NCBI GenBank assembly: GCA_030272585.1 | Contig: BSYQ01000003.1 | Location: forward strand, 1,426,001 to 1,490,000 | DNA length: 64,000 nucleotides | Reading direction: 5' to 3' | DNA from: Bryopsis sp. KO-2023 | Taxonomy: Eukaryota; Chlorophyta; Ulvophyceae; Bryopsidales; Bryopsidaceae | In this document: positions 1 to 64,000 of the stretch, piece after piece | Position numbering within the stretch: the stretch's first letter is position 1 | How the letters are laid out: each line of letters begins with the position of its first letter | The notes under the pieces: generated by a model | What the model was told of the DNA's origin: nothing | The model's database searches: none | Seen by the model: only the letters and a program-made list of their open reading frames with translations | Made by a program: the position numbers and the translations under genes

Positions 1-3000
1 CGCTCCCTTTTTCTTATTCAGGGTGGTGTTGATCTTTTGCACTTGTTTCTTTACTACATTCATGAGCAGTCCAAAATTGCTGGCGGGCAATGAATTCCCT
101 GAATTTGAATTTTCCATCATTCCACGAAGCTCCAGCAAAGCCACATCAAAAATCAGCTTCAACATGTACGCAATATAAACGCTAACTATGCAGATAAAAA
201 TGACCGACATGGCCACTCTGCCTCCGTCACTCATTTTCGGCTGATCCACCAGATTCCCAATGATGAATGCCAACGTGGAAATCACCAAAGACCCCAACTC
301 CATCATATTGAGCTTGGATTCCAGAAACGGCTGGCAGTGCGTTTGTAGACTGATGGAGCCCACCATGGTGAACAGTGCAAGGTTGTTTTGTACTCCTTCC
401 CCCAAGGTTCGCCCAAACACCACCACCGCAGCAAGGGAGGCTTTCCTCAGCAAGATCACGACTTCCCAAGCCGCCAGTTTCTTTTTGTACGCTTGATACA
501 AGAAGCCATATTGCCGGACCACCAGTTCATTTTCCAGGCTCTCTCTGCTTCGAGTGAGTTTGAACAGGAGCCAGCCAGGGAATCCTATGGAAATCAAAAG
601 CAACCCAGGCGCCCCGACAAAGCCAACAAGAAATGCATGGGCTCCTTCGTAACAAACCACACCAGTGTCTTGGACCCAAAACAAACCTTCCATGGGGCTG
701 GCATCCACACAGTAGAAAATCTGAACAAGCGTCCTCGTCATGCTGCAAGCAGATAAACAAAGAACCATAAACTGCAACAATGCATCAACATCCGTAGCCT
801 GTTGACACAACATCTTGGATGGAATTATTCACATGGAATTAACTGCTGCTCACTAGTCATGATTTGAGGGAGCTTGACTATGGGGACGGGAAATTTGGAA
901 GATTATTTTTAGAGCGAGGGTCCCACATCACTCATATATTTTGACAGGCTACATGGGGCGATCGCCTCGGGGTAACAAAATTTGAATTAGTCATGAAACA
1001 GAAAAAGACCTCCAACCTTGGGCACTCCATGGCTCAATCAAAATACTTCCGACAGCTTCTGTTGGGAAAACCCCACCTGATGTAAGAAGCCTGTTGTACA
1101 GCCAAGAGAGCAATGCAAGACCACAGCTTGATATCCTGAAACGATTTTTTGCTCCTCACTGCATGGGCGTAATGGGCTACGAAAAGCGCAGCCCAAACCA
1201 TGAATGGCACCAACGCAAGGAAAATAGATTTCTGGATGGATCTAGGGAGACCGTTTTCTTGCCCCGATGAAAATGCACACTCCAATGAAAAGAAGTTGCT
1301 GCTGTCGGCCACTCCTGAGATGAAGTCTGCACCCAAAATAAAGGGAATTGCTGATTCTTTCCACTTACAGGACAGCGCCATATTCTCTTAACAGTAGCTT
1401 TCTTATTTCCACAATTTCCTGAAAACTCACCCCAGGAGGCAAATATCATCACCATGCTTCGGGTCCAGCCCACGTTGATGGCTGCAGCGGAGCCAGTCAC
1501 TTGAAAGAAATTGACAAGGATCTGGAAGATAAAACAAGCATCCAGAAATTCTCAAATAAGTTTTTGCTTTCGAAGTTGTTGGTTGGAATTTGATTCGCAT
1601 GAACGACTCACCTTGAAAATGTCGGAGGATCTCGATTTTCTCGGTGGGGAAATTTGGGGTGGTGTCTGTACATCCTGGCTTGGCATCTCACCGAGGATAA
1701 AGGCTGGAAGGTTGAAGCCATCGTGGGATCCTGACGGAGCAGCACTGCATGCACTCACAACATTCGATTCGCCACCAAGGACGCCTTCAGAATATTTTGC
1801 AGCACTTTTCACGTAGATCAGGGACAAAACTGCCAATGCTAGCATAACAGCTCCGATCCCCAACCCAGCAGGCACCCCTCCCTGACATTCCGTGCATTTG
1901 AAGCGACGCTTCCCATGTGATGCATCGCAGCTCCCACACAATACGTTGCTATACCCCTGCCACCGAAATTAATGAATAAAGTAAAAAAAGATAATGAACA
2001 ATCATTAAATAATATAATATTCAACATTCTTTCTGGAGGCTTGACTCAGTTTCTTCTTTGTTTGCCTTTGGAATAGAGAGCTAGATATACGACCATTGGG
2101 GTGAAAGGTGCTTTACTTCTGAGTCATCCTACAGCACATTTCCGTGAACAGGCTGCACTCGGCTTTTGGCGTTGTCTAAAAAAAATTCAATTTCAATATA
2201 GATATTCTATTTTGATTCTGGGAGACCACGAGAATTTCCAAGATGGCGTTTTCAAATTTACCTTTGCGCATTGTGGATAATTTCCGGAGGAGTTCAAGCT
2301 GGAGGCAGCCAGAATGTCTGTACGGTTCGGGTAGGTGCATGCATCTTCACTCAAACAAGCATGCACTTGGGATGAGCAATGTCCAGAATGCCAGAATCCA
2401 TCCAAGGGGACCAACGTGCCTCCGGAGCATTTGGCTGTTTCTACCGGACACGGTGTGCATTTATCATCAGTCACATCAAAAGAGAAAAAATCCTCGGCAC
2501 ATCTGTCGCATCGCAAGCCTTCCTCTTTGGAGACCTCCCCAACCACACACTCTCGAATCCCCACGGCCATGCGCTCTGTCACAACTCTTTCCCCATCTTG
2601 TGAGGTCAGCTTGAAGGACAGGCTGTAGCTGCCAGGCAATCCCTGCATAAGCATCCCCGTCACGGTGATCCTCCCACTCATGACCACCCCCTCGCGGGTT
2701 ACGGGGCTGCCAAAAAGCTCTCCTCCAGGTGTAGTGACTTCAACTTTCAAAGTCACATTGTCCGTGGCAATCTGGCCGAAGGAATCGAGGGGGGTGACTT
2801 CGATGGCTGGGAGCTCTCCACCACTGGCATGCTTCAATACTTCAGGCGGGGAGATCGACACTGATTCGAGTAAAGATCCCAAGGGCGATGATTTTCTCCC
2901 ATCTTGTTGCAATGCTGGATCCAATCCACATTTCACCACACCCTCATCGATTGAACTTGCCAGGCTCCAGCACTGATTGTCACAGCAGACATTGTTTTTG

Positions 3001-6000
3001 AAGTCGCTGAGAAAAATGTCTGACCCCGAATCCTCTGCTATATTCTCTCGAAAGACTGCATCGTCGAGTCGCAATTCAGATTCATGCGAATCGGATTTCC
3101 TGACGGAGCTCTGGCAATCTCCCAGCAGTTTTTCCATCAAAACGGTGGCTTGACAATTTGGCTGCTTGAGCTTGTCTGCTGAAACATGGAGTCCACCTGG
3201 ATACCCACAATTTGAACATGAGTGATTTCAAATCTTGATTAAACCAAATACCAGGAAAGGTGTTTCCCCCCCCCCCCCCTCAATTTCATCCACTTTTTAT
3301 CGTTACCTCCTTTTTTTGCCTGGTTTTCCTGAATGTCACAGGACATACATCTCCAAGGGACCAAGTGGCTGCTGGCAAAAGCAGCAAGATGCATTGAAAC
3401 ACCACCTCCATTTCCAACAGCAGTATTGTTGTCAATGGTAATATTTTCACCATGGAAGATGGCATCCTCAAGATGCACCCCTCCACCGGACCATGCTGTA
3501 CAGTTGATAATGGATGAATTCACGAGCGTCAGATTTGAGGCTGGCAATGCTCTTATCGCACCTCCGGATGCGATTTCCTTCCCACCAAAGCCAGCACTGT
3601 TGGAGTCGAAAAGGCACGATTCACAAAGCACAATCCTAGACCTGAGATCAATGGCCCCACCTCCTTCCATCGCAAAGTTGTCCACAAAGCGAGCCATTTT
3701 CAACTCCACTAAATCAAAGTCAGTTTTGTATGTAGCAGTGTCGAACTGGTCGAATGAGGCAGCACCTCCAACTTTGGCAGCATTTCCAACAAAGGATACG
3801 TTGTTCACCAGGACTTCAGTGCTGAAGACTGACAGTGCTCCCCCTATAAGAGCAACCCCCCCAAAAAAGCTGGAGTCCTGCACAGTCAGTCCTACCGAAT
3901 CTCGAACATACAGCGCTCCTCCCATCGTAGCCATGTTGCTTGAAAAATTGCAGTCTTTGAATTCTGAGGCCAAACCCAAACCGGCCACTACCACAGCTCC
4001 GCCTTTGCTGTTGATGGATTCCACTCCAGCAGACATTTCGGTGCCAGCCTTGTTGTCAGTGAAAATCGAGGAATGCACTTTTACAAGGGATTCCTTGTTG
4101 CCCACAATCAAACTCAAGCTCTCATCCTTCAGCAAAGCAAACCCACCAAAGAAAAACTGCTTCAAGAAATATAGATGCAGATGGAAATTGCATGAATTTT
4201 GTATTATGAATAGTATATATCTGTCGGAGTCAGGATGTTCCACAACATCTGAATCTAGGGTCTATTTCTTTTTTTTTTGTTTCGATTACCTCACAATACA
4301 ATGCTCCCCCCTTGACTTGGGCAATGTTGACTTCAAAGGCACACCGAGACAAGGAAAGGTTTCCATTCTGCATGAACACGCCTCCACCGACTTGAGCAAG
4401 ATTTCCTAAGAATTTCGTAGACTTGATTGCTGCACTCGGGGACAAAGCCTACAAGATTGACGTCCACTTTTGATTGGAGCCATCAAAACAACATGTAGCA
4501 ACGAATACAGTCACAAAGTCCTCACTTCAAATTGAATAAAATAAATAGCTCCTCCATACTGTGTTGCAGAATTGTTTTGACACAGACTGTCCTCCATGTC
4601 CAGGTCGACACCAACCAAACGAAGACCCCCTCCACCGCCAGCTGCATAGTTATGTTTGAATGCCACTTCCTTTGTGCTGAGATGTGTTCTTGCCTGGGCA
4701 TAGATAACTGACATTTACAATCCCACCACGGAGGCAAGTTTCAAAAGCAAAAAAACATGCTTGGGAAAATATGACCAAAAGCTATTCCAGCTGTTCCTCT
4801 GGTCAAATGGGGAAAGTTTCTGATGCCGACAAAAAAATGGCTTGGCCCTTGCTTACTTCTGCGGCAGAGCTTCCAAATGATTGAATCGCACCCCCCGCTT
4901 CGTTTCCAATATTTCTGGTAAGGTTTGATTTTATAATGGTTGTATTCGTGAATTCCAGATCAATTGCACCACCGAGTTTCAACGCAACATTGTCGTGGAA
5001 GCTGCTCCCTTCAATAAGCAACATACCATCCTGAAAAATACAAAAAACGTCACGCAGTTCACCTGAAAATGCTTTGCATGATTCGTCCAGCCAGGGACCT
5101 GCCCCTATGTTTGACATGAAAAAAAGAAGGGGAGGGGGGGTGGGGGAATGGGGTTAGGATCATGTGTTTCTGACATTGGACATGGGAACAAAAAATTGAA
5201 CTAGGTGTCGCAAGAACAGGAAAAAAAATAGGATTATGATGTGTGCCTTATCTATCGCAAACTTTTCTTCACCCCATACATCTCAACCCAGGAAAAAAAA
5301 AAAAGAAACCTTCCTTGCATTCATGACTTGGGAGTGCAACTTTTCTGTCATGAATGGATCACGTATCAACAAGGGAAGTTACATTAGGAAAAATCCCCCA
5401 AAAAAGCCCATTCAAAATCACTTTTTCTGAAAGTAAATTCGTAAATATGGCCCATGTCGCTCTTTTGCTCAATAGTTTGTGGACCTACCCTAACAAATAT
5501 TCCTCCACCAGCTTTTGCTTCATTGTGGGCAAAGCTGGAATTGGTAATGACAATTTTGGATACATTCACCAGAAAAATTGCCCCTCCAGCTCTGGAAAAC
5601 ATTTGGTCATCATCAAGTTTTCTGGTCGCTGTTACACCGTCCTGTTCAGACAGAGATCAAAAAATGGGAGCTCTTTTTCAAGAAGAATCTTATTTTTTTA
5701 ATTTCAAAGTAAAATAGGAGGAGGGAACAAGATTGATCTGGAAGAGTAGCCGTCGAGAAATCGACTGATACATATTAGTTATCTTGTTTTTCCCTTGGGA
5801 AAATTATGTACTGTCCAAACGAGTGTGGCAAAGTAGTATGGATTCTCAAAATACTGGAGACCCCAACATTGACACAGACTACCGTCATTTTGCAAAATAG
5901 TGTTTCTGAGGAGACATACCTTAAAGCTGTCGTCGCCGCTCTCCACCGCCTGGTTTTTGAAAAAAAGAGAGTGGGATATTTCAAGACTGACAATTCCACT

Positions 6001-9000
6001 GCCATAAACAGCACCACCATCACTGGTTGCCTTGTTCTTTGTAAAGTTTGAACCTTTGATGGATGCTCGCAACCCATCTCCCAAAAGATCAAGGCCACCA
6101 GCATAAGCTCCCCTTGATTTACGAGCAGCTGAATTTCCATTAAATGTGCAGCCAGCGATGTTTATAGATCCATCAATCCCCTGCATAAGAAAAGATTGGT
6201 GGAGTAGAACCACAATATAATAAAACACACACACACACACACACACCATTGTCCTCCTATACTACAGTTTTTGGTATTGCCACTACCTGCAATTTCTTTA
6301 CTGCTAAAAAGCGACCATACACTTCTTCCGTAATAGAAAAAAAAAAGCCGCGTAAAATAAAACAAGCAAAACTATTTGCAGCACTTGTCTTCACACTGGA
6401 ATTCCTTGAAATCCTGTCTTCAATTGCCAATTTTTTTTCAATAAAATCCCACCTGTGTCAGGATCCAAATCGCCCCGGCACTGACTGTTGCTCGGTTGTG
6501 AGTGAAAGTGGACGTTTCGATTAAAACTTTAGGTATACCCTGAAGCAAAAGAGCTCCCCCCACAAATGTACCTTCCTGTTTTTCAAGACCCTAAGGAAAA
6601 CATAAAATCATGAGTGAGTGTGACTTGGAACGAAAATTCCAAGGAACAGTCAACAGCAGACCTTCATCTTCCCCGTTTTTCACATTCTTGATATTCCATT
6701 CAGAAGGATCGTAAAAAAAAATATCAGAAACGATTCTGATAACACGTGAAACTAATCTTGCCCCCTGGAAAATAGAGACCATGAAATGCAGGTTAGAATA
6801 AGCCAAGCCGCCGTTTTATCGGTATCTTTGGCATCGGTGGCATTACCACAGGTCGCTCCACCGCTTGGTTCCTGTAGAACATGCATCTGGAGATTTTGAG
6901 GCTTTTCATTTTCATGCCCCATATCGCTCCTCCCCCTGCTCCTCGCCCCCCTGAACCAGATATATTGTCTGAGAAAGTGACATTCTCAAGCGTGGCAAAA
7001 GTGCCATTTCCGAGAAGTGCCATTGCACCCCCAAACGGGGCAACATCCAGACGAATCCCTTCAGCAGAGTTTCTTTCAAAAATTGTTGCTCTGATTTCAA
7101 GGTTTGTAATCTCTGGTGCATTTGCCTGTAAAGAAAAAATAATAATTAAGGGAATTTTAAAGTCTGTGCCTGGTTGATTATTATTTTTTTTTCATGGGCG
7201 AATTCGACAAAAAAAAAAATCCACTGTGGTACAGAATGATCCACAATTAATTTTATTGTAACTTTTATTAATTTTATTTTTTTAACATATATATGGACTA
7301 AATCACCTCGTTGTGGACGACCTTTTTTGGGCAAGTTTGCCTAATGTAAATTAAATATTCATTCATTAATAATAAAAATTGTTATATGTACAATAACATA
7401 AGATAATAATAATATATTTATATAATAATATATACTTTTTTACTTTGGCGAGCAGCACTGTCTTTAGCCATCGACACTACCAAGGCTGAATCTTACTTCC
7501 ACAAGAAGCGCCCCACCAAGTTCTGCCTGGTTTTGGGTAAATTTGGATTCCACAATTGCGGTCTCCTGAACACCTGTCAAAAACAATGCCCCTCCCTGTG
7601 GGCTAACTGATTTGTTTCCACTTTCCACAGCAGCACCCTGTGAAAATTGACAAGACATCAACCCCATCTCCGGAATAGGTTTATTCATCATTACTTTCAC
7701 AGAAATTTAATGTGGCCCAAAATGTGAAAACCATTATTATTATTATTATTGCAGGTCCCAAAACCTCTACAATTGTTTTTTTATTTTTTTTTTGGGGGGG
7801 GGGGTCCGGAGATGCTCTCTCAAACTCCTTTCAAGAAAACGATGATTGCTTCGCACACCTGGCTTGTCGTGGGTAGACCCGCTCGATTACTCAAAAATTT
7901 GGACCTCAAGATGTTAATCTTGTTCAATCGAATGACAGCCACAGCCCCTCCGAACGCTCCAGCATTATTCTCAGTAAAAGTGATGCCCTTAAAACTGGCC
8001 TCAGTTCCATTTTCAGCCATTGTAATGGCACCCCCCAGGGAACGAAGACCACCGAAACTGCCTGCTGCATGATTTCTTTCAAAACTGCATCTCTCTAATT
8101 CCAGTTTATTCACATTGGGCAAATAGCCCTGAAACCACAACACAGGAGAAAAAGAATGTTGAAAACCTTGAGGGTTTATTCTTGGATACTCAAAAAAAAT
8201 AAAAACAGTCGGTCCTCCCAAAATACGATCGAACGAAAGGTATCTCACCTCCATCCAGATTGCACCGCCTTGAAAGGCATGATTTTGAATGAAAACACTA
8301 GCCTTGATAAAAACTCTAGTTCCCTTTGATGCATTTATTGCACCTCCCAAGTTGCTTGCCGAATTATTAGTGAATGTCACTTCCGAGATCTCAGCATTCA
8401 GTTTCGGTCCAAGGAGGCTTACCCCCCCTCCTGCTCTCCAGTTCAAGTCATTCTTATACTCGCCGTAAACCCGATTCTCACTAAAATCGACATTTCTCAT
8501 TTTCACTTCTGCCCCCTTCTCACCCTGGAATTGAACCACACTCGAATTATATCAATCAACTACTTCTGAGACGAAAAAACAAAAAAAACAAAAAAGATTT
8601 TGCTTTGAAATTATGCTCCTCCACTGCAAATTTGTTTGCCCTATCCAGCCACCCACCACGATAAAGATCGCTCCTCCATTATCCAATGCCAGATTTTCAG
8701 CGAAGCGAGAATTCGACAAATTGAGGTTGGAGTTGTGCATGTAAATGGCCCCCCCTTGCTCAGTAGCATGGTTGCTTTCGAAAACAGAATCAATGATGAA
8801 AACTTCAGATTCCCCAGCAAAAGACATGGCCCCTCCGTACACTGCTGTGTTATTCTTTGCTGTGACGTTTTGCATCCAAATGGTGGAATTGACTGCAGAA
8901 AGACATGAAGCTCCATTCTTGTTTGCATTGCTTTCCATTCCTACATCCCTCAAAGTCACATTTCGAGATCCTTTCACTTGTAGTAGCCCCGATGGACTGT

Positions 9001-9749
9001 CGAGATTGCACCCAACAAAGGAAAGCCCAACCAGCAACACATCATTGGACCTGGAAGGCAAAACCACAAAACATGAACTGATTTCGACCGACTTCCCACT
9101 TGGCTGTCCTTTCTGTTCATGGAGGTGTTACAAGGGCCCTATGATCTAGAAACAAACAAGTTACAACCAACAAAACCAGGGCTCACCCCCATCAGCGAAC
9201 ATTTCAATATCCTGAAGATCGTCCCCCAACCTGATATCGATGGTCGGCTGTGTGTTATCGCCCAAACAAAGGATGGAGGTAGGCGATCCTTCGATTGAAA
9301 CAGATCGCTCGATCTTGAGGGTATTATCGAGCTTCAATTCTGGCATGTCAAACTGGACGGCTGCGTGTTGTGGCAAACAATCCAGAACGTGCTGAAGGCC
9401 GCCATCAACACCAGCGAGTGTTCTGATATCCAGCAGCATCGAATCTGTGGAACTCAAAAGCTTTCGCACGTCGTTGCATGGTGCAGCCGCCTCATCTGAG
9501 TCGAAAGCAATACTCCTTCAGGTTTGATCCACAGAGCTCTGGAGTGCGAACCCTGTCCGCATACCACCGTGTCGCTAATGTTTCTGTGTGCAATAAAGCA
9601 GCTTCAAGTGTTGGGTCACCATAAATGTTTTGGGCCTCGGTGCCAGTGATCCTCAGATCTGAGATCTGCAGAGCGACGGCGAGAAGCAACACGAAGCCAC
9701 CCCACAATGGAGCGACTCCAACGGATGCGGCGAGACCCTTTACGGACAT
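1..9749 (-). CDS. Giant surface protein: beta-helix (Pmp-like) repeats, Cys-rich segment, multi-pass membrane C-terminus (3' partial)
   Basis: Exons read by hand, 5' to 3': 9749-9187, 9050-8660, 8524-8249, 8128-7859, 7637-7497, 7125-6847, 6590-6453, 6180-5920, 5641-5489, 5030-4857, 4693-4526, 4448-4290, 4156-3307, 3196-2262, 2175-2117, 1956-1612, 1521-1431, 1386-1077, 742 to beyond 1. The first exon starts with a hydrophobic signal-like segment. Exons 2-13 carry dozens of F/S-x-x-N-x-A-x-x-GGA(I/L/V) repeats, as in right-handed beta-helix polymorphic membrane proteins. Exon 14 has Cys-rich CxxC motifs. The last exons hold several hydrophobic helices and the motif YGFLYQAY followed by a WEVVILLRK helix, seen in large protist surface proteins with a TRP-channel-like C-terminus. 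Most junctions agree in phase. Exon 1/2 and exon 15/16 do not, and exon 1 needs a one-base frameshift near 9504. The likely role is cell-surface adhesion or sensing, which is inferred from architecture only. Confidence 0.85.
6225..6246. repeat. (CA)n microsatellite
   Basis: About 11 CA units lie inside an intron of the beta-helix surface-protein gene, just 5' of the exon at 6180-5920 in transcript direction. Confidence 0.95.
7784..7804. repeat. Composite T10-G11 tract
   Basis: A T-run passes directly into eleven G residues inside an intron of the surface-protein gene. It belongs to the recurrent T-run/G-run class described in the findings. Confidence 0.9.
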
Positions 9750-11607
9750 TGTCCCCGCGAGGCCTGGCAAGAGAGTTGAGAAAGGGAGGGGGATATATTG
9801 TAGGCGGCCGAGAATGAAGCTGACAGTGGCATAGCAGATCCAATATTGGACGCATGTCAAGCGTCAGAGAAGGTGGTGTCGCTGGGAGACATTTTCGGAC
9901 AGGTTTTAACACAAGAAAACAAGACACACTCGTTGCTCCCTCTGAGAGTTGAACTCAGGCCGTTGAAATGTTTCACTGTTTCCATATATCGTTTCCACGG
10001 AAATGAGATTCCCAAAATCTTTCACATCCATTCATTTTGGAAACAATGAAATAAAACGATAGGAAAGCAGCGGTTTGGGTCTTTTCGTCTCAATTCAAGT
10101 TTTTCCTGTGTCCGATGCCGAAAAACGCCAACAGCCGTTTTTATTACGTAATCCTCGCCATTTTTCCTGTAGTGGCTATATTTAGTAAGGAATTCCCCCA
10201 AAACACGTTTTCAAACTCTTGCAGAGAATGTGTTTGGAGAAGCCTCATCCGCACAAACCCCTCAGCCAATACAGGGAGCGCTGTGTTTTAACGAAACCAA
10301 GAACTGATTTGTCCATGTCGAAAACAAATCATCGATCCCCTTTACATCTCCAAAGAGAATTATATGAAATACAGCTCAGCAACCCCCCACCTCTCCTTTA
10401 CACACACTCTTGAAAAAAGGTCTCAACAAAAAAAACCCACAAAACTGACCTCCCCCCTTCCACCAAAAAATCACCATCTCACCCGTCCCGAAACCCTAAA
10501 AAGTCACAGAAAAATATCAAAAGCTGCTTCTTTTCCTCACACAGAGAGAGGAGGAAAGAAAAGCAGCTTGTGAATAGGAAGAAGTTGCATTTTCTTGTTT
10601 TTGGGATTTTAATAAAAAATCGACCGAAGAAAAAAATCATACAGAAATTATTGTATCACTGCAAATTTGTCTCTTCGTGTCCAAAACGTAACGGAGGCTT
10701 CCCTCCGAAAAAACATTTTTAACAAATCGACCAAATCGTAAAAAGCAGACGTAAAAGTGAAAACCCAATTTCCAACCTTGTTTTACCTCCTTCATTGGGA
10801 AAGGAAAACAGAACACACACAGAAAACTAAAAAAAGAAACAGAAAAGATTGTTAGATTTTGCCCTCTTGTGTTAAAAATAGAAGCCATCAGCTCACTATA
10901 GTCAATAACTTTTTTATGTGTTTTCTTTTCCCCTTCCCATCCTTTTCTTTTGAAATATATATTTTCTCATCCTTTTTTGTCAAAATGTCTCCCCCCCGCA
11001 AAGTTTCTTCAATTTTTAATCCTTTTTTTCATGCTTTTTCAGCAAGATTTTTTTTCCAAAACCCTTTTTTCCCTCTTGTTTTTCACAAGCCCTTCAAACT
11101 CAGCACCTCCCCCAACAAATTGACCTTTAAAAAAATCTCTTGTCAATGTTTTGAACACACTCAGGTTCAGCATGTCTGCCTCTTGGCTTGTGCAATTTTC
11201 TTGGACCGGCTGAAAAACACACACAAACGATGGGAAAATTTTACTCACGATCACAAAAATCCACAGAAAACAAAAATACATTCTAGAAAACAAAAACATA
11301 CACACATAAAATTTTTCTTGTCCAACCGATCCGAAAGTTCCATGCAGGCAACCTGTGCAAATGAAACATGACAAAACTAGTAGAAGAATTTAAAAAAAAC
11401 ACACAGAAAATTCAACAGAGACGTTGCGCAGAACAAGATCTCCAGCAGACCATGCTGGAAAAAAAACCCAGAAAGGGTAGACTGTAAAAGAAAAAATCTT
11501 TTCCTTTCATCCACCCATATCAAACTTCGTTTTTTTTATATTGTCACTGAAACATTATAGATGATAGATAAACAAAATCTAGGTTCGATCATACCTATAT
11601 TCTTCTT
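9750..11607. other. Gene-free stretch between two minus-strand genes
   Basis: No convincing coding block was seen. The stretch is AT-rich with many A and T runs and short unrelated open frames. It should contain the 3' UTR of the TCGRC-domain gene (which ends at 11608) and the promoter and 5' UTR of the surface-protein gene. No TATA box could be assigned with confidence. Confidence 0.6.
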
Positions 11608-13707
11608 CTAACAACGACCGCAGGTACACTTGCAGTATCCTCCCCGTTGCATCCATCTTGAGTTGCACTTGTTGAAAGATTTTGCCTGAACCCCCCCCCC
11701 CAAAAAAAAAGGACAAAAAAGTCAGGGGTGCTGGAACAAAAATCACTACTAACAGGAAACGCACAGAGCTCACAGTTCCCTCAAAATGTTGAAAGATTAC
11801 ATCTTCAGCCAACGATGGTACTGTTGGAGAAACGATTCAACAAAAACCGTAACTCATAACTCTATGCACACAAAATTATGAAATCGCAATTACTGACCTG
11901 CTCTTCACAAGTCCAGAACTTTCCTGGTTGCCTATCGGTGCATGAGCAAGATTTTTTTTTGTCTGAAAAACAGCAAATATCAATCAATAATAGCCCCCCC
12001 CCCCCTTCCACAAACCCAAATTCTACCATTTGTGATTTACCAAAAGGCAACCATGCCGTTTCCACTTCGACGAGCAAGTATTTAAATATTAATATTTTTT
12101 TGGTGCCACGAGAAACACAGAAATACAGCACCATTAAATCTGTACTCTTTGAAAATGTGCAATTGACTACAATTTCAAGTCTTGTTTTTCCTTCCCCTGA
12201 GAATTATACAACAGTACATATTTCAAAAAAAGATTTCAAACATTTTTTCCTTTCCTGTTTAAACTGTCCAGAGTAGCTTACCACAACGACCACAAGTGCA
12301 CGAACAGTAGTCACCCTTGATCATCCATTTCTCGAAGCATTTTCCAAATCGTTTCTGTGGGTCAATCAGAATCTTATTTCAGCAAAAACAATACACCCTA
12401 AACAGCACAACACCAAAAGAAGAAAAAAGAAAGAAGAAAAAACAGCCAAAAAGATGCCTGAAAAAAAGGAAAAACAGCAGCACCTACTCCTCCCAGTGAA
12501 ACTCAAAATTTTCACACTCAATTCAGCAGCAATCCCTGTCTATTCCTTCCATATATGGGCTGGGGGTTACTCCCTTCACCTGTTGAGCACAAGAAAGAGA
12601 GCTCCCGGGGGGTGTCTGATCTTGGTTGCATGGACATCCAGGGTCAGAGAATCCTTGGAATAAAAAAAGCAAGAACCCCTCAAGTCAGACAGAACACAGG
12701 AAAGAAAATGAACATCAAGACTACTGAGGACTTGATATTGCCCAGACCCCAACACATCCAGATCTTATATTGACCCCGACTGTTCTGTCAAGGGCATCCA
12801 TGAATTTATTTGGTTTGCAATTGCAAACTGCTCCAAACTGCTTCATCCCAGAGGTCAAACAAAAAAAATTGAAAAAAAAAATGACCGCACCAATCGAAGG
12901 TGCTCACAGGTCTATATAAAAGTATCAAGCATCGACCTTGCATTTCTGAGAAAGCATACAGGCTAAAAAAAAAATTGCCTATGTCAGCCAAAGAAGGATG
13001 AGTGCTGCGACGAGGGGAGGGGAAAGTCAATTCCGAGATCTCACCACCTCCACCACCGCCACTACCACCTCCTCCATCTGTGAAAACGCTTGAAAAAGAA
13101 CTGACATAACTACCGCCGGATGTGAAGCTCGAGGCGACGGTGGACGCAGATCGACCTCCCTCCACACGTGCTTCCTGCTTGAATTCGCTGATTATTCCAC
13201 CCAGCAGCCCTGATGATGTTGTGCTAACTCGAGCAGACGCCCCACCTGGGTTATCCGATTTCACAAAAACCAGCAGTCAGCATCACCCAACCCAACCCTC
13301 TCTGGAAAATTCACCTCCACAGATGTTTGGCTGGAAAACTTTGGTTGCGGCATAGAAATGCTTACCACCGGAGGAAAACGAACTTCTGGCGCTCCCTCCC
13401 ACTGTCGTGAATTGACCTGCATGCACAGCGTCAAACGTAACTCCAAAGCGAGATCACATCGAAGCTACCCTCTAAAGAAGAGGCCTCAGTGAGTTCATAC
13501 TGTAGGAAAAAAAAAATAAAAGCGATAGACGGTAGATAGTAGCTGCTCCGCTACTATCTCAGGGCAAGCGCCCCCATCTCCAAGACGATTCGGAAGGTCT
13601 GGACTCGACCCCAGCCGCCACGAAGCAAACGTACCGCTAACGCACACCAAGCTGATCGCAGCAAACGCCATACACAACGCGAGCGATTGGGCCGGAGAAT
13701 TCGCCAT
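11608..13707 (-). CDS. Secreted Gly/Ser-linker protein with two tandem Cys domains ending in TCGRC
   Basis: Seven exons: 13707-13635, 13416-13366, 13245-13045, 12653-12580, 12354-12282, 11962-11898, 11685-11608. They join in consistent phase into 615 nt, or 204 aa plus stop. Residues 1-24 form a signal peptide (Met-Ala-Asn start, hydrophobic core, VCVSG). Residues 25-108 are Ser/Gly/Thr-rich and end in a Gly run. Two copies of a domain of about 45 residues follow, with the pattern C-x-C-(N/T)-D-...-C-x-x-Q-...-K-C-...-W-M-...-Y-C-x-C-T-C-G-R-C. The second copy ends exactly at the stop. The order CxQ, KC, WM, YC, TCGRC recalls small extracellular Cys modules in green-lineage wall-associated proteins and fungal dockerin/CBM10-like modules, but the family is not identified. 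The protein is probably extracellular or cell-wall associated. Every domain is split by a phase-0 intron, and the domains are separated by phase-1 introns. Confidence 0.85.
11691..11710. repeat. Composite C11-A9 tract
   Basis: Eleven C then nine A lie immediately upstream of the last-exon acceptor of the TCGRC gene. In the transcript this reads T-run then G-run, so it sits where a polypyrimidine tract would be. Confidence 0.9.
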
Positions 13708-14551
13708 GGTGCAGAACTTGATTTACGAAAAAAAAACAAAAAGAGTTTTTTTGTTTCTTTCGAGCGAGGTGGAGTAACGATCAAAACAGGGGACTTGGCC
13801 GGTTCAGATCGTCTTGTGCCATTTGCTGTGAAGTGACATGGTGGGTTGGTGTGGCGACTGCATGCCAATGTGTCGCATCGTTCGTGCGACAGGCGTCGTG
13901 ATTTCTCCCCCCCCAAAAAAAGCTTCTCCAAATAGCCATCGAGCCTCAGAAAATGGGAATTCCAACCACCTTGCAAATTGTGATGGAAATGGTAAGGTCC
14001 TTTTCGATTGTTTGTTTCGAAGTGTTCCCTGAGTGTGGCTCGGTCGACAATATCGATATTGGACAGAACCCCTGTGTTGAACCCCTACTTCGGCCATACA
14101 ACAAACAGCATATCGAAGCTTATAGAAAGACCTGGATACGACCAAGAAGCTTCTTAAGAAGACTATATCCTTGCTACCAAGATTCGATCTGTACTATAAA
14201 TAATCTCAGTCAATTGGGTCTGGCACAACAATCGTTTAAAAATCGATATGAATGAATCTGTGGTGCACACACTGTGGCTGGTGGTATTTTTGGTTTGGTT
14301 TGGCTGGTGATTTCGAATCCCACGATTCATTATGCGTAATGGACGTGGCGCTGTTTTCTTCAAGGCGTTTCCACAAGCACATTTATCAATCAGTCTAAAT
14401 TGGCGGCGCTCTCCAACTCTGTTGATTCTGTCGACCTCAGTTTCTGTCATCCCCCATTTAATGACGAGTCTCGCCAGTAAATCCTTGACGTGGGGTCGCG
14501 ACTGTCTTTGACTCGCCAACACGTCGTTGAGATCATCGGGAGTGTGCCGAA
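13708..14551. other. Gene-free stretch upstream of the TCGRC gene
   Basis: This contains the promoter and 5' UTR of the minus-strand TCGRC gene. Open frames on both strands are short and lack protein-like composition. A C8-A7 composite tract lies at 13907-13921. Nothing else was recognised. Confidence 0.5.
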
Positions 14552-14696
14552 ATGTTTCGCTCGCTCCTGATAACTGGAGTTACACTGCTGGCCGTATCGG
14601 GCGTCAAGAGGCTGGCACAGTTTCTTGGAGACCGACATACGATCCGGGAACAGAACAGACAACGGCCAAGACAATACATCGCGTGGCAGCCACTGC
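14552..14696 (+). CDS. Possible first exon of a small membrane-anchored protein (tentative)
   Basis: The frame opens with ATG at 14552 and encodes about 48 residues: a hydrophobic helix (residues 4-17), then a basic, polar stretch ending in WQPL before a strong GTGAGT donor at 14697. A plausible acceptor (TTTCCCACAG) precedes 14779. In matching phase the following frame reads on to 15008, which would run antisense through the tRNA. A second donor (GTAAGC) near 14906 would avoid that, but no downstream exon was found. The size and N-terminal helix would suit a small organelle-membrane protein, but no family is recognised and this may not be a gene. Confidence 0.25.
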
Positions 14697-14928
14697 GTGA
14701 GTTCATTAACCCCGCTGAAAAAACACATTCCAACACCTGTTCTCAATGTTGCTGACTTGTGCCTTCACTTTCCCACAGAAGAGAGGCCAGCAACAGGTCA
14801 AAATATGCATGGAAATTGGAACCTTCGAGCCCCCATAACACTGCCCTTCCAGGGAGAAACATTGCGAACATTTGCGACTTCGTGCATGAGGTTTCCCGCT
14901 TCCGTAAGCACAAACAGGAGCCCCCTGC

Positions 14929-15002
14929 TGGCCAAGAAGGGGATCGAACCCTCGACATTCGCGTTATTAGCACGACGCTCTAACCAACTGAGCTACTCGG
15001 CC
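14929..15002 (-). tRNA. tRNA-Ile (anticodon AAU)
   Basis: The reverse complement folds as a complete 74-nt eukaryotic tRNA. The acceptor stem GGCCGAG pairs with CTTGGCC, with one G-U pair. The D-arm contains TAGCTCAGTTGG (A box), the anticodon loop is CTAATAA with anticodon AAT (read as IAU), and the T-arm contains GGTTCGATCCC (B box). The discriminator is A, no CCA is encoded, and no intron is present. No T4 terminator run was found within about 50 nt downstream, which is unusual for a Pol III gene. Confidence 0.97.
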
Positions 15003-15387
15003 GGGTGACGACAGTATATACAAGAATGACGATAGAACCTGAAGGACGGGGGGTGAGTGTTTTATTGATGTTGTGTATTAATCAGATTCCTAAGATTCCT
15101 AATACAACTGCTGCAAAGAAACACCCCAATCCATGTGGATCGGTGATACAAGAGGTGGTGGCTCTCTTTTGCTATAATTGTTTGTTTGTTTCTTTGCTGT
15201 GGGTAATCATTATGATTAGTATTTGCTGTGGGTTTCAATTATTGATTGATTGATTGAAGGAGGGCTGGACTGTCAGAAAAACAACAACAACAATGATTAT
15301 ACACCTAGCCACCTTCATGGACATCGAGCCCTGTAGGTTGAAAAACGCTACCCTGGTGCCTTGGCTCGCTAGACAGAGGAGTTGAAC
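15003..15387. other. Intergenic stretch between tRNA and next gene
   Basis: The stretch holds the upstream region of the minus-strand tRNA and the promoter and 5' UTR of the plus-strand gene starting at 15388. A short ATTG tandem repeat lies near 15240-15257. No coding sequence was seen. Confidence 0.6.
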
Positions 15388-16623
15388 ATGTCCGATCAAT
15401 TCGCGGGTCCGAGCTCGCATGCCGAGCCAGACAACGAAGGCTTGGAGGGGGAGGCGAGGTTTGCTGAAGTAGCTACTTTAGTCGATGCATGCGATTCGGA
15501 GGGAAGTACGTCGGAGAGCGATTGGGCGTTTGAGCCGGAGCGCGAAAACGCGTGGCCTCCCTTCCCCAAAACCCCAGAAGCTATCAATGTCGACTACGCG
15601 TGCCCTCCGCCCCGGGAGAGCTTTTTCGAGGAGCATAATCTTGGGACGTGCCCACCAGGATACGATAAGTCGGAGCCGATCGAGAGGGGGAGCTTGAAGG
15701 AGTGGGTGTATATTGTCTTAGGGAATAGCGTCAACAGGGGCATCGTGTGCGCGCATCACTCGCCAATGTGGCGCGCCCTCGCGGAAAGCATGCGTTTGCC
15801 GTTGGACGGGAAGAGTTTTGGATTCGCAAGTCAAAACATGATGGAGGATGGGGAGCGGACACGGTACTGCCCCCCAATCGAGGACTATCTCAGACCCCAA
15901 AGCGAGGATTGGAGGCCACCGGCTGGGTTCATCGTTCCTCCTGGCTTGTGTCTGCCTCCCTGGCATTACACTCGAAAAGAGAAGATGCGGCAAGAGGGGG
16001 CAAGGGAGCGCGAGGGAGGGTCTGAGGACCAGGAGATTTGGACACCATGCAATCGTGTCGAGTTCAGGGAGGTGCTGCGACTGGCTGGGGAGCCTGCCTG
16101 GTGCGGACTTCTTTCTCAATTTGCTTTTCTGATTTCTGATTTCGTTTTTCTCGGTGTTCTAAGATATTGAGGGTGCGGGGTCGTTCTTCACCGCCCTTCG
16201 CCTGCCAGCAACAAAAATCCATTCACTGATCTTTTCGCATCTCGAGTCGATGAACAGAAAACCAACTTTATTTATGCACTGCGCAGTATTTCTGGGGGTA
16301 GCTCGATTGCCACGAACCGTTCATGTTGGGGAACGAGCGAAACGTCTCCAGAGACAGGGCCTACCTCGGAAGCGTCTGGCGGATTGGGCGAAACCTCTCC
16401 AGACGAGGGGACAGAAATTGCTGTGGAACTCTCCTCTTTGGCGTCTGATGTCGGGCAATTGAACATATCAGAATTTTCTGAAAACGAGCCATTCGATTCT
16501 CCCAGATCTGGTCGTGGCCCTGGTGAAAGATTGCAGGTCCGTCCCAATTCAAACCTTACCAGAAATTCCAACCAGAAAAACACCTTAGTGAAAGAGGTAT
16601 CACGATTCTCCTCCACAATGTAA
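15388..16623 (+). CDS. Unknown two-exon protein, 349 aa
   Basis: Exon 1 is 15388-16100 (donor GTGCGG) and exon 2 is 16287-16623 (acceptor TTATGCACTGCGCAG). The junction is phase 2 on both sides and the joined frame is 1050 nt including stop. The N-terminus is acidic (Glu/Asp/Ser) up to about residue 70. The middle is rich in Pro, Trp, Cys and Tyr (residues about 75-190) and looks folded, and the second exon is Ser/Thr/Glu-rich and probably disordered. No signal peptide, membrane helix or known catalytic motif was seen, and the family is not recognised. A 12-bp word (TGAAAGAGGTAT) occurs near 16590 and again near 16640. Splicing between the copies would meet an immediate stop, so the read-through end at 16623 is preferred. 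An antisense frame across exon 2 is also open and is a weaker alternative. Confidence 0.6.
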
Positions 16624-18682
16624 TTTATGTTTGTTTTTTTGAAAGAGGTATAGAGGCACGAAAACGTTGCTGACATGGCTTTTCCAAAGTGTAAATGCGG
16701 ATGTGTCTGGGTGCATGTTAATGAAAGGAATAAAAATCGTTGTTTGATGGCATGCTTAGCAGCACAATTGCAGCGAGTCCACCATGTACGAGAGAGCTTA
16801 TTGTTCACCATCGAGCTCAGCCCTCCAGTGGTCCCATCATATATCGAGTGCTTTTTTGAACTCAAACAACAGAAATATGGGAAGGGTCCATCGCCATGAA
16901 AGGGATGAGAAGCGGTCCAAAGAAAGAGAAGATCGGAGTTGGGCGTTTGGAGGATCAGACGAATCGAATCAACCTCGTGATAGAGAACCCAATTTGTCTG
17001 CTTCCAATCGAAAGGTATTTTTCAGATATTAGCAGCCAATGTGACGCCATGCATCTAGGTGCAATAGAATCAATGTAATTGATGTTCGTTTGTTTGTTTG
17101 TTTGCAATAGAATCAAGTCAAAATTCAGGATATTGCATGTGGTGCCGAGATTCTGACTTGATTTTATTGTAACGATGGCGAGGGAGTGAATGCTCCCCAC
17201 TTGCATATATATTGGAACAACTTGTCTGATTTGCTGGAGGGGGTGTGAGGGGGGGGGGGGGGGTCTTGTATGGTGATTCTGGTGGAAGGAAAAGGTGAAA
17301 AAGGTATCAAGATTTGTATTGACTGGCTTACTGTCCAGGCAGGTTATTGTGCATATGTGTTAGAAATTCACTCGACGTTTTTGAATGAATATTTGTGGCA
17401 GTTCTTATTGCGGATTCTGTGGTTCAGAGAGAACCTGATGGTGGTGGTGGTGGCAATGGGTGGGTAGAGGATCGGTGGGAGACCTCTGAGCAATCACGTG
17501 AAATCGAGGCTAATCTACGGAGAAGACGGTCCCCTTCGAAGCGAGGCCCAACTGACCACAAAAAGTCTCATTGGTATTGAATGGGTGCATGACATGTTTT
17601 TCATCGTCGACATCGAGATTGGGAGCGATTCATTTAATAAAAACAGATCGGGGGGAATCATTTGCGACAAAAAAAAGCAATGTTATGAGGAACACAGACA
17701 CTCACATTTCAAACAAACAAAAATGACATTGCAGCTACTGTTGCAATTCACATAGGCGACTCGTTAGCAGTCATCTCTTGCAGTTTTGTTCATTCATCCT
17801 CTACCCTTTCTGATCCTATTCTACTCGAGTCCACAAGCACTCTTGCTGGGCAGTCGTCCCCAATTCTTGATTCGCCCAGCACCAGGGTATTTTTGTTTGT
17901 GTTGGAATCTCCAGCCACTAGTGCACGTGGGACTGCTTAGTTTGCAACCGATCAGTGTTGTAGTCTTCTCGTTTTCCCCTGAAATATCGACTCGAAATTG
18001 AGAGTTTTCAATGAGTTGATGATATCATCGATGTTTTCTTCCAAAAGTTCGGAGCGCAGGGATTTGGCAAGTGTTTTTTCCCGCCTGTCAAGGCACATAA
18101 ATGTCTTTCCCCGATCAAGTGAAAAAGAGTCGATACACTGGAAACGCTCCAAAAAAGAGCATCCCTTGCGAATGATCTGAGAAAGTTGATGCCAGATCTG
18201 TTCCACCACCACTGATGGCAGGTATTGAGTAACGTCAATTGTTGCAACGAATTGGAAAACTACCTCACCAAGCGTTGACAATGGGATGCCTGACTTTAAA
18301 ACGATCGGCCGATTGCCCAGTGGAACGATTCCACTACTCCATGCAACATCTGAAGAAGGAGTCCTCACAATTAATATTGAGGCACTTGAGCCAAGATTCT
18401 CAATTGAGCCAGGTGGATGCCTTCAATCCCGAAATGACTGCGAGGAAGAAAAACACTTTTGCAGGGATCAATGATCTTGTCAGGAGGGGACCCCAACACT
18501 CGAAAGATTGGTGACACTGTAGAACATCGTTCCGAAGTCACACAGATTTTCGAGCTGCGGCGCTACATAAAGCCGCCCTCCGAGGTCAGAAAACAAAAAA
18601 AACGACAGCTTCTCTGTGAAACAACCACACTTCCGCTGCTACTTGAAACGAGTTTTCCTTTGTGCTCTAGCATTCGAAGGGG
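16624..18682. other. Low-information stretch with one antisense open frame
   Basis: No gene can be built here with consistent splice phases. Coding-like fragments occur on the plus strand near 16900-17012 and 17410-17575 (basic, Arg/Ser-rich) and near 17785-17886 (Ser-rich), but their junctions conflict or lack good acceptors. A G-run lies near 17250. A more protein-like minus-strand frame is listed separately at 17952-18422. Confidence 0.4.
17952..18422 (-). CDS. Possible exon of an unknown protein (orphan open frame)
   Basis: The minus strand is open for about 156 codons. Its composition looks like a folded domain: alternating hydrophobic residues (VVFQFVATIDV), amphipathic helices with IWHQLSQII, a Cys/Phe-containing strand and a charged C-terminal helix. 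It lacks a convincing ATG (the frame opens just after a TGA and runs through GTG), and no partner exons were found on either side. The plus strand is also open across 18227-18471, so this may be chance. No family is recognised. Confidence 0.3.
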   Translation of the reverse strand, partial: RHPPGSIENLGSSASILIVRTPSSDVAWSSGIVPLGNRPIVLKSGIPLSTLGEVVFQFVATIDVTQYLPSVVVEQIWHQLSQIIRKGCSFLERFQCIDSFSLDRGKTFMCLDRREKTLAKSLRSELLEENIDDIINSLKTLNFESIFQGKTRRLQH

Positions 18683-18693
18683 TATATATAAAA
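18683..18693 (+). promoter_or_regulatory. TATA-like element upstream of the octad-repeat gene
   Basis: TATATATAAAA ends about 9 bases before the ATG at 18702. This is closer than a canonical TATA box allows with a start site 25-30 nt downstream, unless the transcript starts within the coding region. It may be coincidental. Confidence 0.25.
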
Positions 18694-18701
18694 CAGTCAC
18701 T

Positions 18702-19604
18702 ATGATGAGAGGCACTGTTCTGGCCGCCATCGTGGTGTTAGGTCTTGCTTGTGTCGCAAACGCGAGGGAGCTGCAGGGCCACCACTGCTGCAAGCACGTC
18801 CTGAAATGCCACGACGTCCCCAATCACACCTGCACGCACGTGCCCAAGCAGGTGTGCCACAAAGTTCCCAAGAAAGTTTGCGACGACGTTCCGATCAGAA
18901 AATGCCATCCCACCACCGAGAAGGTCTGCAAGAAGGTTCCTGAACAGGTGAGTCGCTTCCCCAGATATGCCGCACGCACGTTGCGTTTCCCCCGACCTCG
19001 TTGCTGAAGCGCTATGCTGTGTGGTTGGTTCGCAGAAGTGCGACAAAGTCAAGAAGAAGGAGTGCGAGAAAGTCCCCAAGGAAAACTGCTGCAAGGTGCC
19101 CGAGAAACAGTGCAGGAAGGTGCCTGAGAAGAAGTGCTATACCGACTACAAGCAGGAGTGCCACCACGTCAACAAGAAGGTGAGAAGAGGTTTGGACTTT
19201 GCTGTGCGCGCTTTTGATTTCTGACGGAGGAGCCGACTTGACGTTTGGATGTGGACTTGTAGATCTGCGACGCCCACAAGAAGTGCTACTGGAAACGGGT
19301 GCCTGTATGCGAGAGAGTCCCTTTTAAGAAATGCGCAATCGAGCACGTAGAGAAGTGCGAGATCCTGCACAAGAAGAAGTGCGACACCATCTACGAGCAA
19401 GTGTGCAAGCCTGTTTGGAAAAAGGAGTGCAAAGAGGAGCACGTCGAGAAGTGCGAGCACATCAAAAAAGACAACTGCTTTGTCGACTACGAGCAAAAGT
19501 GCGAGACCGTCCACAAGAAGGAGTGCAAACCCATCCAGGATAAAAAGTGCAAGACGGAGTATGTCAAGAAGTGCGAAAAGGTCAAAGAGTGCGGCCACTG
19601 CTAA
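18702..19604 (+). CDS. Secreted Cys-rich protein built of C-x7 octads
   Basis: Exons 18702-18947, 19036-19179 and 19263-19604 all join in phase 0, giving 243 aa. Residues 1 to about 22 form a signal peptide (basic start, Ala/Val/Leu core, cleavage near ANA/RE). The rest is almost entirely an eight-residue repeat beginning with Cys, about 26 units, with a consensus near C-x-x-V-P-x-K-x in the first half and a looser C-x-x-x-H/Y-x-K-K in the second. It ends in CGHC. Lys and Glu are strongly enriched and there is no membrane helix. Each intron falls at an octad boundary, right before a Lys/Ile-Cys. The repeat suggests an extended, disulfide-cross-linked extracellular fibre or wall/scale protein, or metal binding; this is inference. 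A decayed inverted copy of its 3' part lies at 36795-37215. Confidence 0.9.
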
Positions 19605-20461
19605 ACATGGCAATCTTTCTGCGATTTGCGCCTGGACCAAATTTCAAGTTCTTTTGAGAGCCCAGGGCTCCTATTTGATACTTTTTGGGTCAGTTACCTC
19701 AAAGTCACAATTGGTTTTATGTATAGTGTTCACAAATATGTGAACCACTCTGTAACGTCGAGATCTCTATTTAATTATTTATTTGGTAGTTTGTGAGACA
19801 AATATGTTCGGGCTCCTTAGAAGCCCACCAATTGCAAATCAATGAAACTGGTTCACACAAGGTGTCTCGTCCATTCGTGAGCCTCTATCGCCCACATGTG
19901 CAAAAGCTGTGCTCTGTCTCTGCAACTGACGATTCGATTTTCTGCAACCACACAAATCAACATATCCTTCTCCCGAACTCCATCTGAAGTCTACCTTTCA
20001 TTTGAAAACCCCAGTAATTTGATGTTTGTTTGTTAAAAAATAACCCAGCTGGGGCAGTGCCCTTGATTCTATCCCAACTGAAATGGGATAAACGCCACCA
20101 GTCAATACACTCTATGCAAAAAGTATGCTTTTTCTTGTATTTCCAAGTAAAAAATGAAAAAAAGCATATGTAGTTTCCGCACGACGTTCTCTTCCTCCCA
20201 GTCCTTTTCCAAACAGCAACGATTGGCAAGCAACAGAATCCAGACCTGTCCCTCAAACCTTTCCCACATCTCCTTTTCTCGTTCTACGTCATTCCCTGCT
20301 GATTCGAATCCCAACCCGAAAGATTGCTCCGTGCTCCAAACTTGGCACTGGATGTGACGGCGCTTCTCCCTGCCAACGCACACACTCTACGTCCATTGCC
20401 AGATACCAGGGCGGAAGACCACGAGCGAAACTTTCTCACTTTGCCAGCAATCAACACTGGA
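19605..20461. other. 3' UTR of the octad gene and upstream region of the next gene
   Basis: The first roughly 140 bases (to about 19750) are also present in the inverted pseudogene at 36.8 kb and are probably 3' UTR. The remainder shows no coding block up to the ATG at 20462. The frame upstream of 20462 is open for about 45 codons, so an additional 5' exon or a more upstream start is possible. Confidence 0.55.
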
Positions 20462-23400
20462 ATGTCCCGAACTCCACCTCAGGAGCCCCGCGGGCGGCTC
20501 CCAGGCCCCACTGCCAGTTTGAGGCCTGGAGTAGTAGTGGACAACCGCCTGGTGTATGGGGGAAGGGTGATTGCGGAGTCCGAAGAGGAGTACGCCAGCC
20601 GACGCGCTGTAGTCATGAATCAAGGCGCTCGCAGCAATCAAGGTGTTCGAATTTCCGTTCCAACGGATTCCAGCCTGCCAATTCTGGGCGCGGGAGCTTT
20701 ATTTTTTTTGAAACGTGGAGGTGTCGTAGGTCCAGCGAAAGCGAATCAAATCGGAGCCACGGGGGCGGCGGGCGTGGACGGGGGGCCCCAGGTCAATTGC
20801 TTTGGCATTCTCCAGGGCAACGCGACTCCTCGCCAATTCGCCCCGCCGCATGCGGACCAATTTCTCAGATACTCAGGGCACGATCACGGAAGGCTGGTGT
20901 ATATGCCTGGAGATATCGAGAGACTGGATCGAAGGGGGCTCGTGCGGAGCATCGGAGAGAGGCCTGGATTTCATGCCCCGCTGGAAGCGCGGATGGCCCA
21001 CCAGGTGTGTTGAAAATTCTCAAAGTCGGATCTGTGGGGGCTGCAGCTCCACTCACATGTCTTATTCATTCCTTTGTGTTTTTTTTTCTAACAGGGACTG
21101 GATTCCATGATGCAACATGAGAGTCAGAGAGTGGCCCTGGATTATCACCTCAAACAGTCCCTTTCACCAGCCGTGCTCATGCCTCAAGCATTGAAGAATC
21201 AACAACGCAGAATGCATGGCACTCCAAACAGTCACGGTGTAGGAATCAATCCACAAAGTGCTCAAAAGATGGAAATGGATCGAAGGCGATGGGAACGGAG
21301 GGGTGTTGGAGATCTTGCCCCTGATGGCCGTCGGATCCACTTCCAGCAGGCTGACACCAGACTTGACAGGGGGGGTCATATGGCGCCTGTCCAGGGAGGA
21401 GGCGGCATTTCCTCCGGCATTGGAATGGGGGGTGGAGGAGCAGGGCTATGGAGTATGGCTCCTCCTGGGAACTCGGGGTTGCCAGCAGCCCTGCGGCTTC
21501 AAGAGAGGATGAGGGGGCTGCAGAAACAAGGGATGTTATTGCCAGGTGATGCTGTGCATGCCCCATGCAACCCAGCAGTGCTGCCTCACCCCATGGTGGA
21601 GTACGCCCATGAGCAAGCAAAGTCCATGGGCTCGTTTACAGCTCTCTTGAATGAGGTGGAAGATGGGCATAAGGCTGTCAGTGGTTTGAGCACTGCTGAT
21701 CCAGAATCGAGGTCGCATGGACCTGCAGTCAGTGTCAACAGTTCGATCGGAGAGAGTAGCGCCAAGATCCCAGCCTCGATTGCACACCATCCAAACCTGC
21801 TCGATGGATATCGAGCTGTCAATCTGCCCATTTCCATTCCTTTCCCGAGCCGAGCCCACATTCCAGCCTCTCCCGAGTTTTCCAAAAGGGGCAGTCACCA
21901 GTCCCTCCCTCCACCGCAATTGAGGCCTCATGAGCTGCACGCTTTGCAGTTTCAGCATGGCAATTACCGGACACCTAATCCAGGCATGATCAGAAGAAAC
22001 ACTGGGCCAATGAATGTGCGAATGGGTGCACTTCATGCAGCTGCTGGTGTCTGGCCGATGAAAATCCCACCTGCTCACAAGCCAAAAATCGAGGATGCAT
22101 TGCGAGTAGCCACACAGAGGAGAGGTGTTTCTGACCTAGCACCTATGCGGGGACAAAAACCTGAAGAGGAGAAAATTGATCTTACGGAGTTCCCCCGAGA
22201 GGCGCACCATGAAGCTCTGGAAAATGATGACATGCTCAGATCACCGTTCGGTCAGACACTGGGAACGGAAGACTTATTTGGGGATGGATTTGGGCTGGGC
22301 GATATGCGTCCAAGCCATGATTTCCATAGCCCTGGGATGACCAGTGGGGAGGAGGGGGAGAAGAGCCGAGAAAAAGCGTTCAAAACGAATGGCAATCTGG
22401 AGGAAGACGTCCCCTCCAGCCTGCAGGATGTTTGCGATGGATTTGCTGAAGTGGTTTCCAAGTCGATGCCAGTTCCGCTGAGTTCTGGGATGCAGTTTGT
22501 CGATCAATGGAAAGAGAAATTCCCTGGAGTGGGGGATCTGCCCGCCCCGCTGAAAACGAACGATGGGTTGTGGGATATGGAGGAGGAGAGTCCGTTGGGT
22601 TTGACGCTGGAAGAGCTCCAGGAGGTTTCGGAAATCGAGGCTCATCAGCAAGACACTGAAGGGGAAGGGGAGGAGAAAATTCTTGAAGATGAGGAGGAGG
22701 AGGAGGAGGTAGAGGAAGGAGTGGAAGAAAATGGGGAAGAGGAGGATGACCAAGCTACGAACCATGTAAATTGTGAAACGAAAGGAGTCTCAAGGGGCTA
22801 GTTGTTTATTTTGATGCGATGTGTGGTTGAATACATAAGCTACATTTGCATCATAACAGGGCATTGGCCGACTCAACAATAGACTCAACTTTTTTACGAT
22901 GCAAAAACTGCTGATATGCCTTGTTCATATTTCCGGATGGGATTATTGCATGAGAGAAATAATCCTTGATCTGATGTTTTTTTTGAGTTGGAAATAGATT
23001 GAAGATATCGAGATGGGGCCGGAAGAACCGGAGGAGGAAGCGGAAAGCGAAGGAGATGATGAGGAATCTGAGGTCACCACTGAAACAGAGGAGGATGAAG
23101 CCATTGCTTTGAATCAAGCACCCCAAGGGAGGGTCGGGATGAAGTGCCCAAGAGTTTTCAACCCAGGAAGCCTCCCTCCGCAACCAGAAACGAAGCGGTA
23201 TTGACATACCATTTACTTTTGAAGTAAATGTGTTGCATTGAGGATAGAAGCCTCCTGAAATATTTTCACTGTGCAGTTGATATGGAAAGCAACAGATGTG
23301 CTGCATGCACTCTATTTCCTTTTGATGAGAAACGAACTGTAGTTAACTGACATCCAGCTAGACGTCCAGCTAGATGGATGGCCAAAATGATGATCTAAGG

Positions 23401-26342
23401 CTTACTTTTCAGGATATTCCCACCCTGGATCGCAAAGATCCAGATCAGATCGAGTATGGAGATATGCTTGAGGTCATGAGCTCAATTTTCAAGTTTTCTT
23501 TGCTTCTGTGGCTTTCGACAGGGCTGTTGGCAGGCCTCCACGTCACAAAATTGACCCAGTGATGAAGCAACCGCTAATTTCGAATGCTCAAAGTGCTCCT
23601 GCAAAGCCTCCCAAGAACTCAACATCGGAAGCTGGAAAGACCGCGACATCCGAAATGAGCGATTTGTTTGCTAGTGCGGGGATTGGGTTTGACGAGGATG
23701 AATCCGACCTCGTCCCAAAAAGTCTGCCCAGATTCCCCAAAAGGATGGCTGTCAAACAGAAAGATGTTCTTGAGGTACGGCTGGGCGAAAAAACAACTTT
23801 CAGTGGCAAAAACAATTCGTATTGTTGTGGCTGGGGATGTTATGATTTCAGGGGTAAAAAGAAGCTGGATGGTGGATGGGGACTGAAAAGCTTGATAAGC
23901 AAATGCTTTATTTGCGTGTTTTGTTTTCGGAACAGAAAACCAACGATTGATGGATTTCTGATCTCGATGAAACGAAGGGTTTATATCCAAACAAGTTTCC
24001 TGCATGGATTCAGCCACTTTTTGAGAATGCACAACAATGAAAGCCAAATGAGCGATACATTCAACCGAGCTGGGATTTTGCTTTTTTTTTTCCAGTTAGC
24101 CTTTTGCATGATGGGGAAACCCACATCAACGGTGCACGAAATCCAAGAGGCCTGCAAATGGTGGCTGCAGCAATCCAAAACAGAAGCTCTTGCAGCCAGC
24201 AGGGCAAACGTCTTGAAGAACTGGTCCGGACTGAAAATGGCATCCAGCTTCTCCGATGGAGAGAGAGGCGTCCGGGCCATTCTGAATTCTATGGCGAAAG
24301 ATGGTCGATTTGTTGAATGTGGGGTGGATTCCGATGGACAAGAAGTCTGGGCATGCAGGCGCTTTGGTAAAACTGTGGATGAAAGGCCCTCGGATTCTGA
24401 TGAGAAAACAATGTTTTGGCTGGGGGAAGCTGAGGATTACAATGTTGAGGTTGAAGGTGAGAATGCCCTCATGCTGTGAAAAGCATTAAAGCATCGATTT
24501 TTTTTATTTTTTTTTGGGGGGGGGTCGCAGGGTATATTGTTGCCAATGGTGATTTCGAATGGGGGAGTTAATTCAAGGACGGGTGAATGGGCTTTTTCGT
24601 TTCAACTGTCTATTAGGCAGTGCGCGATGACTTAGGCAGAATTTTGTTGAAGTTTTTGTTAGGATCTTACACATCTGGCCTGATTCAATGCCCTTCTCTC
24701 TTGAAATGGCATGCTTTTCCAAATTTCTTTGCTTTTCGCTTTGAATTCCTTTTGGAAGCTTCTTTTTGAAAGATCTACCGCAATTGGCTGTTATCACCAC
24801 AACATAGCTTTGTTTGTTCACTTCTTTTTTTGTTAATGGAAGAGGAGAGCATTCCTGATATTGTGGAGAGGGAGGAAATCGCCTATCAAAGAGCAGCAAA
24901 AGACGAATGGATTCGCAGAAGAAAATTAATGGACATCCAGGAAAGATTGAAGCTCAGGCAGCCAACCAACACAGAAAACGGTACAGCCGACAGCCCCAGA
25001 ATTAACTCCCTCCCCCCCAAAAAAAAAGAAAAGAAATCCTTCTCTTATCCTACCAACACCACATGTATTGCTGGAGGTCTAAAGTTGCCCGTCCTTCCTC
25101 TTGGTGCACAGAAAACCAGCATCATCTGATAAGGAGCGTCTCACCCTTGCAAAAATTCTGCGCCCATCCCACCGTGCTGTCCGAGGTCGGGGCTTCCATT
25201 CCGAGAATCAACAAACGGAAGGCTTCTTGGATGATGCTGCCTACGGATGCTATCAGCAAGAAACTGTGGAAACCCGCCAAACGCAAAAGCCGGAGCCTGG
25301 TGGATGTATACACACACGGACCGAGAAACACCATCTCTGGAGATGACTCATCGATGTCCCCACTCTCGGATTCGGTGTGTTGGGTTTCCGAGAAAGCAAA
25401 AAAAAGTCCAGGCTACGAGGGAGTCGAGGACTCTGATAAGAAGCAAGCCAGGAAAAGTGGGATGGGGTATGGAGAATGGGTGGGTCGATGCCAGGAGTCG
25501 TACCTGGCTGGCGTTGATATCGGTGGGATTCTGTCTGCCAAGGTTTTCAGAGAGCAACTGAGTGAGGTGTGTGGATTGTAAAAATGAAGTATTGGAGAAT
25601 GTTGGAGAATTCAGGAAAGCTCTTAAGAAAGCCACTGCAATTTTTTTGATGCAAGGTGGTGGTGGTGGTGGATTGACATGCTAAGTTAGCACACCATTGT
25701 TTGGAATATTTGTTTTGTTTTATTTTAAAATGTAATGACAATAACTACTCGTGTTTGTTCTCCAGGAAGAGAAGGCCGGGCTTTTGAAACTGGCTCCAGA
25801 ATGCGACCACGAGATGCTCCGCTCCAGTGATAAGAATGATCTGTTCAAATCCCCACAGCTGCAAGAAGCCATGGCTAGATATCGAGCTCTGCTTGATGGG
25901 GGCTTACTGGAGCCAGAATCAAATTCAAAGTAAGCTTGTAAAGGAGTACCAGCGGTACCCAATTTGCAGTGCTTGTTGTTATGTGGCAAGGGGTTAATGA
26001 TTAAGGTTAATTGACACTGAAGCCTACTCGCCATTTGTAACACACACCGCTGTATTTTCAGACGCTAGTGGATGTCCAGAGTGAGCCTGCACTCCGGCTA
26101 TGGTCCATACCTTGATGGATCCATTCCACATAAAAATATATATATATATTGTACTGATACATCCATGTGTGCACAGATGGTTTCCCTCCACAGGAAGGGG
26201 TGCCGAGGCTCGCCTAGCAAGGGAAGATGCCATTCGGGGCGAGTTGGGTTTCAGGTTTGGTAAGAAGGCAGCGGATGATTTTCTTCAACACAACGCGACG
26301 TTGCCCGACATCCTTCTAGGCCTCCATGAATCGAGGGAGTGA
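20462..26342 (+). CDS. Unknown ten-exon protein, about 1336 aa, disordered N-half, acidic centre
   Basis: Exons: 20462-21004, 21095-22765, 22998-23197, 23413-23472, 23522-23774, 24096-24456, 24843-24980, 25112-25566, 25766-25929, 26177-26342. All junction phases agree and the sum is 4011 nt including stop. Residues 1-700 are rich in Gly, Pro, Met, His and Arg and look disordered. Long Glu/Asp runs follow (about residues 700-790). The later part is more structured: an exon at 24096-24456 with Trp- and Lys-rich helices resembling a small winged-helix or helical bundle, then charged helices. There is no signal peptide or membrane helix. The 60-nt exon reads more naturally in the frame not supported by phase, so that exon's borders are the weakest part. 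A nuclear or scaffolding role would fit the composition, but no family is recognised. Confidence 0.75.
24507..24524. repeat. Composite T9-G9 tract
   Basis: A T-run followed directly by nine G lies inside the intron 24457-24842 of the 1336-aa gene. A C7-A9 tract of the complementary form lies in the next intron at 25012-25027. Confidence 0.9.
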
Positions 26343-26740
26343 GAAAATTTTAAAAAGCTAAAGTAGGCCAGTGGGGTCTGCTTGCTCAATTTTACCACAT
26401 TTTGACTGGCAGGGTGTTAAATCGGGGAGGCTGCTTTTGTTTTTTTGGCTTTGGTAAACTTGTGCTTTTTTATGAGGGTTTTTGCGGGAGTGGGGTATGA
26501 TGAGGAGATAAATGAAACAGAGAGCAACCACCACCAGAGGATGGTGTTTTCGGGCATTGTACTATTAAGAAATTTTGATAGGTTTTTTATGACTGTACAA
26601 GAGTGGGTGGGGAATATGTGAGTTGGAGAAGAAACTGAACCTTTGGTTGAATTGAGGAATCAATTGTTGCAATATATTATTATGTAAGGCTTTTCAAAAT
26701 CCTGCTCGTGGTGAGCATTTCTCCCAAGAAACTTTTAAGC
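26343..26740. other. Intergenic stretch between convergent genes
   Basis: The plus-strand gene ends at 26342 and the minus-strand gene ends near 26741. The roughly 400 bases between the stops are T/G-rich with no open frame of note and should contain both 3' UTRs. Confidence 0.6.
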
Positions 26741-29700
26741 TTACACAGATGGCTCTATTGCGAAAAATTCCCGTCGCACTAACATTACAAATCGATAAGT
26801 ATGTCCTCTTGTCCTCTTGAACTACTTGGAACGGCATGTTAAGAGAGTCAGCGTGAGTTTCATTCTTACCATGGCCTCTCCAGAAAACCTGTAGCAGAAC
26901 AGAGCATAGAATTGTCGTAAGGTTCCACCAGTTTTTTAATCAGTTGCTGGAATCAATTGCTGGAATCAATTGATTATTAGTTCAATTTTTTCATAGAGCT
27001 GAAACTTACTTTCGACATTCCTTCAACCTGACCAATATGGACGACAGAGAGTCCTTGATTTTTCCCTGCAAAGAAGAATGCTCAACAATCAGTTTACCCT
27101 CTACTATCCATTACAAGAATTGAAGGGGGGGGCATGCATGAAAAGAAAGAGACCCACTGATGCTTCAAAATGCAAACACCCAAAGCCAACCACAGGCTTT
27201 GGGATTGAGACAAAGGCCATGTGAAAACCTTGGATGGGGCCAATCATGCCAATTCCCTGCTCGTCATTTGCTTACCAGCGACAGCCTAAATTCTGGCAAG
27301 GACAATGCAGCCCTTGCAGCAGCCGTGATGCACAACGTAATTCCATCTGGCCCCAAAATGTCCACAGAACATGCCCATCTAAATATAGATTCGTTGTCGA
27401 AAAAGGTGATCAACTCCAGGGGATCCAGTTTGAAAGGTCCACACATTTGACAGGGCTGCAGGCGAATCTGGTACATTTCCTCCAAAAAGGGGCTTGCGTT
27501 GCCTTTCACATGCGAAGCCGTGGACAAGATCTGCGCAAAGCAACAGCATTGAGCGAGAAAACAAAATTTTTATGAAAGCTGCAGGAAAAAACCCAGCTCC
27601 TGCACATCCACAACCACCACATTTCCCTGATATGCTCGTTGAAGCACATTTTCGGAAATTAGAATACCCATCCTATGCCAAAATCAACACCACAAATTAC
27701 GAAAACCCAATTTTAAGGAAAAAAAATACCATTATGCCATTGTTTGTTTGCACAAAAGAATCTGAGTCCACCGGTTAATTGACTTTTATCTTTCGTCTCT
27801 TCTTATTAGTTGCTGAGCAACACTCACCGCAGTGATCAAGCGAACTGAATCCTTTCCGGGCAATGTTGCTAGGACAGCAGCTTTGTTTTTGAAATTGTGC
27901 TTGAATTCCACAGGGGACAGTCTTTGAAACGTTGCAGCCATCTGCACGCATCGAAAAAAAAAAGAAAGAAAATGCTTTGAAATTAACTCCATCGGACTAA
28001 TTAGATGCATGTTTCGATAAGCACATGTTCACAAACAAAATAATAAAAATAATAATAATGTTGGAGAGAACGACCTGCTTCGGTTCGATTTCGGTTGAAA
28101 ATGTTTGCTTTGACTGCATTTAGTGTGGAAACGGCAGCCCGGCCAAAAAAACAAGGTTTGGATCAATATCACCTATCTGCAAGCTTTGAATCTTGCTGAA
28201 ATGTCTGCCATACATACGAAAGAATGGCAGTCCAAGGGAGGATTTGTTTTTTCGAGTGAATGCATGTGGAGATTGAACCTACAATTGCTTTATCCATTTC
28301 GTTCCTATGATTTTCTGCATGCAAGCATCGCAACCCGGGGTCGTTTGCCAAAAACCACCCTTCTTCCTCTGAAGTCCCTGCAAGCATCGACAGAAAAACT
28401 CCACTCCGTCTGTGAAAAAGGAAAAAACTTTCAAAAATCACGAGAAAAAGATAATCTGAATGGGTTATGTCACACAAGCATGTTACGAGCAAGGGCAACC
28501 CCCCAAAAAAGAAACCGAGACATTGAAAAATCATCGAAAGCTTTTCTCCTTGTGAAATGCTGAAATAAAATTTCCTCGTTGCATAAAACTAGAAGTCAAG
28601 ACTGCTGAACGAGACGTGGGTTAGAACCCTTGTGCATGCTCATCCAAAAATCGAAAACAAAAAATCAAAAATCGATCAGCAATTAAGGGGCACCACCCAA
28701 CCAGCAGCAATTATTTTGGAGGTTAGGTTGCAGAATGCAACCCCAGACAAAAGAAAAAACACAACACAACACCAAACCCTCCACGCCCCCTTTCACCACC
28801 AAGCTAGCTTTTTCGAGTTTCTTGAGTTCAAGGGCAAGGCAAAAATTGAGCCAGAATATGGTTTTCCCCACCGAACATATCCAGCAGCATTTCCATGAAT
28901 CGTTTTATGTCGCCTGCAACTTCTTGAGGCAAGACCAGGCCTTGAGCATCGCTGTTTTCCCCTTTCAACTTTTCACTCTTGTGGTCGTTCAAGTTTCCAT
29001 ATCCAGCTGCAACTCCGAGCGTCAAGTATTTGATGAACTCCCCTTTGTGGCCAGTCCATGGGTTTTCCTGTTTTAGACAATAAAATTAAATTAATAAACA
29101 CAATTTTAAAAAATAATGAATAAATACAAATGGATAAAAAATCAAAAAGACAATAAAAATAAATAGAATAAAAAATGAAAAAAATGAAAAAAAAAAAATA
29201 TTATTTTCTGACGTTACTTTACCTCCATCAATCGCCACAGCATGCTGCCTCTCACAAGGAGGGCCATTTCCCCGGATTGCGTATCCATCCTCCTGGCTCG
29301 CACCACCTCCAGTCGAGGCTTCAAATCCTTCTCCAGCAAATCCACCAGGCTTTTGAACGCCAGCGCATAGCCCAGACCGTTGTTTCCATCCCCAGTTTTC
29401 AAAAGCTCCACCACTTTTTTCAACCAGAAAAACACCAGACGGAATCCAGTCACATCCACGATTTCGCCCCGTCTGGTTCTCTCTCCATGGAATGGTTCCC
29501 TGGCAAAAGCATCAGGGGTTGTTGACCATTTCACAATCAAAAATCCCACAGTTTTCTGTTTTTTTTCCCCAAAAAAACTCAAACGGTGCCCTTGACAGAC
29601 ATGGAAGAGCAGTGAATCATGCATGGATGAGTAATGTTTTTCATCATAAATACCCGACGGCCATCATTGGGTTCCAAAACAGCTCCCCCTCCTTCTGGAC

Positions 29701-31503
29701 TGTTGTGAATAGGACCTTCTCTTTCTCACAAAACCGGATCGGCGGAAAATCCGTCAAAAATTCGGAGTAAACGCTGCACACAAAAGATTATGTCAAAATT
29801 CTGTACCACAAACAACCCCCCCCTCCTCCCCAAAATTTCAAATCAACCATCAGATACCCTCGAGCTCTGACCAAAAACAAAGATTCGAAAAGAAAAAAAC
29901 AAGAACCTAACCTATTCCATGCCTCTATCAATCAAGGTTGTTTTTTTTAGAAAAAAAGGAATTGGGGGGGGGGGGGGTTGTTGAACGGGAATTGAACGAA
30001 AGCCCACAATGGTTTAGAATTGACCATGCTTACTTGGCAGCTGTGAGGGCCAGGTCCGAGGAGAAATGTGAGGAGTGATTCACCATGACATGAAACAGAT
30101 TGGCTTGGAATTCCCTATATATATATTCAAAACAAACACCGAACCAACAAAAGATCAGAACAGCTAAAAACCTGATCAAAAAACCTGATTGAAAGCACAA
30201 AACACATTTCCACAAGCAAATCGTGAAAAAAACAAAGAACCTGTATTTTTGTTAATTTTTCTGTGTAGAAAATTTTGATACAGCAAAAATCAAAATAAAA
30301 CGAGATGCTAAGGAGTGTGAATGTTTGTGGGGGTGTGGGGGTGTGGGGGTGTTGTCTCAGAATTACAGTTTTGAAAAAAGCAAAGTAGTGAAATGGTGAA
30401 GCAAGTGACAAACCTCGGGGGCGGAATTCCTGCCCTCAAATTCTGCAGGAAAGAATCCACGAAATCCACCGCTGCATGAATAACAACGAAGCCCAAATAA
30501 ACATTGCTAGACTTGCAGATAATTGCAACACACGTCATCTGAATAAAAATCACTTCTTTATCGCCGCCCCCCCCCCCCCCCCCCAAAAAAAAAAAAACGA
30601 TAAAATTCGTCAAAACAAGTAGAAGGCTTTGCTTTCTCCATCTGGCAAAAACCACTGCAAATTCTTTAAGAAATTGAGAAGAAAAAAAAATCATATCATT
30701 GATTGTGCAAAATATTAAAAATTGGAAAAAAAGATAGCATGACTGTTGCATATCTCAAACTATTTTTAAATATTCTCTTCTTTTTTTTCTCTTTTTTCCT
30801 TTCTTTTTTCAATTAAATTAATATTCTTTTTTCTGCACAGCGTGTTTTTTTGTTGTTTTTGGCACCTGACTGTTCCCATGAATTATCATCTCCATGGGTT
30901 TGTTTGGCGCATTGTTTTAGGTACGATTTGAACCTAGTCTGCAGAGCGCTTCTGGCTGCCAAATCCAAAGGCTTCCCTGGGTGCACCTCTTCCACCAACG
31001 CCCCAGCTGCCAGACTCCGCCTTCTCGAAGCCCTTGTTGTGGTTTCCCCCACAGTCTGTTAATCCAGAAAATAATTTAAAAAATAACCTGAAAATGAAAA
31101 TGAACCTGAAAACAGTTTGGGCTGGCGTTATACTTCAGGAGCCAACCAAACCAAAAAGAATGAGGAAAAAAAAGCACGGAAAGAAAAAAGTGATTGGGGA
31201 AAGGGACGCAAGTGTGAAGAAAATAACACGCAAGGCCGAAAGATTGTTTTTTGTAGATGCTCTAAAAGATTTCGTTCGGTTTGTTTTGCCTGTGGATGAT
31301 GGGAAAGGGGGGTGCTTGAGTTGGGTGGAACGCAGCAAAATCGTTAGCAGTTGTCTCGCACCGGTTGCCTTCGCTTCGACCCACGTGGTCGCATCCCGCT
31401 GTTTCTCGAGCGACTTGCTGGGGAAAAACAGAAAGTGAGGGACCCTCGTTCTTGCTTCCACCTCCTTGCCGTCTGCAAGAAAAAAATGGATTGCCAGCAA
31501 CAT
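26741..31503 (-). CDS. Unknown multi-exon, mostly helical protein
   Basis: Supported blocks, 5' to 3': 31503 to about 31240 (tentative first exon), 31055-30925, about 30530-30412, about 30117-30035, about 29771-29655, about 29502-29217, about 29069-28877, about 28385-28128, about 27940-27830, about 27530-27274, about 27068-27012, about 26922-26904, and a short last exon ending at 26741. Phases agree through the central run (30.4-28.1 kb) and again at the 3' end. Two junctions (after 30925 and after 28128) disagree, so an exon may be missing or a border is wrong. The product is soluble and rich in amphipathic helices, with no signal peptide, membrane segment or catalytic motif. It resembles a helical-repeat scaffold, but no family could be named. 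Confidence 0.55.
30567..30597. repeat. Composite C18-A13 tract
   Basis: This is one of the longest composite tracts: eighteen C followed directly by thirteen A, in an intron of the 26.7-31.5 kb minus-strand gene. In the transcript it reads T-run then G-run. Confidence 0.9.
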
Positions 31504-32805
31504 GGCGGTTTCACGTCAGACCGGCAGCACTCCAGCACCAAATCCTGAGAAAATGCCGATGTGGGGGAATGTCTGAAAATGTTCCAGGGCTATTCTTCCC
31601 CCTCAAGCATGTTTGTCGAGTTGAAAAAGAGGCAAAAAAGAGGTTTTTCCCTCTTTTATTTTGTTTTTGAATTGCCACCCTTTTGTCTCATCTTTCACTG
31701 GCAGGTTTTTTTATCGAGCGGGGTGCACTTGGCCTTATCCATCCCCACAGCATTTTGAAGTTATTTTGCCAGGGGTTCCCTGTTTGCAGCAATTTGGGAA
31801 AGATATTCAGAAGCTGGGACTGATGCATTTCATCCCCCCCAAATGATGATATGATCGAAAAAAACAGTAATATATAAAAAAAAATAGACTGACGAATGCC
31901 CTTACAATCCCTCATTAATTACCAACGCTCAATTCAAAGAAATAAAAAATGTCACCAGAATAACACAACCGAAAAGCAGCACCAATCCTCTTTCCAGCCT
32001 TGTTTCAGAAGGGGTGCACACACACGCACCAAACAAATATATTATATATATGTGGATTGTTTTTTGTTTGTTTGTTTGTTTTCCTTTTGTTTTTTTTCGA
32101 AACCAAACTACTTCCTTTCCATAAACAGCTGCAAAGAAACGCCAGCCTTCAGAAAAATATAAAAGGAAAAAAAATCAAAAAAAAACAAAAACGCACGACC
32201 CAACTCAGGCAAATAACTTGTCCATTTCTGAATGATCTTAAAGCTCTTTTTTTTTCCGCAGTCCTTTTCTTTTTTTTTCAAATACTCCTTTTTTTTCTTC
32301 TGTGTGCACTCCCCATCCAGTTAAAAACCGAGTCTCATAAAAAAACCATGCTGCATTTTTTTCTTCCAAAGCCCAAAATCTCAAATAGAAATCGTCCAGT
32401 AATAAAGCTATGAATTGAATCATCGAAGTCGAATAACAATAAATCGGTGGCCTTTGATCATACCACCAGGTTTTACGGAGGTTTTTCTTCTTTTCTTTTT
32501 TTTTGCCCATGCCCCCGTTCAAACCACCCTCCATGAACAGAGCAAAAAACAACCCCCCCATGTCAATCTTTTGCTCCATTTCCTGGCATGCATACAGCAT
32601 TCCTTCGGAAAGCCATTTTTTGCCCCCACACCAACAAAACAGAGTCATCATCAATCCCAAAAAACAGCTCATTCAACCAAAACAGTCTCATGGCAAAAAA
32701 TGAACGCACGAAAAAATCACACAGTTGAGCGGACAGCATTTTTGCTGACCCACCCCCACCCCCCCACAAAACCACACACACACACATACACGCTTTTCCC
32801 CCGTT
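31504..32805. other. Gene-free stretch between two minus-strand genes
   Basis: The stretch is AT-rich with TTTG repeats near 32060-32080 and many short A/T runs. It should contain the 3' UTR of NTRC (stop at 32806) and the promoter of the gene starting near 31503. No other coding block was seen. Confidence 0.55.
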
Positions 32806-36400
<3,595 letters not shown>

Positions 36401-36794
36401 GCTCGTCGAGGGGGGGAAACTCACGATCAAAACGTGGAAAACGCGATGTCACGCAACAGAGGGAACGAGGACAAGCGGTGGGAACGAGACTTCTTGATTT
36501 TTCTACAACATCGAAAGGATAATTGGCTGGGCTTCTGGGCATGTAATATTGATTGGTGGGTTGATTGAAAGGAAAATTGAGTCTGACCAACTCTTTTTCG
36601 CCGTTTCGTTTTTTGGGGGAGGCTTGTCGAAAGCGCCACCACCGCAGCACCGTTCAACAGAGGAACACTTTTACAGTGCGCGGTTGTTTCTTAATGGGAG
36701 GGGAACGTGAGTGGGGCTTACCCGACCACGAGTAAAGCTGACCCGACGCAAAGGGGTAGAAGGAACACATTGATTCTCAAACGAAGAATCATAC
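36401..36794. other. Upstream region of NTRC
   Basis: This should hold the NTRC promoter and 5' UTR and the spacer to the pseudogene. The frame is open for about ten codons upstream of the chosen ATG at 36400 but lacks an ATG. No coding block was recognised. Confidence 0.55.
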
Positions 36795-37215
36795 AAGAGT
36801 GGTCAACATATTTGTGAGCACTGTACATCTAAAACCAATCGCAAATGGGAGCCCTGGGCTCTCAAAAGTAGAACTTGAAGATTGGTGCATGCAGGCGCAG
36901 CGAAGTGGATCGCAGAAATGCCGTGCTTAGCAGTGGCCGCACTCTTTGACCTTTTCGCAGTTCCTGACGTGCACCGTCTCGCACTTGTTCTCCTAGATGG
37001 TTTTGTACTCCTTCTTGTGGACGGTAGTGCACTTTCGCTGGTAGTCGACGAAGCAGTTGTAATTTTGGATCTGCTCGCATTTATCGACAGGCTTGCACAC
37101 TTGCTGGTAGCTACCATCTATAGATGGTGTCGCACTTCTCTACGTGCTCGCTTTTGCACTGTGACTCGTAAACAAGAAACTCACAGCACTTTTCTAACTT
37201 TTTAAAGGGACTTTC
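36795..37215 (-). pseudogene. Broken inverted copy of the 3' part of the octad-repeat gene
   Basis: Read on the minus strand, this matches the last exon of the gene at 18702-19604 plus about 130 bases of its 3' UTR, including the shared GAGCCCTGGGCTCTC-type hairpin word and a final CACAAATATGT word. The copy retains the C-x7 pattern and ends in KECGHC. It carries a deletion/insertion near 37120 that leaves a TAG after a GACACCATCTAT segment, a second in-frame TAG near 36992, and at least one Cys-to-Tyr change. Its 5' end falls inside exon 3, so neither signal peptide nor introns are present. No poly(A) tract is found at its 3' edge, which argues for DNA-level duplication with inversion rather than retroposition. 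Confidence 0.9.
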
Positions 37216-38323
37216 CTGTGGCCAGAAAAGTCATCACACCGACACATTCCAAGTATCACTGTGCTCCCATTGTGTTGGCGTCTCTCCAACATCATTTTAA
37301 TTCAGCTAGGAAAACGCATAACCAATATATGTGTTGCCGCTTTGGTGTTACCCACAATCTTAACCGCTCGAGAGCTCTCGTCTATGAACACACTGCAACG
37401 AGTGGCTTTAAGGTCGTTCTCCAGCTAGTTTCTGGAACCACCATTTCTGGCACCTACAATCAACGGCGCACATCATTTGTCGACAGAGAAACCAACCCTG
37501 ACTGCACATTGCTGACACCAATATTTCTTCCTGCTAACCAGTCAGCATCCAGGCTATTGACCTCTTTTGTATTCCATTTAGTAAAGGGGCGCTTTGTACA
37601 GATAAATTCGGACGTTGCAATAGAACCAATTAAATGGTTCCAACACAGGGGAGAAAATACAGGCAAACGGCCGTTTGGACACTAGTGTAAGCTGCACACC
37701 AAGGAAACTGCCATTGACAAAGAGGGGGCTGTTACTGAAAGATATAAAAAGGGTGTAAGGAAACAAACAAGTCATTCTCTTTCTTTCTTTCGTTTTTCCA
37801 AAAAGTTCCACCCAACCAAAGTATATATTCAAATATATCTTCCTCACTTGGAAGGAGGTGTTGCTGCCAAGGAAAGATAGACCTGACTTGCTTTTTTTGC
37901 TTGTAGTTTTGAGGAATAGGCCAGAATTGCCTGAGGTGACCGTATGAGATTTGGACATTGTGTGTTGGGGAAAGCAAATAGTGTGTTCAAACTGTTGAAA
38001 ATTTGATACCGATTGGTTGATGAGTGACCCCCAGTGGTGTGACCCCCAGTGGTGAGGAATCTAGCAGACTGACAGTGTGGAGAAAGCAGATTTGTGGTCA
38101 CTTTCTGGGCCAAAGAATTTGAAAAAAAATACTCAAGCAAATGTCACGATGTGACAAGGAGATCTCGTGGGAGGGTTAGATTCGCCAACCAAAGACGTGG
38201 CTGCAAACGCAACTGGGAATTCATCGCCCCCACCGCTGCCAGACAAATTGGTGACTAAGTCTGCACCACCATATCACCAAATCAGCCTCAACGATTTTTC
38301 TGTTCCTAAAGCCTCCAGAAGAT
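37216..38323. other. Stretch with no assignable gene
   Basis: A plus-strand frame is open from 37218 to 37685 but lacks an early ATG and has no recognisable motif. A direct repeat of a 15-base word (TGTGACCCCCAGTGG-like) occurs around 38024-38055. The plus-strand frame from 38167 into the next gene may be a 5' exon of the membrane-protein gene, but its phase does not match the ATG at 38324. Confidence 0.4.
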
Positions 38324-39618
38324 ATGGACCGTGTGTGGCTGCGGTTCAAAAGTTGCGACCTGGAGCGCCAGTATGATGCGTATATGTTCCGGGGGCTGTT
38401 TTGGAGGAGCGATGGGCGGTTTCTTTGGTTTACAGTCGCCTTCCTGACAGCGATGTTCTGTGAGCCGACCCCGTCGAGCACGCACAAAGTGTTTTATGTG
38501 GTTATGATTTTGGCGTTCATCTGGGCCGCACTTTGGCGTCGAGAGAAGGAGGCGCAAACCTTGATGGCGCAGCGCACTGCCTTTGTTATGGGAGTCAAGT
38601 GGGTTTGGGTTGATTAAGACGTAATTATTACCTAATGCTTTTACACAGATTTCATTTTTATATCATTCATATCGAATGCCATTCGATCGTGAACGAAGCA
38701 CAGAAACCAAAAGAAAACCCTCAATGTCTTGAAAAATATTCAAATATTCTTTTGAGCGAGAATCCCTGAAGCATCCACAGGGCAGGCAAAGCTTTCTGGT
38801 TTTGGATTGCCAAAAGTGGTGGCTGCAGCTTTTGATTGATTTCCCACAACTTCTTCAATGCAAATTAGCGAAGCTGCAAGAGGCCATCGGTGCCGCTTCT
38901 TTGCGCGAGAAAAAAAGAACACCCAAAACCATCGACAGCACGTATGTATGTATAGACACAGGCCTGTTTGATTGTCGATTCCAGGCTTTTTCACCAGGTA
39001 ATGATGGCCTTAGCCCGTCCGTTCATGTGTCATGCGTTTGCCCTGCCATCGAACACCCTGTTGGCCGTGGCTCGCACTCTCATGATGAACGACGTCATGT
39101 GCTTCGTCATGAATTCCCTGGTGTTCCGGCTGAAATTTCGTTACCACATTTTCTTCAACACGCCGCTGATGGTCATCATGCTCTTCTCTCGAGTCAAAAC
39201 CTTTTGCCACTGTGCGTTGCAATCGCCCGGAGGTCCAGGCCTGCTGGAGGTGGAACGAATCGTCGACATTTTCGCCAGGGGGTCGTCATCATGTCTGCAT
39301 GCACCGTACGTGCTGTTCATGCGAACGAGGGGGCCGTACGTGCCATGCTACCAAATCGCGATGTTCATTCAGTTATTCTTTGGGATTTTCGTGACGTCTT
39401 ACGTCATGTGGGTGTTGGAGCATCGATCCAGGGTGCATTTCATTCTGCACATGAGGGCGAATCAGAATGCCGTCGAGTTGCCAGACATAGCTCATCTTCG
39501 AGCGAGCTGGTTCAGGCACTTTACCACCATCGGAATCGTGATGGTGTTGAGCTGGGATTACTGTGATTGGGTGCCTGCGATTATTCAAAAGTGGGGCATA
39601 TTGGTATTCGATGACTAA
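38324..39618 (+). CDS. Unknown multi-pass membrane protein, about 300 aa
   Basis: Exon 1 is 38324-38602 and exon 2 is 38998-39618. Both borders are phase 0, although the donor GTTTGG is weak. The product begins MDRVW and has an Arg/Asp-rich cytoplasmic-like start. Two hydrophobic helices follow (around residues 35-50 and 60-78, LWFTVAFLTAMF and FYVVMILAFIWAALW), then several less certain ones in the second exon. A clear pair lies near the C-terminus (YQIAMFIQLFFGIFV and TTIGIVMVLSW). The final residues are LVFDD. Many Cys, Met and Phe residues are present. No catalytic motif was recognised, and a channel, transporter or small receptor are all possible. The start could lie in an upstream exon. 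Confidence 0.65.
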
Positions 39619-40484
39619 TGCCCCGATGTTATGGTTTTTTTTTGGTTGTTTCGTGCACCACCTCCACGATTCAAGCTGCTGTCGATAAAAAAATCAAGAA
39701 AAAAGATTACAAATACCGAGCAAAAAAATGAAATGCACGATGGGTCGGTTTGTGCCGGTGGCACAGGTTTATTTTTTATTCTTTGGGTTTTTTTTATTCT
39801 TTTGGCTCCGGTCGATTTTTGCTCATCCAGATTTGTTTTCGAAAGCCAGTGGGCGTCTGGTTGAACAAGTTTCGACATGGGGCCGTTGAAATTGCAATAA
39901 ATTGGAAAATGGGTTGATTGCGTTGTCTTTCAAGTACTTGGGATATTATTCTTTCGAATCCGGGACCCCCCCACCCCAAAAAGGGCTGGAAATGAAGGAG
40001 GGGCATTTCTATGTGGGGTTCTTGTGGTTATTGGATATAACTGGTGGAAATGAGAAAAAAAAAAAGATGAGGATTGTCACTGAGAGTGACATGAACAAAA
40101 TGTGTAATAGGATGCACAATTTTGACGGTTTGGAATTGTGGTGGCTTTTTCAAGCTTGTGTTGGCAAGGACTGATATAAACACCTATGCCAACAGCAATA
40201 TGGTGAATTCAGCGATTTCTTAAAAATCGGTCAGGGACACTACAAGGAATCCCCTTTAATTTTGACAAATTTGCATGTTGCGATACAACCGATGTGATGG
40301 ATCCATCGAATGTGCTTATGTTGATGAATGTTTCATTTACATTAGGCAAAACTGGCCCAACAAATACCGGCCACAACGAGGTGATTTTGCCCAAAGTCCA
40401 GAGAAAATCCAGCCCGATGATAGTAAGTCCAATGAGACTCTCCATGAAATAAAAATAAAAAAAGATAAGAATGAAAGAAAACCG

Positions 40485-40513
40485 GAAAGAAAGAAAGAAA
40501 GAAAGAAAGAAAG
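40485..40513. repeat. (GAAA)n microsatellite
   Basis: About seven GAAA units in the intergenic region upstream of the 871-aa gene. Confidence 0.95.
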
Positions 40514-40563
40514 CTGTGAGGTACTATGTTGATGAGTTTACATGAATCCCCATCGATATGTGG

Positions 40564-40590
40564 ATATATATATATATATATATATATATA
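40564..40590. repeat. (AT)n microsatellite
   Basis: About 13 AT units roughly 190 bases upstream of the start codon at 40779. Confidence 0.95.
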
Positions 40591-40778
40591 CCACAGTCTG
40601 GGTCTAAATTCAACATCTTTTTTCGAGCAGAAGGCTGAGCAAAAAATTAAACCAAAGTTGGGGGGATTGGAGTTGGTTTTCTGTCTACTTTGGCCGTCAT
40701 TTCAAACTTGTACGACACGTCGTACCTTGGCTGTGGGCGCTTGAACTGTGTAACGATGACGTCCCTTGCGACGCCGCA

Positions 40779-43394
40779 ATGTGGAGGGCCGTTCGAAGGC
40801 CTTCGCTCGTCCACGATCTGCTGCGAGCGCATGAGGGGTTGAACTCTGTGAAACTGGTCACTACGTATCTGAGCGGTTTGATAGAATGGGCACCATCCGT
40901 GAAGCAGCTGTCAGGGGCCGGTCCACAAGCCGGTTTGTGGAAATGCGGTGGAGGCTCAGTGGCTGCGCCCATTTTTCCGAGAAATGGGGTGTTGAACTGT
41001 CGGAGATTAAGTGCGGAGCCCGTGCAAGAGTCGCTGTTGGATAAGGGTTTCTCTTTGTACAATGAAAATCGCCTGGAGGAATCGCTGGAAGCGCTTTCGA
41101 TGGGTTTGGAGCAGCACCAGGACGTCGTGGAATGCCTGCTCAAGGCCTCGGTTTGCTGCTTGGCGATTGGGGACGACGTTTCTGCAATGGATTTCGCTTT
41201 CACTGCACTCACTGTGGACCCAAAGAACGATCAAGCTTGGTATCGGGGGATATATGCCTTGAGATCGGCTGGGAAAGTGAGTGAAGCGCGGGCTTTGTTG
41301 GATATCGCGCCGCAACGTGCGAAAAGAAGGGCCAGCGAAATGTTGAGCTGGGAGGCTGTGCAACCCTGTGAGGATCCTTTCACGAGTTTTCACGTTAGAA
41401 TCTCCAAAGCGCTGGGACCGCCCCCTAAAGAGCCGGTGCACCAGTTGAAACGAGAGGCGTTCAAACACTATAAATCCCAGAATTTCGCCGACGCTTTGGA
41501 CGTCTATGAAAAGCTGATCGCCGCGACGAGTGACGAGGTCGCCAGGACGCTGTGTTTGAGGGCCTCCGTTCACGTGCGGTTGAACAACAAGCATCAAGCC
41601 TCGGTGGATCTGTGCGCCGCGTCCGTAATAGACGCCGGCGTGAATACCGACTTCAGAGCAGGCCTGTTCCGTGGACGCTCGGAGGTCTTGCTGGACCTGA
41701 ATCGGCCCAACGCCGCCCAGAGGATGGCCGACATCATGCAATCTCTCGGGGGCGGACAAATCGACGACCAACAAGAGGGTGGGCCCGGATCGAATGATAA
41801 AGAGGAGGACGATTATGAGGCTGAGAAAAGTGCATGGACGGAAGAAACCGTTAATATCGTGAGGGGGCTGGACCCCGACATTGGGACAAAAGTAACCAAC
41901 AGAGTGCCCAAAATTCATGAAGAATATGGTAGTGCGGTCCCGGAGTCTGGCACCGACGATGTCCGGACCCTGAGGAGATTGACCAGAATTTATCACGAAT
42001 GTCGAGTGTTGGACAATCGAGTGGAAATAGCCAAGCGTTTTGGGAAGGACCCTTATCCGAAAACTTTCTTTTGCAAGCTTCGGTTGGGCGATGCAGCGGA
42101 CTGGTTGGAGGTGGCGAAATTGGGGGAAATCAAGGCGGACTATCAGAAGCACCCTTACGACACCAACTGCTCGATGGGGTACAGCAACGTGTATCCCCAA
42201 GTGATGGATTTGGAGTATGGCAGGACTCATGTCGGAATTGGATATGTGGATTTAGGCGTGCTGTTGATGGCTAATTTCGTGGGGAACCGTCGAGCAGGTC
42301 CGGTGAATTTTGTCGGTTTCGACCTTTCGCCGTACGCCCAGGCAAAAGCGTCAGTCATGCTGCAAATGATGAGGAGAGGGGATCCGACCGATGCTATTCT
42401 GCAGGTTGGGTACAGCTCGGGATGGTCTTTCTCGACTTTGGAGGCCTTTGATCAAGCTGTTTACGACGTGATTCGGATAGGCTACCAACCCGAATCTGTG
42501 TTCAGGTTACTGGAGCATTGGAAAAGTGCCAAAGAGGTTCATTTGGGTTTCGCTCAAGAACAGTGGCTGTCTTGGCACGGGATGATCGACCCGTTGGTGG
42601 TAAACATTAGGGACCCCAACGACCGGATGGAGTTGATGAGATATTTCATGACGGGGAGGCTGTTGGATTCGGAGGTGGGCAGTCCGATAATGTACGATAA
42701 TCCGGAGGATTTGCCGATGCTGGTGGCCAACGAAACGGTGTTCTGGTCGATGTCGATGAAAGAAATGGTGCAGAACTATGAGGAATGTGGCTCCATGATG
42801 AAGGTGGTGGTCCATGTTTTGAGAGGCCGGATCGAGCGATTGAAACGGAGGGTGCTGGCCAAAGAAGTGACGTGGGAGCTGAACACAGATGGGGTAGATT
42901 TGAATGGGAAAGAAATGCATGAATCGATCCGTGCGATGAAACCTCGGGGAGTGAGTTGGTCCAATCTGTGCGACTTTGCCAGAGAGAAGGATTTCCATGA
43001 AATGGCGAAAGCTTGTTCTGTTCGGGGGACATGGCATTATTTGCATTCCATTCATTGGCTACAAGATGTGATGGGTTCCTATCTGGTGGACTACCCCGAG
43101 AATCAAAAAGTGGAAGTGCTGGAATCGATGCAAAAAGAGGCGGGAAAGCTCCTCAGGGAAAGTGGGATGGACAAGCACATGCTGGATCCACCGATTTTCA
43201 ATCAATCGCTCATTAGCGGGCTGATTCCAAAGGAGTGGTTCGATAGATGGTGTGAGGGTTGGTTGAAAACTGGGGGGGTAAAGCTTTCCCAAGTCAAAGA
43301 AATGACTAGGCATCCGTTTTCGGTGATCGGTAGATGGGAGGGAACTTTGTACCTCAAATACACTTATGACTCACAGGGTAAGGACGGGTCTTGA
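40779..43394 (+). CDS. Intronless 871-aa protein: TPR-like N-half and conserved-looking unknown C-domain
   Basis: A single uninterrupted frame of 2616 nt, starting at the ATG at 40779. Residues about 75-330 show paired amphipathic helices typical of tetratricopeptide repeats (for example an Ala-rich LLKASVCCLAIGDDVSAMDFA unit and later a YKSQNFADALDVYEKLI unit). Residues about 330-370 are an acidic linker. Residues about 400-865 form a large globular region with blocks such as YGSAVPESGTDDVR, VGFDLSPYAQAKASVML and HSIHWLQDVMGSYLVDYPE. These faintly resemble the DUF4470-type domain of TPR/MYND-associated eukaryotic proteins; this is suggestive only. There is no signal peptide or membrane helix. 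The lack of introns contrasts with neighbouring genes and could indicate an old retrocopy. Confidence 0.85.
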   Translation: MWRAVRRPSLVHDLLRAHEGLNSVKLVTTYLSGLIEWAPSVKQLSGAGPQAGLWKCGGGSVAAPIFPRNGVLNCRRLSAEPVQESLLDKGFSLYNENRLEESLEALSMGLEQHQDVVECLLKASVCCLAIGDDVSAMDFAFTALTVDPKNDQAWYRGIYALRSAGKVSEARALLDIAPQRAKRRASEMLSWEAVQPCEDPFTSFHVRISKALGPPPKEPVHQLKREAFKHYKSQNFADALDVYEKLIAATSDEVARTLCLRASVHVRLNNKHQASVDLCAASVIDAGVNTDFRAGLFRGRSEVLLDLNRPNAAQRMADIMQSLGGGQIDDQQEGGPGSNDKEEDDYEAEKSAWTEETVNIVRGLDPDIGTKVTNRVPKIHEEYGSAVPESGTDDVRTLRRLTRIYHECRVLDNRVEIAKRFGKDPYPKTFFCKLRLGDAADWLEVAKLGEIKADYQKHPYDTNCSMGYSNVYPQVMDLEYGRTHVGIGYVDLGVLLMANFVGNRRAGPVNFVGFDLSPYAQAKASVMLQMMRRGDPTDAILQVGYSSGWSFSTLEAFDQAVYDVIRIGYQPESVFRLLEHWKSAKEVHLGFAQEQWLSWHGMIDPLVVNIRDPNDRMELMRYFMTGRLLDSEVGSPIMYDNPEDLPMLVANETVFWSMSMKEMVQNYEECGSMMKVVVHVLRGRIERLKRRVLAKEVTWELNTDGVDLNGKEMHESIRAMKPRGVSWSNLCDFAREKDFHEMAKACSVRGTWHYLHSIHWLQDVMGSYLVDYPENQKVEVLESMQKEAGKLLRESGMDKHMLDPPIFNQSLISGLIPKEWFDRWCEGWLKTGGVKLSQVKEMTRHPFSVIGRWEGTLYLKYTYDSQGKDGS

Positions 43395-43994
43395 GAATTG
43401 GTTTTATTAATGTACAGGGTTTCTTGACAGTTTTATTTAAATTTCGTCTAGCATGGTCCATAGAACCCACTGTCTCAATGCTCAATATGTACATGTATGT
43501 ACATAGGCCCCATGTAGCCTGTCCACAATGACATGAATAAAGACTTATTAATGACCGATATGAGCTCAATTATTATTAGCAGTACAGTAAACGCATGAAA
43601 AAAAGTTAAACTTGTGGAATCTGGTCAACCAATCCATACATCGGTGCTCTGAAGCATGATGTTGAGAACTCAAAAGACATAATATTAAAATAGATGTAAT
43701 TTTCAAAGCAACAAACAGCAAATCTGTTCCAAAAAAAGCATGTTTTCTTGGCCCCACAGACACAGAATTTAAAATTTTCTACTCAAAACTTACCAATTCA
43801 AAATCGGAGCCCAAGCCATTCCTTAGAATACAAAACAAAACTGTCAAGAAATTCTTAACACACTCTTTCTCTTTTTTTTTTCTTCTCCATCCGTTTTCAA
43901 CGCTAAAATTGCAACTGCAAATTTTGATGCACCCGGTCACTTTTCGCAACAAAAAGTTCAATTGTTCGTGAAATCCTGGTGGTCAATCCCCAGT
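43395..43994. other. Intergenic stretch between convergent genes
   Basis: This is the 600 bases between the stop of the 871-aa gene (plus) and the stop of starch synthase I (minus). It is AT-rich with no coding block and should contain both 3' UTRs. A TACATGTATGTACATA palindrome-like word lies near 43488-43504. Confidence 0.6.
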
Positions 43995-46900
43995 TCAAAT
44001 CTCCTCTTGCTCCAGAGCGCTTCTGAACACAGACTCGTACAGTGCAGCAGATTTTCCCCAGCTGAAATCTTTCAGCATTCCACTCCGTAAGCTATTCCAT
44101 CTTCTCCTGTCATTTGTGAAAACCTTCAAGGCAGCTTTCAGGGTTTCCATCATGCTGTCGACGGTGGGCTCCTGGAAGGTCCATCCAGTACCCATCGACG
44201 ATTCCTCCTTTCCAAATGGGTTGAAATCCTCAATCGTTTCAGACAGCCCACCAGTAGCATGAGCGACAGGCACAGTGCCATATCTGGATTTCGAAATGCA
44301 ACAGTCAGTGGAGAAGCGAGGTTATTATCTATGAACAGGAATAGGGCTGGTGATGAGTCAGGCCAACTGTACTGAAACACATTTGACCTTGTTGAAATGT
44401 GTTGCTGTGCATCCAATAATATTAAAGATAATGCAATATCTTTCAACATCTGTGGATGCGTTTTTCTGAGGGTTTCTTTCGTGTGCCTGTTTTTTTTGGA
44501 AAAGGAAAAAAACGTGAAAAAGAAACAAAAAAATTCCCTTCATTTATACATAGGTTAGCCAAAGCTCACTGCATTTCCCTTCAGAGGCGAAATCAAGAAT
44601 GGGGAAGTTCTTGCACAAGAAAAATAATTGATGGTGGGACATGATTTTTATTTTTTTTTTATTTTTTTCTTGGGGGGGGGTGGAATGGACTCAGCCTACC
44701 TCATGGCATAGAGTTGTGTGAGTCCACAGGGTTCAAATCTCGATGGGATCAACAATATATCGCATCCAGCGATGATCCTATGAGATACCGGCACAGAGTA
44801 GCCAACCCATCCACGAAAAAAGTCCCTACATCGCACCCACATTTCTCCATCAGCAAAACAAACACAAAACTTAGCAGCACCAAGATCAAGGGCTCTCTGC
44901 AACAATTTCCAGCCATCAAAAAATACAAAAAAGAGGCTCCGACCTGTGTTGGACTTCTTTCTCTTTCATTAATTCCTCCAAATCGTTCATTCCGCTCCCC
45001 AACATGACCACTTGACAGTCCTCCATGGCCAACCAATCCAAAGCATTCAGAACCAGGTCAGGTCCCTTTTGATGGTCCAATCGCCCCACAAAACCGATCA
45101 GAGGAATGCCTCGAGATACATCGAACCCCAGCTCCTTTTGCAAACTTGCTTTGCACTCCACTTTGCCTTCCATGTCGTCAAACGAATATCTGATACGAAC
45201 AAGAAAAGCAGGGCAAAAAACTATTCCGATCAGTTGGGTTTGATTCTGGGGCATGCGATCAGACGGCTCAGGCCCAGTTTCGGCTGTTTAAATATATTGT
45301 ATAGTTTTCTGCGCAAATGGATAATAAATTTTCCATATGGCAGTCGATTTCCACTCACGATGCAGCAGCAGGGGTCATGACATGAAAACTGGCAAGGAAA
45401 CTCTCTGCCAAGACGGTTTTCAATAACAAGTGTTTTTGACACCTACGTTGCTTCGATAAATTTGTCTGTCTCTGGGTTCCACTCTTTCGTGTCGATTCCA
45501 TTGACGATTCCGTTCATGTCTTTGACCCTTGAAGACGATATTGGATAGAGCCCCATTGCCCCTTCCTTGCTGGTGATGTCCCAGGCATGATTTCTGCTCA
45601 CCGTTACGATTCGATCCGAAGAAAAAATCGCACCCTGGAATGAAACAAAACAAAAATAAGATAAACAGATAAGGTCTCCTTGCATTCCCTCGACACCACC
45701 ACCACCAACCTCAAAAAACGCTTTTGCAACAAATTGAAGGAACACACCTTCATGATATTGATCGACTGATGTCCATCCTCCGCCACCCATTCCAGCGCTC
45801 CGAATGCTGTGTCAGGCAACCCCAGCCATTTGAAAGCGGAGGGGTCTTCGATTCCTTGATGGGCGAGGTTATGGATTGCCAAAACGCATTTGGCGTTTTG
45901 AAACACCTCGTGTGGGCGATATTTGTGTTCGAAGTAAACCGGGATGAGGCCGGTGTGCCAATCATTGCAAACCATCACGATGTCTTCCCCGTAGGTCGAT
46001 GCAGAATTGGTGGGTTCGTCAGGGAGGTACAGATGCAGCGGAGCTTCGCATGCAGCCATGCTGAGAATAGCATATCTGTTGCGCGATCGAGTGGAACAAA
46101 AATATGGAAAAGTTTAGAAATTTTGCTTGATTAACAAATCCCGAAATGATGCTGGAAAATCTTACAACGATTTACCCAAATAGAGGAACAAAACGAAAAG
46201 GTGAGCTGATTGTTTTAGTTCGTGATCAATTAAAAAAAAAATGACGATGTGTATTTACTAATTGGGGTGTTGGACATGACTAATATTCCCCAAACAGAGG
46301 AAAGGGAGGGGTGAGATTACCTGCTTAAGTTATCCCCAAAGACTCCATTCTTGTCGCCATAGGGCCCTCCCGGTCGGTGAAAGCATGGGTGGTCCACGAA
46401 AATCCAATCCACCCCTTTCTCAAAATTGTGGAAAAATCTGACCTCCTGGCAACCCATGTGCCCCAAATCCAAAGGCACTTGGCACTGTTTGTCATGAATG
46501 TCCGCATATATGCCGTCGTTCACTCCGTTCAGGTACCTGCAGCGAGAATACTTCGTTTTTGAAAAGATGATGGACAAATCTGTTTGTGGGTCCAGATTTC
46601 CACAGGAACTCACATCAACAGGTGTTTTGTTGTATATTTCTTTTCTTCGTGTGGATATTTATTTTGATATCTATTTACATATATCCGAATTCTATGGCCA
46701 CCAGGGTCATTGCGAGATGGGGTGACTGCCTATCCTGAAGAGGTCAACCCCACACACAAAGAGAAAAATTTTAAAATTTTAGCCCTCCAGGGAAAAATCA
46801 TGCACCCGAACTGAAAACACATGGAAAAAAAAATGAAAAAAATTAGACAAAAAGAGTATTTACCTTGCACTCCATTCATTACCTGGGTGTCACCACCATC

Positions 46901-48242
46901 ACCCTGTGCCCCAGTTCTGCCAAAGCCACAGGCAGAGACCCGGCCACATCGCCCAAACCCCCTGTCTTGCTCCAGGGCGAAACCTCGGCACTCACATAGA
47001 CGATGTTCAGCCTGGTGGTCTTCCCCAGCTTTTCCTTAGGGCCACCGCCCTCGAAATCGATTGCCGCTGCCGCCGCCGCCTTTTCAATATCGTCACTCTT
47101 GATGGGGGGTGGGGGCATGACAAACCGTTCTGAGGGTTTGGTTTCTGGCTGAAAGGGTTGCGCTTCTGGCTCCAAGGGTTGGGTTTCTGGTTCCAAGGGC
47201 TTGGTGTCTGGCTGGAAGGCTCTGGTATCTGGCTGATAGGCTCTGGTGTTTGGCTGGTAAGCTCTGGTGTCTGGCTGATAGGCTCTGGTGTCTGGCTGAT
47301 AGGCTCTGGTGTCTGGCTGGTAGGCTCTGGTGTCTGGCTGGTAGGCTCTGGTGTCTGGCTGGTAGGCTCTGGTGTCTGGCTGGTAAGCTCTGGTGTCTGG
47401 CTGGTAAGCTCTGGTGTCTGGCTGGTAAGCTCTGGTGTCTGGCTGATAGGCCCTGGTGTCTGGCTGATAAGCTCTGGTTTCTGGCTGATAAGCTCTGGTT
47501 TCTGGCTCGAAGGGTTTGGTTTCTGGCTCCAAGGGCTCGGTCTCTGGCTCTACCAAAACCCTGTATGTCAATTGATTTGAGGATTCTGCAAACATAAAAG
47601 CATAGAGCCCAATCAGCAACCCTGATCAACATCTGTCCACACTAACAAAGGAGAAAGAAAACCACATCATTTGTTATTAATTTCTTCTTGACCGATGATG
47701 AATTTCAGAAATTTTGGCAGATTACTCCAGAAAATTAGTTTTGCATCACTCTAAATCGAGTGAGAATCGAATTTCAAGTGAGATAGTTTCTGTGCTGATG
47801 ACTAAGGTGTGTTTGCCGAACCCGCCTGGCTCCTGTCAGCCTGAAAGAATTTGTTGGCCGAACGCGTCATCCTGTTGCCAGCGTTCTCGAGCTTTTCCTT
47901 CAGATTGCGGTTGGCCACTTTCAAGCGGGCCACCTCATTTTCTAGAGTTTCGACAGACAGCATCGCCATATCATTGTCCCAATCCGCCGGGAGGTCCACC
48001 GGACGACCCACTGTCGATTCCCCATTTCGACTCCAACGCTCAGGCTGTTTCGAACAGCGAAGCACCCCGCCCCGTTGGGCTGGCCACCTGGAAGCAGAGA
48101 TGCTTGGTTACGTGGTAGGTTACTCATAAACGTCAAGAAACCAATGACGCGCGTGCACTGGACGAGGGGCCCGTTGCAACGGCAAGCTAAAGTCAACGGG
48201 TAGACAAACTTGCAGCCATGAGGGTGAGAACATCCAGCTCAT
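43995..48242 (-). CDS. SSI: Starch synthase I (GT5), plastid, with heptapeptide-repeat linker
   Basis: Nine exons: 48242-48124, 48087-47822, 47585-46883, 46536-46321, 46075-45748, 45634-45447, 45189-44944, 44825-44700, 44283-43995. All phases agree, giving 826 aa. The enzyme transfers glucose from ADP-glucose to alpha-1,4-glucan chains in the plastid. Visible features: a putative transit region (1 to about 50), a coiled-coil segment (about 75-115, [19 protein letters not shown]), a 20-unit heptad linker (about 141-280), and a GT5 N-domain starting with the ADP-glucose loop KTGGL (about 335-339). GT5/GT1-fold blocks follow: [39 protein letters not shown] and [18 protein letters not shown], then HATGGL. 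The wording YLNGVND, YSFDDM and EDFNPFG is closest to plant SSI rather than SSII-IV or GBSS. The chosen ATG at 48242 is the first in frame. Confidence 0.96.
44672..44680. repeat. G9 end of a composite T-run/G-run tract
   Basis: A long T-rich run (44645-44671) ends in nine G residues, inside the last intron of starch synthase I. Confidence 0.85.
47131..47550 (-). repeat. 21-bp minisatellite, 20 units, in the starch synthase I coding exon
   Basis: Twenty in-frame 21-bp units encode heptapeptides. Most are AYQPDTR in one register (QPDTRAY), with edge variants such as EPETKPF, QPNTRAY and EPEAQPF. The central units are nearly identical at DNA level, differing mainly between CTGATAGG, CTGGTAGG and CTGGTAAG spellings, so they look recently expanded. 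The array creates long spurious open frames on both strands. Confidence 0.97.
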
Positions 48243-49398
48243 TGAAGAGGAGCGGTCGAAACGAAAAAGTAGGCGCACCCCGAGGTGCGACGAGCGCTCC
48301 GTGCTGGTGCGGGGAATCCCCACCCAGGTCTGAGCGACCCGAGAACTTGGCCGCGCATCTTCGCACTCTTTTCAACGTGTCGGTCTCACGTCGCGACTGG
48401 ACTAGGAGCCTGCGCAGGAAATAAAAGAACTGCGCTGGGTTATACCGGTTTAGTCAACGCGACAGCTGTGCTTGACGTCATCGACGTCTATGACGATCTT
48501 CCGCTGCTTATCTTTCTACAACATCAACAGATGAAAGCTGGATTTGGGGGAGGGGTCGCAATAAGAATTTTGATTTTTAGAAAGCTGCTTCGCGCGTTAT
48601 ACTCTTGTGCAGCGGGTGTCGGTGGGCGTTAGAAGTTTTGAGAAACAATAGCAACCTCCCCAAGATGAACCTCAATCAAAGGATGCACCAGTGGTTGGTT
48701 GGAGTTGCATCCAACAGACTGAGCTAGGAACAAGATCCAGACTCGCCAGGACGCCTATTGAGGGATTTTCTCCCCTGTAAATATCATCCTCTGGTTCTGT
48801 ACATCACGCCCTGCCGCCTTCTCGACGCGACGCCGTTTGAAAGGATGAGATGAGCCCGATACAATACCCGCGCGCGCCTTCCCCTCTGCGCGCCCCCTCA
48901 GTTTCCGCCAATTTCAGATTTTCTGATGTTGTGTCGATACTGACGTCGACAATCACAGGCATTGTACGCGTTTTGAGGCGACGAGAAATTTTAGTCACGG
49001 AAGGAAAGTATCGGACAGCAGTAATATTGCGGAATGGGAGCTCGTTCCACGGACGACTCTCGTGGCACGCCACCTTCGGACATCCAGCGGGGAGGTCGCC
49101 GTCGTGTCAAGAAGTTTGCTTTTCCAAGCAAAGAGGTCGTCTGAGCACGTCGTACGTCGTTCCGAAAACCCCCACTCCGACACAGGGGGAAAAAGGGACT
49201 GCAGGAATTGGGCGGCGTACGTTTGGAACTTGTTTCTGCGTGCGAACCAGGTGGGTTTCCCGTCGCACGTGAACAGCCCCATGACACTGGCTTGTCCATC
49301 GAACTCCTTGGTGGGGTGACGTTCCGAGAGTGTCGGGTATCGCAGTGAGGGTATGAGCCAACTTCCGCCGTTCCTTTTCGTTTTATTGTGTAGGGCTG
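48243..49398. other. Spacer between divergent genes
   Basis: This lies between the start of starch synthase I (minus, 48242) and the ATG at 49399 (plus), and should hold both promoters. It is more GC-rich than most spacers here. Long antisense frames (minus, about 48991-49710) overlap the next gene's first exon and lack protein-like composition. No TATA box was assigned. Confidence 0.5.
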
Positions 49399-50676
49399 AT
49401 GGACAATCGATCCTCGCGTTCCAAGTCGCCGACGCTGAAGGCGCAATGGGAGGTTCCCTGCCAAGACGGTTCGTTCGGATCGACCGGGTCTCCTGGCTCG
49501 ACATCCACGGAATCGTCGTACGCAGGGTGGCCGGTTGGGCGCGAACCAAGGAAAGGCAATCTCGCCCCTGATTATATGAACACTCCAAGGTTCACGTGCA
49601 AGAGTCCTTTGGACAGCGTGGTGAACGCTGCCCATAAGGCTTTCAACGGCTGTTTCAAAAAGAAAAAGCAGCGTGCCGTGAAAGCGGCCATAACCAGCAT
49701 CCAAGGACAATGTGAGTACACCCAGATTTTTTGCTGCTTCTGTTGAGAGCGTTTTTGATTCTTTTTTTAAATTTCAACGACTGGGATTAGTAACTGGAGA
49801 AGAACTCACACGTGCTTGCGTTTTGTTCAAGTACTATGCAGCTGAATTAACAAAAATATATATACAACACAATATTACAAGAAGCTGCTGGGAGGAAAAA
49901 CTAATGGCAATATCCTTGATTGCTAATGGCAAGGGGAAAGTCAATGAGCAATCAAAACCGCCAAGAAAAAAAAGAAAGAATCATACTTTTAATTTTTTTT
50001 GGATGGCTACCACACAAATGACATGCATAACCCCAGATTCTGATAGTTTTTTTAAAATGTATTACATCGAGGTTGAAAGCCCCAGGTGGCTCATCCACTA
50101 TGCGACAAATGAGTGATGTGGGCCCTCCAATAGCTGTTTAAAATTTTAAACACGGTTAATAATGATGGATAGCTGTATGTATTGCTGTGTACAGGCGCCA
50201 GGAACGTCGAGGGTCAGTCCTCCAAGCGGGGGTACCTGCGCCGCCAAGAAACCCTGTGCAATTGCATCGAGGAGAGCCTGAATTCTCGGAAAAAGCCGCC
50301 GCCAGATAGAGAGTTAGAAAGGAGCCCCTCCTCCAAAAAAATAACCGTCGAAATCAAGGAACACATTAATGGGGCGCGGGGAGGCGGTGGCGGCGGCGGT
50401 GGTGGCGGCGGCGGCAGTGGCATTCGGCACCGCTCAAACAAAGATCCTAAATACACCCCCCTTACGTTCGCAAGGAAATCGATGCAGCCTTCATTGAGCA
50501 CCAGGCGACACGATAATGAGAATGGCAAGGGAGGAGGAGGGAAATCGGCGGCGCCCACCACAACTGGACGTTTTCGGAAAAAGAAAACGCGATCTCTTAG
50601 TGAGGATTTAGGTAGAGCTCCACGTTTCGAACACAGTTGGGTACATTCACGGTCAGGCATCGGGGCCGCTGCCTAG
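49399..50676 (+). CDS. Unknown basic protein with poly-Gly tract, 264 aa
   Basis: Exons 49399-49711 (donor GTGAGT) and 50195-50676 (acceptor TGCTGTGTACAG). The phase-1 junction agrees and the joined frame is 795 nt including stop. The first half is Ser/Pro-rich with a Lys-rich patch (FKKKKQR) near residue 88. A 12-Gly run with Ser lies near residue 160. The C-terminal part is Arg/Ser/Lys-rich with another GRFRKKK patch, which could be nuclear localisation signals or RNA-binding tails. There is no signal peptide or membrane helix. No family is recognised, and most of the protein is probably disordered. Confidence 0.7.
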
Positions 50677-53484
50677 ACCATAACATTCACATATTGCATT
50701 GGAAAAAACAAAAAAAAAGAAATAGAAAAAAAGTGAGAGAGAGAGAGAAAAGAGAAGGGGAAAAAAAGATGTCTTTTTCTGTTTCGTAGTCAGTTTCGGT
50801 CGAGTTTTCGATCAATTTTTTTTTCTTTTTTCTTTTCGTTTTGCTTTGTGATATTGTGTGTTGATGTTGTCCCAATTCCTTGTTGGCTCGAGGAGATCGA
50901 GTTGATATTTCCTTTTTATTAGTGGGTCAGTCATACATACACCACTCAACAACATTTTGAGCCAAGGCCTCTGTTTTCCGCATGGAAATTTCCTAAGACA
51001 AACAGTCGAATACATATATGGGTAAAGCTCCAAGACTTTTACAAAGGTCAAAAACAAAAAAAAATTATCAAAAAAATCGGACAAGATCCTGTGTTGTTTG
51101 TGAGCATTTATTTCACACCAGTAATAATCGGAAATTATCAAAGAAAAGGAAAGAAAAAAAAAAGTGGGAAAGAAGGAAAAACAAGAAGGAAAAAAAAAAG
51201 TGCGAAATGTGGGTTTCAGGGAATTCACTCAGTATCATACATGCTTTTTTTTCTTTTCCTTTTTTTTTTGGGGGATTTCGATCTGTTACAACTTTCTTTG
51301 GTTTGTGTAGTGTAGTGTATTTAAAAAAAAAATCACAGCCAATGATACCGCATGTACACACGTTGATTTGAGAAATTAAAATTAAAAAAAAACAAAAGAA
51401 AACAAAAAGAAAAAGAGGACGATGCAATCTCGGGTCGACGGGACTCATTAATTTTTTTTCCCCTCTTTTTGCTGATGAGTTTTTTTTTGCTTATTTTATG
51501 ATGTCGGAAAACAAAAAAAAAAAATTGAGAAAAAAAGAAACCCTTTACAAAAAAAGTGACGTGATGGTGGGGTTGTGAATGTAGGGACAGGGAATCAATG
51601 GTTTGAAAAGAAAAGAAAAAAAGAACATGGGGATATTCTATTTGATGGTCATTTTCTTTCCACTGCTATGATGTGTGTGTGTTTTTTAATTTTATTGTTT
51701 GAAAAACGGAAAGGAAATTCCTCTGTAGCAACAGGATTCGATGTGGAAATGGCAGCTGGGTGTTTTTTTGCTGAAACCATTTATTTTTTTTTTTGGTGTC
51801 ATTTTGGTGGGTTTTTTTTTTTTGGTGGTTTTCGTTTTGACTCAGGGCTTTTGGTTTTGGTTTTATGCAAGATTTCTGTGATCCTGAAGCGGAGTTGGGC
51901 AAATGCCCTTTTTGAATGTGTAGCTATGTTTCAAGTAAAAGTCTCCAGAATTTTGAAAGGTTGAAACGGAAATGTCTGGGGGAGGGGGTGGCGGGAGGAT
52001 CAAGAGGGAAAAAAAAGGGAAAAAAAAAACAGGAATGCGTGAAAAGAGTTCGATTTCCCAGTGAAACAGATGGAATGGATTATCTTAATTCGAAAAAAAA
52101 AAAAAAAAAAAGGTGCTGCAAAGGATGGACAACGAGTGGCTGTGTTTTTCCTTCCTTTTTTTTTTAAATTGGTTTCGTAACCTCGATTTTGTACGGGGTT
52201 CAGCTTGCTTTTTTTTTTTTCTCCTTATGGTTTTCTAGTTGAGAGGACCAATCAGACAAATAATATGGAAAAAGTTAAAAACCAAAACAGCACGGGGGAA
52301 ACGGGCTTGTGATACAGTTGCAAAAGGACTGGCAGGGTTTCGAGATGGGTAAAGAGCTTTTCAGACACCGTCCAGGAGGAGGTGCAAAAAAAAAAGACAT
52401 ATGTCAGACATGGGAGGACTGGTGGATTTGAAAGCAGGGAGGAAAATCGGATCGATGGTTTTTGTTGGGATTTGTTGTGGACGAGAAAAGGACTTTGAAT
52501 GGTGATCATAAGAGCACGTCTTGCTACGATGTGCTCCTTCCAAGTGGTTCTTTTTGTGGTTGCGACAAGAATACATATGGGGGTGGGGCCTCAGTCGATT
52601 GTTGCAGAATTTGATTGATGGAACTGATGTTTTTGTAATTGATGAAGAAGATTCGGTGGAGCGGATTGTGTTTCGTTTTCTGTTGTGGATATGGTGCATT
52701 GCATTAATGCACCTCTGTTTTCTTCAGTGGTATATCGTTCTAAGTACATGCTGTTGTGTACATGGGTTTTAGAATGTTGCAAAATATTTAATGTTGTTGA
52801 ATGTTGAATTCAGCGTCAGGTGGTGAAAACACTGGACGGGAAAAAGTTGTTTGTTTGCTTCCCCTGGAATCCATCTTGCGCACACGAAGAAAGCAGAACC
52901 TATCGCCATCGGTTATTCTTTTTGGAAGACGATCAGGATGCAGATTTCAGATGTGGTACATGTTGGCATAACAGAAGGACACATGACTCAATGTGCAACC
53001 AGTTCAAAAGTGCGCCAAAAACTGGCAGGCCTGCCAGCTATTCTCGATACTCTGAGCAAGACTGTGTCATGCACTCCCAGGGACTGGCAGTAGCCCCCAT
53101 ATTGGAAGCAATTCGGGGTCCGGGGTCCCAGGCCCAACATCAACGAATCTTTTGACAGATCGGCAGACAATTTTTCATTCTCAGGAACATTGTACTTTCC
53201 TCGTGTTTCAGAACTCCACACAGAGGTCCACCCATAGGGAGGAAAGAATCCGATCTGGTGGTTGTATGTCAAATAGTCAAACAGTCAATTTTCCTGACTA
53301 TTCGACTCCAACCGACTAACCTTGCACGACATACGGAGGCCTTGTTTGCGTTTTCACGTAACTTGAGGCCAAATCAGACTGTCGTCACTTTCAAGGTGCT
53401 CCTAAGAGTGGTCAATTGCTGTTACTCTACCCCTTGTCTGCACCACCACGAGCCACCTGCCAAAAAGAGAACTTTGGCGCTCGG
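50677..53484. other. Long AT-rich gene-poor stretch
   Basis: About 2.8 kb dominated by A-runs and T-runs (50.7-52.3 kb), including a T10-G5 composite tract near 51261-51275 and a run of about 18 A near 52095. No gene could be built. The only coding-like piece is a minus-strand frame at 52988-53250, listed separately. Confidence 0.55.
52988..53250 (-). CDS. Orphan coding-like fragment, possible last exon or gene remnant
   Basis: The minus-strand frame runs from a possible acceptor (ACAACCACCAG) near 53251 to a stop at 52988, about 87 residues. The composition is unusually protein-like: IGFFPPYGWTSVW, a Lys/Glu-rich stretch, then LGLGPRTPNCFQYGGYCQSL and a C-terminal FWRTFELVAH. No upstream exon can be placed, because the plus-strand coiled-coil gene begins only 240 bases away. 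It may be a remnant of a lost gene or a chance frame. No family is recognised. Confidence 0.25.
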
Positions 53485-54408
53485 ATGGCGTCCAGCAGAA
53501 GTGACATATCTCTCAGCACCCCAAGCTGCGGAGTCGCGATGTGTTTGTTGACGGTCGATTCTGGAGATCAAAGGGGTGCTTCAACGCCAGTTGCTCAGAA
53601 ATCTAAAGCCATACATCCAAATCACAAGAACAAGAGCAGCGCCTCGATCGCTTGCTGCATGGATTATTCGGACGTGCCTTCCACGAGTCACCGTCGCAAA
53701 GGTTGCGATCCAGGCGACGGGGAAACGGTCTTACCTCAATCGCTTCTGTGTGGTGCGACGGCGCAATCGAACTGCAGTTTTGACGTCGGGTTCAAGCCCA
53801 AGGAAACAGCAAAGTCACGAGGTAAGAAACGCGTGGGTTTCGATTTGGCGGCGACGAGTATTATTGAGGAGGCATCGGAGCGCAGTTCAAGAAGCCGCCA
53901 ACAGGCGGCGGCGTTGGAGGAGGAGACCAGGGCAAGAATGAACGACGAAAGACGTCGATTGGATCAGAACGCGGAGCTGGCGGCTGTGAAAGCTCGAGAA
54001 AGAAGCATTGATGTAGCTCGCTACAACAAGTCAATGATCAGGAACAGGACTGGTGCGAGAAAGACGGTTGTCAACGACCCCGTATCGGTGGATGTGGGTT
54101 GCTCCAACGCTGGTGGCCTGCTGACGCCATTTCTTCGGGAGGAAAATAGTCAGAACGCGTCGGTTGGGAAAGCTCAGAAGGCAATGAGATACCGCCAGGA
54201 TTTAGACTGCCAAACGAATCGGTCCAAGCAAACGAAGTTACGTATGGCGCAGGATGAGAAAGACAGTGATTTGGCAGTGGCGAAGGAAAACCAGATAAAA
54301 CTGATCGAATCCCTGAAGCTGGCCAAATTCGAGGGACAGTCAAAAGCACAACAATTGAAGTATGGGTTGGATCTGCAGATAATGGCAAGAAACGGGAGTG
54401 TAATCTGA
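53485..54408 (+). CDS. Intronless coiled-coil protein, 307 aa
   Basis: A single frame from the ATG at 53485, where the context GGATGGCG is good, to the stop at 54406-54408. Residues 1-110 are Ser/Cys-rich and likely disordered. From about residue 125 to the end the protein is almost continuous charged helix: an EEASERSSRSRQQAAALEEE segment, RARMNDERRRLDQ, then YRQDLDCQTNRSKQTKL and KENQIKLIESLKLAKFE. Short Tyr-x-x-Asp-Leu-x-x-Gln motifs followed by Lys/Arg-rich helices are frequent in flagellar and microtubule-inner proteins, so an axonemal or cytoskeletal role is possible. That is inference from style only. There are no introns, signal peptide or membrane helix. Confidence 0.8.
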   Translation: MASSRSDISLSTPSCGVAMCLLTVDSGDQRGASTPVAQKSKAIHPNHKNKSSASIACCMDYSDVPSTSHRRKGCDPGDGETVLPQSLLCGATAQSNCSFDVGFKPKETAKSRGKKRVGFDLAATSIIEEASERSSRSRQQAAALEEETRARMNDERRRLDQNAELAAVKARERSIDVARYNKSMIRNRTGARKTVVNDPVSVDVGCSNAGGLLTPFLREENSQNASVGKAQKAMRYRQDLDCQTNRSKQTKLRMAQDEKDSDLAVAKENQIKLIESLKLAKFEGQSKAQQLKYGLDLQIMARNGSVI

Positions 54409-54669
54409 GGTCCCCTTTTTTTCCCCACTCCTTTTTTTGGTTCTTTCCTGCAACCTATTGACCCCACTATTTTTGATCATCTTCGAAGTACACTCAAACT
54501 GTACAAAAGAACAACATAATCATAATTCTTCTACAGAGGGCTTTCCCCACAAAGCGTTTATTCCTCACACAACAGCAACTGCTCTGATGGTACAAAAGGC
54601 TGCACAGTCCCCCCCCCCCCCAGCCAGCTCCATTTCATCCCGTATCTGGCTGACCAATGATCCAGACAC

Positions 54670-56461
54670 CTAACAATTCAATTCATCCTTAAATTGCCGA
54701 TTATCAGCTGCATTTCTGGCATTCATGCTAGGCATGGGTTCATAAGCCCTCGGCTTAGAACTGTACATTTTGATGGGATCATGCACCCCTGGCCTGCTCA
54801 ACGCCTGCTTCCGAAACTCTCTCGTCACATTTCGGGAGAAATCAAGCAAATCTGGGTCCAAATCCAACCCGACCTCTGCCTTCTCCAGCTCTAGATTGCG
54901 CGGATGCACCACGAAATTCAACGGAAGCACCAGGAATTCCCATCCTGTTGCTGCCATATACCAAGTGTGGGCCGATCTGCAGCTTATGTTGCCTTTTATA
55001 CTCTCAGGATACCAAGGCAAACTGCTGGATTGCGCAATGACTATAGGGGCATAGTCCTCATGATAATCCACAAAATAAGAGTTGTCTGACATCAACCACT
55101 TCCCATGGTCAGTCCCGCATTGGGAGCGATCACGGTCCCCACCAAATCGAACTAACTCCCTTTTCTTGTAGAGCTGGATTAACTCGCTTCTGTTGTTAGG
55201 AATTGGGGAGCCCTCGATGAGGTCGAATAATGGAACCACGCCTGCAATTTTTCCGTGCGGGCTGTTCTTTCTGATTTCGCATAATGCATCTCCCCATGAT
55301 GTTTTCTGGGCATTCAACATGTCTTTCCATATGTCTGGGGTGACCACCATGTCCACATCAAGCAGAAACACAAGGTCCGTCTCCACCTAAAGTTACAATC
55401 GATCCTTTAACCGCATAAAGTGCCCCTCCCCCCCCCCACAAGAAAGGAAAAAAAAACGAAAGGATATTGAGAGCAAAACTGAAGCAGATCACCATGTTTT
55501 AACGCAAACCTGCCACACAGTTTCCAATTACCTGAGCTAATGCAACATTTTTTAGCGAGTTGACAGGGTATTGGTGCCTGTAAAGCTCTTCCCCACTTGC
55601 GGAAGGGCTGCTGATATCAACCATCCCAAACACCACCCCTAAGTCCAAATCAAAGGATTTGTCCTGCTCGATTGCAGCATGGAATTCTGCAAGTTCAGCC
55701 AGCTGGCTGTTGGCCAGAGACGAATTCTGTGTTTCAGAAATGAACACTCCTGCAGAAAGGTGGCTTCCCCAGGAAGACCCCAGTGAACGCAGTTCTCTGA
55801 GCTGATCAATTCGAAGGTGGACACTCAATGTCACACCCACATTGCCTGGCCTCACAGAGCTCCTCCTGAAAAACGACTAGCACAGGTCGAGGAAATCAGA
55901 ATGAGCCAATGTATTCACCAGTAATGTTTTGAACTGTTTTGTTCCTGTTTGATTTCAGGGCTCTCAACTCACCTGGCTAGCGAACTCGCTTTTGGGTGGG
56001 GTGCCTCTGCTGTAATGATGGTCTGCTTTGGGGTTTCTGGGACATTTCTCCTGGGCCAAATTGATTCTGATCGACTTGAATACCTTCCCGCTGGCAGGGG
56101 CCTTGACCACCAAGTGAAAAAGAATTAAAAATTGAATAGAAGGCCACAGAGCATGTTACTTGCTCTTTGACAAGAAAAAGACATGATGTTCTGTCTTTTT
56201 CAGAGGAGAAAAAACGTGCAAATTGATTTCTTGGGCGTCCGGATTGGAATGTCGCCGGCCACAAAGATTCAATTGCTGAATTCGATAGTTGATGGCCGCA
56301 CAATCCACCCCTTCCCCCCACAAAATTCGATTTCGCTTTCCCCCACTTACCGTTCTAATGATCAGAGCTAGAAGCAATGCCCCACCCACCACGACGACTC
56401 CAATCGGAAAAATCGATCGCTGCTTCCTCTTGCGGCAACGTGGTAGACCTCGCTCCACCAT
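54670..56461 (-). CDS. GT49-like (LARGE/B4GAT-type) type II membrane glycosyltransferase
   Basis: Exons: 56461-56351, 55973-56101 (read downward), 55865-55532, 55386-54670. The N-terminus is a short basic tail (RCRKRKQR) followed by one membrane anchor (FPIGVVVVGGALLLALII), typical of Golgi type II enzymes. The catalytic part carries the DxD-type metal/nucleotide-sugar motif in LLDVDM. Downstream are YHEDYAPIVIA, a WYPESIKG segment and a GWEFLVLPLNFVVHPRN strand that match the Pfam Glyco_transf_49 pattern of LARGE-type glucuronyl/xylosyltransferases. The last exon is 717 nt, in phase 0. Exons 1 and 2 join cleanly, but exon 2 (phase 0) and exon 3 (phase 2) do not, so a small extra exon near 55930-55955 or a wrong border is likely. 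It probably acts on glycans in the Golgi. Confidence 0.88.
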
Positions 56462-58129
56462 GGTGGAGAAAGTTCCAGGCGCAATATATATATTTTTTAG
56501 CTTTGTGCGGAGAGCGCCATCGTCGTTACAGCAACCTGTTACATCTGATTGATGGAACTGGTGTTCAAGTGTCGAGTTTTCATGAACTTTTACTTTTCTT
56601 TCGTCTTGACCATGTTTCTTCGATTATCGTTTTGGGTGGCGACGATTTGGGATTTGTTTTTGTTTTTGTTTTTTGTTTTTTTTTTGGGGGGTCCCTGGAA
56701 TTCAAGAAGCTTTTTGGGTGGGTCTCTTTGTATGGTGGTTACATTGGCATCATGGGGGGTGATCGCCTCTTTTTGCCTTCTTGTAATGATTGGTTCCTTT
56801 TTTTTGCACAAGGAAATCCACTAAAACATCCTTGAAAGAAAAAGCAGCCTCAGAAGCTTCCTTTGCATGAAACCGGGGGGAGATGTGCGAATGATCCCCC
56901 TGGGCTCTTGGAATGATTTTCTTCCCTCTAAGATTGCAACAGGAGCAAGAGTGGCTCCTCAAGCAATGAAACCATTGAGTGTTTGCTTGCTTGAAACCAA
57001 GGGAAATAGAAAAGAACCTCAATCTCCAAGCATACCTGTCAATCACTGAACTAGCAGCCGAGAGCAACAAAAAAATCCCCCACAAAATCCAGTCAACATC
57101 CAGCAAGGAGATTACGTTCCGCAATAAAAAAAATGACCTAAAAGAGAGCAGGACTTGTGGGACGGAAGTGGTTCGTTTGAGTAGTGTCAGCCGGCCAGAA
57201 GTCATCCCCCCACCTTTGAAAGGTGAGTTACCCAGCTTTTTTATGTCAAGAAAACCATTGGTGTGTTCTAACTGGCAATCAGCAAGGCAGGCAAGGTTTT
57301 TTGCCCACCCTTTCATCCAGATATCCAAGCCTCCCACAATCAAGCATTGAGTTGTACCAGCAAATATGGATAAGAAGGTTCACAGTTGAGCTCAGGTGGA
57401 AGAATCGCAATATGTGGAATCGAGGAAAGCGAAATCACAATTCCGTTTGATGAGTTTCGGTCACAGCAGACTCTTGGATGGGCCTGTGCTTTTTTGTGCT
57501 TTCCATCATGGCGCTGATTTCGTATGCAAAGAAAGGTGCTTGTGTTGCCTTTGCTGCATTGCATTGATTCCCCAACCAAATGGACTGCAAACGATAAATC
57601 AACCACCTCACTGTGGAATGCAAGAACCACATCTTGCTGCATGCAACGAATTCAAAGTTTCGTTGTGGACCAGGGAAAGGAGACAATTTATATGTGTCAC
57701 ATTGAGGTGTGGTCGACCCATCGTTGGGTAGAGCCTCTCTCTCAACCGTAAAAACCTGTGTGTCTAGTTTATGATGGAGGACCTAGCAACATTGCAGCCA
57801 TTCCAACACATCGATTCTGCGACAGTAACGTCATTCCCACCAGAACAAAACAGTCCGGAAACCTGCGCCGCCACTTTGTCATGATTCCGGGGCGTTCCAA
57901 TATCCGCTCTGTGTTTCTTGAACCACACAATGGGCTGAACCAAGAGTGCTTTTGCGGCTTTCCCCCCCTCCCAGATCGGCCTCTCGCTCGCCAAACCCAA
58001 CACAGCTCGTCGAATTCTTTGAACCCATTCGCGCATATGCTGTCTTTTCACCAGAGCGCGAGAACATACTAAACGTGCGAACGCTGCCACTTATCGATCG
58101 TGTTGGTTTCCCGCCTGGAAAACGAGGCC
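56462..58129. other. Spacer between divergent glycan-enzyme genes
   Basis: This should hold the promoters of the glycosyltransferase (minus) and sulfotransferase (plus). A T10-G6 composite tract lies at 56676-56691. A minus-strand frame of about 197 codons (56750-57343) is open but begins without ATG, has no motif and is probably chance. Nothing else was seen. Confidence 0.45.
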
Positions 58130-59842
58130 ATGGATCTTCAGGCGTGGGCTCTCGGAGGAGTTGTCCTGGCAGTATCGTACTTGTGGTGGTGGTGGCTGAA
58201 TTTCTCGCGATGCGAAGGCGACGCCGAAAAGCCTGTGATTCGCTTGGACGATATAGCCAACCCACAATACAGGGCGATTTGGGTCTTGGCCAACTATGTC
58301 GGCGATTTGCTGGGTTTGTGGCCCATGTATTCTGTCGATGAGTTTGTCGAAGAGGCGAAAAGAAGATCGGGGTTGAGCGATTTAGGGGATGAATCGGAGT
58401 TCCCCTTCCGTGAAGGCCTGACGGTGCTGCTGGAGTCGTGCAATGATCCCAATACCCACATGACGGCGCTCGGCCGGTTGAGGTTTCATGAGCTGGTGGT
58501 CCAGCTGTTGGTCAACCGTTTGAGGATCCAAGAAAAGATCTCCAAGCACCCTGAAATCTTGAGTGAAACAGTGGAGAAGCCCATCTTCATTGCAGGTCTT
58601 CCCAGGAGCGGCACCACGCACCTGTACTGGATTCTGGCCAACCATGACAAGCTGAGATCCTGCAAGTTTTTCGAAATGGTGGAGCCCGTGATGAAGTTTG
58701 ATTTTCTGGGATGGCTCCTGTGGGATGTGTTTGGTTATGATTATCGATTGACCAGGGGGACGTACGGGTATTGGTTTAGCCAAAACCTGAGGCCGGATTA
58801 TCAGGCGATCCACGATTCTGGGCCGGACAGGCCTGAGGAGGATATGATGTTGACAGCCATCACTTTTCAGTGCATCATTTTCTCTGTTTTCCTTTCTTCG
58901 GAAAAGTACCTGAATTGGTACAAGACGAAGGAGCCCATGATGCCGACGAAATATTTGAAAAGGGTTTTGCAGGTAACGAGTTTTTTTTTCTGATTGTCCT
59001 TCGATCTTACCTGTCCAGTTTTTTGTTGCATTTTCTTTTGCCAATTTCAAATATAAGAATATGTTGGTTTTTTCAGGAATATGCTGTATTGTATATTTCT
59101 GGAAGTCGAACTTTTTGAGGGGGGGGGGGCGACGTTTTAATGGTTTATTGCACTTTTTTTTTGTTATTGTCATCTTCGTAGACTGTTTATGATTTTGCCT
59201 GGGCAGCAACTTCCTGCATTTTAGCACCAGGGCTGAGTGACATTCAGAAAAACCCCTCCCTGAGCGTTTTTTGGCCATTTTTTCCACCAGGTGCTCCAGT
59301 GGCAAGACCGTCAACTGGGACTGCCCCAGAAGAGATGGTTGCTGAAGTCCATTGATCATATCCAACACATCGAAGCCCTCAGAGAAGTGTTTCCAGACGC
59401 CACCATCGTGCAAACCCACAGAGAGCCCGTTACAGTAGTAACCTCAGCAATCACTCTCGTTACTTACGGCTGTGGAATGAGCTGCACGCCGATCGACCTC
59501 AAGAAGATGGGTACCCTCTGGGCGTCCTTCATAGAGACCATGCTGCGTGACTTCGTGAACTCCCAGAAAAATCATAAAACAGGAAAAGTGTGCAACGTTT
59601 TGTTCAATGATTTCGTGGCTGACAACATCAAGGAAGTCGAAAGGGTGCTGGAGATTGCTGATGTGGACTTTGATGGGAAGAACAGAAAGAAAATGGAGCT
59701 GTTCAGCTGCGCGCACCAACAGTATCGAAGAGGAAAGGTCATGTACAATTTGGCCAGGTTTGGGCTGGATAAGCACGATTTGGAGAAAAAGCTGCGTTTC
59801 TATGCAACGCATTTTGGGGTGGCTGATCGTGTGTCGAACTGA
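58130..59842 (+). CDS. Membrane-anchored sulfotransferase, 464 aa
   Basis: Exons 58130-58972 and 59291-59842, phase 0 on both sides. Residues about 3-23 form a single membrane anchor rich in Trp (LWWWWL), so this is a type II or N-terminally anchored enzyme. The 5'-phosphosulfate-binding loop is GLPRSGTTHLY (residues 156-166), with the PAPS-binding Arg/Ser/Gly/Thr set intact. The 3'-phosphate motif follows in VQTHREPVTVV, just after DHIQHIEALREVFPDA. The pattern matches Sulfotransferase_3 (PF13469) enzymes, which move sulfate from PAPS to hydroxyls of glycans, lipids or small molecules. The start at 58130 is the first ATG and places the anchor at the N-terminus. It sits divergently beside the GT49-like gene. 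Confidence 0.92.
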
Positions 59843-60623
59843 GAGTGGTGGAGCATTGGTTTCAAGGCCCAACTCACAAATTCGTTTCTGGAGATCCAAC
59901 ACCACCCACGGGGCTGTTGCATTTTAAGTGTGGGCGAAATGTGGTTTCCGTAAACAAACGTGGACTTCATAGTTGAGGAATAGTTTAAAACGGGGTGCAG
60001 AGTCGAAGGATTTGCTTGAGCAGATCGAGTAATAAGATTCTCTGCCCATTTTACTGTTTGATCTGAAAAATATGTCATGCTGGGGGTATTTCTTTTTTTG
60101 TACAATGTGGGTCCCCACCTGCGGATTGATCCGTTGAAAATAAAGGATAATTTTTGCTTTGGTTGAGTGAGATCGAAGGAACGGAAACCTCATTTCCTGC
60201 AGTATATTTTTTCACAGTGCGATTGTAAACACAGTTAGGATTTGGGTGACGTGACTTGAGGTTTGATGGCAGACTTTCTTTTGGGGTGGGGGTGGGGTTA
60301 AGCTGGGTGGACTTGAAGAAAGTGTTACTTTTACTCGCGAAATGCTGCCTGCTGTCTCGACTCTTCAATAACCCATGTTGGCTATTAGCAAACTATATCA
60401 AGAGTGCATATGTGCATGCATCCCCAAGACAATATAAATCGATACCAACAATCCAATTTCTCTCCTAAATTGTTCCAAAATTGTCTACATTGAACAACAA
60501 ATCCTGTACATTGAACAACAAATCCTGTACAACACCTAGGGCACCCCTGTGGCCCCCCCCTCCCCCAATATGAAAACAAGGACAGAAGAAAGTAATGAAG
60601 AAAACAAATGCAAGCGATTCTGT
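59843..60623. other. Intergenic stretch between convergent genes
   Basis: This is the spacer between the sulfotransferase stop and the kinase stop. A direct repeat of about 23 bases (ACATTGAACAACAAATCCTG-type word) lies at about 60485-60530, in two adjacent copies. No coding block was seen; it should hold both 3' UTRs. Confidence 0.6.
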
Positions 60624-63560
60624 TCAGAAGTCTGCATCGCTGTCAGACTCACTACCACTAAGCTGAGCCCACAGATTCCTCCCCTCAGGACATGAAACAC
60701 TGTGTTGTGGATCTTGGCTACCCGCAAACTTTGAAATCAAAAACCCCCTTGGCTTTCTTGTGACGCTTGAGCTCCCACCAGCAAACACCCCCGCCAATGC
60801 TGCCTTGCTCGGGTCTTGAGTGAACACTATCGGAGGTATGCAGAACCCACCCTTCCGTCGTGGAGGTGGGGGTGGCATTGCACGGCCCTCTTCCGTTTCG
60901 AGTTTGGTGGGGATATGGGTGGGCATAACCGAATCTCCTTTGCTCGACTTCGACGGCCCAGCATCATCCATTCCAAAGTTACCCCTGCATGAGTTTTCCT
61001 CCACAGATCCGGACCCCCACCGGCCGGCCGACACTGTTTCATCTTCCTGGAGTGGGTCTTCTGCCACTGCGCCAGAATCGTCCAAGTCAACTTCAGCAAC
61101 TTTGATCTTCCATTCCCCACTCACTGCTTGCTCAATACCCAATCCAGTCGACCCCGTCTCCACGGTTGCAGGCGAGTTTTCGTCACAGGCAATCCCAACG
61201 GATGAAAAGTCAGGGAAAGGCGAGAGTGTCAGCGGTCCAACAGTATTTGTCTGAGATTCAACCGGTTTGAAAGCGATCTCAGAAGCGGTTGAGGGAAACG
61301 CTGGTGGATCCTTGGCGAGGTGGTCAGGGACACTGAGAATCGTCGCTGCAACAATGGAGGGGGTGGATGTCTCCAACACATTCCCAACTGCTGTCCGGTG
61401 TTCCTTGCCAGACACTGATGCATTAGCAACGTCTCCCCATGACTGGAAAGGAACAGTTGACAAAGCCGCAAAGGGCGAGGGTGCCGCTGAGGAGCCGTTC
61501 AATCCTACCCCTACTTCTGGCTCCTTGTTCTCCCTACTACTCTCCTGATCATTTTCCCCATCACCGAAAGGAATTCCCGCCATCTGTGCAAATGGGGACA
61601 CAGACATACCCGCACTCGGTGCTTCTGGCGGTGGCATTGTTATGGGAGATTGCGTCGTTTCTTGACGAAACCCCTCTTCAGAACTTCCTTGGGGCGCACC
61701 CGCTTCGCCCCTGCCCCTCCCACCATCACTCTCAGATTTCGGAGCTTCCGATTCGAAAGGCTCCAATGCCAACATGGCGAAAGGCGATTGCTGCACAACG
61801 ACAGGCGGTGGTGGATTCTCCATTTCTGACGAGCCACCCTCTTTGCTCATGTCAACTGCAGGCAATCGGTGATCCCACAGCCCTCCCAGGACTGGTGACG
61901 AAGATCCCTCTTTTTCAGGGCTTTTTCTGGATGGGCTTTCGGGGACGGCCTTCACCACAGTGCGATAGGGTGGTCGCAGAGCCGTCCCTTCCAACATCCT
62001 ATTCGACTTGAATTTTTCCTTTCCTTCAATAACATTGGCCATATCTACGCAAGTATCATCCCGAAAACGCTTGCCTTTCGAGTCTGCTAGCAACGGCTGG
62101 CAAACTCCCTTATTTCCCTCCCCGCCACCGGCTTGCCCAGCGAAGATTTCCAGAATGTCTGGAAAACTGGGCCGATCCTTGGGATCCCCCTGGCAACATG
62201 CCTCGAACAATTTTATAAGCACAGGGTCGCCCTCCTCTGGAACCGGCAAGGTTCTCCCTCGGAACCCTACGGCTCCGACCACTTGCATGGCATTGAGATT
62301 CTCCCATGGCATTTTGCCTGTGATCAGCTCCCAAAGAACCACCCCATAACTGTACACATCTGCCCTCTCATCCACATGTTCACTTCTCAGACTTTCTGGG
62401 GCCATCCAGTGAGGACTGCCAGCACCTGATCCAGCATGCGAAACCAAGGTTCGAAATCGCATTTGGCTGAGGCCGAAGTCGGTTATCTTAACCCTCCAGT
62501 TGTTGTCCACCAAAATATTGGGCGATTTCAAATCCTGCAAATATCAATAAAAAACATTTAAAAAAATCCTGGGAATTTTTCCTAAAGCTTACATACAGAC
62601 TTTCTGTTTCCCCCCCTCACCCCAAGCAGACACAGAAACATGAAAAAAGCACTGCAATAACCCCCCTCTCCCTTTCCGATAAAATCAAGAACAACATCAA
62701 AAAATAATGGTGGATTTTGAAACAGGTTTTCAGACTCATTTTCTTGATGATTTTTTTCTGAAAACTTTTTCTTTGTTTCAATTTCTAATTGAAACAGAAG
62801 GAACCCAGGATTTATGTGGCACTATATTACCAGGTGCAAAATGGGAGGACTCCTCGAATGCAAATACGCCATTCCTCTGGCTACGGAAATGGCGACCATC
62901 CGCTGGAGTTTCGGTTCCAAAACGACACCCTCCCGTCGTCTCAAAATGCTGTGCAAGCAGCCCTTCTGCATGAATTCGGACACTATGCACAACTGGGGGG
63001 ACATGCAGTACCCCATGAAAAGAATTAAATTCGGGTGTCTCATTCGAGCGAGCATGGCCACCTCCGATTCGAATTTAGAAATTGCAGACACGTCGCCGTC
63101 GATCAGCCGCTTTATGGCCACCACTGTTCCCTACACCGCAGCCGAACAAACGAACGTGTCAGACACAACCAAAAACGCTCGGCGATTCAATGCGCGACAC
63201 TCTGATGCGGTCTTTCATGCCAAAACGCGCGCAATACGAACGAAGTCTCCGCATCCACGAGGCATCGAAACTGTATTGGGTGTAGTGTCACGGGACAAGC
63301 GCTCACCTCATACTTTCCGACAAACACTTCTGCGAAGCCCCCGACAGCGATCCTGTGGCCGACCGTGATCTGCCGAGGGTCGAGCTCCCATGGGCTGCTG
63401 GGCAGCCGAGCCGAAATCAGTCGCTCCCCTGAACTGGGCACCACATCACAACCCGCGGGCTCGCGTGAACCTTCTCTCCCTTCGTTCCTGTGGTTGCACA
63501 AGACGCTCAGCTTTCGCGAGAAACCAAAGAAAGTTGAAGAAGGAAGAAACGAGACGCTCG
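60624..63560 (-). CDS. TKL/Raf-like protein kinase with long disordered tail (5' end unresolved)
   Basis: Exons: up to about 63560 down to 63307, 63130-62831, 62534-60624, all in phase 0. The kinase domain starts with the Gly loop GHRIAVGGFAEVFVG, VAIKR (Lys), a Glu-containing SKFESEV helix, MRHPNLILFMGYC, and the catalytic loop reading HLDLKSPNILVD. DFGLS and the TKL-type SPHWMAPESL follow, then DVYSYGVVLWELITG and DRPSF. The wording is closest to plant Raf-like MAP kinase kinase kinases. The tail of about 450 residues is Ser/Pro/Glu-rich with three copies of SPFA-x-(L/M)-x-x-x-PF (near 61785, 61600 and 61480) and ends Ser/Asp-rich. The frame has no ATG before a stop near 63565, so the start lies in an upstream exon. 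A minus-strand frame with an ATG at 63954 is a candidate, but no phase-consistent join was found. Confidence 0.9.
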
Positions 63561-64000
63561 GTCAAAGATGGAAACTCGCGCCAGAAATAAATCTTTTCGT
63601 TCGCCAGCATCGCAGAGATCCTGACGACCCAAAAGCGTCTGCCAGAGTTTATGGACCGAATCTAGAAACCGGCGAAAGCGCGCACTGGTGTCGACGCAGA
63701 ACGTCAACCAGTCCGGTATATTCGAAACTATACCAGCAGCTGAGTTCGGCCGACGATCCAGAAATCGACCCGCAACACGAGCAGACTTCGGTTTTCCTAC
63801 GCTTTGGAACTGGCGTCATTGTCTCCGAACAGGACTTATCCACTATCGACTCCACAAACTCGAACAGAAGTGAAGACTGCGGGGGTTCCAGCCCCCTAAG
63901 ATGGCCGAAACGCCAGAAACTGGCAGCTCGGAGTTTGTTTTCTGGCAATTCCATGTCATTTCACCTATGTCTGACATGCAATTGACAGAAACACAACCGC

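Follow-up and report, generated by a model that had tools for sequence, protein, structure and literature searches.

Which kind of protein is encoded by a gene made almost entirely of eight-residue units opening with Cys, and what could it do in an alga such as Bryopsis? This question is raised by a locus of Bryopsis sp. KO-2023 (assembly GCA_030272585.1, contig BSYQ01000003.1) lying on the plus strand of the 64,000-nucleotide stretch (positions 1,426,001 to 1,490,000 of the contig) that was analysed here as a whole and is called the window. An earlier note on this DNA had placed a gene at 18702-19604, and these coordinates proved right, its three exons encoding 243 amino acids upon translation. 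The C-x7 octad gene and its reading frame are thus confirmed, with the following features (window coordinates).

18702..18947, plus strand: exon 1, an open frame ending at a GT donor that is placed alike relative to the octads in paralogues
18702..18764, plus strand: signal peptide MMRGTVLAAIVVLGLACVANA, 21 residues, read by eye from the translation with cleavage assumed before R-E-L-Q-G
18807..19265, plus strand: octad block 1, 12 octads, with both introns inside
18948..19035, plus strand: intron 1, 88 nt, phase 0, GTGAGT...CGCAG, splitting an octad after its seventh residue
19036..19179, plus strand: exon 2, 48 residues
19180..19262, plus strand: intron 2, 83 nt, phase 0, GTGAGA...TGTAG, its acceptor picked as paralogues keep the hexad after it
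19263..19604, plus strand: exon 3, including the stop codon TAA at 19602-19604
19266..19283, plus strand: hexad CDAHKK, separating the octad blocks, with a similar hexad in paralogues
19284..19574, plus strand: octad block 2, 12 octads, counting the closing Cys
36796..37088, minus strand: decayed 3' copy, covering the end of exon 3 and the 3' flank (blastn identity of 81% across 250 positions and of 86% across another 44)

Regarding the array itself, the C-x7 periodicity is real, while the figure of about 26 consecutive octads given by the earlier note has to be corrected to 24, arranged in two blocks of 12 and not in one unbroken series. The protein contains 32 Cys; one belongs to the signal peptide, and the other 31 all fall within the last 221 residues, together with 52 Lys, 25 Glu, 25 Val and 17 His (the composition being 14% Cys and 23% Lys). 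Consecutive Cys are separated by a gap of 8 in 23 of 31 cases, and 24 Cys pairs stand 8 residues apart, as compared with 4.1 +/- 1.75 (maximum 12) in 20,000 shuffles of the same residues. Runs of at least four C-x7 units occur only three times on the two strands of the window, all within the three exons of the gene (the exon-2 run beginning in the read-through of intron 1), and runs of four such units are found nowhere else in the window on either strand. Likewise, the pattern C-x-x-V-P-x3-C has eight matches in the window for 0.48 expected, all of them inside the octad gene. The register is interrupted by three hexads (CKHVLK, CDAHKK and CEKVKE), short units stand at both array ends and one octad starts with CC. 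At the DNA level, the units are barely repeats (Tandem Repeats Finder reports just 2.3 copies at 74%), which suggests that the octad array is old and has been maintained at the protein level.

The window gene is one of about 19 related genes. Searching the 91.1 Mb genome (28 contigs) with the window protein returned 42 matches, corresponding to the window gene, the decayed copy in the window and 18 further loci; two other family members used as queries gave 47 and 37 matches and no new locus, neither of them recovering every locus. The family size (~19-20 genes) is a lower bound, the search scoring the best candidates alone. The 18 loci were modelled by means of a splice-aware octad model whose training set consisted of 104 family units, which favours the octad register by construction, and together with the window protein, set by hand, they provide 19 protein models. 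Among the 550 gaps between neighbouring Cys in these models, 475 are of 8 residues, 25 of 7, 17 of 6 and 12 of 9, and the commonest octad residues are, in order, C, K, T/D, V, P/Y, K/E, E/K and K/V. The modelled proteins span 93 to 382 residues across subfamilies (the shortest being probably partial) and a net charge of +22 for the window protein to -27 for L022. The window protein, with its C-x7 array following a signal peptide, is a member of the family so defined, in which most introns are in phase 0 and follow octad residue 7 or 3.

Conservation within this family is concentrated on Cys. When aligned with six paralogues (two of them only partly), the window protein keeps Cys at 28/31, 28/31, 28/30, 28/31, 21/23 and 23/25 aligned places, far above the other residues, kept at 26-33%. 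Moreover, dN/dS lies between 0.07 and 0.30 in all 10 close paralogue pairs tested, the window gene being outside these pairs, and purifying selection thus acts between paralogue pairs. On contig G000:C13, two octad genes (L018 and L019) lie ~27 kb apart on opposite strands and are near-identical (97.7% protein identity, dN 0.011, dS 0.081); both models lack the second intron seen in their relatives. In the window, the decayed copy lies 17 kb from the gene and its protein match (36930-37118) contains one stop; since it covers no exon border, it is equally compatible with a retrocopy and with a segmental duplication.

Several other features were recorded in the window and the genome. On the minus strand of the window, a frame at 46879-47625 carries about a dozen YQPDTRA-type heptads directly before a starch synthase catalytic domain (PF08323), a tRNA gene (Rfam) lies at 14929-15002, and two long frames rich in GGA/GGG repeats (3239-4261 and 7820-8551) resemble, by eye, beta-helix surface proteins of the polymorphic outer-membrane type. 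Contig C28, on which the photosystem reaction-centre family is matched twice, has 31% G+C in its first 10 kb, and contig C27 has 56% G+C over the same length; Bryopsis hypnoides has a plastid genome of 139,745 bp with 30.66% G+C and an unusual mitochondrial genome of 408,555 bp with 57.9% G+C (PMC11852573). The genome also contains 107 matches to light-harvesting proteins, and those that were translated look like the green LHCII kind. Such green-type proteins count against a cryptophyte origin, as does, more weakly, the lack of a phycoerythrin alpha match, for which the control gave no match either; a search for a fourfold TTAGGG repeat was negative. H-type lectin is matched 12 times in the genome and in none of 14 control genomes.

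The earlier note had also proposed that both introns are phase 0 and fall at unit borders, allowing the gene to change by whole units. Both are indeed phase 0, with the qualification that they sit one residue before Cys (Q|KC and K|IC). Splicing of the window gene is inferred from its frame and from the paralogues. The acceptor of intron 2 is ambiguous by octad register alone, the splice model having put it 18 nt further on and deleted the hexad; as a similar hexad (VCDHYGKC etc.) stands at this place in paralogues such as L009, L010, L012, L014, L015 and L021, the acceptor of the earlier note is supported. Over the family, 50 junctions were modelled (with the window intron 2 acceptor set by hand). 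Of these, 41 combine phase 0 with a place behind octad residue 7 (30 junctions) or residue 3 (11 junctions); the remaining 9 are scattered, and some of them are probably misplaced. The 41 phase-0 junctions after residue 7 or 3 are followed by G in 35 cases and by GT, a Val codon start, in 30, and are preceded by AG in 29. Because Val is frequent at octad positions 4 (256/475) and 8 (110/475), an AG|GT proto-splice site encoded ahead of Val may be a simple alternative to exon shuffling. Inside close subfamilies, intron positions look common by descent, i.e., simply inherited.

Changes by whole units are nonetheless apparent in the first octad exons. Between first Cys and first donor, 15 of 18 models have 23, 55, 71 or 79 residues, all equal to 7 modulo 8 (lengths were taken by hand, leaving out L026 (72), skipping the doubtful first segment of L012 and counting 55 from the EPKC motif of L014 in place of the script's 62). 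The exceptions are L020 and L022 (70) and the window gene, whose value of 53 is explained by its terminal hexad. First octad exons thus differ mostly by whole octads between subfamilies, in support of the idea that these genes grow and shrink by complete units.

The start of the window protein has, by eye, the appearance of a typical signal peptide. The start codon at 18702 is supported by paralogue L016, which begins with MKAAVTVTLLLAFACVATTARELQG, close to the start of the window protein, in a stretch ending in ARELQG. In 16 of 18 paralogue loci, a candidate start codon with a hydrophobic stretch behind it, hand-picked from a hydrophobicity list, lies upstream (none was chosen for L010 and L025, and the candidates of L013, L020, L022 and L026, being >450 nt away, are uncertain). 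As no in-frame connection links it to the octads, the signal peptide of these paralogues appears to be carried by a separate exon; L009 and L014 have, in addition, a weaker in-frame start nearer to the octads. From the signal peptide, the octad proteins are presumably exported. Upstream of the window gene, a TATA-like stretch (TATATATAAAA, 18683-18693) stands just 19 nt before the start codon, nearer than an ordinary TATA box would be, and TATAWA within 60 nt occurs in 0 of the 16 paralogue upstream regions examined.

Does this family belong to a known one? The author of the earlier note recognised no named family, and this held in all the libraries searched (Pfam, NCBIfam, PDB, phage, viral and GTDB). 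The window protein matched no Pfam family at E up to 10, and seven family members gave non-significant Pfam matches only (best E 0.02, SpoU_methylas_C). NCBIfam returned no significant match (best E 0.18), and the PDB gave two non-significant chains by sequence (E 0.21 and 0.55) and none at E up to 1 with a profile. Searching phage records by tblastn with paralogue L018 found no match, and none of the 18 stretches retrieved by peptide pattern from GTDB genomes was confirmed. Peptide patterns retrieved 21, 32 and 2 stretches from viral contigs, none confirmed by tblastn, and a DNA pattern with a 24-base period retrieved 95, of which 80 were listed. None of these viral C-x7 runs was taken as a relative. 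Judged by eye, many consist of 24-base DNA repeats that show the period in more than one frame and are poor in Lys and Glu. Nine viral loci (L095 at 5649-5771, L096, L105, L106, L113, L144, L152, L163 and L171) carry five exact CTEVPVVP octads in a single-frame run; these have the same spacing as the window family, but their units differ and are Lys-free. In the literature, no description of Cys-octad repeats was found in the titles and abstract openings among the matches listed; the string c-x7-c-x7-c occurs in papers on zinc fingers (PMC2873481) and leech peptides (PMC12295236). As other eukaryotes were covered only through PDB chains and curated family libraries, a relative could exist in other algae or in animals, where proteins with similar C-x-x-V-P arrays may occur.

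Among characterized systems, a few show some likeness. Cornifin/SPRR proteins have short repeats with Pro, Lys and Cys and end up in a cross-linked envelope. Their profile (PF02389) scores weakly in three of seven members scanned (best E 0.18, against a significance threshold of E at most 0.001), a level that families with no relation to the octads equal or surpass by chance (E 0.02-0.03); the octad proteins are not members. By profile, they also fall outside the C-terminal trimerisation domain of T4 gp5 (PF22178; best E 0.25, weak in four of seven members, same threshold), which is octapeptide-based with recurring Val but has no Cys array; single-chain models of pLDDT 46-49 are too poor to bear on a trimeric beta-helix. 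With metallothioneins, the octad proteins share a high Cys content but differ by their signal peptide and by the absence of CxC clusters. Bryohealin and the BPL lectins of Bryopsis plumosa are wound-repair proteins (PMC5793061; PMC3252328), BPL3 being similar to H-type lectin and serving wound healing together with others (PMC5793061); the octad proteins match no lectin profile.

Given a charged array behind a signal peptide, with Cys at regular intervals and under selection, the best explanation is in our view that this member of a family of charged Cys-octad proteins is a structural protein of the secretory pathway (i.e., wall, septum, vacuole or wound plug) that would set through disulfides, a reading to which we give roughly an even chance. 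However, conserved Cys are also compatible with compact disulfide folds, and a soluble, compact, disulfide-rich protein of the defence type (antimicrobial, protease inhibitor or ligand-binding), with neighbouring octads paired by intrachain disulfides, would also account for signal peptides, abundant Cys, a multigene family and divergence outside Cys. We consider this rather unlikely, as array length varies among subfamilies from 93 (probably partial) to 382 modelled residues, an odd number of Cys (31) follows the signal peptide and there is no significant match to any family. Structure prediction does not arbitrate here: with single sequences, AlphaFold gave a mean pLDDT of 46.3 for exon 3 and 48.9 for exon 1 minus its first 22 residues, values too poor to be used, and the extended fibre imagined in the earlier note gains no more support from it than any other fold.

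The extreme composition in Cys and Lys, together with the signal peptide, would suit a vacuolar storage or sulfur-reserve protein, cross-linked by disulfides in protein bodies and devoid of mechanical role, but strict octad spacing and low dN/dS imply a selection beyond composition, and we judge this unlikely. A metal-binding matrix or metallothionein-like protein, also evoked in the earlier note, could be favoured by the 31 Cys and 17 His of the last 221 residues; it is disfavoured by Cys spacing, since the 550 gaps of the 19 models contain 0 CxC, 3 CxxC and 3 CC. Cys in exported proteins are moreover usually oxidised, and with CxC absent metallothionein-like binding appears very unlikely. 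Finally, the window gene might itself be decaying or not expressed although the family is otherwise functional, as could be suggested by the TATA-like stretch so near its start codon and unmatched in the paralogues, by the decayed partial copy close by and by its position outside the dN/dS pairs. This has an even slimmer chance, the gene having kept an open frame across three exons, splice positions in common with its paralogues and 28 of 31 Cys.

Returning to a secreted protein that sets through disulfides, the octad proteins would enter the secretory pathway via their signal peptide, and their evenly spaced Cys would most likely form disulfides both within and between chains. As 31 is an odd number, one Cys or more would be left to bond with a different chain or partner should all the others pair. 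Such disulfides could lead to an insoluble or gel-like network; both Cys oxidation and network formation are inferred from sequence. With net charges from +22 to -27 among modelled members, charge-driven co-assembly is possible, the Lys and acidic residues of differently charged members attracting one another. The most likely site of use would be the wall, the septum or a vacuole-derived wound plug. The disulfide-linked fibre and the wall or scale glue suggested by the earlier note would be compatible with this picture.

The role in wound plugs is speculative and leans on the organism being a Bryopsis. Giant-celled algae survive cutting through very fast self-sealing and, to our knowledge, no gene has been assigned to their setting protein. 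In siphonous algae, the wound plug starts as a gel and has become hard after 1-2 h; for Dasycladus, an oxidised coumarin is described as the agent that cross-links side chains of amino acids (PMC6278426). The title of a 1972 cytochemical study mentions a 'wound-healing protein' from Bryopsis hypnoides (cited in PMC3252328). By analogy, a protein rich in Cys and Lys would be a natural substrate for wound-plug setting. In its most developed form, which we regard as unlikely, this proposal would have the family make up most of the protein in the wound plugs and septa of Bryopsis. Kept in secretory vesicles or the vacuole, it would polymerise in seconds to minutes once the giant cell is opened, as thiols are oxidised and lysines cross-linked; basic members would assemble together with acidic ones, and the octads would represent a repeat architecture so far undescribed.

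A Cys at every eighth residue, retained over about 19 diverged genes, is an unusual design. Even if these genes encode storage or defence proteins instead, they constitute a still unclassified protein family. If they encode a protein that sets through disulfides, the octad family would provide concrete candidate genes for the wound-sealing protein of giant-celled algae and may serve as a template for a disulfide-setting biomaterial.
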